Part shown: in pieces, positions 1 through 64,000 of the stretch
Numbering within the stretch: position 1 is the stretch's first letter
How the letters are laid out: each line of letters starts with the position of its first letter
Assembly (NCBI GenBank): GCA_964035015.1
Contig: OZ036005.1
Coordinates: 11,043,012 to 11,107,011 of the forward strand
Source of the DNA: Corallium rubrum
Taxonomy: Eukaryota; Cnidaria; Anthozoa; Scleralcyonacea; Coralliidae
Direction: 5' to 3'
Length of the DNA stretch: 64,000 nt
Made by a program: the position numbers and the translations under genes
The notes under the pieces: generated by a model
Database searches by the model: none
Seen by the model: the letters and a program-made list of their open reading frames with translations, nothing else
Told to the model about the DNA's origin: nothing

Positions 1-1795
1 TCAAAATAGTAAAACACATCTTCAATCTTGTCGGATCCTTTATCGGAAGACTGTGAAATGTGACCTTCTTCCCATGTGAATCGACAAGATATCCAATCTT
101 GCAGCACATAGGAACGCAACAATTATTGGGCATGATTAACCAGTTAAAACCTTAACTAAACGAAAAATATAAGGCATGTTCTAAATACGGCAAACCACGA
201 GTAAGAAATGCAAAGCTTCAACGGCAAACTTCAATAGAATGAATGTTCGACACATGATATTTGCAATAAAGGTTCAATAATCGTACGGCCGTAATACACG
301 TATCAGAAGAGGAGTTGTTACGCTCAAAAGCAAACATATCCTGGTAAAACTTCTTTCAAAATAGAGAAGAGTCCACGTTTTATCGTATGTAGGTCCTACA
401 TAGTCTTTTTAAACGTACCAGCGCATGAACTCCACCTTTCAAAACTGTCAACAAAGTCTCATTCACAAAGAAAATAATAGCGCTTCAGCCCTTAGCAACG
501 GTTGTCACCGAAAAGCCTCGCTTTCGTGCAATCGGCGCCATATTTGCAATCGGCGTATCTTATGTTCAAGTTCACAAAAGGCATATTTTAGGGTTTACAA
601 CCACAAAAAACGAACTTAGCTCAAAATATATATCCTTAAAAACTGTGTCTCCCATGGCCACGGCAGTTCAGGCAAAGATTTTCTCAAGCGATTTTCAAAT
701 TCGAATATAAAACTGCCTCTAGCTGATCTGTTACAGCCCCTGTTTGCATTTGCAGTTTAATCTTTGTGGGCCAAGTTCTGTTTGTTCAAAAAACCTTTGA
801 TTTTCAAAGTGTTTCTTTCGAACAGCTTGGAAATAAACTCGAAGCTTCGAGGGGAAAAACAGGAAGTATAATGAGCTTGCCTCATCCGATGTCAGAGAGT
901 CAATCATATGCGAGAAAATTAAATCACCAGTCAATGAGAATTAGATTACGAAAACAAACTTGCGTCACCATGGACCGTTGGCTAAATTTTAATTTTTACG
1001 GTTTGAAAGTTGAAACAGACGGGCATTCACAATTCCACGGACAAAAGTCTTATTCATCGGTTATAAAGTGGGACATATGATTGACATTTGGCTCTGCTTC
1101 GTGTGAAATCATACGTTCACAGTTTGGAAGAAGTTCTCAGCGGGATTGCATTTCAGGGTAGAGGAAAAATTTTAAACAGTCGTTTATCAAAACAGCGAGA
1201 ACAAGTGTGTCAGGAATGGCAGTTTATTTCTATTTTTATTTACTCTCAAGTATCCATGCAAGTGTGTATACTGCTAAAAAGGTAAAAAGGGGACTAAGCT
1301 TGTCCCCTGGTCCAGGCGTACAGCACTCAAGGTAAAGAACTATCAACGAAAACTAGCGTGATCAGACTGGAACTTTCAGAGTACTAACCACGAATGAAAC
1401 TAAAGCTGAGAAGTACAAACGTTCAAAAAGAAGCGGTATACAATCAATATCTCTATGGCAAACATTAATTTATCTATCATCTGTTATATATCTTTAGTGG
1501 TGAGTTTAATCAGTTAAATATGTTTTTGCATGAACGTACTAAAACATTTAAATGGTGAGTGAACTGCACTTTCATCGGCGGACTGAATTTCTGCAATGTA
1601 TTGAATTGTTTTCTGTAAAATAAAATTGCTTTGATAGATGTTTGCAGTTTTGTAAATTTTAATAATATATCTAACTTGTTTATTTTCTATCTGAATTAGG
1701 TTTCTTAAGTGTAGAAATCACGAAAGTATCACACGGCGTGATAATTTCGTTATTTCTATATTTGAGAAGTCTAATAACTCAGATAGAATCACTGC
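1..1795. other. no gene recognised
   Basis: I find no supportable coding region or RNA gene here. The open frames are short, have no recognisable domains and no splice-consistent continuation. The sequence is AT-rich and non-repetitive at the scale I can read. It lies downstream of the 3' end of the large minus-strand gene and may be intergenic. Confidence 0.5.
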
Positions 1796-1799
1796 ATGA

Positions 1800-2165
1800 A
1801 CAACGCGAGAATAACGCGTACTTTATCAACCTTGTTGCAAGCCGTCAACTGCAGACTTGTTGCGGCTTGTTCACAGCAAGCTTGCAGCAAAGTTGTTGAC
1901 ATTGGTACGGCTCTGTTACGGCAACTTGCAACAAGCCTGCTGGCAACAGCATTGCTGCGGCTCTGTTACGATAACTTGCAGCAAGCCTATTGACGACAGC
2001 ATCGCTGCAGGTCTGTCGCAACAACTTACAACAATTAGCCTGTTGACAACTTGTTGCAGACTTGTCACGACAAGCCACAACAAGCTGAGCGAACGCATCC
2101 AGGTTCAGACTTGTTGACGACAAGTTGTATCAAGGCCGGCAACAGACTTGTTACAACTTGTGCGT
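1800..2165. repeat. degenerate TTGTTGCAAGC-type repeat tract
   Basis: The stretch is made of imperfect repeats around the words CTTGTTGCAAG, CTGTTACGGCAACTTGCA and GTTGACAAC on both strands. This gives many short inverted pairs. Related words recur at 33.73-33.99 kb and 59.23-59.35 kb. The short open frames inside it are repeat artefacts. An (AT)n tract at about 2,178-2,212 follows directly. Confidence 0.6.
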
Positions 2166-2173
2166 TTCTGGCC

Positions 2174-2213
<40 letters not shown>

Positions 2214-2437
2214 CTACAGACGGTACCGTTTCGGCCTTTCGGGCCTTTCGTGCTGATGAGCAGGATGGAGGTAACTGCTATTTACAGTCACCTTTGGTGC
2301 CTCACAAATTGTGGGACATCAAAACCATGCCAGGGCGCTCAAACTGCAAGCAGTGAGCGTGCGCACAATGCGTAAGCAGCAATGGCTCATCCTGTAGAGC
2401 GCTCAATATGACCTAAAGGCCATAGAGCGATATCTAA

Positions 2438-2481
2438 CTACAGACGGTACCGTTTCGGCCTTTCGGGCCTCATCAGTGTAG
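2438..2481 (-). ncRNA. type I hammerhead ribozyme, copy 2 (intact core)
   Basis: On the minus strand the order is stem I 5' arm CTACA, core CTGATGA, stem II GGCC with loop CGAAA and GGCC, core GAAA, a minimal stem III (CGG-UA-CCG), cleavage triplet GUC, then stem I 3' arm UGUAG. All core bases needed for cleavage are present. Stem III has only about three pairs and a two-base loop, as in hammerheads that cleave mainly as tandem dimers. Confidence 0.87.
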
Positions 2482-2668
2482 TGCTGATGAGCAGGATGAA
2501 GGTAACTGCTATTTACAGTCACCTTTGGTGCCTCACAAATTGTAGGACGTCAAAACCATGCCAGAGCGCTCAAACTGCAAGCAGTGAGCGTGCGCACAAT
2601 GCGTAAGCAGCAATAGCTCATCCCGTAGAGCGCTCAATATGACCTAAAGGCCATAGAGCGATATCTAA

Positions 2669-2712
2669 CTACAGACGGTACCGTTTCGGCCTTTTGGGCC
2701 TCATCAGTGTAG
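2669..2712 (-). ncRNA. type I hammerhead ribozyme, copy 3 (intact core)
   Basis: Same architecture as the 2,438-2,481 copy. The only change is in stem-loop II, where the plus strand reads CCTTTTGGG instead of CCTTTCGGG. This affects the loop but not the CTGATGA, GAAA or GUC core elements, so activity is expected to be kept. Confidence 0.85.
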
Positions 2713-2905
2713 TGCTGATGAGCAGGATGAAGGTAACTGCTAGCGCTATTTACAGTCACCTTTGGTGCCTCACAAATTGTGGGACATCAAAACCATGCCA
2801 GAGCGCTCAAACTGCAAGCAGTGAGCGTGCGCACAATGCGTAAGCAGCAATGGCTCATCCTGTAGAGCGCTCAATATGACCTAAAGGCCATAGAGCGATA
2901 TCTAA

Positions 2906-2949
2906 CTACAGACGGTACCGTTTCGGCCTTTCGGGCCTCATCAGTGTAG
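2906..2949 (-). ncRNA. type I hammerhead ribozyme, copy 4 (intact core)
   Basis: Identical to the 2,438-2,481 copy over stem I, CTGATGA, stem II, GAAA, stem III and GUC. It is the first copy in the direction of minus-strand transcription. The unit downstream of it on the plus strand (to about 3,133) is diverged and runs into TA-rich sequence. Confidence 0.86.
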
Positions 2950-3212
2950 TGCTGATGAGCAGGATGCAGGTAACGACCTATTTACAGTCACCTTTGGTGC
3001 CTCACAAATTGTGGGACATCAAAACCATGCCAGAGCGCTCAAACTGCAAGCAGTGAGCGTGCGCACAATGCGTAAGCAGCAATGGATCATCCTGTAGAGC
3101 GCTCAACATGACATAAATGCCATAGAGCGATATCTATATATACATATATGTAGATATATCTATACATATATATCTATACATACATATATATGTACTATTT
3201 ACAATACGAGTG

Positions 3213-3283
3213 GCCGTGTTGTATTGGATATACAAGCTCGAGCCGAAGGCGAGAGCTTCTATATCCAATACAACACGGACACG
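3213..3283. repeat. 71-bp inverted repeat (hairpin)
   Basis: CCGTGTTGTATTGGATATA and its reverse complement flank a short centre containing GAGCCGAAGGCGAGAGC. It looks like a small foldback element or a transcribed hairpin. From 3,284 to 3,580 I see nothing recognisable. Confidence 0.6.
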
Positions 3284-3582
3284 ATAAAATACTCCGAGTC
3301 TTTGATGTTAAAATGAGTAATATTTGTTCAGATTAATTCAGAAAAAGCTCAATTTCACTGTTTTAGAGCTGAGATAGACCTAATATACAACCGCTAGTGG
3401 TTGTATCAAATGATACTTTGTACTGAAACAGGTGTACCAAGCAATCCAGTGAAATTTTCTAGATTGCATACAACACCCTTCAATTCAAAAGGTAAAAGTA
3501 TATCTTAAGCACCTGAAATAAGCTGAAAATGGTTTGCCAAGTCTTGAATACCTTCAACTAAAGTTAAAACACAACATCCTCA

Positions 3583-4284
3583 TGAACATAGCATTCCATA
3601 TAAGTCTCTTGAGTGAGAAAAAATTTTAAATATTTCTGGAAAAGGTCTAAAAATTGCAACAGTATTAATACTGATAGTAAGCAAACAACTTTTGTAATTT
3701 AACAAAGAACTAGAAAATATCTGATTAATTAAAAGCATGTTCAAGTGTAACAAAAGGATCATTGTTAGCTGTTATAAACAAAGCGTGAGAAAATGATTCA
3801 TTGTGTCTGTATTGTAAACAATAAATTTTATTATCAATTAAAACTATTTCAGGTACATCAGTTAGTAATAACAAGTGTTTGTTGATAGATTTGCTTATAC
3901 AGCCATACAGACTATTTCCAATTAATAATATTGTATTCATAAAAGATGTGTTCCAAATGTTAACACACTTAATTTCATTGTGGACTATGGATGTCAGTGA
4001 CATTGCTACACATTGTTTGCCAGCATTGTGCCCAAACCTGTGGGCATCACCTTGACTAAAATCAGCGCATATTGTTTGATTGACATCAATTATTTCATTA
4101 TTTCATTTATGGTAGGCCCTGGGTTTTCTTCAGCATCATTTGAAAGTCTTAACAACAATCGTAAATACTTGTAGCACAACATCTGTGTAACCCAAGCTAC
4201 AATTTCTTGCCTACTTTCATGCTGCTTAATCAGCTGTTTTAGAGAGGGCAAATAAAACACACTAAGATAAAACAGTATGAACAT
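3583..4284 (-). pseudogene. decayed 2A-like peptide + papain-like (C76/OTU-like) peptidase ORF of a mobile element
   Basis: Three minus-strand frames read as one protein broken by two frameshifts. The first (4,284-4,090) ends in a 2A-type ribosome-skipping motif, DAEENPGP followed by T. The next (to 3,725) has QGDAHRFGHNAGKQCVAMSL, where the Cys of GKQC is the expected nucleophile, followed by a segment with INKHLLLLTDVPE. The third (from about 3,745 to 3,583) has NTVAIF and IFSHSRDLYGM, the expected catalytic His region. The first break coincides with a repeated ATGAAATA, i.e. an 8-bp duplication. 2A sequences are known in animal non-LTR retrotransposons, and this peptidase type occurs next to them in invertebrate genomes. 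Family assignment is by motif recall; C76-like and OTU-like are both possible. Confidence 0.6.
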
Positions 4285-4359
4285 TTCATTCCAAAATTTA
4301 CATTTTAGATGAGATGAAGCTTCCCTTGCTTTGAAAAAATTGTTATGGGAACCAATTCT

Positions 4360-4532
4360 TGCATGATCTATACACTTCTATGGAAACCCAATAGCAATGC
4401 GGCTATATAATTAAAAGTGTTAAAAAGCAGCACAATGGCTTGCTTGAGTATAAATACCAGTACAACGGCTTGGTTCAACGATAATACCAGCACAATGGCT
4501 TGGTTCAATAGTATTTTAATGATAGTTTTTGA
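4360..4532. repeat. short tandem repeat, CAGCACAATGGCTTG-type
   Basis: About four imperfect units with the word AGCACAATGGCTTGGTTCAA, spaced about 30 bp apart, lie just before the LINE remnant. No coding potential is supported. Confidence 0.5.
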
Positions 4533-5092
4533 TTGTATTGTTTGATACGTGGCCTTCACGTAAAACGAAACCTGACCAAAAATATGTTGATCAGTACGAA
4601 CGCAATGGCTCTGTTTATTTTCTTGGCCGAAATGTTGGCCAGTGCAAACACAATAGTTTCGATAAATAAAACAAATATTGATATACTTATCCTGGATTCC
4701 TGGGTCAAAAACGTGACTGAAGTGTCTAAAGTCTCTTCAAGAAAGCGAAATTGGATGAATTGGATAAGATCAACTAGAACTTGGAACACTCTAACCCATA
4801 AGTTAGACTTAAGCATGATTAGTCTTAATTTATTTAAGTCTGTAATGTTTAATTACTATTTCACTGCCTTGGAGAAAATGTATGACTGTGAAGATCCACG
4901 TACATTTAAGACGATCTGTCCAAGATGCAACAACTGACGGAGCCTACTATGGGCTTTTGTGGGCCCGCAGTAATTGGCCATGCTGTTGCGGATACCCAGC
5001 CATCTTCTTTTTAGTGTTATTATTTTCAGTATTTATGTACATAATTAGATGGCAAAGCTAATAAATAAATAAATAAATAAATAAACAAATAA
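4533..5092 (+). pseudogene. LINE 3' end: C-terminal tail of a reverse-transcriptase ORF with (AAAT)n tail
   Basis: The 134-codon open frame (4,533-4,937) ends with a pattern common at the C terminus of invertebrate non-LTR retrotransposon polyproteins: W-N-x-L, F-K, Y-Y-F-T-A-L, then DPRTFKTICPRCN. A 3' UTR of about 120 bp follows, ending in repeated AAATAAAT at 5,058-5,092, as expected for the 3' tail of a retrotransposed LINE. All catalytic domains are missing, so this is a 5'-truncated copy. The N-terminal part of the frame is not recognisable. Confidence 0.5.
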
Positions 5093-5929
5093 ATTCTGTG
5101 CACAACCGCGTAGCGTGTGAAAAACAAAATGGCTGCAATCTTTCGGAAATTTTCGTTGACCACCGTATCATCATCGTGTGACGTAATTGCCACAAACACT
5201 GCTAGTCTAAGCTCCCAACATAGTGTTCGACTTTCAGTCCACAAAAAAAAGGTGATTGCGTAGAGTTGAGACATAATGAGATTCATGACAAATGTATCCT
5301 TATACGTCCAAGCATTATCACTTTCACTAATATTACAACGTTCATATTTAGACATTGCCTCCACGAAAGTATTTATAAAGAAAAGATTACCGCATTGTGT
5401 CTCCACACTAAACAATCACCTTTTTAAATGAGCTTGTTACCCTTGGATAGACAACAATGCATTGCCAATTCAAGATGGCGCCGCTATTGGTGAAATGGTC
5501 CATTGGTGAAGTGTTATTGGTAGGTTTTCATTGTTTCGAGTTTTGCACCTGCCGAGTCCAGCGCTAAGTTAAAACAACTTTTCTGTTTATTGAAGGTAAC
5601 ATATGACAGGATTTACATACTGATAACCTATAGTAGGATTAACTGGGGAAACTGTGGTGTATCTAAACAAAAATCCTAATCTTAATCCTAATCCTAACCC
5701 TAACCCCAGTCACTACAAGCATGGGAACGGATTTGTAATTGACAATGCGATTGGTTACTTATTGAACTTATGTAGCCAATGACGAAACTCGTTCATATTC
5801 TGTAGGTCTTTACCGTTCAACTGTGGTAAAAGTGTTCTGCGTCATTTTCTGTGCTGTATTATTAATCTTTAGTTGGGTACCTGATAAACCGTAGTATCCG
5901 TGCAAACCTATGTTTTCCCCCCTGTAAAT
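5093..5929. other. 3' flank / probable 3' UTR of the minus-strand gene; no other gene seen
   Basis: A candidate minus-strand polyadenylation signal AATAAA lies at 5,591-5,586, but it falls inside a dispersed repeat also found at about 26.99 and 59.63 kb, so it is uncertain. At 5,668-5,706 there is a short degenerate telomere-like run (CCTAATCCTAATCCTAACCC). The 129-codon minus-strand frame at 5,026-5,415 has no recognisable domain and overlaps the LINE tail. Confidence 0.4.
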
Positions 5930-5978
5930 TTAAGAACGGTATCCAGAATTGTAGCTTGGAGGTGGTGGGCCATAGACG

Positions 5979-6358
5979 TCAGCAGGGGGGGAGGGAACTG
6001 TGATTATCAGGAACATAGGAATTTGGGTTGACGGGTGGTGGAGGGGCAGATGGATCATTGCTATACTTCATGTTAGGTTGGGCAGGTGGATAAGGAGTAT
6101 TGTTGGGAATAGTGTAAGCCGTTTGCATCTCAATGTTTGTGGTGGGATTTTCTGGAGGGATAACGCTCGCTGAACGTTCACTTCTAGTTTCGCTTTTTGA
6201 ACGTTTAGGGCAACAATTGGGTATCTTGCAGTAATTCTGCAAAATTGCAGCAAGCAGTACCAAAATAACTAAGGGAAAAGTAAAAACACCATACACAACT
6301 AGGAATACTGGTGAATTATCACCATCGCCATCACCATCGTCATTTTGTTTCTTTTTAG
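5979..6358 (-). CDS. last exon of VWA-Cache gene: transmembrane helix and Pro-rich cytoplasmic tail
   Basis: The acceptor is TTTGTATAG at 6,359-6,360, entered in phase 1. The exon begins with an acidic Asp/Gly run (DDGDGDGDNS). A hydrophobic stretch of about 25 residues follows (VFLVVYGVFTFPLVILVLLA), then Cys-rich CKIPNCCPKR and a long Pro/Asn-rich cytoplasmic tail with PYPPAQP and APPPPVNP. The frame stops at 5,979 just after a run of seven C on the coding strand. One base fewer in that run would give a different ending with a PPPSY (PPxY, WW-binding) motif and a stop at 5,930-5,932. This is the membrane anchor of the protein. Confidence 0.8.
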
Positions 6359-6422
6359 CTATACAAACGGTAGAGAAAAATAGATTACCATAAAATGAAA
6401 ACATTAAACTTGCAAAGAGCTA

Positions 6423-7379
<957 letters not shown>

Positions 7380-7467
7380 CAAAGTCGAAAATTTCGTTCC
7401 CTTTGGCTTTGGCGATATGGTTATGCTAATTACATGACTGAAAACGTATATATATATCCGGTGTTAG

Positions 7468-7516
7468 CTGTGACGAATTCCTTCTTTCGAAGTTTAATCC
7501 GAATTAGGTCACAGTT
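7468..7516. promoter_or_regulatory. imperfect palindrome upstream of the helicase start
   Basis: CTGTGACGAATTC and GAATTAGGTCACAG form an inverted pair with one mismatch/bulge, about 45 bp before the first ATG of the helicase gene. The position fits an operator, promoter element or replication-protein site. This is inference from placement only. Confidence 0.35.
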
Positions 7517-7558
7517 TTCAGTGGGTACTGACATTGGAAGTTTTTTTGGAAAAGAATT

Positions 7559-10409
7559 ATGCGGCCTGGGCGTCCTCGAAAGGAGTTAGACTCTACGAGA
7601 GTACAAAGCTCACTTCGCGCGAACGTTCTAACCTTGGTGAGTTATTTGTATATACATATTATATTTATATTGATCATCATTAATAGATGACCTCTTAGCT
7701 TATTTTAACGTGTGTTGTCTCTCCCAATGTCCACAGATTACCGACGACCTCAAAGCCGTAGGATGTCGAGCTACATGGAGGGTAAAAGACGACGACGTAC
7801 AACTGGCTACAAACCAGATTGCTTCGAAGAGATTGCAGCTTGATGAAGCGCTTTCTGCTATACACGGCGTGCAATTTTTCTTTTCGTGTGTTTCAAGCGT
7901 GTGTTCCAATGCAAAAGAAGCGAAACGCAGTAACAAGACCCAAGAAGAACCTCCCATCGAGGAGAAAACATATCCGGCAATAGGATATTTCGTCGTTTAC
8001 CGAAAAACAGAGACGTGCAACGAGAACGCACTATTTGCTGCCCTGCATAATCAGGACGTGGAACCTAAGATTCGCACAATTAGAACCAGAGCGAGAACAT
8101 CGGCGAACAGGGTTATGGAAAAAGCTGCTCGGGAGCTGTTTCAAGTCCTGAAGGACCATAATAATCCGAGGATCGAAGAGATGGTCAACATGTCAAACAC
8201 ATACTGCTATGATGAGTCCGTTATGAAATCGTCCGACGAAGACGACGACATGCAGCTACCAAGTCAACCGACGCATTTCCCCACAACCCCTTGTCGTCTG
8301 GTAGTAGTCAACCAACACGAATTCAACGACAAATTGCACACAGCCACAGCGATACTTCAAACAGACGGGCTGTTGGTAGAGATTGACCCGACAACAAACG
8401 TCAGCTTGGAAAAACCTTGCTTTTCTTCACAGAACGAAGTAGCGGCGACCATCACAAAGATTGAGAGGGTGATGAGGTTGTGCGATCACGCCCTTTGTCG
8501 TTCGCACGTCTACGCAAAACCACCAGAAGCCAAAATGACTTATTTAAAAATGATGGACGTCAAGAGTTACTTACATAAATTGTTAAGCAACGAAGCAACA
8601 CGAAATCAAGTTTTAAGGCACTTCCAGGTGCTCGAAAAAATTCTTTCCCATCCCGCGTGCGAAATAATTGAACAGATAAAATTTTATCTGGACCTCATCG
8701 AAGTATCTAACGGGTTTTGCTTTTCCATATCATCGAGAACTTTCATAACCTGTCCAATACCAGAATCGAAACGTGGAACATTGTCGCCGAGAACGTTCCT
8801 CCCCTACGACTGTACTACACCACCACAACCGCAGTTCTTCCGCGAAGGCATCTTAAACTCGTTCCAGGATACAGCAGTGAGAGTGAACTTCCTGAACAAA
8901 ATGTATCAGTGCCTGATGCCTTCAAAAATGCCGCACAAGGTAAGGAAGCTTGTGGTAGCCGGACCAAAGGACTCGGGCAAGACATCATGGGCGTCTATCT
9001 TCCATCGCATCATCCCCCCTGCATTTATCGCTTCTATCACCAACGAGCGCCAGTTCTCCGCAGCGATGATCAACGACGAAACACAACTGGTGCTTGTCGA
9101 CGAATGGTCCGATCGCACGTTACAATCTGATCTCGCAAAGACCATCTTCCAAGGTGGGTGGCTAGTCACAGCCGTAAAGCATGAGGCACCTAGGTGCGTC
9201 ATGAACAACAGCCCGTTCTATATTACAACAAATCATGTTCCGAACTTTGGTAAAGAAGACGAGAACGTCAAACGGCGCATTGCAGTCTTCAATACAACAT
9301 CTTTGCCGCAAACGTTACCAGGAGTGGATCGCTGGATTTTCGATCACGCGATGGACTGCGTGGCGTGGATGGCAGAAGAAATCAATTTAAACCACCACCA
9401 CATCCAGTCACACGAGCTATGGTACGAGCCCGGAAACCCACGTGACGTCACCATCGAAAGCCACCAAGCGGTCGAGCTATTCGAAGGCAGTAAAATGCGA
9501 CAAATTACAAAGGCCGATCTCGAAGAAACAACCTGTCCACCTGAACATCCCGACCCTATACACAGAAGTTTTTTCGCAGAGTCAATGTGCCGGCGTTTTG
9601 CGCGGAAAAGACGTGCGAATCGTGCTATGCCCTGCAGTTACAACGACGTCGACGAGGCGTACGAATGCGAATCCCCGGGTTTTGACGTCTCTTTGGAAAG
9701 CAGCGGTGATGACAATGTGAATCCCGATAACGATCCATTTTCCTTAAATCTAATTGAGCCATTTCGGATAAATCCTAACAGAGAACAGGCTTGTTCTTCT
9801 CTTGAAGTGACCACTGAGCCACACGCATCGTCGGGAGATTGGGACGAAACCGAAGAAGACCGACCAGCCGAACAGACTGCACAACCGACTTTGTCGACAG
9901 ACGGGACACACGAGGCGTCTTCTGGCTGCAGCCTGAACAGCGAAATTTATTGCGTAAAGGTTGCTCAGCTAATACAATCCAAATTTGGTAAAAATGTGAC
10001 GAGCGTCCACGCATTGTCGTTCATAGAACGAAAAAGAAAAGCACTTTTGAAAAGAGACGAAAAGGAGAAGGCATTCTGGATCGAAGCAGATCCATCTATA
10101 GACGCGTGGATGCTAGTATTGGGCCTGCGACGGGATGTGTTTGACCTAAAGAATTTCGTTAGTAAGCATCCCGATATCCTTATGCACCTCGAGCGACTAC
10201 GAGAAGTGGTAAAGGTTCTAGTTCCACCGTGTTGCTGTCCCGTGGTCAAGGCGTTAGGGGAATGCAGAAGAGAAGGGGAAAGGCCAGAACAAAACGAGGA
10301 AGAGGAATCAGAAGAAGTACATGATGTCGACAGTCAGGGGCTAGAGCGTCGCCCGCAGCTTAGTTCCCAATCTTACTGGACAAAAGTTAAGGGATGGCGA
10401 CCGTGGTGA
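7559..10409 (+). CDS. AT-hook + superfamily 3 (E1/NS1-type) helicase of the mobile element, two exons
   Basis: Exon 1 is 7,559-7,636 (26 codons, donor GTGAGT). Exon 2 is 7,737-10,409 (acceptor TGTCCACAG, phase 0). The spliced length is 916 residues; an unspliced frame from 7,710 also exists. Exon 1 encodes RPGRPRK, an AT-hook-like minor-groove binding core. Counting from 7,710, the SF3 ATPase domain shows Walker A GPKDSGKTSW (~418), Walker B QLVLVDEW (~460), motif C with FYITTNHVPNFG (~503) and an Arg-finger region VKRRIAVF (~519). SF3 helicases unwind origins in small DNA viruses and related replicons. The N-terminal ~400 residues (with an acidic patch SSDEDDD) and the C-terminal ~300 are not recognisable. 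No stop or frameshift is seen, so the gene looks recently functional. The likely role is replication of the element from its iteron-like arrays. Confidence 0.8.
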
Positions 10410-10774
10410 CTAAACTGTAAAACATTTTATTTCTCTCGTTGTTGTTAATTAACTTTGACAGATTATCTGTACTAAACTGTAAATTATAATCGCCAACATT
10501 GTTTTGAACAATCATACTGAACTGGTATTTACAGCGCGTAGCGAATATTTATCTAAATTACAGTTCTACTTCACATTGATTATGTCTCCCAGTTTATTTA
10601 TACAAAATAAGATCTTTCTCTATGGTATTTGATGTGACATTAAAAAGCGACCATATATGCCTTCATACTACACGATATACCATGTATGGGAAAGCCTGTT
10701 TTAAATAAATTGGTTGAAATTTCAGATTAGACTCAAATTTCAAATTAGATTAGTGAATGAACTGGAGGATACCG
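10410..10774. other. 3' flank of helicase gene, no gene seen
   Basis: AT-rich sequence with candidate plus-strand polyadenylation signals (an AATAAA within TTAAATAAATTGG near 10,703). It leads into the first 142-bp repeat copy. Nothing else is recognised. Confidence 0.4.
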
Positions 10775-11450
10775 AGATAAAGTAGCCGGTGGTTTGGAAT
10801 ATATTATAACGCTATTTAATTGATATTCATAACTACCGTCTACCCGGCTACTAGTTCAAACCTTGTTAAATTGACCGGCTATTGACCGGCTACCATATGG
10901 AAACGACCGGCTATCGAGCTAAAGTAGCCGGTGGTTTGGAATATATTATAACGCTATTTAATTGATATTCATGACTACCGTCTTCCCGGCTACTAGTTAA
11001 AACCTTGTTACATTGACCGGCTATTGACCGGCTACCATATGGAAACGACCGGCTATCGAGCTAAAGTAGCCGGTGGTTTGGAATATATTATAACGCTACT
11101 TAATTGATATTCATAACTACCGTCTATCCGGCTACTAGTTCAAACCATGTTAAATTGACCGGCTACTGACCGGCTACCATATGGAAATGACCGGCTACTT
11201 TAGCTCGGTAGCCGGTCGTTTCCATATGGTAGCCGGTCAGTAGCCAGTAAACTTAACAAGGTTTTAACTAGTAGCCGGGTAGACGGTAGTTATGAATATC
11301 AATTAAATAGCGTTATAATATATTCCAAACCACCGGCTACTTTAGCTGGGTAGCCGGTCGTTTCCATATGGTAGCCGCTCGGTAGCCGGTCAATTTAACA
11401 ACGTTTTAACTAGTAGCCGGGTAGACGGTAGTTATGAATATCAATTAAGC
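10740..11450. repeat. 142-bp iteron-like repeat array 1 (palindromic, centre ~11,197)
   Basis: Three forward units (GTAGCCGGTGGTTTGGAATA at ~10,785, ~10,927, ~11,068; step ~142 bp) are followed by inverted units up to 11,450. Each unit has several copies of GACCGGCTAC or GACCGGCTACC, the word CATATGGAAACGACCGG and GGAATATATTATAACG. Short motif clusters of this kind resemble iterons recognised by replication initiators. Confidence 0.85.
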
Positions 11451-12295
11451 TACAGATCTAATTTACATATATATTCTCTCTCATTAAATATAACCGTATT
11501 TTCTCAAAGAAAAACAGCGATTTTGACAGTGGGAACGCTTTGTTGAGATTCAGTAATCTGAAGTAAAAGTTAGGCACTAAATGCTATACCGTAAGGCCCA
11601 CTCTCTTCAAGATGTGTACATTTGTGGTATGGAAAATTACGATTACCTCACCACCATACAATGGAACCAAGAACCCTAACCCTAATCACAAACAGGGACA
11701 GTTTGTGGTATGGAAAATTACGATTACCTCACCACCATACAATGGAACCATGAACCCTAACCCTAATCACAAACAGGGACAGTTTGTGGTATGGAAAATT
11801 ACGATTACCTCACCACCATACAATGGAACCATGAACCCTAACCCTAATCACAAACCGGGGAAGCTTGTGGTATGGTAAATTACGATTACCTCACCACCAT
11901 ACAATGGAACCATTGAACCCTAACCCTAATCACAAACCGGGAAAGCTTGTGGTATGGAAAATTACGATTACCTCGCCACCATACAATGGAACCACGAACC
12001 CTAACCCTAATCACAAATCCGAGGACGTTTATGGCACGGTTTTTTATTAGGGTTAGGGTTCATGGTTCCATTGTATGGTGGTGAGGTAATCGTAATTTTC
12101 CATAACACAAATGTACACATCTTGAAGAGAGTGGGCGTTACGGTATAGCATTTAGTGCCTAACTTTTACTTCAGATTACTGAATCTCAACAAAGCGTTCC
12201 CACTGTCAAAATCGCTGTTTTTCTTTGAGAAAATACGGTTAGATTTAATGAGAGAGAATATATACGTAAATTAGATCTGTAACTTAATTGATATT
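11450..12295. repeat. large palindrome with telomere-like (TTAGGG) 82-bp unit array 1
   Basis: Outer arms of about 170 bp (AGATCTAATTTAC... and its inverse near 12,280) enclose five forward 82-bp units starting near 11,619, 11,701, 11,783, 11,865 and 11,947. One inverted unit follows (12,046-12,110). Each unit carries CCCTAACCCTAATCAC, i.e. TTAGGGTTAGGG on the opposite strand, plus GGTATGGAAAATTACG and a motif ending in CATACAATGGAACC. The short open frames in this block are translations of the units. Confidence 0.85.
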
Positions 12296-13460
12296 CATAA
12301 CGACCGTCTACCCGGCTACTAGTTAAAACCTTGTTAAATTTACTGCCTACTGACCGGCTATCATATGGAAACGACCGGCTACAGAGAGATTGTAGCCGGT
12401 GGTTTGGAATATATTATAACGCTATTTAATTGATATTCATAACTACCGTCTATCCCGGCTACTAGTTCAAACCTTGTTAAATTGACCGGCTACTGACCGG
12501 CTACCATATGGAAACGACCGGCTATCGAGCTAAAGTAGCCGGTGGTTTGGAATATATTATAACGCTATTTAATTGATATTCATAACTACCGTCTACCCGG
12601 CTACTAGTTCAAACCTTGTTAAATTCACGGGCTACTGACCGGCTACCATATGGAAACGACCGGCTATCGAGCTAAAGTAGCCGGTGGTTTGGAATATATT
12701 ATAACGCTATTTAATTGATATTCATAACTACCGTCTACCCGGCTACTAGTTCAAACCTTGCTAAATTGACTGGCTACTGACCGGCTATCATATGGAAACG
12801 ACCGGCTACAGAGTGATTGTAGCCGGTGGGTCAGAACATATTAACTTCTTCATTGGAAATTGCACTTATTATATATCTATATCAATTTAGACTTTGACTA
12901 CGAATGTCAAAACGTGTTATTCTTTAAAAAACTATCATTATAATCACTTGAAGTTCCTCAAAAAAAAAAAAAACTGCATAAAGTTTCTACTTTACTGCAG
13001 ATCTCTGGAGTTTCGTTGTATGGAAAATTACGATTACCTCATCACCATACAATGGAACCATGAACCCTAACCCTAATAAAATAACCGTGGCATAAACGTA
13101 CTCGATTTGTGATTAGGTTTAGGGTTCATGGTTCCATTGTATGGTGATGAGGTAATCGTAATTTTCCATTCCACAAACTTTCCCGGTTTGTGATTAGGGT
13201 TAGGGTTCATGGTTCCATTGTATGGTGGTGAGGTAATCGTAGTTTTCCATACCACAAACTTTCCCAGTTTGTGATTAGGGTTAGGGTTCATGGTTCCATT
13301 GTATGGTGGTGAGGTAATCGTAATTTTCCATACAACGAAACCCCAGAGATCTGCAGTAAAGTAGAAACTTTATGCAGTTGTTTTTTTTTGAGGAACTTCA
13401 AGTGATAATAATGCCCGTTTTTTTAAACAATAACACGTTTTAACATTCGTAGTCAAAGTC

Positions 13461-13537
<77 letters not shown>

Positions 13538-14115
13538 CATGCAATTTCCAATGAAGAAGTTAATATGTTCTGACCCACCGGCTACAATCACTCTGTAGCC
13601 GGTCGTTTCCATATGATAGCCGGTCAGTAGCCAGACAATTTAACAAGGTTTTAACTAGTTGCCGGATAGACGGCAGTTATGAATATCAATTAAGTAGCGT
13701 TATAATATATTCCAAACCACCGGCTACTTTAGCTCGGTAGCCGGTCGTTTCCATATGGTAGCCGGTCAGTAGCCGGTCAATTTAACAAGGTTTGAACTCG
13801 TAGCCGGGTAGACGGTAGTTATGAACATCAATTAAGTAGCGTTATAATATATTCCAAACCACCGGCTACTTTAGCTCGGTAGCCGGTCATTTCCATATGG
13901 TAGCCGGTCAGTAGCCGGTCAATTTAACATGGTTTTAACTAGTAGCCGGGTAGACGGTAGTTATGAATATCAATTAAATAGCGTTATAATATATTCCAAA
14001 CCACCGGCTACTTTAGCTCGATAGCCGGTCGTTTCCATATGGTAGCCGGTCAATAGCCGGTCAATTTAACAAGGTTTTAACTAGTAGCCGGGTAGACGGT
14101 AGTTATGAATATCAA
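12295..14115. repeat. 1.8-kb palindrome: 142-bp arrays 2 and 3 around telomere-like array 2
   Basis: Forward 142-bp units run from 12,295 to 12,830. A unique arm follows (TTAGACTTTGACTACGAATG...), then telomere-like units in opposing orientation (13,020-13,340, centre ~13,090), the inverse of the unique arm, a (TA)n tract (13,465-13,535) and inverted 142-bp units to 14,115. The (TA)n expansion is in one arm only. In single-stranded form the block would fold into a very long hairpin. Confidence 0.85.
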
Positions 14116-14225
14116 TTAAGCTACAGATCTAATTTACATATATATTCTCTCGCATTAAATATAACCCTATTTTCTCAAACAAAAACAGCAATTTTGACTG
14201 TGGGAACGCTTTGTTCCCATTCAAT
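14115..14225. repeat. inverted-repeat arm left of the recombinase gene
   Basis: AAGCTACAGATCTAATTTAC through CTGTGGGAACGCTTTGTTC matches 11,445-11,560. It is inverted relative to 16,690-16,800 on the other side of the recombinase gene, so that gene sits between inverted copies. Confidence 0.75.
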
Positions 14226-14430
14226 AATCGGAAGTAAGGTGTATGTAATGAACCGAAAGTTAGCTACCAAAAGGAACGTCTTTTCAATTTTTCGATCTAT
14301 CTAATCCCAAAGGAAGAAGGAAGATATACATGGAAGAGTATAAATATGCGAGATATGTTGAAGATAGATGTAAACACAATTAGCCATCGCCGTTCATGCA
14401 GTAGTTCTTGAAGTTTACCGTGGCCGTTGG

Positions 14431-16095
14431 ATGCCTCGTCGAAATAACCGTATGGTGGATTGGAAGTCCCTCGACGGGGCATTCAAGAAGCCTAGACGGT
14501 TACATCTGCAGACAGACGAAGAAGGCCTTAATCATTGTCCAGTTCCTAACTGCGACCATCCAGGATTTGCCAGTCGAAGAGGCTGTCGAAAGCACGTCAA
14601 AGTAAAACATCCTTGGTACGCGTACTTCGATGAAAAACCGACAATACTCAGCGACAATGTCAAGCCTGTAATTGAAGTTACGTCGACTAAAAGCAAACTG
14701 ACCCTGCCGTGTTGCTCATCGGATAACGAATTCGCTCGTTCTCTTTCGCTATGGTTACAAAGTACAACGGGGGGAGGGAAAACGTCAAAACAAGCAGAAA
14801 TTTCGGTCACGCGAGCTCTTAAATTTCTCAAGTATTGTTGCGGAGAATCGGGCGAGGAGGAGTCAACCGTGTTGTCCACCGTGCAACTTATCGACTATTT
14901 TCTGTGCTCTTCTAAATTTCTAACGAATTTTCTCGACCACCTGGAGGACACCTGGCAGATGGGTCAGTCGGGCCGACTCGGCTATGTAACAAGCATTTCT
15001 GACCTACTCGACTTCCGCAAGTTCAACTCTCCACCTGGTGCTGTCCTTCAGAACTTCTCGGTGACCGAAGTGTACATCAAGCGAGCCAAGAAGTGTCTGG
15101 CAAAGCAGATGCGTTCGCACTGGACGACAGATCTGGACATTGAGACACTGGAATCGAGAAGAAGTTGGGCTTCCTTAGCCGAGTTGCAGACAATCGTTCC
15201 ATTTCACATCGAGCGCTACAAGCAGATTTTAGAAGAGTGCAGAAAATTGTCAACTTTTGTTACGTCAAGCGACTTAACATTTGCCACGCGATTCCTCGCA
15301 GTATTTATGTTTGTTAAAGTAAAGGGTTGTCGTCCGATGACCTATCAACATTTGACAGTCACTATGTTTGAAAATGCGAAGCACAACGGTGGGATGGTAG
15401 ACCAAACAATTTTTAAAACCGCTAAAAAGTACGGTTTCGATTCTTTGTATTTTGACGAAGTGAGCTTGGTAGTAGTCGACGACTATGTTCGTTTTGTCAG
15501 ACCTCTTCTCCTGCCGCAATGCGAGTACTTGCTGCTAAACCGAAACGGTGCGCAATTTCAAAAATTGACTGAACTATTGAGCGTGCTGGTGTTTCAGGCC
15601 ATAGGAAAGTACATTCACCCGACGAGATACAGACAGATAATAGAGACTGAAAGTGCCATTGTGTTAGACGTGCAAGAACAGAAGGTGGTTTCGGAAGATC
15701 AGAAACACAGTTCGAACGTTGCTCGAGTGCATTACCAGAAGTTACGCTCGCGGGATGTCGCCATGAAGGGAAAGTTGTGCATGGACAAGCTGCGGGGAGT
15801 CGAAGGCGAAGCAATGGACAGTTGCGTCGAGCAGTTAAACGACGATACTTTACCAAAAGAAAACAGGTGTGGACAACGTCAAAATGAAGACGATTCTGTA
15901 AACAAAATAGGCAGACAACCGGGACGAAAGGACCCGGTGAGGTTTACCAAGCAAGAAGACAATTACATAAGAAGAGGTATCGAGAAGTTTGGACTGCGCT
16001 GGTCTTCCATCCTCCGTCATCCAGCTTTTCATTTCCAAGAGACCAGAGAAGCAAGAACGTTGAGAATGAGAGCAGTAGCTTTGAAATTGATTTAA
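14431..16095 (+). CDS. C2H2 zinc finger - tyrosine recombinase-like - telobox-type Myb protein of the mobile element
   Basis: 554 residues, with the start at the first ATG of the frame (MPRR). A C2H2 finger lies near the N terminus (C36, C41, H55, H60). The central part carries the tyrosine-recombinase signature: R301 in CRPMTYQ, H396-x-x-R399 in HPTRYR, H426 in EDQKHSS and Y435 in VHYQK as the likely nucleophile. This resembles Crypton-like and other eukaryotic YR transposases, but I cannot assign a named clade. Residues ~503-552 form a Myb/SANT-like domain of the telomere-binding type (RFTKQEDNYIRRGIEKFG, W at WSSILRHP, F.F, then ARTLRMRAV). No introns or breaks are needed. It is flanked by inverted repeats and by TTAGGG-containing arrays that the Myb domain could bind. 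The likely role is excision, integration or inversion of the element. Confidence 0.75.
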   Translation: MPRRNNRMVDWKSLDGAFKKPRRLHLQTDEEGLNHCPVPNCDHPGFASRRGCRKHVKVKHPWYAYFDEKPTILSDNVKPVIEVTSTKSKLTLPCCSSDNEFARSLSLWLQSTTGGGKTSKQAEISVTRALKFLKYCCGESGEEESTVLSTVQLIDYFLCSSKFLTNFLDHLEDTWQMGQSGRLGYVTSISDLLDFRKFNSPPGAVLQNFSVTEVYIKRAKKCLAKQMRSHWTTDLDIETLESRRSWASLAELQTIVPFHIERYKQILEECRKLSTFVTSSDLTFATRFLAVFMFVKVKGCRPMTYQHLTVTMFENAKHNGGMVDQTIFKTAKKYGFDSLYFDEVSLVVVDDYVRFVRPLLLPQCEYLLLNRNGAQFQKLTELLSVLVFQAIGKYIHPTRYRQIIETESAIVLDVQEQKVVSEDQKHSSNVARVHYQKLRSRDVAMKGKLCMDKLRGVEGEAMDSCVEQLNDDTLPKENRCGQRQNEDDSVNKIGRQPGRKDPVRFTKQEDNYIRRGIEKFGLRWSSILRHPAFHFQETREARTLRMRAVALKLI

Positions 16096-16254
16096 CGCTG
16101 CTGCTTTCGCCAAACACAAACAGCTTGATAGGTGTAACTTTTTCACATAACATGTATACTAAGTTTATAATAGAGTAAACATAATATGTAGAATTTGTTT
16201 ATAAAAAAACGAAGAAAATACATCAATTTAAGAGAACAATGTGTAGGGTGAGGC

Positions 16255-16635
16255 CCCCTGTTCCGAAGGTGTGTAAACCATACCTTTAATCACAAAACCG
16301 GGAAGTTTGTGGTATGGAAAATTATCATTACCTCCATACAATGGAACCATGAACCTTACACCCTAATCACAAACCGGGGAAGTTTGTGGTATGGAAAATT
16401 ACGATTACCTCACCATCATACAATGGAACCATGAACCCTAACCCCAATCCGAAAAACCTCATAAACGTCCTCGATTTGTGATTAGGGTTAGGGTTCATGG
16501 TTCCATTGTATGGTGGTGAGGTAATCTTAATTTTCCGTACCACAAACTTCCCCGGTTTGAGATTAGGGTTAGGGTTCATGGTTCCATTGTATGGTGGTGA
16601 GGTAATCGTAATTTTCTATACCACAAATGTACACC
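16255..16635. repeat. telomere-like (TTAGGG) unit array 3
   Basis: Two forward and two inverted copies of the 82-bp family (CCCTAATCAC and GATTAGGGTTAGGG words), slightly more decayed than the other arrays. It is followed by an inverted arm (16,640-16,800) matching 11,450-11,610. Confidence 0.8.
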
Positions 16636-16799
16636 TCTTGAAGAGAGTGGGCCTTACGGCATAGCATTTAGCGCCTAATTTTTGCTTCAGATTACTGAAT
16701 CTGAACAAAGCGTTCCCTCTGTCAAAATTCCTGTTTTTGTTTGAGAAAAGAGGGGTATAGTTACTGCGAGAGAACATATATGTAAATTAGATCTGTAAC

Positions 16800-17215
16800 T
16801 TAATTGATATTCATAACTACCGTCTACCCGGCTACTAGTTAAAACCATGTTAAATTTATCGGCTACTGACCGGCTACCATATGGAAACGACCGGCTAACG
16901 AGCTAAAGTAGCCGGTGGTTTGGAATATATTATAACGCTATTTAATTGATATTCATGACTGCCGTCTTCCCGGCTACTGGTTAAAACCTTGTTAAATTGA
17001 CCGGCTACTGACCGGCTACCATATGGAAACGACCGGCTACCGAGCTAAAGTAGCCGGTGGTTTGGAATATATTATAACGCTATTTAATTGATATTCATAA
17101 CTACCGTCTATCCGGCTACTAGTTAAAACCATGTTAAATTGACCGGCTACTGACCGGCTACCATATGGAAACGACCGGCTACCGAGCTCAGGTAGCCAGT
17201 AGTTCGGAATATATT
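16800..17215. repeat. 142-bp iteron-like repeat array 4
   Basis: Three forward units of the GACCGGCTAC family, ending with a diverged unit (GGTAGCCAGTAGTTCGG) at about 17,205. The same TATTAACTTCTT word follows the arrays at 12,840 and 17,212, suggesting a natural unit edge. Confidence 0.8.
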
Positions 17216-17250
17216 AACTTCTTTATTTGGTCCTCTGAGAGGAAACAAAC

Positions 17251-17430
17251 GGAACGAAATAACCTTTAAAATAAGGAACAAAGAGGTCCTATTTAAAGCG
17301 GTCTAGCTCATGCGGAACTACTTGTTCCTATGAGAACGAATAACGGGAACGAAATAACCTTTCAAATAAGGAACAAAGAGGTCCTATTTAAAGCGGTGTA
17401 GCTCATGCGGAACAATTTGTTCTTAATTTA
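17251..17430. repeat. 95-bp direct repeat
   Basis: GGAACGAAATAACCTTTAAA through GCTCATGCGGAAC at 17,251 recurs at 17,346 with a few changes. The neighbouring sequence is full of GGAAC/GTTCC words. It may be the outer edge of the mobile element. Confidence 0.6.
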
Positions 17431-18224
17431 AGCCCGTTCCTATTTTTGAATATCGGAACAAAACATTCCTCAATTCAAATAAGAACGAAACGTTCCACTT
17501 GAATATATTCCTTTTCAAAAGGTACAAACGCAGCGAGTACCGAAATCTAAGCGGTACAAAAAGTTCCTCTAGATGCCGTTCCTAAAATCAAAACAAAGTA
17601 CTTCCAACCTTAAGCCGGAATTTAAATTTCGTTCTCATTTAGTCATAACCGCACCCAATATTCTGTTTAACCGATTGTTATAACCCCAGTGGACCCATAA
17701 ACCTTTCCTATCGACGGTTTATCGTAAAAACAAAGCACTGGCGAACACTACAACACAAAACAACACAACAAATAAGAACAAATATAAGGAAATGAGGACA
17801 ACCACTATAAAATAAACTACAACGCTCAAAAATATATAACCGAACACTTTTCGGTTAGCTTTGGCTATGCTAAAACATCCTGAGCGTTTGCATGCACTTT
17901 ACCTTGAGGATAAAGGGTTGATAAACTATTTCCTAAAAGAAAAACCATATACAGTAAGATTATTCCCAAGCGTACATATAATAAAACAATTTATTTTATA
18001 TTGATTAAAAACTGGTATCTTTTGTAACTAGAAAAAAATTAAGACAAAATAATTGCGGAAAACATCTCTAGAAAAATTATATGACCGGTACCGCATACGA
18101 CTACGTTCGAAACGTCAGTATTTCATTGTCAAAATTACCTCGGCAGTTTCACTTTTTCACTTTGCTCTAAAAAAATTATAGTTGTTGATAATTATTCGTT
18201 GCATTCTTTCAAGTGTTGACATAC
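17431..18224. other. intron sequence, no gene seen
   Basis: AT-rich sequence between the mobile element and the Cys-rich exon. A hairpin-like ACCGAAC...TTCGGTTAG lies near 17,840. No coding or RNA feature is supported. Confidence 0.4.
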
Positions 18225-18454
18225 CTTGCACTCCTCCATAACATTTCTCGTTGCTTATACAAAATGGTTCTTTGAGAAGGAAAGACTTTGCTTTACTATA
18301 CTGGCACCAACTGCACGACGTTTGACGATAACAAATTTCTTCATCATCTGTTTTCTTACAATCATTTTCAAAACAGTTTTTCAGAGTTTCGTGGGACTCC
18401 TCAGGAGCATCAAAGGTACTCAAAACTGGAGGTGGCACTGGACAGAGTGGGACG
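18225..18454 (-). CDS. VWA-Cache gene exon: Cys-rich membrane-proximal segment
   Basis: Entered in phase 2 and left in phase 1 at donor GTATGT. It encodes a segment with eight spaced Cys (NCFENDCKKTDDEEICYRQ, TSCSWCQYSK, PFCISNEKCYGG), which fits a disulfide-bonded stalk before the transmembrane helix. The acceptor is a tandem GAGCAG, so either 18,454 or 18,457 could start the exon, adding or removing one Ser without changing frame. Confidence 0.75.
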
Positions 18455-18478
18455 CTGCTCAAAATAAAACATGACCAT

Positions 18479-19020
18479 GATGATGACCAAGAAAATGATC
18501 ATGACCATGACCATGACCATGACCATGACCATGACCATGACCATGACCATGACCATGACCATGACCATGACCATAAATAACCATTGACCATGACCATATG
18601 ACCATTAACCATGACCATTGCCCATGACCATGACCATACGACCATAAGACCATTGAGCATGAGCGTGACCATAACCATATGACTATGATCAATGACCATA
18701 TGACCATTGACCATGATCATGATCAAGACCATGCCGACGACGATGGAAATGAAATGAAAATAAGAAAGAAATTGGAAACAAAATCTAAAAATAAAAATAA
18801 AAATAAAAATAAAAATAAAAATAAAAATAAAAATAAAAATAAAAATAAAAATAAAAATAAAAATAAAAATAAAAATAAAAATAAAAATAAAAATAAAAAT
18901 AAAAATAAGAATAAAAATAAAAATGAAAATAAAAATAAAAAAAAATTTTAAAAAAAAGTAAAAATGAAAATAAAAATAAAAATATAAATGAAAATAAAAA
19001 TAAAAATGAAAATGAAAAAT
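18479..19020. repeat. intron filled with (CCATGA)n and (AAAAAT)n microsatellites
   Basis: (ATGACC)n runs from about 18,482 to 18,574 with decayed units to 18,735. An (AAAAAT)n tract runs from 18,785 to 18,930 with decayed units to 19,020. These make up almost all of the intron between the exons at 18,454 and 19,045. Confidence 0.93.
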
Positions 19021-19044
19021 AAAACATTTACTTGTCAGTTTTAC

Positions 19045-19186
19045 CTGCTTGGCGGAAACTTATTCTTGCAATATTTATATTCAAGTTTGGATTTAAAAGG
19101 ACAAACACACTCCTTTGGGCTGGCAATATAGAGTGAACTAGGACAATGACAAGTACCTCGAGAACATTTAGAATTATCTACCATTC
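19045..19186 (-). CDS. VWA-Cache gene exon: short Cys-rich segment
   Basis: The acceptor is TATATTTTATAG, entered in phase 1; the donor is GTAAAA, left in phase 2. It encodes MVDNSKCSRGTCHCPSSLYI, then ECVCPFKSKLEYKYCKNKFP. Six Cys fit the pattern of the extracellular Cys-rich region shared with the next exon. The phase match with 26,574 resolves which of two possible donors that exon uses. Confidence 0.7.
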
Positions 19187-19249
19187 CTATAAAATATATG
19201 TTTAGATTTTTATTATTCTGAGAAGAAATGGGAACAAAAGGTACGCTAT

Positions 19250-20220
19250 GCGTACATGTATCTGCGCCAAATCTTGTAATAAGATCTTAAACGATCTTAC
19301 AACATCTTATAAGATTTTAGCGACATCTAATAAGATAACAAACGTATTGGGATATATCTTCACTGCAGTTGAGCCGGATACCGCGTGTTTAAAGTATACC
19401 CCTGAATCGTCTGTAGGTTTGTGCCATTCACGAAACTTCTACAATCTGAGATAGAGCGTTAAATTCGGTACAACATATGTGAATTAGAGAAAAGGCTATT
19501 TGAACTGACATGAGCGCAAATATCAAATTGCATTATTACGCTATTTACTTGATGGCGTACGGGCGAACGTGGTCATATTTAAAGTAAATCAATCATCTGT
19601 ACGTTTGTGCTATTTGGGAAACTTGTACGGTTAGATAGAGCGTTAAATTCTGTACAACAATGAACATATGTGAATTAGAGAACATGGTATAGAATAACAA
19701 CGGCGAAAAGTCTGTTTGAACTGACATGAGCGCGCAAATATCAAATTGCATTATTACGCTATTTACTTGGCGTACGGTCGAACGCGGTCATATTTAAAGT
19801 AAATCAATCGTCTGTAGGTTTGTGCCATTTGGGAAACTTGCACGGTTAGATAGAGCGTTAAATTCTGTACAACATATGTGAATTAGAAAAATCGAATAGA
19901 ATTGCAACGGAGAAAAATATATTTGAACTGAGATGAGCGCAAATATCAAATTGAATTATTACGCTATTTACTTGGCGTACGGTCGAACGGGGTCATATTT
20001 AAAGTAAATCAATCGTCTGTAGGTTTGTACCATTTGGGAAACTTGTACGGTTAGATAGAGCGTTAAATTCTGTACAACATATGTGAATTAGAGAACATGG
20101 TATAGAATAACAACGGAGAAAAGGCTATTTGAACGGACATGAGCGCAAATATCAAATTGCATTATTACGCTATTTACTTGGCGTACGGTCAAACGCAATC
20201 ATTTTAAAGTATCCCTGAAT
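19250..20220. repeat. ~200-bp tandem repeat, about four units
   Basis: The word GCGTTAAATTC recurs at 19,456, 19,651, 19,854 and 20,059 (steps 195-205 bp). Each unit also holds ACATATGTGAATTAGAGAA, GAGCGCAAATATCAAATTG and GGCGTACGGTCGAACG. No coding potential is seen. Confidence 0.85.
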
Positions 20221-20459
20221 CATACTACTCCAATCATACAGCATTGCAATTGACTTTCTTCGAAAATAATGTTGTTCTTCGTCTCACTCCGTAGTTCATA
20301 CAACATGGCGAGGAAATATAAACAGTCACACTACTGCACACATTACAGGTCAGCGGTTACACCAAAAAGTTAACACACAAACACACAAACACACAACCCG
20401 ATAGCAATATATCTGCGCGTTACGCAGATACAAAAACCACACAATAATCTAAAGATGTG

Positions 20460-21538
20460 AAAGTGATCAGTACTCACAACCTGCGAGCAGACCCTTATAA
20501 ATACTCACTGCTGGCAACTCGTAAAATAAGGCTCTGCCGAAATCGAGTCGAATCTCTGTCGAGCACGCGCGAGAAACATTGTCAACCCACTTCCGCTTAA
20601 TATTAACTTAATCGAGTGACGAGAGCGATTGTACAATTCATTCCAGCGAACTCTATAGTCTATAGTCTATAGATTCATTCTCGTTCCATTGCAGATTATT
20701 ATTAGAACTAGAAATACATAAATGCAATAACCCCTCGCTCGCTTTTACAGCAACCCCTCCTTGGGCTCTTTTTTATTGGAGGCCTGGAAATAGCTACTCC
20801 TGTCGGAACGATGAAAATATAGTTTTAATTATGGTAGAATATTTGAAATAAAAAAAAACACTCTATTTTCTTGAAGAAAAATGCCACAAAGAACAAAATT
20901 TGAATTGCTGAAAATGTTTTCACATACATGTTAATAAATATTTCAACAGCATTTGTACGTTTGACAAAAAAAAAAAATGTTCCTTCTCCATTTTTTATGC
21001 TAAATTATAAACAACCGCTAAGTCATATGTAGTTTTACAATAAAAAAACTATTTAAAAGGAGATAAGACGGCAGCCACAGGTAAAAAATACAACGTAACG
21101 GGCATTGGCAAGAAAAAACATGCAATCGATATGATACGTACTTGAAGGACACACAAAACATAAAACAAAATTAACAGTGATAGATGTAAACAGGGAAACT
21201 CGAACAGTTTTGCTACTAAGTGTTCGTGATTACTGAGAGCGACTGCTCTATATTTTTACCGTAGCTTACACCTTTCGGACTTTATCTTCGTTGGTTTTAT
21301 ATTTTGACTATTTCTTTTTCCTTCTTTCGAGTTGGTTTGACGGGTTTCCATCAGTCAAGACTTTATACGTAAACGTTGATTTGTTTCTGTTCTTTTGAAA
21401 AGGATGTACGCATCCCAAAAACTCCTTTCTCAAGTCTTTTTGACAAGAATAATATATTAGTTCAAATCTTTTTTAAATCTTTTTTGTCAAGAACTATTGT
21501 TTCCAGTGCCCCACAATCTTCACCGAGCGTGGTCCGTC

Positions 21539-21590
<52 letters not shown>

Positions 21591-22140
21591 CAAATATTCA
21601 GATCGCTCAAACTGATTCGCATTTTAACACGGGTGTAAAGTGGACTCCACGCATGTCGAGATTAGCACCCTCACCGGGCTCCGGGCCTTCGGCCCTACGC
21701 CGGCTCGGAAACAAGACGTTATTTTTAGGTAGACCGCGTGGGAAAAGGACTAAGGAGAGACTTCGTTCGAGACTTTACATTCGTAAGTGAGAAAGCACGA
21801 GCAACTATTCAAGAGCTAAAGCAACCGTTATTTTGTGAGGATATCAAAAATTTATATATACTTAACCTTCGAACGTCGCGTTTTGTTCGAGACTCCGACA
21901 AATAACAGTACAACGTGCTCAGATTTGGCAGGCGGTTTCCCCCTAAATTAAATGCGTGCGACCTAAAAACCGGCCGTCTGACGGAAGAAAACGAGATTGA
22001 CTAGTCCAGAAGTTTGGACTGCGGCGACTTGAAAGATTCGATTCGATTTCGGCAGAGCCTTATTTTACGAGTTGCTAGCAGCGAGTATTTATAAGGGCCT
22101 GCTCGCAGGGTGCAGTACTCAGTGATCACAGCAAAAGTTC
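20460..22140. repeat. non-autonomous element with ~110-bp inverted ends
   Basis: 20,465-20,580 (GCGAGCAGACCCTTATAAAT...) is the reverse complement of 22,030-22,135 (ATTTATAAGGGCCTGCTCGC). The interior includes a segment repeated at 30.0 and 31.5-32.25 kb, an (AT)n tract (21,548-21,588) and a GC-rich hairpin (GGGCTCCGGGCCTTCGGCCC). No coding capacity is seen. Confidence 0.6.
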
Positions 22141-22246
22141 ACTGTCTGTTCCACTGTCCTATACTTTTGTCTTGTAACTTTGTTTTATTTTAATCTTTAA
22201 ATTGTACCCTATTAATCCTGTCTGATCATAAGTTCTTAAATAATAA

Positions 22247-22864
22247 GTATGTGGCAATAACTCCAACAGCAAAAATAAGGACCATCCCGACGCCTCAGAA
22301 TGTAATCGAGACACTTCAAGTATTACATCGAAAATCCAAAAAAGGAAAAAGAAAAAGAAAACTGTGGTTATCGCTGGCGATTCCATGGTTAAAAATGTTA
22401 TCGGTGCTAAAATGAGTAGCGTTGACACTGATAATTTCTTCGTTGTAAAGCCTTTTCCAGGAGCAACTGTACAAGATATGAATGACTTTATCAACCCGCT
22501 AATCCGAAAAAAGCCTGATAAAATGATCCTACACATAGGAACCAATGATCTGAAAAGTTCGCGCCCGAAGGTTGTCGCAGAATCTATTTTAAAACTCGTG
22601 ACTAGAATCAAAGAAGCCTCTCCCAATACAGCTGTGGGTATTTCAGCATTGCTGGTAAGGAATGATAATCACGAACTCGCCGTAAAGGTAAATTTAGTTA
22701 ACGACATTCTTAGAGATTATTCTATTAATGCAAACATTTCATACCTAGCTAATGCTAACATTAATAGTTCGCATTTAAACTCTAGAGGCCTTCATCTGAA
22801 CAGTATTGGCAGTTCAATTCTTCAAGACAATTTTAGAGAATTTGCTAATAATATTTTAAATTGA
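22247..22864 (+). CDS. LINE ORF1: SGNH/GDSL esterase domain (N-terminally truncated)
   Basis: The frame is open from two stops at 22,241-22,246, with no ATG before the conserved block, so the start is missing or upstream. A Lys-rich stretch (QKRKKKKK) precedes the esterase domain. Block I is VVIAGDSM (catalytic Ser), block III is HIGTNDL and block V is GLHLNSIG (catalytic His). Esterase ORF1s are typical of CR1/L2-like LINEs and bind the element RNA. An ATG-initiated version would begin only at 22,382, inside the domain. Confidence 0.8.
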   Translation, partial: VCGNNSNSKNKDHPDASECNRDTSSITSKIQKRKKKKKTVVIAGDSMVKNVIGAKMSSVDTDNFFVVKPFPGATVQDMNDFINPLIRKKPDKMILHIGTNDLKSSRPKVVAESILKLVTRIKEASPNTAVGISALLVRNDNHELAVKVNLVNDILRDYSINANISYLANANINSSHLNSRGLHLNSIGSSILQDNFREFANNILN

Positions 22865-22951
22865 CATAATGCCTTACCGGGTGAATCTGTTATAGGCTCC
22901 GATAATCAACCAAACAGTTCTACCAATCAGTCAGCCCCAACAATACCTATT

Positions 22952-25804
22952 ATGCGGGGCTTCAAGCTAGCATCACTTAATGTTACCAGTCTAATAAAGC
23001 ATATCGACGAGCTTAGAGTTTTGCTTGTTGATCATTCAATCGATGTTTTGGCAATTAACGAGACAAGGCTTGATTCTACTATAAATGACAACGAGGTTCA
23101 TATATCTGGTTATGAAATTGTACGACGCGACAGAAGCGTCAATGGCAGATTTGGGGGTGGTGTATGTTTTTATGTTCGATGCAATATCAATTTTCTACCA
23201 CGTTTTGATATGTCATTTGATCAATTAGAAAATTTATGTATCGAAATTCGTAAACCTAGATCCAAGCCTTTTCTCGTTACAACTTGGTATAGACCTCCAG
23301 ATTCACCCGTCGACAAATTTAACTATTTTGAAACCCTAGTAGGTAGACTCGATTCGGAAAATGTTGAATATTACTTAATGGGTGACCTGAACTGTAATCT
23401 CGGGTCACCCGTTTTGGAACATAATTCAACCATCTTGACTAGCATCACTGATCTTTTTGGCTTACAACAGTTAATAAGCGAACCAACTCGCATAACCAAG
23501 TCATCCTCAACATTAATTGACTTGATATTTACTAATTCGCCTGATAGGATTGTTTGCTCTGGTGTCTCTCATATCAGCATCAGTGATCATAGCCTAATCT
23601 ATGCTTTTCGTAAACTTTCAACTGGCTTATTTACTAAGGGCCACTCTACTGTGACCTATAGAAAGTTTAAGCATTTTAATTCTGCACGTTTCAGAAACGA
23701 TATCCGGCTGCAGAATTGGGATGAAATTAAGGCACATGATAACCCAAATGATATGTGGCATGCTTGGAAAAATACATTTAATAGTGTTGTTGAAAGGCAT
23801 GCCCCTCTGTGTACAAAGCGTATTAGGGCTACTAAATCGCCCTGGATTACGCCTTATTTAAAACAATGCATGCATTATCGAGATATTCTGAAGATAAAAG
23901 CGATTAGCTCTAATGATCCATCTGATTGGCACGCTTTTAAGAGAACTCGTAATAATGTAAATACCGAAATCAAACATGCCAAAGAAATGTATTACACGAA
24001 CGCCTTTCACGAAAATAAAAGCAATTCGAAAAAGACTTGGAATATAATTAACGAACTAACTTCAAGAAAACAACATAGCTCGCACGTAAAGGAAATTGAA
24101 TTGAACGGCTGTTCTATAAGCAGCTCTCAAAAATTATCCGATGCGTTTAATGATCATTTCGCTGATATTGGGCCAAAACTTGCCGACAAAATACCTTGTA
24201 ACGAAAACAGTCGTTCTCATTTAGATTACCTTTCATGTAACGAAAGTGGAGCTAGTTTTCAACTGAAGACAACAAGTTCGTCTATGGTCTTTTCTCTTCT
24301 ATCCAAACTTAGTAAATCTAAAGCAACTGGTTTGGATAAAATTTCAGCTAGGCTTCTTCGTGAATGTCCTGATTTGATTTCAGATTCCCTAAGTATAATT
24401 TTTGATCGTTCCATTATCACGGGTATATTCCCTGACGATTGGAAATGTTCAAAGGTTATACCATTATTTAAACAAGGGAAACGTGAGGATCTCAATAACT
24501 ATCGTCCCATCTCTATTATTCCTATTGTGGCCAAAGTTTTTGAGAGGATTATTTACGATCAAGTTAATATTTTTCTTACGGATAACAAATTGCTTTCAAC
24601 TAGTCAGTCAGGATTCCGAAGCTTACATTCCACAGTCACTGCTCTTCTCGAAGCCACAAACGATTGGGCGTACAACATCGATCACGGCGACGTAAACGCA
24701 GTAGTTTTCTTAGACCTTAAAAAAGCGTTTGACACCGTAGATCATGCAATTCTTTTATCGAAATTGAATGCATATGGTATAGGAAGTGAATGGTTTAGAT
24801 CTTACCTAAGTGATCGTAACCAAAAATGCTTCGTGAACGGTTTTTTATCACCGAACCGCTCACTGTCCTGTGGTATCCCGCAGGGGACTATCTTAGGGCC
24901 ATTACTATTTTTGATTTATATAAATGACTTGCCTAATTGTCTCAAACACTCCCATGCACGTATGTATGCAGATGACACTCATTTGACGTTGGCAAGTAAT
25001 AACGTTCGTGATATTAATCAGAATCTGAATCAAGACCTTGCTAACGTTAATGAGTGGCTTATCGCAAACAAGCTTACCCTAAACCAATCCAAGACAGAAT
25101 TCATGTTAATCGGTTCTAGGCAAAGACTACGTACGTTGAACCCGTTACCATCTCTGGAAATTGATGGGGTCCCTGTTAATCAGGTTTCGCATACAAAGTC
25201 CCTAGGCGTACTTATTGATGAAAATCTGTCTTGGAATATACATATCAATAAGCTAATCAAAAAGATTGCATCAAGCGTTGGAGCTATAAAACGTGTAAGG
25301 CCTTTTGTTCCATTTACGACTCTGCAGTATATTTTCAATTCGTTAGTGCAACCGCATTTTAATTATTGTTGTGTCGTTTGGGATAATTGTAACAAAACCT
25401 ATGCTGATAAGCTTCAAAAATTGCAAAATCGTGCAGCGAGAGTGTTAACATCTTCTAGCTATGACACTGCTGCTGATTCTCTACTAGAGAAGCTTGGCTG
25501 GAGAAAACTCGATACCCAGCGCAAGTTTGAAAAAGCTGTAATGGTCTATAAATCACTAAATGGGCTCGCCCCCGATTATTTGCGTCCCATGTTCATAGAC
25601 CGTAGCAGCGTCACGAACTATTCATTGAGAGACACCGAAGGCAAACTAGCTGTTCCAAAGCCACGGACTAATTACCTAAAGAATAGCTTTGGCTATAACG
25701 GTGCGATGCTTTGGAATAGCCTTCCTACTGAGCTACGCAAAGCAAACAACCTAAGCGAGTTTAAATCGGGCTGCAGTAGGTTTTTTTCTTTTTTAAATGA
25801 TTGA
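22952..25804 (+). CDS. LINE ORF2: apurinic-type endonuclease + reverse transcriptase
   Basis: 950 residues without a break. The N-terminal endonuclease/exonuclease/phosphatase domain has LASLNVTSL, INETRLDS, GDLNCNL (~142) and SDHSL (~210). The reverse transcriptase has SKATGLDKISARLL (~455), NNYRPISIIP, FLDLKKAFDTVDH (~585), GIPQGTILGPLLF (~645) and the catalytic YADD (~670). The C-terminal part ends with the usual LINE tail (GYNGAMLWNSLPTEL). It nicks target DNA and reverse-transcribes the LINE RNA on site. All catalytic motifs are intact, so this copy could be recent. Confidence 0.92.
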   Translation: MRGFKLASLNVTSLIKHIDELRVLLVDHSIDVLAINETRLDSTINDNEVHISGYEIVRRDRSVNGRFGGGVCFYVRCNINFLPRFDMSFDQLENLCIEIRKPRSKPFLVTTWYRPPDSPVDKFNYFETLVGRLDSENVEYYLMGDLNCNLGSPVLEHNSTILTSITDLFGLQQLISEPTRITKSSSTLIDLIFTNSPDRIVCSGVSHISISDHSLIYAFRKLSTGLFTKGHSTVTYRKFKHFNSARFRNDIRLQNWDEIKAHDNPNDMWHAWKNTFNSVVERHAPLCTKRIRATKSPWITPYLKQCMHYRDILKIKAISSNDPSDWHAFKRTRNNVNTEIKHAKEMYYTNAFHENKSNSKKTWNIINELTSRKQHSSHVKEIELNGCSISSSQKLSDAFNDHFADIGPKLADKIPCNENSRSHLDYLSCNESGASFQLKTTSSSMVFSLLSKLSKSKATGLDKISARLLRECPDLISDSLSIIFDRSIITGIFPDDWKCSKVIPLFKQGKREDLNNYRPISIIPIVAKVFERIIYDQVNIFLTDNKLLSTSQSGFRSLHSTVTALLEATNDWAYNIDHGDVNAVVFLDLKKAFDTVDHAILLSKLNAYGIGSEWFRSYLSDRNQKCFVNGFLSPNRSLSCGIPQGTILGPLLFLIYINDLPNCLKHSHARMYADDTHLTLASNNVRDINQNLNQDLANVNEWLIANKLTLNQSKTEFMLIGSRQRLRTLNPLPSLEIDGVPVNQVSHTKSLGVLIDENLSWNIHINKLIKKIASSVGAIKRVRPFVPFTTLQYIFNSLVQPHFNYCCVVWDNCNKTYADKLQKLQNRAARVLTSSSYDTAADSLLEKLGWRKLDTQRKFEKAVMVYKSLNGLAPDYLRPMFIDRSSVTNYSLRDTEGKLAVPKPRTNYLKNSFGYNGAMLWNSLPTELRKANNLSEFKSGCSRFFSFLND

Positions 25805-26035
25805 ATTTTAATAAATTATACTATTGCACGGCACTTATGGAAAGCAGGTATTTTTTATTTCTTATTTTTTATAATTATTTCTATGTAGAACCATTTGTAA
25901 TTTGTTAGTTTGTAAAATTTTGTAATTAGTTAAGTGTACCATATATGTAAATCCTGATAAGTTCACCGTGGGTAAATAAAGAATATATTCTATAATTCAC
26001 CCAGTTCTAAAGTACGGTGCCGTGGCTATTCATTC

Positions 26036-26363
26036 CGAACGAACGAACGAACGAACGAACGAACGAACGAACGAACGAACGAACGAACGAACGAACGAAC
26101 GAACGAACGAACGAACGAACGAACGAACGAACGAACGAACGAACGAACGAACGAACGAACGAACGAACGAACGAACGAACGAACGAACGAACGAACGAAC
26201 GAACGAACGAACGAACGAACGAACGAACGAACGAACGAACGAACGAACGAACGAACGAACGAACGAACGAACGAACGAACGAACGAACGAACGAACGAAC
26301 GAACGAACGAACGAACGAACGAACGAACGAACGAATAAACTAACAACTAACTAATGAATAAAC

Positions 26364-26455
<92 letters not shown>
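26036..26455. repeat. (GAAC)n then (AACT)n microsatellite
   Basis: A pure GAAC tract (~26,036-26,335) changes into a TAAC/AACT tract (~26,362-26,453). The long open frames reading NERT or FVRS are repeat translations. Confidence 0.97.
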
Positions 26456-26573
26456 AAATGGACGAACTAATTAACAGGCAGAACATAAACCGCTGCTAAT
26501 TCGTGACTCGTTAGGACACAGTATTGAAAAAGTTGAGTTTATATTTCTACCACAATGTAAAATTCACACCTAC

Positions 26574-26917
26574 CAATATACGCATTTGTTCCTTCAATAT
26601 GTGTAATCTGATAACGTGGACATCGATTTGACACTAATGTACCATTCAAATGAACTTCATAAAAATTCTCTGTCCTGATCTCCTTGTATTGTTTACATTG
26701 TTTTCTTCTTAATACGTTCCTTTCAATGAGATCTTCAGCAACGGATTTTTCTAGTTCTGTAATATGGATACTTCCAATTCGCTTGGACAAATCTTTCAGA
26801 TCTGACACAGTATCAAATTCAATGAAGTGTTTGTGTATAACGAAGTAACCACTTTTGTCCATAATAAAACATTTTTTATCACTATCAAGACATATCGGGT
26901 ATTTCTCAGTAAGTAAC
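26574..26917 (-). CDS. VWA-Cache gene exon: alpha2-delta-like ectodomain segment
   Basis: The acceptor is GTTCTACAG (phase 2) and the donor GTAGGT (phase 1). It encodes LLTEKYPICLDSDKKC, MDKSGYFVIHKHFIEF and a Glu/Lys/Arg-rich helical part (ELEKSVAEDLIERNVL), ending RYQITHIEGTNAYIG. The 'DKSGYFVIH' text after a Cys matches the second Cache-like segment of alpha2-delta/CACHD1 proteins. An alternative donor 4 bp downstream (GTGTGA) would not match the phase of exon 19,186. Confidence 0.78.
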
Positions 26918-26984
26918 CTGTAGAACGTTAGAACAGAAATAATTAAAAACTAGAGGACACTCTGCAGAGACTGAAAAAAGCGAC

Positions 26985-27215
26985 TGTATTTATTGAGGGT
27001 GCTATATGACAGTATTCAGATACTAATAACCTATTAATGGCCATCGCTCACCCCCGGATGGAACTAGTTCGTAGAATTAATTGGGGAAAACTATGGTGTT
27101 GATTTTTCGGGTGAAGGAAAACAAGAGAACCCCGTGAGAAACTCTCGAGGCACAGGAGAGAACCAGCAACTCTACATCCGAGTATTACGCTTAATTTCAG
27201 CGGTGAGAGGCAGCC
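26985..27215. repeat. dispersed repeat, copy 2
   Basis: TATTTATTGAGG, ATATGACAGTATTCAGATAC, TAATTGGGGAAAACTATGG and GAACCAGCAACTCTAC are shared with 59,625-59,890 and, in part, 5,580-5,670. It seems to be a short interspersed element of unknown class. Confidence 0.6.
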
Positions 27216-27216
27216 A

Positions 27217-27660
<444 letters not shown>

Positions 27661-27712
27661 GAAAACAGAAGTAAAAACATTACTACTACTCTATTTTTGT
27701 GTTAAAACGCAC

Positions 27713-27901
27713 CTATAAAACTGGAACAAGCCAAAGCTTGCGTCCAACACGGCCACCACTTCATCATTTGTTCCATGTTTTTCATTTTGTTTACCTTCAT
27801 ATAAAGTATGCATAACCTCAATCAGGAAACCAGAACCTAACCCATCCAAATACGGAGTGCTCAATGTCAGTTGACCTTTGTTGTTCACAGCATTTTGAAA
27901 C
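27713..27901 (-). CDS. VWA-Cache gene exon: ectodomain segment
   Basis: The acceptor is TTTGTAG (phase 2) and the donor is TATAG/GTGCGT (phase 2). It encodes FQNAVNNKGQLTLSTPYLDG, then GSGFLIEVMHTLYEG and VVAVLDASFGLFQFY. The pattern TxPYxDxxGxG...V is typical of Cache-type extracellular sensor domains in alpha2-delta-like proteins. The acceptor is also the first member of the 60-bp tandem repeat that follows. Confidence 0.78.
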
Positions 27902-28160
27902 CTACAAATCACAGTGATTGAAACAGTAAGAGAACGTTTGTTGTTCACAGCATTTTAAAACATACAAAGCACAGTAATTGAATCAGTAAGATAATGTTTG
28001 TTGTTCACAGGATTTTGAAACCTACAAATCACACTAATTGAAGCAGTAAGATAACGTTTGTTGTTCACAGCATTTTGAAACCTACAAAGCACAGTAATTG
28101 AATCATTAAGATAACGTTTGTTGTTCACAGCCTTTTGAAACCTACAAAGCACAGTAATTA
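27880..28160 (-). repeat. 60-bp minisatellite whose unit contains the 3' splice site of the adjoining exon
   Basis: Five units of exactly 60 bp, with the CCTACAAA word at 27,901, 28,021, 28,081 and 28,141 and a mutated CATACAAA at 27,961. Each intact unit on the minus strand reads TTTGTAG then GTTTCAAAATGCTGTGAAC, i.e. acceptor plus the first codons of the exon at 27,901. The unit length keeps frame. Confidence 0.88.
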
Positions 28161-28259
28161 TTTTATTAAAACAGTAGTACCATGATCGCCTCGGATTCTT
28201 TTGTTCTCCGAGAGAATGTAAACCTCGTATTTCCCTCATCGCTCATGCAAATAAGAGGG

Positions 28260-28680
28260 ACATTTATCCCTTGTCTTCTAATTTTCCCGTGCATGTTGAT
28301 GAGGTAAAATTAGAAGACAAAGAAATCCTTCTAATTTTCCCGTGCATGTTGATGAGGGAAAATTAGAAGACAAAGAAATCATTTGTCTTCTTCTAAATTT
28401 CCCGCCTGCATATATTTTCCCTCATCAATATGCACGGGAAAATTAGACGCAACTTCTCTGATCAACCGTGTAAATTTCCTGTCGGAAAGATTCTCAAAGT
28501 TTTCCTCGGCGATCAGAATATTACAAACTATTAACACGACTTGAGGGAAATTAGCGATTAAATTTCCCCTTTGCCTCGGGAAGATTTGTAAAAGTCCTCG
28601 AGCCTGCGACCCTCGGACTTTCACAAACCTTCCCTCGGCGGCGGGGAAATTTAATCGCTAATTTCCCCCAAGTCATGTTA
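28260..28680. repeat. inverted and direct repeats of a TTCCCTCATCAACATGCACG-type foldback
   Basis: Two direct copies of CTTCTAATTTTCCCGTGCATG with the inverse alongside (28,275-28,450) are followed by a separate hairpin of about 140 bp (ACTTGAGGGAAATTAGCG to CGCTAATTTCCCCCAAGT, 28,540-28,675). No gene is seen. Confidence 0.65.
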
Positions 28681-29382
28681 TTACTTATAATAAGATAATG
28701 TAATCACAACAAGAAAGTACAAGAAACGGGAGTATTGTTTATCCCAATATGGCTAAAAGATAACAGCGGTTGGATGGCATTAGCTCTAGGAGTGAAAGTA
28801 GCGTCAACTGTAGCAGCTTCAGCAGTAATAGCGACAGTGACAGTTAAGTGACAGTGACATTGATAGCAAAGAAAGCAGGCGTAACAGAGCTGTTAGGAAC
28901 CCTTAGGAAATTTTTGTTTGGGGGGCCCAACTACCCCCTTAACCCATGAGTTTAGTCACTAGTTAACTTAATAAAATCATTAGGGACCCCTTGAGTTTGG
29001 GGGCCCTTGAGTTGCTCCAACCCTGGCTATATTCCTTTACGCTACTGAAAGGTGGCACTAATAGTGGCAGTGATTGAGTGAGAGGTGGTGGTTTAATTGT
29101 CCAAACATGTAACATCCAAACAATTAAATAGCGGGCCTTTTCCCCCACATATCGCGTTCTCGCTTGAAAACGCAACTTTTCCTGTTTTAAAAAAAATCCA
29201 CGTCAGGACAGGAAAACGGCGTTTTTAAAAATTGGAGTTCACTTTGGAGACCGTCTTCGAAAATTTCCGTTTTTCATAACGCGTGGACGGAGGGCCAGTC
29301 AGTAACAAAAAAGTTTCGTTTTTTTAAAATATCGCGGTATACGTATGGACGGGACCAAAAAGACTTCAACGTATTATCTTAC
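28681..29382. other. intron sequence, no gene seen
   Basis: Contains short runs such as GACAGTGACAGT near 28,830 and poly-A/poly-T stretches. No domain, RNA gene or clear repeat is recognised. Confidence 0.4.
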
Positions 29383-29698
29383 CACAGTCTCTGCGATGGG
29401 TCGTAAACTTTAGCAATAACAGGACCAGGTTTAATAACTATGATGCCAGATGTGGTAGCATAAGTCAAATAAGTTGTATAATCCTTGTAACGAGAAGTTT
29501 CTTCATCCCATATTCTCTCAGCCTCAAGTCCTGCTATTGTCAGTTCTCGTATGCCAAGTTTAAATTTAGGTTCAGGATTTTTCTGTCCAGTTTCCAGATA
29601 TTTCTTAAAAGCGTCAACAGTTTCCTCAGTTTCTTTCAACGTGGCATAGTCGTAAGGTTTTTCAAATGATTGAGCAGAAAACTTCACAACAGCACGAT
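29383..29698 (-). CDS. VWA-Cache gene exon: conserved alpha2-delta-like ectodomain segment
   Basis: The acceptor is TTTATTGTAG (phase 1) and the donor GTAAGA (phase 2). It encodes AVVKFSAQSFEKPYDYATLK, a Glu/Lys helix, GIRELTIAGLEAERIWDEET, then TTYLTYATTSGIIVIKPGPV and DPSQRLW. Alpha2-delta and CACHD1 proteins share the order 'AF..P..Y' helix, then 'W....DY...YA.TSG..R..PG', then 'YDP..R.WW'. The last Trp is completed by the next exon. Confidence 0.85.
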
Positions 29699-29774
29699 CT
29701 ACAATAAAGAAGAAAAAAAATTGAGAAACTATACCATAACGAAGTTATAATTTGCTGTATATTATAAGTAATAT

Positions 29775-29940
29775 TGGGCATTTCACTCGATTACATAGCA
29801 TGTTCTAAGGATTTTGGGTGAAGGAAAATTCGAGTGTAGAATATATACATTTTAAGACCAAACCGGGACCAGTTGCGAAAAATGCAACTACACAGGCCTT
29901 CCGGCAGGAATTGAATACACGACCTTGCAACCGTGTAATT
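29775..29940 (-). repeat. SINE fragment (same family as 44.5 and 45.0 kb)
   Basis: Shares AATATTGGGCATTTCACTCG, GATTTTGGGTGAAGGAAAA and GACCAAACCGGGACCAGTTG with the two copies at 44.49-45.13 kb. The tRNA-like head is mostly lost. Confidence 0.7.
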
Positions 29941-29999
29941 GACTGTGAATAAAAAGAAGCTATCCATCAGAGAATAACTCTTTAAAGTACCTTAGTAAT

Positions 30000-30517
30000 T
30001 TAGTACTAGAAATACATAAATGCAATAACCCCTCGCCTGCTTTTACAGGCCTGGAAATAGCTACTCCTGTCGGAATGAAAATATAGTTTTAATTCTGGTA
30101 GAATATTCGAAATAAAAAAAAAACAACTCTATTTTTCTTAAGAAAAATGCAACAAAAAACAAAGAAAAATTTAAGGATGATATTTCGTAAAATACATTGA
30201 GATGGAAAAAAATGCATGTTGCATCCCAGGTTTCGAACTCGATCTCGTTCGCGTGCAAGCCGACGATGTTACCACCACGCTACTGAAGCAAGCGTCAGAA
30301 TTTTATCAAAATATTAGGGTTATATTTTACAGTTCTTTCTTCCCATGTTTACAAAGACCATTGTTTGGTATCTAAAAATATTTGCATTTTGAAAACTACT
30401 CAAACTGCCTGGCTGGTATTCATTTATGATATTTTAAATTTATCCCCGAGCCAATCTCGACACGCGTGGAGTCCATTTTACACGCGTGTAGAAAAAGCGA
30501 GGGAGACGAAATCTGGG

Positions 30518-30558
<41 letters not shown>

Positions 30559-32250
30559 GTTTGGTACGGTGTCACGCGGTAAGAATTGTTGGGCACTGGA
30601 GACTAGCGATGAAGAAAACTATAAACTCTCAAGCAAACAAGATGAAATAAGATAGTATTTTGCTTTCGTTTATTTAAACGAAATGGAGCACGAAGAAAAG
30701 AAGGATACAAACAACCTGTTTAATATATCTTGAAGAGAAACCAGAGAACGTTAAGAAACCAAACGACGTATGGTAAACAAAAACTCGATCTGAATTACAG
30801 TGACTCCCTGGTCAAATGTTAACGGTAGGATTCTTGTTGTTTTCAAGTTTTCGCTTAACCTAAACAATATAGTGCTTCACGTTTTCGTGCTTTCCCTTTG
30901 CTCGTCCAAACCATAAATCAGCTTAACTAAAGCTAACTTAAAACACTACCTTTATAAGCTTATGTAGACGTGATGTTTTTATTGCATTGCAATCACCTTT
31001 TGTTATTAAATACTCGTGGGCTTTGGCAATTTTTTTGGCTGTATTTCCAAATCTTCGACTGAAACGTTGTCTGTTTAATACTTCTTTCTAGAATCCGATT
31101 CTACCGAATTGTTTTTATCCCGGACTCTATTATAAATGTAATTTTTGAGCTGTTGACATTTACTGATTCTGCCTTTGCAAAACATGTATGCATAGGGAAG
31201 CCATTTAAAGCTTGTTAAAAATAATCCCTTTTGAAACCTCCTAAAAAAATATTTTGTATACAACCAGAATTTAATAATGAAATCTAGGTTTTGCTTTGAA
31301 ATGTTAAATCAGTTTAGTCATCTTACTCATAAATTATAGAATTATCTTGAGGATTATCATTTGTTTTTATATCGATCTGTTTGTTTTTATATTGGCTGTA
31401 TATCAGATGTGCTTATTTTAATCAGGGTAGGTGGGTGGGTGGGTGAGTTTCAAAAAAGCATTTGATAAAAGTGGGCGAGGGGTTGTTACATTCATGTATT
31501 TCTAGCTTAAACAAATAAAACAAAAACAGTTTTTCATTTCGAAAACTGAATTGCTGAAAATGTTTTCACATACATGTTAATGGGCCTTAATAAATATTTC
31601 AACAGCATTTGTACGTTTTAAAAAAATGTTCCTTTTTCATTTTTTATGCTAAATTATAAACAACCGCTAAGTCATATTAAGTAGTTTTACAAAAAGAAAA
31701 CTATTTAAAAGAAGATAAGACGGCAGCCACAGGTAAAAAAATACAACGGGCATTGGCAAGAAAAACCATGACACTCAAAATGTAATAATATAAAACAAAA
31801 TTAACAGTCATGGATGTAAACAGGGAAACTCGAACAGTTTTGCTACGAAGTGTTCGTGATTACTGAAAGCGACTGCTCTATAGTTTTACCGTAGCTTAAA
31901 CTTTTCGGCCTTTATCATCGTTGGTTTTCTATATCTTTTTCCCTCTTTCGAGGTTCGGTTTGACGGGTTTCCTTTAGTCAAGACGTTGATTTGTTTCTGT
32001 TCTTTTGAAATGAATCTACGTATCCCAAAAAATCCTTTCTCAAGTCTTTTTGTCAAGAATATATTACTTCAAATCTTTTTTGTCAAGAACGATATTGTTT
32101 CCAGTGCCCTACAATCTTCACCGCGCGTGGTCCGTCCACACATATATATATATATACAAATATTCAGATCGCTCAAACTGATTCGCATTTTAACACGCGT
32201 GTAAAGTGGACTCCACGCATGTCGAGATTAGCACCCTCACGGATTAAAAT
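30000..32250. repeat. dispersed repeat (copy of 20.7-21.8 kb) interrupted by a ~1.35-kb non-autonomous element
   Basis: 30,000-30,160 and 31,520-32,250 match 20,700-21,780 in order. The interval between them carries a different element, ending at GGGCGAGGGGTTGTTACATT...TTTCTAG near 31,505. Relatives of it occur at 32,540-33,605 and, inverted, at 50,213-51,605. It holds a TA microsatellite (30,530-30,560) and no coding frame. Confidence 0.65.
30218..30292 (-). repeat. tRNA-derived SINE head
   Basis: On the minus strand a 75-nt segment has an A-box-like GTAGCGTGGTGGTAACATC and a B-box GAGTTCGAAACC at the usual spacing. The flanks lack a convincing acceptor stem, so I call it a tRNA-derived SINE head and not a tRNA gene. 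Confidence 0.55.
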
Positions 32251-32309
32251 ACTCATTAATAATTCATGAAGAATATTCAAAAGAAATTAATGTTTAAACA
32301 GATGTTGTA

Positions 32310-32362
32310 AATCGGATACACCATTGCCTAATAAAAATTCAATGTTGTATCCGATTTACAGC
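32310..32362. repeat. short hairpin
   Basis: TGTTGTAAATCGGATACA and GTTGTATCCGATTTACAGCA are inverted copies around a 19-bp centre. Confidence 0.6.
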
Positions 32363-32539
32363 ATACTAATTAGGACCCATTGGCTCAAATTGAGCTTTTT
32401 CCTTATTCAAATAATTTGTTTTTGCCTTTTCTACGACTGCTAAATAAAGTATTCATGATATAAACTGCATGATATAAACATGATATAAATCGCGTCCGAT
32501 ACAGTTCGGCCGCTCATATTGTATCTATTACTTAATATA

Positions 32540-33605
32540 ATCCCCAAGCCGGGCGTAGGGCCGAAGGCCCGGAGCCCGGTGAGGGTGCTAATCTCGACAT
32601 GCGTGAAGTCCACTTTACACGCGTGTATAAAAAGCAAGGGAGACAAAATCTGGAAATAGTTTGTATATATATATACGTCGTAGGGTGTCACGCGGTAAAA
32701 ATAATTGGGCACTGGTGACTAGCTTTGAAGCAAACTTTATATTATTTCCATATTTTGCGAAACAAAATGGTTTCAAATGGTTTCGTTTTAAACGGAAAGA
32801 AGCAGAACAACGAATAAAAGCAGGATACAAACAGCCGGTTTAATATATCTTGAAGAGAAACCAGAAAACCTGAAGAAACCAAACGCCGTATGGTGAAGCA
32901 GGTAAACAAAAACTCGATCTGAATTGTAGTGTTTGTGGTCACAGGTCACTCAGGACATTTGTATTTATTTATTTTGCTGATTGTAATCAGCATTTATTGA
33001 TTAATATATTCTGTATAAAACGCCAAGAACGGCAAGACGTTTTAGACACTCGTCAGTTACTGTAAACTTAATCTGACAACTGTCATATAAAGTCTTATAC
33101 GGCCTTGTCCCTTTAATATGTTGTTTTCAAGTTTTTGCCCATTAAGAAGTATACAGCTTCACGTTTTCGTGCTTTCCCTTTGCTACTGTGGACGTGATGT
33201 TTTTCATTGACTTAATTGATCAGTTCTCATAAATACTCATAGGCTTTGTCCATTTTCTTTTGTCCTGTATTATACAGACTGAAAGGTTGTCTGTGGTTTT
33301 TATCTTTAATCTTGCCTTTGCAAAACATAAAAGTAATTCCTTTGGAAACCTCCTAAATGGCTAAAAACAATATATTTTTACAACCAGAGTTTAATATGAA
33401 ATATGTAAGTTTTCCTTTGATATGTTCAACTTTCTTTTAGTCATCCTAATCATAAATTCTGTAATTATCCTGAGGATTATCATTTGTTTTTGCTGTATAT
33501 CAGGAGTGCTTATTTTAATTGGAAGGTTAGGTGGGTGGGGTGTATTTAAAAAAGCATATAAAAGCAGGCGAGGGGTTGTTGCATTTATGTATTTCTAGTT
33601 AAGGA
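32540..33605. repeat. second copy of the non-autonomous element (GGGCGAGGGGTTGTT end)
   Basis: Shares GTGTCACGCGGTAA, TTTAATATATCTTGAAGAGA, AACAAAAACTCGATCTGAAT and the terminal GGCGAGGGGTTGTTGCATTT with 30.4-31.5 kb. No coding capacity is seen. Confidence 0.7.
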
Positions 33606-34418
33606 TTAACACTATCTGCGTAAAAGGGAATCTGGTCCCTCTCAAGTATAACAAGGATGATTTTAAAATACAAAAATATATTTTCGTTCTAAAATTAGAC
33701 GTAATCGTCGATTATCGGGTCTGTCATATTCTGCAGCAAGTGTCGAGGCGAGTATTCTACGGAATAGCGTTGTTGCACGTCTTACAACACACCTTAAACA
33801 TTGTCACGCAACAATGATTTTCTGTTGCAAGTTGAATCAGCATGTTGCAGCAAGTAGACTGGAGTCTAGTTTCTTCAATATATTTTTTGATATTGCGTGA
33901 CAATGTTTAAGGTGGGTAGTAATACCTGCAACAACGCTTTTCAACGCGACAAAGTTGCGTTGAAAGTCGAAGGAAAATGTTGCCCGTATTAGCTTACTTT
34001 AAATACTGATTGCTCTACTGATTTCAATGACTCTATTTCAATAAACAATTATTTGATGAGACTTTTTGATATTAGGAATTATCAAGGTCAAAGAATGTGG
34101 TCGGAAACCTCGAAAATCATTGATATTAAAAAAGGTTGATTTCAATAATAATTTTGTTATTATACACTTTCAGTCAAAAATGTAAAGAAAATCACTCCCT
34201 CAGAACCAAAAAAAAAATATTCAAAAAAATGCAATTCAAGACAGTTGCTTCATTCCCGCGTTTTTCTTTGGTTTGCCTAGGTGGACAAGTTCAGTCACGT
34301 CAGCACATTCAGGCATTCTTTCAACTCGTCTTCCCTACTTCGGGCCAGCTAACAGTACGTGATAACCCAGGTCACTCTGCTCATCATCAGGCAACATTTT
34401 AATGCATGATAGACCAAC
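33606..34418. other. intron sequence with TTGTTGC-type repeats, no gene seen
   Basis: A diffuse inverted structure around ACAATGTTTAAGGTG / CACCTTAAACATTGT (33,790 versus 33,900) and words of the TTGTTGCAAG family are visible. No coding exon is found before the acceptor at 34,524. Confidence 0.4.
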
Positions 34419-34523
34419 CTTTAGTGGCTCGTCGACCATAATGAGAACACTCTTCAAATCCAACTTTCTTCTTTTTTAAATCAATTTCCCGATGATAGAC
34501 AATTGAATTTTTTTTTGGATCAT
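34419..34523 (-). CDS. VWA-Cache gene exon: short ectodomain segment after the duplicated block
   Basis: Only 105 nt, with acceptor GTTTTTTATAG (phase 1) and donor GTTGGT (phase 1). It encodes DPKKNSIVYHREID, a Lys run, then CSHYGRRATK. In alpha2-delta/CACHD1 proteins a 'YHR.DL....CRH.G..AT' motif precedes the helix found in exon 29,698. It connects in phase to either copy of the preceding exon (36,011 or 49,084). Confidence 0.75.
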
Positions 34524-34572
34524 CTATAAAAAACAAAAAGTCAAGTTAAACAAATTACCGGGGAATATTTAC

Positions 34573-34660
34573 TACACCACACCACACCACACCACACCAC
34601 ACCACACCACACCACACCACACCACACCACACCACACCACACCACACCACTCCAGCCTAC
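34573..34660. repeat. (ACACC)n microsatellite
   Basis: A pure CCACA pentanucleotide tract of about 78 bp is followed by degenerate CTCCACTC text to about 34,870. Confidence 0.93.
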
Positions 34661-36010
34661 TCCGCTCTACTCAATCCTCTCTACACCCCCGCTCCACTCC
34701 ACCCCACCCAACTCACTCCTCTCAACCCCCTCTCCGCTCCATTCGACCCACTCCACTCCACCACCACCAATCCACACCACTCTACTCCACTCTACCACAC
34801 CCAACCTCACTCCACCCCCTTCGTCCCGCTCCACTCTACTCTACCACAACCATCCCATTCCACCCCCTCCGCACCAAGACAAATCCTACGCTATCAAATT
34901 CTTGCTTTTCCGATATTTCACAAATCCATACTATTGGTGGTTTGCAATCAATCCCTAGAGATTTAAGAGACGAAGATGCGGCGACAATGTTGGAGGAAAA
35001 TATACTTCAAATAAAATAGCTGCCAATGAGATTCTTTTGTTAAAGTTACTCCAACATGGCCGCCATGACGTCAAGTGCAAACCAAAAATTCTATGTTATC
35101 CTATGGTGTTCTATGCCATGCTATACAATCCCATCTTATTTTACTGTTTAGCCTATAATACGACAGAATCTGTAATACTATCATACAATTGCTGTCCTAT
35201 ATTTTTCTATACTATGCCATCCTACACTAAACCTATCTTACCACACGCAGTCTTATCCCCAGTAACAGGGAAATCTTTATAGTATATTCCCTCTGTGAAC
35301 AAGTGTAAAGCACTTTAATTAACAGAGCAAGAAGCGGGAATATAATTTATTCATGTATAACGTAAGTCGGACGTGAAATTTGACAACTTGTGTGTAGAAT
35401 ACCATGCTATAACTAATTACAATTTGAAGACCTAGAACTTCTACCGAGTCGAGAAAGAGATGCTGTCGAATGACAGCACATGCTATTAGCAAATCTTAAA
35501 TACTCTGCACAAGATATATCCACGGGATGGGTATGACGAACAATTGTGTTTCTCCACTTCTAGAGAAAGTGTGCATTCTGTAACGCTTCCAGTAATAGAT
35601 AAAGCATGAGCAGCGTTCTGTATCTGATTTACAAGGCGAACTGCATGCGAGCCGTAGTAAATTAGATACAGATCGGGTGCGAATACTTTATCGTAGTTAC
35701 CAAATGGACGCATCTAGATCTAAATAGCCGTGTTTTCAAACTATTTTTCAAGTTGGAGTGATTTTAGCTAAGTAATTTGAGGAAAAGTTTATGTAAATCA
35801 GGACGAATCTGTATGCGATTTACAGATATGATTAAATATTCATTTCTTTTCAATTTTCTTCATGAATTTTTAATGATTTGATAAAGTACATTTAAAACCT
35901 TTGGAGAATCTCCGATAACACGGGAATTTCCAGAGGTTTTGAAGATTTCCCCTGGCCCTAGGCAACCCTGGACTTTCCATGGTGACCCCCTAACACAAGA
36001 AACAACTTAC

Positions 36011-36198
36011 TAAAGCTAGTCGCAAGCCTTGTTTCAGTTCCATTCTCTCCCAAGACAACGCAAACAGAAAGATTTGTTCCTTCCACAGCTTTCCAGAAAT
36101 ACGTTGACTTCACTTCCAATTCCCGCACTCCCGAATCCCCTCCACTGCCAAGTGGAAAATATCTTTTGCTAACAAACGATGTTTCTGCTGTTTCTCCC
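36011..36198 (-). CDS. VWA-Cache gene exon, block copy A (third of block)
   Basis: 188 nt, entered in phase 2 and left in phase 1 at GTAAGT. It encodes GETAETSFVSKRYFPLGSGG, then VRELEVKSTYFWKAVEGTNL and SVCVVLGENGTETRLATSF. The 'Y.W..V.GT..S.C.VL' pattern matches the post-Cache segment of alpha2-delta-like proteins. It differs from copy B (49,084-49,271) only by silent changes that I can see. Confidence 0.78.
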
Positions 36199-37261
36199 CT
36201 GAAAGAAAAGAAAAAAAATGTTTTTGCTTGATTCTCCTCATGTTTAACGTAAACATCAAAATAATTATAAAAGGGTCATTTAAACGAAGGGAAATGAGTC
36301 GCGGCTTGATTAAGACCAGCCTTATCTGAGTTGCAAACACACTCATATATATAGACAGTCAATAATAAAGACTAGTTATATAGCAAAGACTTTCGTTTGC
36401 CGAAGTTGAAATCCTATTGGTCAAATCATGGTCACGTGTTGTTAAACAAACTCAATGTTTCCTTCTGCCGAGGGAAACATTGCACTGTTTCCCTCTGACG
36501 TCAAAAACGAAGAAGGAAACAGGGCAATGCATGTTTCCCTCTGACGTCAGCTTTAATCATGCGTTGTTCACGTGAATACACAATGATTATTGCATCAGAT
36601 CAAGAACTTTGGACTTTTCGGAACATTTTGAAAACAAGAGCTGTTTCGAGCTTGTTTGGTTCGAAATAGACCATTTTCCAAAGAAAGAATATCTATACAT
36701 ATCTTCAAAGAAGGTCTGAAGAAAACCTGGATAAATTTAAAGCTGTTCTTTGTACTTGAGTCTAGTGTGGTGTATTTGTTTAGTTGAATTGAAATTACGA
36801 AGACAAAGTCAAAGTGTTTTTGTAAGTCTTTTTGCCTTTTGCAAGTTTCGAGTCAACTTGGCATTTTGTATTTTAAAAATCTTTGGTATATAACAAAACG
36901 CTTGTTGACTTTTACCTCGAGAAACATCGAGTTTTACGGTCCCCCAGGCCCCGTTCACACTATACCGGATAGCTTTTGTGCCGGCACGAAAACCATATGG
37001 GATAGGCCTTCTGTTCACACACGAAACGCCTGCCCCGGCACAATTTCTGTGCCGGCACGCCGCTGCGCCGCTCCGATCTCGAAAGAGGTACGTACATCTT
37101 GTTGCATCTTGTATCGGATAGCTTTTTGTGCCGTTCCAGCTCCAGTGTGAACGGAGTTTGAAATTGTCCTGGAAGTAAATAATAGAATAGAGCGTGGGAA
37201 TTGGTTGTATCGTCAGGTTTTCGTGCCAGCACAAAAGCTATGCGGTATAGTGTGAACGGGG

Positions 37262-38870
37262 CTTACTTCGACACAATGTCGTGCCACAGAATAAGGATCA
37301 ACCAGAAGTCCAACTCGGGAAATGTCGGCCTCGCGATCCCAGCGCCATTTTGAAAGTAAGTGCCCCCGGGAAATTAGCCCTCTTTTCCTTGCGACCCTCG
37401 GGCTCCTGTATTCAATTACTCTTGGTCTTCGTGTGACCTTTAATTAACTTTATATCGTTATCTATCTATATAAATAATATTTAGTTAAGTAAACAAGTAA
37501 TTTACTTTACAAAACGTTTCGTTGGAGATGAAATTCTTTGACCACGAGGTTATTAAAACTTCAGTACGCGGATACTACAGGTAAAAGTCCGTGGCAAAAA
37601 AGTCCTGCACTCGCAAAGCCGGGTTTTACATTTCTCGATTTTGCCGACACATTTGATTATATAGAAAAGATGGATAACAATTTCGGAACTACGCATTGTT
37701 GAAATACATCGGGTACGCATGTTGTTAGAAATTTTATAAGCTTTCATTTGGTATATAATTCAAATTTTAGTGTTACCTGTAACTTTTTAAAATGTTCAAA
37801 ATGTTCTCACCATTGTTCGTAAAATAAGAATTATATAATGGAAATGGACTCCTCCCAAGTGTTACAGAATTCTGGATTTTGTTTTTAAATACTAAAGCAC
37901 AACCCTGAACTGCATATTTGAAACAGAGGATACTGTCAAGTGCTATTCATGTCAGAACTTTTAGTTTTCTTGCTAGGAAGTATTTTAAAATATGAAAAAA
38001 ACATCATTATTTTGGCCTGGACCGTCTGGAATTTATGTATTTCTTAAGTTTGTTTTGCCTTTTGCTGTTTTGGTGTTTGCAGTTCAGAAAGATTTATGGT
38101 ATGAACCTCAGATATTTAAACAGAAGCTAATTCAAATACGAAAGGAGTGGAAACGTTTGCAGATTTCTAGTTGAAGTAGAAAAACGTTTTTGGTTCATAC
38201 CTTTTGAACATATGAAAAGATAATGAACATTTTATGGTCAATGGTGAGAACATTTTGAACATTTTAAAAAGTTACAGGTAAACACTAAAGTTTGAACTGT
38301 ACATACACCGAATGAAAGCTTATAAAATTTCTAACAACATACGTACTCGATGTATTTCAACAATGCGTTGTTCCGAAATTTTTAGCCATCTTTCTCTATA
38401 AACAAGGTGTCGGCATCATGGAGAAATGTAAAACTCAGCTTCGTTGAGTGCAGGACTTTTTTTGCCGCGGACTTTTACCCGTAGTATCCGCGTACTGAAG
38501 TCAGTTTAATAACTTCGTGGTCAAAGAATTTCATCTCCAACGAAACGTTTTCTAAAGTGAATTACTTATTACTTAACTAAATATTATTTATATATGTATA
38601 GATAACAAGATAAAGTTAATTAAAAGGTCACAAGAAGGCCAAGAGTAATTGAATACAGGAGCCCGAGGGTCGCAAGGACGAGAGGGTTTATTTTCCGGGG
38701 GCACTCACTCTCAAAATGGCGGACTGGCGCATGCGCATAAAAATAATGGGACACTTTTTCCGCGAGTTGGACTTCTGGTTGATCCTTATTCTGTGGTCGT
38801 GCCGATCGAATCTGTTTACACTATACTGGATATTTTTTGTGCCGGCACGAAAACCTATCCGGTATAGTGT
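37262..38870. repeat. foldback element with ~520-bp inverted arms (copy A only)
   Basis: 37,270-37,800 is the imperfect reverse complement of 38,290-38,815, for example CCAGAAGTCCAACTCG with CGAGTTGGACTTCTGG. GGTATAGTGTGAACGGGGC occurs at both outer edges. The centre (37,800-38,290) has no recognisable coding frame. It is absent from copy B. Confidence 0.75.
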
Positions 38871-39400
38871 GAACGGGGCCTCAGGCTTCAATGTCACCCT
38901 CGGGCTAAAGCCTCGCGTGACATTGAAGCCTTCGGGTCCGTAAAACTCGATGTTTCCCTAGGCGCCAGTCAACAATAAAGGACTAGCTTTTATTTTAAAC
39001 GAGCTTTCAATCTCTGTTCTTAAGATCTTACTTTAGTCGCGACTTACTTTGGTCACGAACAAATTCACTATTTATACGAGTGAGGGGCTGTCCCGACTTA
39101 CCGCGTGAGTTTGTGTCAGGAAATTCTTTCCTCGATGACAAGAAGAGATTTGAATATTGTTAAGATACGTTTACATGTAAACCAAAGCAATTCTTCTTTG
39201 CAAATTTAGTTTATGTGACGCTTAAAACCCACACTACGTCCTAATCAGCCCGGTTAACCAGGCCAACTCGCCTTATATGTAATCGGCCCTTTAAATAAGA
39301 CGGGTCATATTTTATCCCGTTTAAATCCATAATATCTTGAGAATAGCTGCATATATATTGACAGAGATTTCTATATATTTGACATTTTACAATATATACC

Positions 39401-40304
39401 AGTGGTGGATTTAGCATACATCACACCAGTCACGCGACTGACGTAAAAAATCACAAGAATAATTGCGCAATCAGACAATATTTTAATCTCAAGAGTCTCT
39501 AGAAAATGTTATGGTGCCGGCGACAATAGTAGGCCTTCAGTGATCGCAGAGATTGGGTTTCGGTTTCAAGGGTTTCAAATTCGCTTTTTATCTTAGTTTG
39601 CGAGTCACCGTGCAGAGATGACCGGTCAGGGCTCGCTCTGAGAGTTTTGCTGGATCAGCACCATGGCAACCACTTTTTTGCTGGATTTGCCTCAAACCTG
39701 ATTGGTTCTCGCGTTGATTTCAAGCGTTTTGCTGGATCTGCACCACGGCAACCACCTTTTTGCTGGATTTGCCTCAAACCTGATTGGCTCTCCCGTTGAT
39801 TTCAAGCGTTTTGCTGGATCTTGCTGAAAATTGGATTGCTGAGTCAGCTGAGATACTGAGTAATTAGATCAGTTATTTATCGTCATCGAAGCTTCTCACT
39901 AGTTCTCACAGCTGTGTTTCAGACTTTCAGTAATGAGTTATGTAAGCGTTTTCGAACTGGTTTAGCTGCTTTACACAGTCATCGATTTGTTTCAACCGAG
40001 GAACATTTAATAGACGCGATTGGAAGCATTTCGAGCTTCTCAATTTTGGCGCGGAGTCATCTATTCCCCCACTCCTAAGGTAAGAGCCGTAAGACTGGTA
40101 AGTTAATGTCGTCTTCTTTCATTTCAAATCTACAAACAGTCTAGTGTCGAATATTTGTGTTTTGTCCAGTCTCAGTATCGTATTATTTATCATTTTGCGT
40201 CCTAGTGAAGTCTGAGTTCAGAGTTCAGAGTTCAGAGTTCAGACATATATTTATTCAGCAGGCGGCATTAACATATTCCACGCTTGCCAGAAGCTTTTAT
40301 TAAT
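39401..40304. mobile_element. 904-bp insertion at the splice donor of the copy A Cache exon
   Basis: Copy B reads AATATATACCTTATC without interruption (54,612-54,626). In copy A the same site is split, with TATACC on both sides (39,395-39,400 and 40,305-40,310), as expected for a 6-bp target-site duplication. The insert starts AGTGGTGGATTTAGC. It contains two near-identical units with TTTTGCTGGATTTGCCTCAA and a (GAGTTCA)n run. No ORF is seen and the family is unknown. Confidence 0.7.
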
Positions 40305-40309
40305 TATAC

Positions 40310-40589
40310 CTTATCATTGATTGTAAAACGGTCTGTTCAAATTCCTTGGTTTGTTCCAAAGCAGTAATATGCAGTATGACTGAAACATCGGCGATTTCTT
40401 GAAGTGTAGGCATAAATGGATGAATGAGGGTATCTCCTGTACCACGGTCTATGAGAAATGCATAAGAGTACTGTCCTTTGGAGAAATAAAACACATCAGA
40501 TATGAGATCTGAGAACACTACATCAGTTCCAGCCACTCCGATGACTTTTTGTCGATACCAACACGGGACAGTAACGGAGACTAGTGTTC
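40310..40589 (-). CDS. VWA-Cache gene exon, block copy A: Cache domain
   Basis: 280 nt, entered in phase 1 after GAAATTTCATTTCAG-type tract and left in phase 2 at GTATAA. It encodes LVSVTVPCWYRQKVIGVAGT, then DVVFSDLISDVFYFSKGQYS, YAFLIDRGTGDTLIHPFMP and SDVSVILHIT-like text. 'G(V)AGTDV...YAFLID..G..L.HP..P' is the classic dCache/Cache signature. Relative to copy B it has Y-R for H-Q after CW, A for S before DVS and E-Q for D-K near the end. A mobile insert begins 5 bp inside the intron. Confidence 0.85.
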
Positions 40590-42886
40590 CTGAAATGAAA
40601 TTGAAACGTCGACGTTAGAGAATTGTATTTCAGGACAGAATTGTATTTCAAGACAGAATAGTACAAATAACAAGACATTCTCTTAACAAATTTATCAAAT
40701 CAGTTAATAATGACCATCTTTAGTAAGTAGCGTCTTATTCTATACTACAACATACTTGATTTTATACTGAATGCAACTATGCAAGAAAGAAGTCTTTATT
40801 TCGTTTTCTGAACTTTCCAAATCTAATTTGAAATGTGTAGAAATATATAAAGTCAAAGTCTTCACTTCGCTTCACGAAACCTCGTTCCCAGGGCCTCCTC
40901 AGTGCTGATCTATAATGTTCGTCGATCGTGATATTATATTGTTGTTGATCGAATATATTTGCATTTACAACTTCAACGAGGACAGCAGATTCGAATATGC
41001 CGTTTGAAATATATAAATCGACAGATACAATTAAATTTCCACAAATCCCAAACGTGTGGAGAAGAAACATAAATGCGCTATAGTGGAAGGTAAATAAATT
41101 TTAACATTCAACAACATTCGAATATTAAGTGTATGTAGCAGTACCTGTACCGCAGTAGTTCTATTGAAACTGGGTCTCTGTTTATGATCGTTCGTCGCCT
41201 TCGGTTTCATTTCTGGCGAATGACGGCAACAAATATGAAACATCCAGCAAATGCCGTACATCAACGTATTTTTTTGAAATATATCTTATTTACCAAAACA
41301 ACCTTATACTGTTCTACGTTTATAAGAACCGAATCAACAGCTCTCCCCAGGACAGGCGAAGTTCAAATTATCCACGTGAACAAATACTCCAAGAATCTTG
41401 GAGTATTTTGGAATCACGTGACCAGACTTTGCCAGGTTCTTCTCCTCTCGCCATTTTAAAAGCAGAGAAGAACCTGGGTACGAGGTTTATAGTTACTTCG
41501 CGCGTGGTAACTATACTAGAAATTCTTGTCGGAAATTGTCGGAATCATCATTTTGACGGATGGTGTCTAATCAATAGTGTAATTATTTTTCAAAATGGCG
41601 ACTGCAGCGACTATTCTTTTAATTAAACCTAACAAATCGTCAAAAAAATTTAACAGATAGAGACTGTACACAGAAAAGCTCTAAGTTGGAAATATTTGAT
41701 GGTGAGAAAGTGTTTAGTCATAAAATTATATGAATTTTGGGTCAGTTTTAACCGTATGCGGAATTGAAGGCTTAGACAGCTGTCAAAGCCGTGAAGGAAA
41801 CTTCGCAGGGTTGAATTTACATGAGAAAACTACGACAGTTAAAGACGTCTGTTTTAAATTTCTTGGTTATTCTTCTCAGGCCTGAAATTTTACTAAAACA
41901 ATTAGTCACCTCAGTCTCAGTGATTATCGTTTATATTTTCCTCGGCCGCTTCGCAGTTCGGTAAATATTCAACGATAATCATCTCGACTTCGGTGACTAA
42001 TTACTCGGGCTACTATGGTAGGCCGAGTCTAGGTTTCGGTTCCGTTATTGTTATTATTTTTTTGTCTATGTTTCGAAATAGCAATCATTACGTCATCCCA
42101 TCAGGCCTTGCGCGGCTGATGATGCGTGCTAAATGCTAATCTTCATGTTTTCTTTCTTCGCTTTCTTAAATCATGATGTGTGTTCACGTTGTTTGAAGTC
42201 AAGTGTTCTTTCTTGGACGTGTTCAGTGTGTTCACAGACATAGTTATAGTTCAGTAATTTCGCTGGCAGGTATCTCGATCTTATATAGGCTTACAATCGC
42301 TGATTGAACATGATCGTGCTGTGTTGAAATACGATGTGCGGAAATACGTTAAATACAGGCAATCGTGTTTGGTGTATTGCGAATTGTGTTTTCTATCGGA
42401 GAATTAGATTGTGTTTTGGCTATTTTCTGAGACCAATGATGTTTAGACTTTTATAGATTTTAGCACTATATGTGATGTAATTGCAGCTGCGAGTTTGCAG
42501 TAGCCCGAGTGAAGGCCTGAGTAGGCGTCTTGTTGTTAAATAGATAGCGAGTACGAAATTGAGTACCAGTACCCACGCGTCCATGCAGTAAGACGAAAAG
42601 TGAAAAATTTGTTTGCCTTGGTTTTCACACAGAAACAATGGTTATGCTTCGTTTTTTTGAAATAATCCAGAAGAACTAAGGTACAGTTAGGTTCTACTAA
42701 AACAACTAGATTATTCGCTCTCAATTTCTATGAGGTGATAGTCCCCACGAGCTTCGCTCTCGTCAACTATTCACTCAGAAATTTCGAGCTCATAATCTAA
42801 TTGGTAAATAGTCATAGTGTCTATTTTTTGAATTTCCTTTTAGATAAGTGTACCTGGTAACAATAGTGTTGTAAACGGTTCCTTAC

Positions 42887-43025
42887 CTAAACCAAGAAGA
42901 TCGTAATAAGGAACAGAAAGAGAATGTGATCGTCGCACAGTTCTCCTGGCAAATAGATCGTAAAATGAAGAAAAAACACTCCTAAGTTGCCCAACATCTT
43001 CTTCTTTGATCAGTATAAATCTTCC
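42887..43025 (-). CDS. VWA-Cache gene exon, block copy A (first of block): end of VWA domain
   Basis: 139 nt, entered in phase 0 and left in phase 1 at GTAAGG. It encodes GRFILIKEEDVGQLRSVFSS, then FYDLFARRTVRRSHSLSVPY and YDLLGLG. It fits directly after exon 58,619 in place of copy B. It differs from copy B by R for T after FA. Confidence 0.8.
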
Positions 43026-43347
43026 CTGATGTCAAGGGAGAGAAACAAAATATCAGTATAAACAGATACTTTAGATGGGTAATCAATAGCGATACGAGAT
43101 GGAGTTAAACTGATGTTTTGAATGGTGCGTATACATTTAAGAGGTGTTTATTTTGGGCTTCCTGGAAAATTGCACAAGTCAGTAAACAAGCCAACGCGAG
43201 GTAAATTCCAGCCCTCTTAAGCCGGTTTTCCACTAGGCGATTTTTTTCGCGCGAAGCGCTTTTGTTCGATTTCAATAGATTTCTGATTAGTTCTAACTCA
43301 GAGCGCATGAGACAAAAGAAAAATTCGCTTCGCGCGAAAAAAATCGC

Positions 43348-44217
43348 CTTGGAATTAATTAAATACCTTGGAACCACGGCTCAACTCGCAATGTAGGAGG
43401 GCTCGCGCTTGATTCTTTCAGGCTAGGTTGAGTGGAATTGAGTCGCAAAAACATGAGCTCACAAGATTCCTATAATTTCCGCAAGTATTTATCGAGTCGT
43501 TACTTTTCTTTCGTTTACACCTAGGGAAAACATGTCTTCCAAAAAGTACGCATGGATTTTATTAATAAACCAAAAATGACAAAGATATTCTTTTTTTTGT
43601 TAAAAATATCCCTTAAATATGTCTGAACACCCTTAAAGTGATTATGAAACGAAAATTATAAGTAACATATTTTGCAGTTATTCGTTTTCTTGCTTCGTTG
43701 TCGACATATTTCAGTTTGTTTGATATGTACATGTGACATGTTGTGACGTCACATGCACGTGCATAACGAGTTATCGGAGAAGGTTATATATATATATATA
43801 TAGTTCAATCTACAGACACGTGTTTCGCTGTACTACAGCTCATCAGTGTAGCTTGGAAAAATCTGAATGAATTTCATCAATTACTTATACACATGCGATC
43901 GTCGGTGACAACTGCATGTGGGACAGCATCGGTGAAATACATTCAGATAGCGTGAAGTGCGCATGGGCCCAGAGTGCTCAAACTTCCACAAGGGTAGTGA
44001 GCGTTGCATTATCGCTAATAGGGTTCAATTCCTGATCTCAGCAGTTATCTGATTAAAATTTCACCTGGACCGCATGTGAGAAGAGTGCTTCCAGTTTGAC
44101 TCTACCAAACATCGCAGGTTTCCTCCAGGTACTCCAGTTTCCTCCTGTAGAAACACTGTTGTGTGCAAGGCTTACAATTTTTAATGAATGACGTTTCTCT
44201 CTCATTAGTGATCCAGT
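43348..44217. other. inter-copy sequence, no gene seen
   Basis: Lies between the right edge of copy A and the EF-hand exon. It contains a short (AT)n tract at 43,787-43,800 and the word CTACAGCTCATCAGTGTAG, which recalls the hammerhead satellite flank but lacks the ribozyme core. No feature is supported. Confidence 0.4.
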
Positions 44218-44368
44218 GGACAGAAGGCCATTGAGTCCAGCGTCTGTTTCAAAATATGACAACATTTTATCCAGAGTTGCTACCTTTTATAAATACCATG
44301 GTATCAACATAAAGTCATCTTATGCTGATTTTGATAAACACAACAATGGTCTAGTGACGGAAAGCCAG
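44218..44368 (+). CDS. EF-hand protein exon (plus strand, partial gene)
   Basis: A candidate exon between an AG at 44,216-44,217 and donor GTGGGT (phase 0). The end of the frame reads YHGINIKSSYADFDKHNNGL then VTESQ, an EF-hand loop with Asp, Asp, Asn/Asn and Gly at expected positions. It joins in phase to 47,053-47,191. It is nested antisense in an intron of the VWA-Cache gene. The upstream start is not certain because the first few codons could use another AG. No other exons of this gene were found, so it may be a captured fragment. Confidence 0.5.
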
Positions 44369-44489
44369 GTGGGTTAATTTCTAGTCAGGATTTATTAGTA
44401 TATGTAATCATATGATAGCCAGTTAAGGATTTACACTACAAGTGATATTTGAAAATTTTGCCAACATGTAAAAAGATGACTTATTAGAA

Positions 44490-45125
44490 AAAGTAATATT
44501 GGGCATTTCACTCGATTATATAGCATGTTCTAAGGATTTTGGGTGAAGAAAAATTCGAGTGTAGAATATATACATTTTAAGACCAAACCGGGACCAGTTG
44601 CGAAAAATGCAACTACACAGGCCTTCCGGCAGGAATTGAACCCACGACCTTGCGATTCTAGTGTAATGCTCTGACCACTGAGCCACGGAGGGCGTTGCCA
44701 AGAGCTTGATCGCGAGTTCTGTATATATAAGGTGGTAATGCCAGGAGAGAATTGGGTATATTATAAGTAATATTGGGCATTTCACTCGTTTACATAGCAT
44801 GTATAATATACCGTATATTATAAGTAATATTGGGCATTTCATGCCCAATAAGTAATAATCGAGTGAAATGCCCAATATTACTTATAATATACCCAATTCT
44901 CTCCTGGCATTACCACCTTATTATATACAGAACTCGCGATCAAGCTCTTGACAACGCCCTCCGTGGCTCAGTGGTCGGAGCATTGCACTAGAATCGCAAG
45001 GTCGTGGGTTCAATTCCTGCCGGAAGACCTGTGTAGTTTCATTTTTCGCAACTGGTCCCGGTTTGGTCTTAAAATGTATATATTCTACACTCTAATTTTC
45101 CTTCACCCAAAATCCTTAGAACATA
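44490..45125. repeat. two tRNA-derived SINEs in inverted orientation forming a ~640-bp palindrome
   Basis: The minus-strand copy (44,490-44,715) and plus-strand copy (44,954-45,125) share heads and tails. The plus head has an A box TGGCTCAGTGG (44,964-44,974) and B box GGTTCAATTCC (45,007-45,017) about 33 bp apart, within a 72-nt tRNA-like segment starting GCCCTCCG. The sequence between them is also palindromic (centre ~44,843, GGGCATTTCATGCCC). A related fragment lies at 29,775. Confidence 0.8.
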
Positions 45126-45279
45126 TTAGAAAAAGAACGGGAAATATCCCAGGGGGGGTATACTCTGGCAATTTTCGGGTAGGGGTGTACCGCCGTGGCG
45201 TGACCTCAAAATCCTGACCCTATCCCAGACTAAAATGACAATTTTCCAAACCCTATCCCAGACTTTAAAAAGATCTTTT

Positions 45280-46080
45280 TCAAAATGAACAAGACGCCTG
45301 GTCAGGCGTTCACTCGGGCTACTCAAAACACAATTCTCCGATAGAAAACACAATTTTCAATAACAAAACACGATTGCCTGTATTTATTAACGTATTTCCA
45401 CACATGTAGCTACACAGCGTTCATATGTCGAGTGTCCAGTCTCTTTAGGTATTGAATATCAACACAACAATTATTGAAGGCGTGTGCGATTCAGCGATTG
45501 TAAATTTATATAATATCAAGATACTTGCCAGCGACATTACTGACCAATAACTATGTCTGTGAACACACAGAACACATCCGAGACGAGTGATCAGACATCA
45601 GGAAAGCAAAGAAAGAAAGAAAGTATTATTTCCTCACATGTACAGCGTTCAATATGTCAAGTCTCTTCGCTTTATTACACAGCTTCATGTTTACCTAGAA
45701 AGTGTCACCTGCAAGTTCACTTAATGAACGGCGTGTGCGATCGTAAGTGCATATAATAATATCAAGATACTTGCCAGCGACATTACTGCCCAATAACTAT
45801 GTCTGTGAACACACAAAACACATCCGAGACGAAAATAAAGTTATCTATCTATCATAAAGGGCACTCACTCACTCAGTCAGTCGAAAAGAAAGACTCGAAG
45901 AAGGCACATGCAGTCATGCACTGGTCACATGCATAGATATAGTCACATGCCTCAGTTTCGCAAAGCTTATTGGTCAATATCGCCAACGGCCGCGCGGAGG
46001 ACTAATAACCGCGACCCCAAAAAACAACACGACCCAAACCTAGACTCGGCTACCACAGGTAGCCCGAGTAATTAAACGTC
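45280..46080. repeat. inverted partial copy of 42,010-42,540 (and 56,300-56,850)
   Basis: CAAGACGCCTGGTCAGGCGT...CACTCGGGCTACTC through CCTAGACTCGGCTACC is the reverse complement of the copy A/B segment GGCCGAGTCTAGG...GTCTTGTTG. It appears twice in part, with a direct repeat of ACTATGTCTGTGAACACACA at 45,550 and 45,795. It is non-coding. Confidence 0.65.
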
Positions 46081-46304
46081 CGAGTCGTTGCAGTTATTTA
46101 CTTTGAAAAAGTCGTAGTCTGTCCTTTGGTGGATTAGCACGAGCGTGATCAGCATCCATATACCCTATCTCAGACCAAAATAGGCACCCTTATCTCAGAC
46201 CTCAGAGCTCGAAAACCATACCCTATAGGGCGGCACATACCCGTATACCTTATAAAGGGGGGAAATAAAGAAGTGTGGACGGATGGTGGTAGGGACACGA
46301 GAAA

Positions 46305-46915
<611 letters not shown>

Positions 46916-47052
46916 GACATTTACAAATTATCTAGCCTGCGTAGCAGACGGTTGTTTTGACGAAAGACCTCCAAGGCGGAAACTACAAATTATCAAGAAA
47001 TGTTGGAAATGGTATGGAAACAATGTGATTTTCTCTTCTTGTGTTCTTGTAG

Positions 47053-47191
47053 TTCTATCGTAGTTTTCCTGGTCCAGCTGATATAACTGAGTCTGATATG
47101 CGTCTTGTGGCCAAGAAACATCGCCATCCAGACAAACCAGGCTTGTGCAATTACTTACAGTTCCATGAAGATGTTGTTCTTCGACAACAAG
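47053..47191 (+). CDS. EF-hand protein exon 2 (plus strand, partial gene)
   Basis: The acceptor is TTCTTGTAG and the donor AAG/GTAGAA, 139 nt, entered in phase 0 and left in phase 1. It encodes FYRSFPGPADITESDMRLVA, then KKHRHPDKPGLCNYLQFHED. 'NYLQFHEDV' is the usual second helix of an EF-hand pair ('.V.Y..F..D.'), which continues the calcium-loop exon at 44,218. Codon structure and splice sites look real, but no further exon to the right is seen before a microsatellite and copy B. Confidence 0.55.
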
Positions 47192-47254
47192 GTAGAAAAT
47201 TAGAAAAAGAAATTTGCTCGTAGGAAGAAGTATTAGCTCGTGTCCCTAGTACAC

Positions 47255-47870
<616 letters not shown>

Positions 47871-49083
47871 CCACACCACCCTACTCCACTCTACCACACC
47901 CAACCTCACTCCACCCCCTTCGCCCCGCTCCACTCTACTCTACCACACCCATCCCATTCCACCCCCTCCGCACCAAGACAAATTCTACGCTATCAAATTC
48001 TTGCTTATCCGATATTTCATAACTCCGTACTATTGGTGGTTTGCAATCAATCCCTAGAGATTTAAGAAACGAAGATGTGGCGGCCACGTTGGAGGAAAAT
48101 ATACTTCAAATAAAATAGCTGCCAATGAGATTCTTTTGTTAAAGTTACTCCAACATGGCCGCCATGACGTCAAGTGCAAACCAAAAATTCTATCTTATCC
48201 TATGGTGTCCTATGCCATGCTATACAATCCCATCTTATTTTACTGTTTAGCCAATAATACGACAGAATCTGTTATACTATCATACAATTGCTGTCCTATA
48301 TTTTTCTATACTATGCTATCCTACACTAAACCTATCTTACCACACGCAGTCTTATCCCCAGTGACAGGGAAATCTTTATAGTATATTCCCTCTGTGAACA
48401 AGTGTAAAGCACTTTAATTAACAGAGCAAGAAGCAGGAATATCATTTATTCATGTATAACGTAAGTCGGACGTGAAATTTGACAACTTGTGTGTAGAATA
48501 CCATGTTATATGCTGTCGAATGGCAGCACATGCATGCTATTAGCAAATCTTAAATACTCTGCCCAAGATATATCCACGGGATGGGTATGACGAACAATTG
48601 TATTGCTCCACTTCTATAGAAAGTGTGCATTCTGTAACGCTTCCACTAATAGATAAAGCATGAGCAGCGTTCTGTATCTGATTTACAAAGCGAGCTGCAA
48701 GCGAGCTGTAGTAAGTAAATTAGATATAGATCGGCTGCGAATACTTTATCGTACTTATCAAATGGACGCATCTAGATCTAAATAGCCAAGTTTTCAAACT
48801 ATTTTTCAAGTTGGAGTGATTTTAGCTAACTAATTTGAGGAAAAAGTTTATGTAAATCAGGACGAATCTGTATGCGATTTACAGATATGATTAAATATTC
48901 ATTTCTTTTCAATTTTTTTCATGAATTTTTAATGAATTTGATAAAGTACATTTAAAACCTTTGGAGAATCTCCGATAACACGGGAATTTCCAGAGGTTTC
49001 GAAGATTTTGAAGATTTCTCCTGGCAATAGGAAGCCCTGGACTTCCTTCCCATGGTGACCCCCTAACACAAGAAACAACTTAC

Positions 49084-49271
49084 TAAAACTAGTCGCAAGT
49101 CTTGTTTCAGTTCCATTCTCTCCCAAGACAACGCAAACAGAAAGATTTGTTCCTTCCACAGCTTTCCAGAAATACGTTGACTTCACTTCCAATTCCCGCA
49201 CTCCCGAATCCCCTCCACTGCCAAGTGGAAAATATCTTTTGCTAACAAACGATGTTTCTGCTGTTTCTCCC
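49084..49271 (-). CDS. VWA-Cache gene exon, block copy B (third of block)
   Basis: 188 nt with the same acceptor, donor and phases (2 in, 1 out) as 36,011-36,198, and the same apparent protein sequence (SVCVVLGENGTETRLATSF). It can splice in phase to 34,523 but not to 43,025. Confidence 0.78.
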
Positions 49272-50212
49272 CTGAAAGAAAAGAAAAAAAATGTTTTTGT
49301 TTGATTCTCCTCATGTTTAACGTAAACATCAAAATAATTATAAAAGGGTCATTTAAACGAAAGGAAATGAGTCGCGGCTTGATTAAGACCAGCCTTATCT
49401 GAGTTGCAAACGCACTCGTATATATAGACCGTCAATAATACAGACTTTGTTATATACCAAAGACTTTCGTTTGCCGAAGTTGAAATCCTATTGGTCAAAT
49501 CATGGTCAGGTGTTGTTTAACAAACTCAGTGTTTCTTTCTGCGAGGGAAACATTGCAAGTGCAATGCATGTTTCCCTCTGACGTCAGCTTTAATCATGCG
49601 TTGTTCACGTGAATACACAATGATCATTGCATCAGATCAAGAACTTTGGACTTTTAATTTCGGAACATTTTGAAAACAAGAGCTGTTTCGAGCTTAATTG
49701 TTTGGTAAATAGACCATTTTCCAAAGGAAAGAATATCTATACATATCTTCAAAGAAGGTCTGAAGAAAACCTGGATAAATTGAAAGCTGTTCTTTGTACT
49801 TGAGTCTATAGTGTGGTGTATTTGTTTAGTTGAATTGAAATTACGAAGACAAAGTCAAAGTGTTTTGGTAAGTCTTTTTGCCTTTTGCAAGTTTCGAGTC
49901 AACTTGGCATTTTGTATTTTAAAAATCTTTGGTATATAACAAAACGCTTGTTGACTTTTGCCTCGAGAAACATCGAGTTTTACGGTCCCTCAGGCCCCGT
50001 GCACACTATACCGGATAACTTTGTGCCGGCACGAAAACCATATCGGATTGGCCTTCTGTTCACACACGAAACGCCTGCTCCGGCACAATTTCTGTGCCGG
50101 CACGCCGTTCCGATCTCGAAAGAGGTACATCTTGTTGCATCTTGTATCGGATAGCTTTTTGTGCTGTCCCAGATCCAGTGTGAACGGAGTTTGAAATCGT
50201 TCTGGAAGTAAA

Positions 50213-51524
50213 CTAGAAATACATGAATGCAACAACCCCTCACCCGCTTTTATTAAATGCTTTTTGAAATTACCTACAATGACCCACCCACCCATGCACC
50301 CATGCACCCACCTAACCCTGATTAAAATAAGCACACCTGATATACAGCCAATATAAAAACAAACAGATATAAAAACAAATAATAATCCTCAAGATAATTC
50401 TATAATGTATGAATAAGATGACTAAACTGATTTAGCATTTTAACGCAAAACTTAGTTTTCATTGTTAAATTCTGGTTGTACAAAATATGTTTTTAGGAGG
50501 TTTCAAATGGGATTATTTTTAACAAGCTTTAAATGGCTTCCCTAAGCATACATGTTTTGCAAAGGCAGAATTAAATGTCAACAGCTCAAAAATTACATTT
50601 ATAATAGAGTCCGGGATAAAAACAATTCGGTAGAATCGGATTCTAGAAAGAAGTATTAAACAGACAACGTTTCAGTCAAAAATTTGGAAATACAGCCAAA
50701 AAAATCGCCAAAGCCCATGAGTATTTAATAACAAAAGGTGATTAGCTTATAAAGGTAGTGTTTTAAGTTAGCTTTAGTTAAGCTGATTTATGGTTTGGAC
50801 GAGCAAAGGGAAAGCACGAAAACGTGAAGCAGTATAATTTTTCATGATGTCTTACACTGCTAAAGTCAACCGAAAAATTTCGGCTGACTCGAGCGGGATT
50901 TGAACTCGCACCTTCGGGATTCCGGTCCGCCGCTCTACCTGTTGAGCTATCGAGCCGCACAGGGATTGGAGGCAAGTTATATCCAACTTAAGTGCACGAG
51001 ATATTCTCGCGACAACTTAACGCTAATCCGTGAGGACGTGCAGTGTTTCCCTGTGCGGCTCGATAGCTCAACAGGTAGAGCGGCGGACCGGAATCCCGAA
51101 GGTGCGAGTTCAAATCCCGCTCGAGTCAGCCGAAATTTTTCGGTTGACTTTAGCAGTGTAAGACATCATGAAAAATTTTCTCATGTTTCTGAGGATGATT
51201 CTGTAAGTGAAGCAGTATATTGTTTAGGTTAAGCGAAAACTTGTAAGAATCCTAAGAATCCAAATGCATGATGACATTTTGACCCCGGAGTCACTGTAAT
51301 TCAGATCGACTTTTTGTTTACCATATGGCGTTTGGTTTCTTCAAGTTCTCTGGCTTCTCTTCAAGATATACTAAACGGGTTGTTTGTATCCTTCTTTTCT
51401 TCGTGCTCCATTTCATTTCGTTTAAATAAACGAAAGCAAAATATTATTTGCTTGAGCTTTATGGTTTTCTTCGTCGCTAGTCACCAGTGCCCAACAATTC
51501 TTACCGCGTGACACCGTACCAAAC

Positions 51525-51605
<81 letters not shown>
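50213..51605. repeat. non-autonomous element inserted in copy B (inverse of 30.4-31.5 kb family)
   Basis: Starts CTAGAAATACATGAATGCAA, the inverse of the end at 31,505 and 33,600, and ends in a long (AT)n tract (51,530-51,597). Internal words (ACAAATAATAATCCTC, TTAACAAGCTTTAAATGGCT) are inverse copies of 31.2-31.4 kb. It is absent from copy A. Confidence 0.75.
50885..51130. repeat. inverted pair of tRNA-derived sequences
   Basis: The plus copy (51,055-51,128) has an A box TAGCTCAACAGG (51,064-51,075) and B box GAGTTCAAATC (51,106-51,116). The minus copy (50,889-50,960) is its mirror, and about 95 bp separates them. Flanks (GTCAGCCGAAATTTTTCGG...) are also inverted, so the pair forms a hairpin of about 340 bp from 50,840 to 51,180. 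Both keep tRNA-like box spacing but no clear acceptor stem, so I call them SINE heads. Confidence 0.7.
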
Positions 51606-51736
51606 GGGAATCGGCTGTATCGTCAGGTTTTCGTGCCTGGCCTCAGGCTTCAATGTCACCCTCGGGCTAAAGCCCTTGGGTGACATTGAAGCCTTCGGGT
51701 CCGTAAAACTCGATGTTTCCCTCGGCGCCAGTTATT

Positions 51737-54205
51737 CACCGAGTGCGAGATCTGTACGGGAAAGTATTTGCCTGAGGTTTTCGTACAGACCGAGCGACGA
51801 AGGAGCGAGGTTTGTGCGATAAAACCGAGGGCAAATACTTTCCCGTACAGACCGAGCAAACGAAGTTAATAAGGAATTTATTATATGGCTATTGGTTCAC
51901 TTTATTTTTAAGCTTCGAGCGTTGTTTTCGTCTTGGGAGTATGCTGTTTACCTTACTCGTTAACTTTTTCATGTCGCTCATGGCCTTCTTGTTTACACCA
52001 GTTCGGCTTTTATTTGTCGTGTTTTTAGATAAACAGCTTTAAAGAAAAGCAGCAGCAATGTTCTAGCACCTTTTATTGTTCAGAATATTTGAATAAAGAT
52101 AACCAGTTCTCTTTTATTTGTATTCAAATCAACTCAGAAATGTTCCCGCCAAAACTTACAGGGCCGATCAAAAAGCGTATTGACCGGTCGGTCAGTAGAG
52201 ACCTTAAGGCCCGGTTCAAACGTCGAACTTCACATGAACCGATCCTAATTCCAACAACTAAGTTCATGTAAAGATCGACGTCTGAATCAGTCTGTTTCGA
52301 CTGTTTTGATTAAGACCGATCCAACGATAAAGTTCGACATCGCTTGTCGGGAATTTCGACTTTGGATCGAGTTCGATTCAAACGTCGAACTACCCATAAA
52401 CTAAACGTATTGCATTTTATCCCTCAAGTCCCTCGCGTGTCCCCGTTATCCCTTTTCATAATTATTATAGGACGGAAGATGTGAATGAATAAGCAAAGAA
52501 CACAGACATCATTTGCATTCAACAAGAAAAGTGGTGAGACGCTTGGTCTTTTTCGCACGGTTTTTCCTTACCTTAGTTTTGTTTCGACGTATTGGAAGCG
52601 TAATTTTTCCATCTTTCTACTCAAAATGATGTTTACACTTGAAAAAGACAAATTCTACGTTTGGGAAGTGGCAAGTTTAATAAAAAAAAAAAGCAAAAAA
52701 AAGCTTTTCTCACAAAAGCTCCACTCTTCAGTCTTAGCCAAAGTTCCTAAGGCCGGAAGTAATTTTAGCTGTGTGGACCAATCAGATGCGTTTGGGCAGG
52801 ATTGGCTGAAGTACTCAGCCGGTACTTATGCGCTCGCTCCGTGTTTAAGGTCTCTAATATCGTAAAATCCCGACCTCTAAGGAAACAATCAGCGTGCGTC
52901 GTTTTGCGTACGGACCGGAAATCAAACCCAGCCATATTATAAGGGCGTTTACACCATAGCCGACAAGACGCGGCTTACACAAGACGGCACACGTTTGATC
53001 ATTCCCATAATGCACCGTGACGAAATTTACTAAACTCATATTTCCCATTGCGTCTGCAAATCCCCCCCCCCCCCCCTATTAATTTAGGCGGGCAAGATCT
53101 TAGACAATACAAAGACGACTGGGTACGTGGCAGGGCCCAGTGAGCTCTATATATAACTAGAGTGAAATCTTTGTGGCAATCTTGTTCCCAGAGCCCGCGA
53201 TCGCCCTGGTCCCGAAGTACGTACAGTCCCAGTCTCCTACGCGGTCCGGTCAAGCCTGATCCAGCTGGACGGGCCTTACATAAGACGTGATACTGACCAT
53301 TTATACGGCGTTTTTGAACAAGCCGCGGCTTGTGCAAGACGCGAAGTCGTCGAACATACAGTAGGTCTTTGTACCTTTTATACGAATGCACGACCGGAAA
53401 TTGCGGCTGTGGAGGCTCCGAAATACAGGCTGACCCGTATTAGTTTTGCATGCGTAGAACGAATATCTTCAGTGTCAACGTCATCAATACACGCGAGACA
53501 AAGCGAAGGCTGGCGCGGGATGAATGAGGAGCGTTGTGGTACATGTGGATTAATACGATAAAATTAGGAAGATAAAGGACAAAATGGAACGAATGAAGAG
53601 GATACTAGGGATATTGTAGGATAACAGGCATTTGCTGACTTGAAATAAAATACGGCGGAAAAATTAGACGAAGAACAAGATGCGATCTAGTATCGTAAAC
53701 TTCCATGTCAAATGACTAAAATTGTTGTTTATTGGCCGTTTACTACCTCAAAAAGAAGTCGGGTTGTTTTTTTGCCAGATGTGTGTACCCAATTGGCCTT
53801 TAAAACGGATTTTAAAGTTCATATCAGTCGTGGAAAGTGTACTTGACGACTGACGAATTGGTGAGTTGACATAAAACAAACCCAATCCACTATGGAGGGT
53901 GAATAAATATCTCAACACTATCAGATAACTTTGATTGATTTTTTTCTGTCTTGATTTTGTTTTTGGCTATATAAGGACAGTTCACTTGTTATTGTTTTCC
54001 GTATGTGTGTGTTTACAATTTAGTAAATTTCATCAAAGTTCGGCCGACAACTCACTTGAGCCAGCACGCACGTGGCCTGCAAACTGCCCCATAAGAGTGG
54101 CCGATTTTCAATGCCATTTCCGATGATGTTTCGAGTCTTATGTAAGGCGTGCCCTGTGTAAGCCGCGTCTTAGCAGCTCTCGTATAAACGGCCAATTTCT
54201 AATAA
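51737..54205. repeat. copy B-specific insertion block, non-coding
   Basis: Absent from copy A, which passes from GGCGCCAGTC to the ACTAGCTTT/TCAATCTCTG text in about 40 bp. The block has inverted words near its ends (CGCGGCTTACACAAGACG at 52,970 versus GTAAGCCGCGTCTTAG at 54,158), a run of about 17 C (53,061-53,078) and short hairpins. No recognisable protein is encoded; it may be more than one insertion. Confidence 0.6.
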
Positions 54206-54620
54206 ATCGCGACTTATTTTAGACTAGCTTTCAATCTCTGTTCTTACTTTAGTCGCGACTTACTTAATTTGGTCACGAACAAATTCACTATTTATACGAG
54301 TGAGCGGCTGTCCCGACTTACCGCGTGAGTTTGTGTCAGGAAATTCTTTCTCGATGACAAGAAGAGATTTTAATATCGTTAAGATTCGTTTACATCTAAA
54401 CCAAACCAATTATTCTTTGCAAATTTAGTTTACGTGACTTTTAAAACATACACTACGATCCTAATCAGCCCGGTTAACCAGGCCAACTCGCCTTATATGT
54501 AATCGGCTTTTTTAAATAAGACGGGTCATATTTTCTCCCGTTTAAATCTATAATATCTTGAGAATAGCTGCATATATATTGACAGAGATTTCTATATATT
54601 TGACATTCTACAATATATAC

Positions 54621-54900
54621 CTTATCATTGATTGTAAAACGGTCTTATCAAATTCCTTGGTTTGTTCCAAAGCAGTAATATGCAGTATGACTGAAACATC
54701 GGAGATTTCTTGAAGTGTAGGCATAAATGGATGAATGAGGGTATCTCCTGTACCACGGTCTATGAGAAATGCATAAGAATACTGTCCTTTGGAGAAATAA
54801 AACACATCAGATATGAGATCTGAGAACACTACATCAGTTCCAGCTACTCCGATGACTTTTTGTTGATGCCAACACGGGACAGTAACGGAGACTAGTGTTC
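54621..54900 (-). CDS. VWA-Cache gene exon, block copy B: Cache domain
   Basis: 280 nt, acceptor TTCATTTTCATTTCAG, donor GTATAT, phases 1 in and 2 out. It encodes LVSVTVPCWHQQKVIGVAGT, DVVFSDLISDVFYFSKGQYS and YAFLIDRGTGDTLIHPFMP. It is the alternative to 40,310-40,589, and its donor is uninterrupted. Cache domains are extracellular sensor folds that often bind amino-acid-like ligands. Confidence 0.85.
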
Positions 54901-57192
54901 CTGAAATGAAAATGAAACGTCGACATTAGAGAATTGTATTTTTCAGGACAGAATTGTATTTCAAGACAGAATAGTACAAATAACAAGACATTCTCTTAAC
55001 AAATTTGTCAAATCAGTTAATAATGACCATCTTTAGTAAGTAGCGTCTTATTCTATACTACAACATATTTGATTTTATACTGAATGCAACTATGCAAGAA
55101 AGAAGTCTTTATTTCGGTTTCTGAGCTTTCCAAATCTAATTTGAAATGTTTAGAAATATATAAAGTCAAAGTCTTCACTTCGCTTCACGAATCCTCGTTC
55201 CCAGGGCCTCCTCAGTGCTGATCTATAATGTTCGTCGATCGTGATATTATATTGTTGTTGATCGAATATATTTGCATGTACAGCTTCAACGAGGACAGCA
55301 GATTCGAATATGCCGTTTGAAATATATAAATCGACAGGTACAATTAAATTTCCACAAATCCCAAACGTGTGGAGAAGAAACATAAATGCGCTATAGTGGA
55401 AGGTAAATAAATTTCAACAATCAACAGGATTCGAATATTAAGTGTATATAGCAGTACTTGTACCGCAGTAGTTCTATTGAAACTGGGTCTCTGTTTATGA
55501 TCGTTCGTCGCCTTCGGTTTCATTTCTGGCGAATGAAGGCAACAAATATGAAACATCCAGCAAACGCCGTAAATCAACGTAATTTTTTGAAATATATCTA
55601 ATTTACCAAAACAACCTTATACTGTTCTACGTTTATAAGAACCGAATCAACAGCTCCCCCCAGGACAGGCGAAGTTCAAATTATCCACGTAAACAAATAC
55701 TCCAAGAATCTTGGCGTATTTTGGAATCACGTGACCAGCCTTTGCCAGGTTCTTCTCTCGCCATTTTAAAAGCAGAGAAGGCCCTGGGTACGAGGTTTAT
55801 AGTTACTTCGCGCGTGGTAACTATACTAGAAATTCTTGTCGAAAATTGTCGGAATCATCATTTTGACGGATGGTGTCTAATCAATGGTGTAATTATTTTT
55901 CAAAATGGCGACTGCAGCGACTATCCTTTTAAACCTAACAAATCGTCAAAAAAATTTAACAGATAGAGACTGTACACAGAAAAGCTCTAAGTTGGAAATA
56001 TTTGATGGTGAGAAAGTGTTTAGTCATGAAGTTATATGAATTTTGGGTCAGTTTTAATCGTATGCGGAATTGAAGGCTTAGACAGCTGTCAAAGCGTGAA
56101 GAAAACTTCGCAGGGTTGAATTTACATGAGAAAACTACGACAGTTAAAGACGTCTGTTTTAAATTTCTTGGTTATTCTTCTCAGGCCTGAAATTTTACTA
56201 AAACAATTAGTCACCTCAGCCTCAGTGATTATCGTTTATATTTACCTCGGCCGCTTCGCAGTTCGGTAAATATTCAACGATAATCACCTCGACTTCGGTG
56301 ACTAATTACTCGGGCTACCTATGGTAGGCCGAGTCTAGGTTTCGGCTCCGTTATTATTATTATTTTTTTGTCTATGTTTCGAAATAGAAATCACTACGTC
56401 ATCCCAACAGGCCTTGCGCGGCTGATGATGCGTGCTAAATGCTAATCTTCATGTTTTCTTTCTTCACTTTCTTAAATCCTGATGTGTGTTCAAGTTGTTT
56501 GAAGTCAAGTGTTCTTTCTCGGACGTGTTCAGTGTGTTCACAGACATAGTTATAGTTCAGTAATTTCGCTGGCAGGTATCTCGATCTTATATAGGCTTAC
56601 CATCGCTGATTGAACATGATCGTGCTGTGTTGAAATACGATGTGCGGAAATACGTTAAATACAGGCAATCGTGTTTGGTGTATTGCGAATTGTGTTTTCT
56701 ATCGGAGAATTAGATTGTGTTATGACTATTTTCTGCGACCAATGATGTTTAGACTTTTATAGATTTTAGCACTACATGCGATGTAATTGCAGCTGCGAGT
56801 TTGCTGTAGCCCGAGTGAAGGCCTGACCAGGCGTCTTGTTGTTAAATAGATAGCGAGTACGAAATTGAGTACCAGTACCCACGCGTCCATGCATTAAGAC
56901 GAAAAGTGAAAGATTTGTTTGCCTTGGTTTTCACACAGAAACAATGGTTATGCTTCGTTTTTTGAAATAATCCAGAAGAACTAAGGTACAGTTAGGTTCT
57001 ACTAAAACAATTAGATTATTCGCTCTCAATTTCTATGAGGTGATAGTCCCCCCGAACTTCGCTCTCGTCAACTATTCACTCAGAAATTTCGAGCTCATAA
57101 TCTAATTGGTAAATAGTCATAGTGTCTATTTTTGTGAATTTCCTTTTAGATAAGTGTACCTGGTAACAATAGTGTTGTAAACGGTTCCTTAC

Positions 57193-57331
57193 CTAAACCA
57201 AGAAGATCGTAATAAGGAACAGAAAGAGAATGTGATCGTCGAACAGTTCTCGTGGCAAATAGATCGTAAAATGAAGAAAAAACACTCCTAAGTTGCCCAA
57301 CATCTTCTTCTTTGATCAGTATAAATCTTCC
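57193..57331 (-). CDS. VWA-Cache gene exon, block copy B (first of block): end of VWA domain
   Basis: 139 nt, phase 0 in and phase 1 out, donor GTAAGG. It encodes GRFILIKEEDVGQLRSVFSS and FYDLFATRTVRRSHSLSVPY. It continues directly from TEAEGTK of exon 58,619 and completes the last helix of the VWA domain. Confidence 0.82.
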
Positions 57332-57897
57332 CTGATGTCAAGGGAGAAAGAAAAAAATAATCAATAGCGATAGGAGATGGAGTTAAAGTGATGTTTACTG
57401 ACCCTCTTTGTCGAAGTCTCTCAGCGTAATTCCTTTTAAAAATTTGTTTGTGTTTACATGAGAAGAGGACCAGCCCTCCTAGGCGAGATCTCACTATTGA
57501 CAACACAATATCTCACCTAAGAGGGCTGGAAATTTCCAATGTAAACGCACTCAAGAGGGCTGGCCCTCATAGAAGGGCTAGCAAATCGAAGCTCAGTATA
57601 CATGGTAAAGTTTGCCTTTACTAATATTTTTGGTCAACTTTTTATTTTACAAGTTGTGTGTGTGTTTGTTATAACTTCAAATCGTGTTTACGAATTTCGG
57701 GCTTCCTGGAAAATTGCACAAGTCAGTAAATAAGCCAACGCGAGGTCAATTCCAGCCCTCTTAAGCCGGTTTTCCACTATGCGATTTTTTTCGCGCGAAG
57801 CGACTTTCTTTTGTACGAATTCAATAGATTTCTGATTAGTTCCAGCTCAGAGCGCATGAGACAAAAGAAAAATTCGCTTCGCGCGAAAAAAATCGCC

Positions 57898-58618
57898 TAG
57901 TGGAAAACCGACTTTACTAGGGCTAATAGTGGAGGCGCCAGGCCTCGCAGTTTGGGGGGGGGGGGGGGGGGGGAATCGAGGGGCAAACTAAATTGGGGGG
58001 GGGGCAAACCTTTTTCACGTAACTGTTGTAAAACTGTATTTGGCGGCGTTTCTTGCGAATCGAAAAGTGAGATATCCTAAGGGCTAAGGTCAAGTATAGT
58101 GTAATGGGAAGTTTAAGTTTCCAACAATTTCGGCATTCAACGTGACGACGTCCTTCGTTTATTTTTGCATCGCCGCCTGTGTACCGAAGTTTTTCAACTC
58201 TTCAAGTGTTTTTGCCAGCCGACATTCTACAGCAAAGGAATAGTTATCTTTTGTTTTGGTACTTGCTCAAACTTGCTCGGCTCTTTTCGTTGTTTTTTGT
58301 TGTTTTCATTTTATACCTTTTTGGAGTGTATAAGTACAAAAATATGTTTTTGTGAAAAGATTTCTGCGACCGGAAGTATTGTCCTTAGCAACAGGTTGCC
58401 TAGCAACGAAATATGTCCGAACACCGAACACCCTTAAGTAAGCAAGAACTTCTTTCCTACCAACGTTTACCCTTTTAAAATCTTATCTTTCTGTTATTCT
58501 GCACGAAACAATATTTAATGCGTGCAAAGATTGTGGTTAAGTGTACAAGACGCCATGGTATGGTCAGTTGACGTTTCACTTCAAAAATTCTACATACAGT
58601 AAAACAACTCATTAGTAC
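57898..58618. other. intron sequence with a long G run, no gene seen
   Basis: A run of about 20 G lies at 57,953-57,973, with another short G run at 57,994. No coding or RNA feature is supported; the short plus-strand frame at 58,165-58,437 has no recognisable domain. Confidence 0.4.
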
Positions 58619-58905
58619 CTTAGTTCCTTCTGCTTCGGTATCATCGGCAATCTTCTTTAATAATCCAAAATTATCATTGTTTCCAATGCCGTAAGCAAAG
58701 ATGACAGCATCACTTGATGTAGAACGTCTTAAGGATACTTTTTCTTGATTAACAACTCTAATTATATCATTGTCCCCATCCGTTGGTTCGCCATCAGTTA
58801 AGAACAAGATTACTTTCTTTCTTTTGAATGTTGTAGTGGGAGTTTCACTGGGGCTTTTTAATAATTCAAATGCTTTTTTCAACGCTGTTCCGTAAAAGGT
58901 ATTGC
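58619..58905 (-). CDS. VWA-Cache gene exon: VWA core with second MIDAS strand
   Basis: 287 nt, acceptor TTTCTTTAG (phase 1), donor AAG/GTACTA (phase 0). It encodes NTFYGTALKKAFELL, KRKKVILFLTDGEPTDGDND, then SSDAVIFAYGIGNNDNFGLL and KKIADDTEAEGTK. 'FLTDGEPTDG' supplies the third MIDAS loop (Asp), and 'G.N....L..IA' is typical of VWA domains. The family's MIDAS is needed for trafficking of channel complexes. Confidence 0.9.
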
Positions 58906-58945
58906 CTAAAGAAAGTCATCAAAGTCAGTATTACCAACTTAATCT

Positions 58946-59222
58946 TCATCACTTCACTTCACTTCACTTCACTTCACTTCACTTCACTTCACTTCACTTC
59001 ACTTCACTTCACTTCACTTCACTTCACTTCACTTCACTTCACTTCACTTCACTTCACTTCACTTCACTTCACTTCGCTTCGCTTCACTTCGCTTCACTTC
59101 ACTTCACTTCACTTCACTTCACTTCACTTCACTTCACTTCACTTCACTTCACTTCACTTCACTTCACTTCACTTCACTTCACTTCACTTCACTTCACTTC
59201 ACTTCACTTCACTTCACTTCAC
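58946..59222. repeat. (CTTCA)n microsatellite
   Basis: A nearly pure pentanucleotide of about 275 bp with a few CTTCG variants in the middle. It begins about 40 bp upstream (in gene sense) of the acceptor of exon 58,905. TTGTTGCAAG-family text follows to 59,350. Confidence 0.96.
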
Positions 59223-59624
59223 ACAACCAACTGGTAAGACAATACTACAACAAGTTCTTAGCAAGTTTGTAACAAGTTGTTGTGATCAACGAGTCTTTCT
59301 CAGGTTGTTCCAACAACCTGTTCCAACATACTTTGTAACATGCACGTGTTAACGTCTTGTTGACACGTTTCTCTCTGACTAAGGGACTTCGCTCGAAACG
59401 TTAGACTCCTACGTTCTCTGTTTCGGCAGTATATCTAACCTTACTATATTTCCATTGTAGTTTCAACACTGCCTACGCAGCACGCTACTTTTATTTCACA
59501 TTTTGTTAACAAGCTGTATAACTTTTAAGTATGTACCCATTTTATGTCGATGAGATTTAATTTTAAATGACATCAAATGTCATTATTACATTGAAAAAGA
59601 TAAATTAAAAAGTAAAAGCTGGTA

Positions 59625-59890
59625 AAGTAACTTTATTTATTGAGGTTAACACAGGACAGTATTTAGATACTGATAACTCAATGACCCTCATTCCTTGAAT
59701 TGGGAAAACTACAGGTATGCATGGTGTTGATTTTGCGGAGGAAGCTAAGAAAAGCGGAGAACCTGTGAAAAAACCTCGAGGTACAGGAAAGAACCAGCAA
59801 CTCTACTCACATTAAGCTAAGTTAGTTACCCATCCCAGTACTAACAACACTTAACTGGGCTTAACTTCAGCGGTGAGAGGCAAGTTGCTT
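59625..59890. repeat. dispersed repeat, copy 3
   Basis: Shares TTTATTTATTGAGG, ACAGTATTTAGATACTGATAA and AGAACCAGCAACTCTAC with 26,985-27,215. The class is unknown. Confidence 0.6.
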
Positions 59891-59934
59891 TGCTGTCTGA
59901 CGAAGATGTACTGAATGGAGTTAAATCACAATAC

Positions 59935-60079
59935 CTTCTGCTTTAATGCTCTTCAAGTATGTTTTAAGATATTTTATATTAACAGCAACAGCTGTTGCCA
60001 GTTGATTTTGATAACATGAGCTTGTTTTTAGTTCACCTGGAGGAGTATTTGCAGTTGAACTAAAGGCAACTAGTCCAAC
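59935..60079 (-). CDS. VWA-Cache gene exon: VWA middle segment
   Basis: 145 nt, acceptor TTTGTCTTACAG (phase 0), donor GTATTG (phase 1). It encodes VGLVAFSSTANTPPG, then SCYQNQLATAVAVNIKYLKT and YLKSIKAE. It continues 'LNPKDR' of exon 63,685 with 'VGLVAFSS', the expected second strand of the VWA fold. It is too short for a standard ORF search and was found by phase matching. Confidence 0.85.
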
Positions 60080-60113
60080 CTGTAAGACAAATTGTGAGAG
60101 TTGGGATGGTGAG

Positions 60114-63100
60114 ATGTTGTATGGTATGGTATGGTATTGTGTGGTATGGTATGGTATGGTATGGTATGGTATGGTATGGTATGGTATGGTATGGTATGGT
60201 ATGGTATGGTATGGTATGGTATGGTATGGTATGGTATGGTATGGTATGGTATGGTATGGTATGGTATGGTATGGTATGGTATGGTATGGTATGGTATGGT
60301 ATGGTATGGTATGGTATGGTATGGTATGGTATGGTATGGTATGGTATGGTATGGTATGGTATGGTATGGTATGGTATGGTATGGTATGGTATGGTATGGT
60401 ATGGTATGGTATGGTATGGTATGGTGTAGGTTAGAATGGTATGGTTTGGTATGGTTTAATATGTATTGCATGGTGTGGTATAGTTTGGTATGGTATGGTA
60501 TGGTATGGTATGGTATGGTATGGTATGGTATGGTATGGTATGGTATGGTATGGTATGGTATGGTATGGTATGGTATGGTATGGTATGGTATGGTATGGTA
60601 TGGTATGGTATGGTATGGTATGGTATGGTATGGTATGGTATGGTATGGTATGGTATGGTATGGTATGGTATGGTATGGTATGGTATGGTATGGTATGGTA
60701 TGGTATGGTATGGATATGGTATGGTATGGTATGGTATGGTATGGTATGGTATGGTATGGTATGGTATGGTATGGTATGGTATGGTATGGTATGGTATGGT
60801 ATGGTATGGTATGGTATGGTATGGTATGGTATGGTATGGTATGGTATGGTATGGTATGGTATGGTATGGTATGGTATGGTATGGTATGGTATGGTATGGT
60901 ATGGTATGGTATGGTATGGTATGGTATGGTATGGTATGGTATGGTATGGTATGGTATGGTATGGTATGGTATGGTATGGTATGGTATGGTATGGTATGGT
61001 ATGGTATGGTATGGTATGGTATGGTATGGTATGGTATGGTATGGTATGGTATGGTATGGTATGGTATGGTATGGTATGGTATGGTATGGTATGGTATGGT
61101 ATGGTATGGTATGGTATGGTATGGTATGGTATGGTATGGTATGGTATGGTATGGTATGGTATGGTGTGGTATGGTATGGTATGGTATGGTATGGTATGGT
61201 ATGGTATGGTATGGTATGGTATGGTATGGTATGGTATGGTATGGTATGGTATGGTATGGTATGGTATAGGTATGGTTTAGTATGGTTTAGTATGGTATGG
61301 TACTATGGTGTGGTATAGTTTAGTATGGTCTATTATGATGTGGTGTGGTTTAGTATGGTATGGTATGGTGTGGTACGTATGGTATGGTATGGTACGGTGT
61401 GGTATAGTTTAGTATGGTGTGGTGAGATTTGGTATGGTATGGTATGGTATGGTATGGTATGGTATGGTATGGTATGGTATGGTATGGTATGGTATGGTAT
61501 GGTATGGTATGGTATGGTATGGTATGGTATGGTATGGTATGGTATGGTATGGTATGGTATGGTATGGTATGGTATGGTATGGTATGGTGTGGTGTGGTTT
61601 GGTGTGGTATGATTTAGTATGGTATGTTATGGTATAGTTTAGTATGGTATGGTTGTGGTGTGGTTTAGTATGGTATGCTATGGTATAGTTTTGTATATGG
61701 TATGCTATTGTGCGGGTATGGTTTAGTAGGGAATTGAATGGTATGGTGTGGTATAGTTTAGTATGGTATGCTATTGTGTGGTTTGGTTTAGTACAGTATG
61801 GTATGGTGTAGTATAGTTTATAAGTTGCTGTGCTATGGTATGATATGGTATCGTTTAGTATGGTATGGTGCATGTAGTATGGTGTGGTATAGTTTAATAT
61901 GCTATGGTGTGGTGTGGTGTGGTATGGTTTAGTATGTTATGGTATGGTTTAGTATGGTATGGTATGGTATGGTGTATAGTTTAGGATGCTATGGTATGGT
62001 ATAGTTTAGTATGTTATGGTATGGTATGGTTTAGTATGGTATGGTATGGTATGGTGTAGTATAGTTTAGTATGCTATAGTATGGTATAGTTAAGTATGGT
62101 ATGGTGTGGTATAGTTTAGTATGGTATGTTATGGTATGGTATGGTGTGGTATAGTTTAGTATGCTATGGTGCGGTATGGTTTAGTATTATGGCATCGTTT
62201 AGTGTGGTATGGTATGGTATGGTATGTTATAGTGTGGTGTAGTTTAGTATGGCATATGGTGTGGTATAATTTAGTATAGTATGGTACGGTGTGGTATGGT
62301 TTAGTGCAGTATGGTATGGTATGGTGTGGTATGGTATGGTTTAGTATCTTATGGTATGGTTGAGTATGGTATGGTATGGTTTAGTATAGTATGGTGTAGT
62401 GTGGTATGGTTTAGTATGGCGTGGAATGGAATGGAGTGGTGTGGTGTAGTTTAGCATGGTATGGTATGGCGTGGTACGGTTTATTATGATATGGTGTTGT
62501 ATAGTTTAGTATGGTATGGTATGGTGTAGTACAATTTAGTATGCTATAGTATGGTATAGTTTAGTATGGCATGGTGTGGTATAGTTTAGTATGGTTATGT
62601 TATGGTATGGTGTGGTATAGTTTAGTATGCTATGGTGCAGTATGGTTTAGTATTATGGCATGGTTTAGTGTGGTATGGCATGGTATGGTATGGTATGGTA
62701 TGGTATGGTATGGTATAGTTTAGTATGGTATGGCGTGGTATGGTTTAGTATGGTATGGTATAGTGTGGTGTAGTTTAGTATGGTATATGGTGTGGTATAA
62801 TTTAGTATAGTATGGTATGGTGTGGTGTGGTATGGTTTAGTACAGTATGGTATGGTGTGGTATGGTTTAGTATGTTATTGTGTGGTTTAGTATGATATGG
62901 TATGGTATGGTATGGCTTGGTAGAGTATGGTGTCGTTTGGTATGGTTTAGTATGGTGTGGAATGGAATGGTGTGGTGTAGTTTAGCATGGTATGGTATGG
63001 TGTGGTACGGTTTATGATATGGTGTGGTATACTTTAATATGGTTTGGTATGGTATGGTATGGTATGGTATGGTATGGTATGGTGTGGTATGGTGTAGTAT

Positions 63101-63672
63101 GGTATGGTGTGGTATGGTTTAGTATAGTATGGTTTAGTATGGTTTGGTGTCGTTGGTATAGTGTGGTATGGTTTAGTACAGTATGGTATTGTGTGGTATG
63201 GTTTAGTATGTTATGGTATGTTTTAGTATGATATGGCAGGGTATGGTTTAGTATAGTATGGTGTCGTGTGATATGGTTTAGTGTGGTGTGGAAAGGAATG
63301 GTGTGGTGTAGTTTAGCATGGTATGGTATGGTACGGTTTATGATATGGTGTGGTATACTTTAATATGTTTTGGTATGGTATGGTATGGTATGGTATGGTA
63401 TGGTATGGTATGGTATGGTATGGTATGGTGTGGTATGGTTTAGTTTGGTATGGTATGGTGTGGTTCGGTCATTGTATGGTGAGGTATGGTTTGGTGTAGT
63501 ATGGTATGGTATGGTATGGTATGCTGTGGTGTGGTATGGTATGGTATGGTATGGTATGGCATGGTATGGTATGGTATGGTATGGTATGGTATGGTATGGT
63601 ATGGTATGGTATGGTATGGTATGGTATGGTATGGTATGGTATGGTATGGTATGGTATGGTATGGTATGGTAT
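60114..63672. repeat. very long (ATGGT)n pentanucleotide array, pure then degenerate
   Basis: Nearly pure blocks lie at ~60,114-60,425, ~60,489-61,264, ~61,430-61,588 and ~63,535-63,672. In between are thousands of bases of degenerate units (GGTTTAGTATGGTATGG and similar). The 395-codon frame reading MVWYG is an artefact. The array fills the intron between exons 63,685 and 60,079. Confidence 0.97.
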
Positions 63673-63684
63673 TGTTTAGCTTAC

Positions 63685-64000
63685 CCTGTCCTTTGGATTT
63701 AGAGAATCTAAAACAGTTATAGCAGCCTCGATAGCAATTTCCATCAACGTTTTCCCGCCATGTTGTTTGGCCATTGAACCACTTTTATCAATAATAATCA
63801 CAATGTCCTTTGGTTCTGGTGCAATACCTTGCACGTACCACGGACGAACACGATGGTCGTAACTTGTACAATCTGCAAATTTTGCTGCTGGAAAGTTGTA
63901 ATATAATCCTTCCTGAGAACCAAAATACTGCCATCTTGTGTTTGGTTTTTCGTCTGCAATTTGAATCATTTTATCCAAAACTGATTTGGGCAAATGTTTC
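63685..64000 (-). CDS. VWA-Cache gene exon: pre-VWA segment and MIDAS (continues beyond window)
   Basis: The exon is open to the window edge; the donor is AGG/GTAAGC (phase 0). It encodes LDKMIQIADEKPNTRWQYFG, a segment with FADCTSYDHRVRPWYVQG, then KDIVIIIDKSGSMAKQHGG and AAITVLDSLNPKDR. 'D.R.RPWYV..' before 'P.D(I)VI(I)ID.SGSM' is the diagnostic joint between the N-terminal domain and VWA in alpha2-delta/CACHD1 proteins. DKSGS is a perfect MIDAS (DxSxS). The signal peptide and N terminus lie outside the window. Confidence 0.9.

Follow-up and report, generated by a model that had tools for sequence, protein, structure and literature searches.

How did a gene for an SF3 helicase and one for a tyrosine recombinase (YR) come to lie together in Corallium rubrum, and do they form a single mobile element? 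We addressed these questions in a 64-kb stretch of DNA, referred to here as the window (positions 11043012–11107011 of its contig, within a 474-Mb assembly). The reading that we favor, with a probability of roughly 0.8, is that both genes belong to a young multicopy Crypton-like YR DNA transposon with its own SF3 replication initiator and no recognized capsid gene. Since it would bring this initiator along, the transposon would work like an integrating plasmid.

Extent and gene content of the element

When independent copies are aligned, CAAAGTCG marks the start of their homology, which extends through GAGG plus ACAA(C). The features of the element and its insertion site are the following, in window coordinates.

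6443–7379, + strand: (AAC)n microsatellite, host DNA, left half of the insertion site
7375–7379, + strand: left core ACAAC, the final turn of the (CAA)n tract
7380–17797, + strand: full element of 10,418 bp, flanked by the two cores; homology among independent copies begins and stops there
7559–7636, + strand: helicase exon 1, 26 codons, start MRPGRPRK.., from translation and a GT..AG intron
7637–7736, + strand: 100-bp intron GTGAGT..CCACAG, predicted from sequence
7737–10409, + strand: helicase exon 2, with N-domain, SF3 helicase domain, disordered linker, and C-domain
10767–11449, no strand: 142-bp iteron-like units, direct then inverted
11608–12111, no strand: 81-bp units carrying TTAGGGTTAGGG
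12166–12889, no strand: 142-bp iteron-like units
13015–13341, no strand: 81-bp units, inverted for the most part
13515–14237, no strand: 142-bp iteron-like units, inverted
14431–16095, + strand: YR gene, with zinc finger, YR core (R301, H396, R399, H426, Y435), and TRF-like Myb
16287–16627, no strand: 81-bp units
16682–17216, no strand: 142-bp iteron-like units
17224–17422, no strand: two 95-bp repeats adjoining the right end
17798–17802, + strand: right core ACAAC

The initial annotation was right to describe a mobile element with both genes, but the span it gave, 7381–17215, is too narrow, the actual limits being 7380 and 17797. Its two intact + strand ORFs, 7710–10409 (899 aa) and 14431–16095 (554 aa), are both present, the first with one correction: the helicase has an additional upstream exon (7559–7636) which, joined to 7737–10409, is predicted to yield a protein of 916 aa after splicing. 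Related copies fall into families A (which includes the element of the window), A', B, and C (C1 and C2). An exon resembling helicase exon 1 is readable in C2, and loci L051 and L053 show the 3' part of it together with the donor site. Rfam gave no match in 7000–18500. Elsewhere, the window holds a non-LTR retrotransposon at 22247–25804 (+), in which the ORF for endonuclease and reverse transcriptase comes after a GDSL-lipase-like ORF; a 231-bp unit repeated four times in tandem with 94% matches at 2206–3136; and several very long simple repeats, among them a 3.5-kb (GTATG)n array at 60119–63672.

The identification of the first gene as an SF3 helicase is borne out by its motifs and its fold. 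Walker A (GPKDSGKTS) and Walker B (LVLVDEW) occur in the near-identical protein P0121 and are also readable in the window ORF, and the best fold matches are SF3 helicases. The match to Pfam PPV_E1_C is weak and below the cut-off (E = 0.00026), and a PDB sequence search returned no match at E ≤ 1. The N-domain, for which the structure model is confident, has conserved H113 and K148-D149-H150. It has no obvious HUH or primase motif, and neither an HUH nuclease nor a primase could be assigned to it from folds or conserved residues. In the most distant helicases (P0204, P0205, P0207, P0208, and P0209), the C-termini end in motifs like QKKLTSFF, which we take to be PIP-box-like and which would fit recruitment of host PCNA.

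The second gene encodes, as had been proposed, a zinc finger-YR-Myb protein, with an N-terminal zinc finger, a conserved R-HxxR-H-Y catalytic set at the residues given above, and a C-terminal Myb that is weak in Pfam (E = 0.0022, below the cut-off). Its modeled core has a Xer/Cre-like fold. With Foldseek, no YR reached E ≤ 0.001, and it was a second structural search that recovered the fold, YRs occupying its first 28 rows. Structural comparison also suggests that the Myb resembles TRF1/TRF2; a PDB sequence search gave weak matches alone, the best (1x58, E = 0.0057) to the Myb. In Pfam, the protein has Myb-type domains alone and lacks GCR1_C, as do some Crypton groups: the part of PMC3212892 that deals with this DNA-binding domain places it in CryptonF and not in CryptonS.

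Could the element be the remnant of an integrated DNA virus (papilloma-, parvo-, or polinton-like) stripped of its capsid genes? The closest BFVD folds are viral SF3 helicases (best E = 1.7e-12), and viruses with a YR and an SF3 helicase exist according to passages of PMC4642659 and, for the YR, PMC10871703. However, the ORF list for 7380–17797 has no separate ORF of at least 120 aa beside the two genes, the single other one being a 137-aa frame that overlaps the helicase; young, nearly identical copies repeat this two-gene layout; and no relative turned up in two scans of viral contigs. We consider this origin very unlikely.

Linkage of the helicase and the recombinase

A search of the same genome, in which the best candidates were scored, gave 78 YR rows and 80 helicase rows. 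For linkage, 51 of the 80 helicase rows (29 further stretches were left out) were checked against the full set of 78 YR rows; a single gene at contig C28, 11.56 Mb, contributes two of the 51 as separate pieces. Among the matches listed for the window's own assembly, 44 of the 51 helicase rows have a YR within 20 kb, and in 39 of the 51 it lies downstream on the same strand, 3.0–8.9 kb off. The YR is upstream on the same strand in four of the other five linked rows and on the opposite strand in one, and the remaining 7 of the 51 have no listed YR within 20 kb. A tandem H-Y-H-Y order is found at contig C1, 79.888–79.916 and 85.949–85.966 Mb. The two genes therefore co-occur within 20 kb with shared order and strand at many loci, which belong to several diverged families of one genome. 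With this linkage and the YR fold recovered above, neither of the outcomes that the initial annotation had named as refuting it was observed. An accidental meeting of two unrelated elements is scarcely credible as an explanation: each gene does occur alone, as in the 7 helicase rows just mentioned, yet simple arithmetic predicts about 0.3 of 51 within 20 kb by chance against 44 observed, and a single pair of ends surrounds both genes, no separate ends around each gene being seen in the loci examined.

The paired layout holds for most helicase rows, but not for the YR throughout: for 31 of the 78 listed YR matches, no helicase match is listed within 20 kb. The YR is thus also present on its own and can spread or persist in this way. 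This would fit a plain CryptonV-type transposon in which the YR alone mobilizes and the SF3 gene is a passenger with no part in replication, as would locus L015 (1–1500), where 81-bp repeats and then the YR come after a family A left end and no helicase intervenes; this copy is possibly a helicase-less derivative. We nevertheless judge a passenger role unlikely. The helicase is intact in 15 full-length family A rows and conserved between families at the protein level (pN 0.23–0.25 against pS of about 0.8), and the repeat arrays described below accompany it and switch one base by family.

Four loci (L016, L017, L019, and L023) have a YR 92–94% identical to that of the window, family A iteron-like octamers, and TTAGGG units, with no helicase match within 20 kb among the matches listed. 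Outside this genome, 120 YR clusters were compared with 122 helicase clusters from public data. Among the matches listed, four of the 120 YR clusters share exactly their longest-contig size with a helicase cluster (488635, 632645, 519560, and 34153), and all four are within the 35 closest YR matches. Named protein relatives are found in the octocorals Paramuricea and Dendronephthya and, at greater distance, in the stony coral Oculina and the hydrozoan Clytia.

Ends, insertion sites, and repeat arrays

Integration by YR chemistry, postulated in the initial annotation, draws support from the identical short core shared by the two ends, from tandem junctions, and from the absence of terminal inverted repeats, the longest inverted match in the outer 60 nt being 5 nt. 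ACAAC at both ends agrees with the 4–6 bp direct repeats described for Cryptons, along with a proposed circle, in sections of PMC3212892. Of 21 left ends in families A and B, 19 have CAA-rich sequence (at least 0.69) in the flanking 60 nt, the exceptions being L037 (0.48) and the tandem junction L035 (0.40); the left end of L015 has too little flank to be scored. The sister family C has a GATGA-type core and left ends in (GAT)n: of eight ends, five have GAT-rich sequence (at least 0.62) on their left, and the remaining three come after the apparent right end of another element. As a control, none of 5,234 overlapping 60-nt windows of the 64-kb window reaches 0.5 for CAA or GAT. On the right side of non-tandem family A elements, 3 of 7 flanks are CAA-rich and 4 are not, including that of the window's own element.

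Where two family A copies stand in tandem (L035), the junction reads GAGG-ACAAC-CAAAG, and the (AAC)n microsatellite is missing between them. The tandem junctions of family C (L028, L051, and L059), from which alone its right end is defined, read ..ACG, then ATGATGA, CTAGATGA or ATAGATGA, then CCAAAG. Given these sequences, the junction of two copies has, and by extension that of a circle would have, a core that equals the target trinucleotide. Some CryptonV families insert into microsatellites, as stated where PMC8869645 cites a 2012 cnidarian report (Kapitonov and Jurka, Repbase Reports); the coral element, with its octocoral relatives and its (CAA)n and (GAT)n flanks, agrees with CryptonV in cnidarian host and in microsatellite target.

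Both genes are embedded in a shared set of repeats, as first noted, and within the window these repeats are confined to the element. Between the genes and after them lie arrays of the 142-bp and 81-bp units in direct and inverted orientation, and the rest of the window has no unit of either kind. A 20-base stretch taken from the 142-bp unit matches 16 times in the window, and a 34-base stretch from the 81-bp unit 13 times (0.00 expected for each). All 55 window occurrences of TAGCCGGT fall in 10700–17300. The arrays between the genes contain an iteron-like octamer, TAGCCNGT, in which each family has an almost invariant base at N, either G, A, or C (TAGCC-G, A or C-GT), giving TAGCCGGT, TAGCCAGT, and TAGCCCGT in families A, B, and C1. 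When the 8-mers of the YR flanks are ranked with no prior choice, ACCGGCTA comes out on top in A and CTGGCTAC/ACTGGCTA in B, and in C1 CGGGCTAC/ACGGGCTA rank after a simple TTAGA-type repeat. The base at N was counted as follows.

Family A: 186 G and 11 A (8 YR loci); 129 G and 12 A (6 helicase loci)
Family A': 78 G and 3 A (4 loci)
Family B: 111 A, 3 C, and 1 T (4 loci); octamer absent from three B helicase loci
Family C1: 137 C (4 YR loci); 5 C and 1 T (1 helicase locus)
Family C2: 49 G (5 loci)
L059: 25 G and 2 C

Our reason for reading these octamers as putative helicase iterons is that they are not the same in A and B, two families with YRs 92–93% identical and helicases 59% identical. 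The link is not strict, since C2 has the iteron of A and a helicase 61% identical to that of A, less than the 64% of C1.

The same figures bear on how the two genes have evolved. YR identity is 92–93% between A and B and 75–76% between A and C1, and helicase identity is 58–59% for A-B, 64% for A-C1, 61–62% for A-C2, and 59% for C1-C2. Between A and B, the YR has pS 0.124, dS 0.136, and dN/dS 0.24, and the helicase has pS 0.83 and pN 0.25. The genealogies of YR and helicase thus conflict, and the most direct reading is that a gene or module was probably exchanged between lineages.

The 81-bp units of A and A' contain TTAGGGTTAGGG in 22 of 30 YR loci. It occurs once in L059 and in none of the four B and four C1 YR loci. 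Where family A has it, the C1 loci (L027–L030 and L051) carry (TTAGA)n arrays. Together with the TRF1/TRF2-like Myb, this motif suggested insertion into telomeres, which we rejected because the observed insertions sit in (CAA)n or (GAT)n. Contact of the Myb with TTAGGG may be considered a lead, not a result.

Known relatives and a proposed cycle

In SaPI-type phage satellites, a YR integrase is paired with a replication initiator at an iteron origin; these satellites are bacterial and need a helper phage and its capsid. By structural comparison, the best fold match of the coral helicase is the SaPI5 primase-helicase. Helitrons have an HUH Rep fused to an SF1 helicase, whereas the coral helicase is SF3 by fold. 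Among polinton-like viruses and virophages, some encode an SF3 helicase and some a YR, but they carry capsid genes (according to passages of PMC4642659), none of which is recognized in the coral element. In a meldvirus described in part of PMC11071296, capsid proteins occur together with a YR and a primase-SF2 helicase. Endogenous nimaviruses share with the element a YR with a C2H2 zinc-binding domain, insertion into simple repeats, and suggested concatemers or episomes; they differ in that majanivirus genomes are 278–401 kb and their YRs target the arthropod telomere repeat (TAACC)n (from the relevant sections of PMC10871703).

The closest likeness is to Cryptons and CryptonV, with which the element shares the YR enzyme, short direct terminal repeats, the lack of long inverted repeats, a proposed circle, and microsatellite targets (portions of PMC3212892 and PMC8869645). 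It differs from Cryptons as described there in its helicase (a word with 0 occurrences in the available text of PMC3212892), its iteron-like octamers, and its TRF-like Myb, CryptonV being compared through the citing description only. The initial annotation knew of no named family with this layout. This stands insofar as the open-licence PMC literature, a scope to which the 2012 CryptonV report does not belong, yielded no description of a capsid-less SF3 plus YR animal element; it is weakened because YR elements of cnidarian microsatellites were named CryptonV in 2012 (as cited in PMC8869645).

Our reading of a Crypton-like transposon with its own replication initiator is supported by the linked genes, the defined ends, the identical short core, the matching trinucleotide microsatellites, the head-to-tail tandems, the near-fixed iteron-like arrays, and the module exchange. 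Under this model, the YR would excise the element as a circle with the junction GAGG-ACAAC-CAAAG. The helicase would bind the TAGCCNGT iterons as an origin and unwind the circle, which host polymerases would copy. The YR would then put circles into (CAA)n, since the ACAAC overlap is proposed to be identical in circle and tract, and the sister family with its GATGA-type core would act likewise in (GAT)n. We infer the circles, and the replication as an episome that had been suggested for this locus, from sequence features only.

Overall, the initial finding is upheld and comes out stronger than it was put at the outset: the locus appears to represent a family of integrating replicons, recently active, whose target rule and iteron code can be read from the sequence. 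YR transposons inside cnidarian microsatellites are already known; what appears to be new is the presence of an SF3 module and iterons and the exchange of modules. More broadly, we would give even odds that an animal genome hosts integrating plasmids, a counterpart of phage satellites, in which every family joins an SF3 initiator and the iteron code particular to it (TAGCC-G, A or C-GT) to a YR. The short overlap of this YR, likewise family-specific, would make one kind of trinucleotide microsatellite serve as attachment sites all over the genome, and families would exchange modules. Excision and integration alone make no copies, and an initiator and iterons of its own make the question of how a Crypton-like YR transposon multiplies testable. 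The match between core and trinucleotide repeat offers a simple target rule for a eukaryotic YR. One base of the iteron changes almost completely from family to family, which offers a natural code for recognition by an SF3 initiator. Should the replicon reading be correct, the element would be a capsid-free form between plasmid, virus, and transposon in animals.
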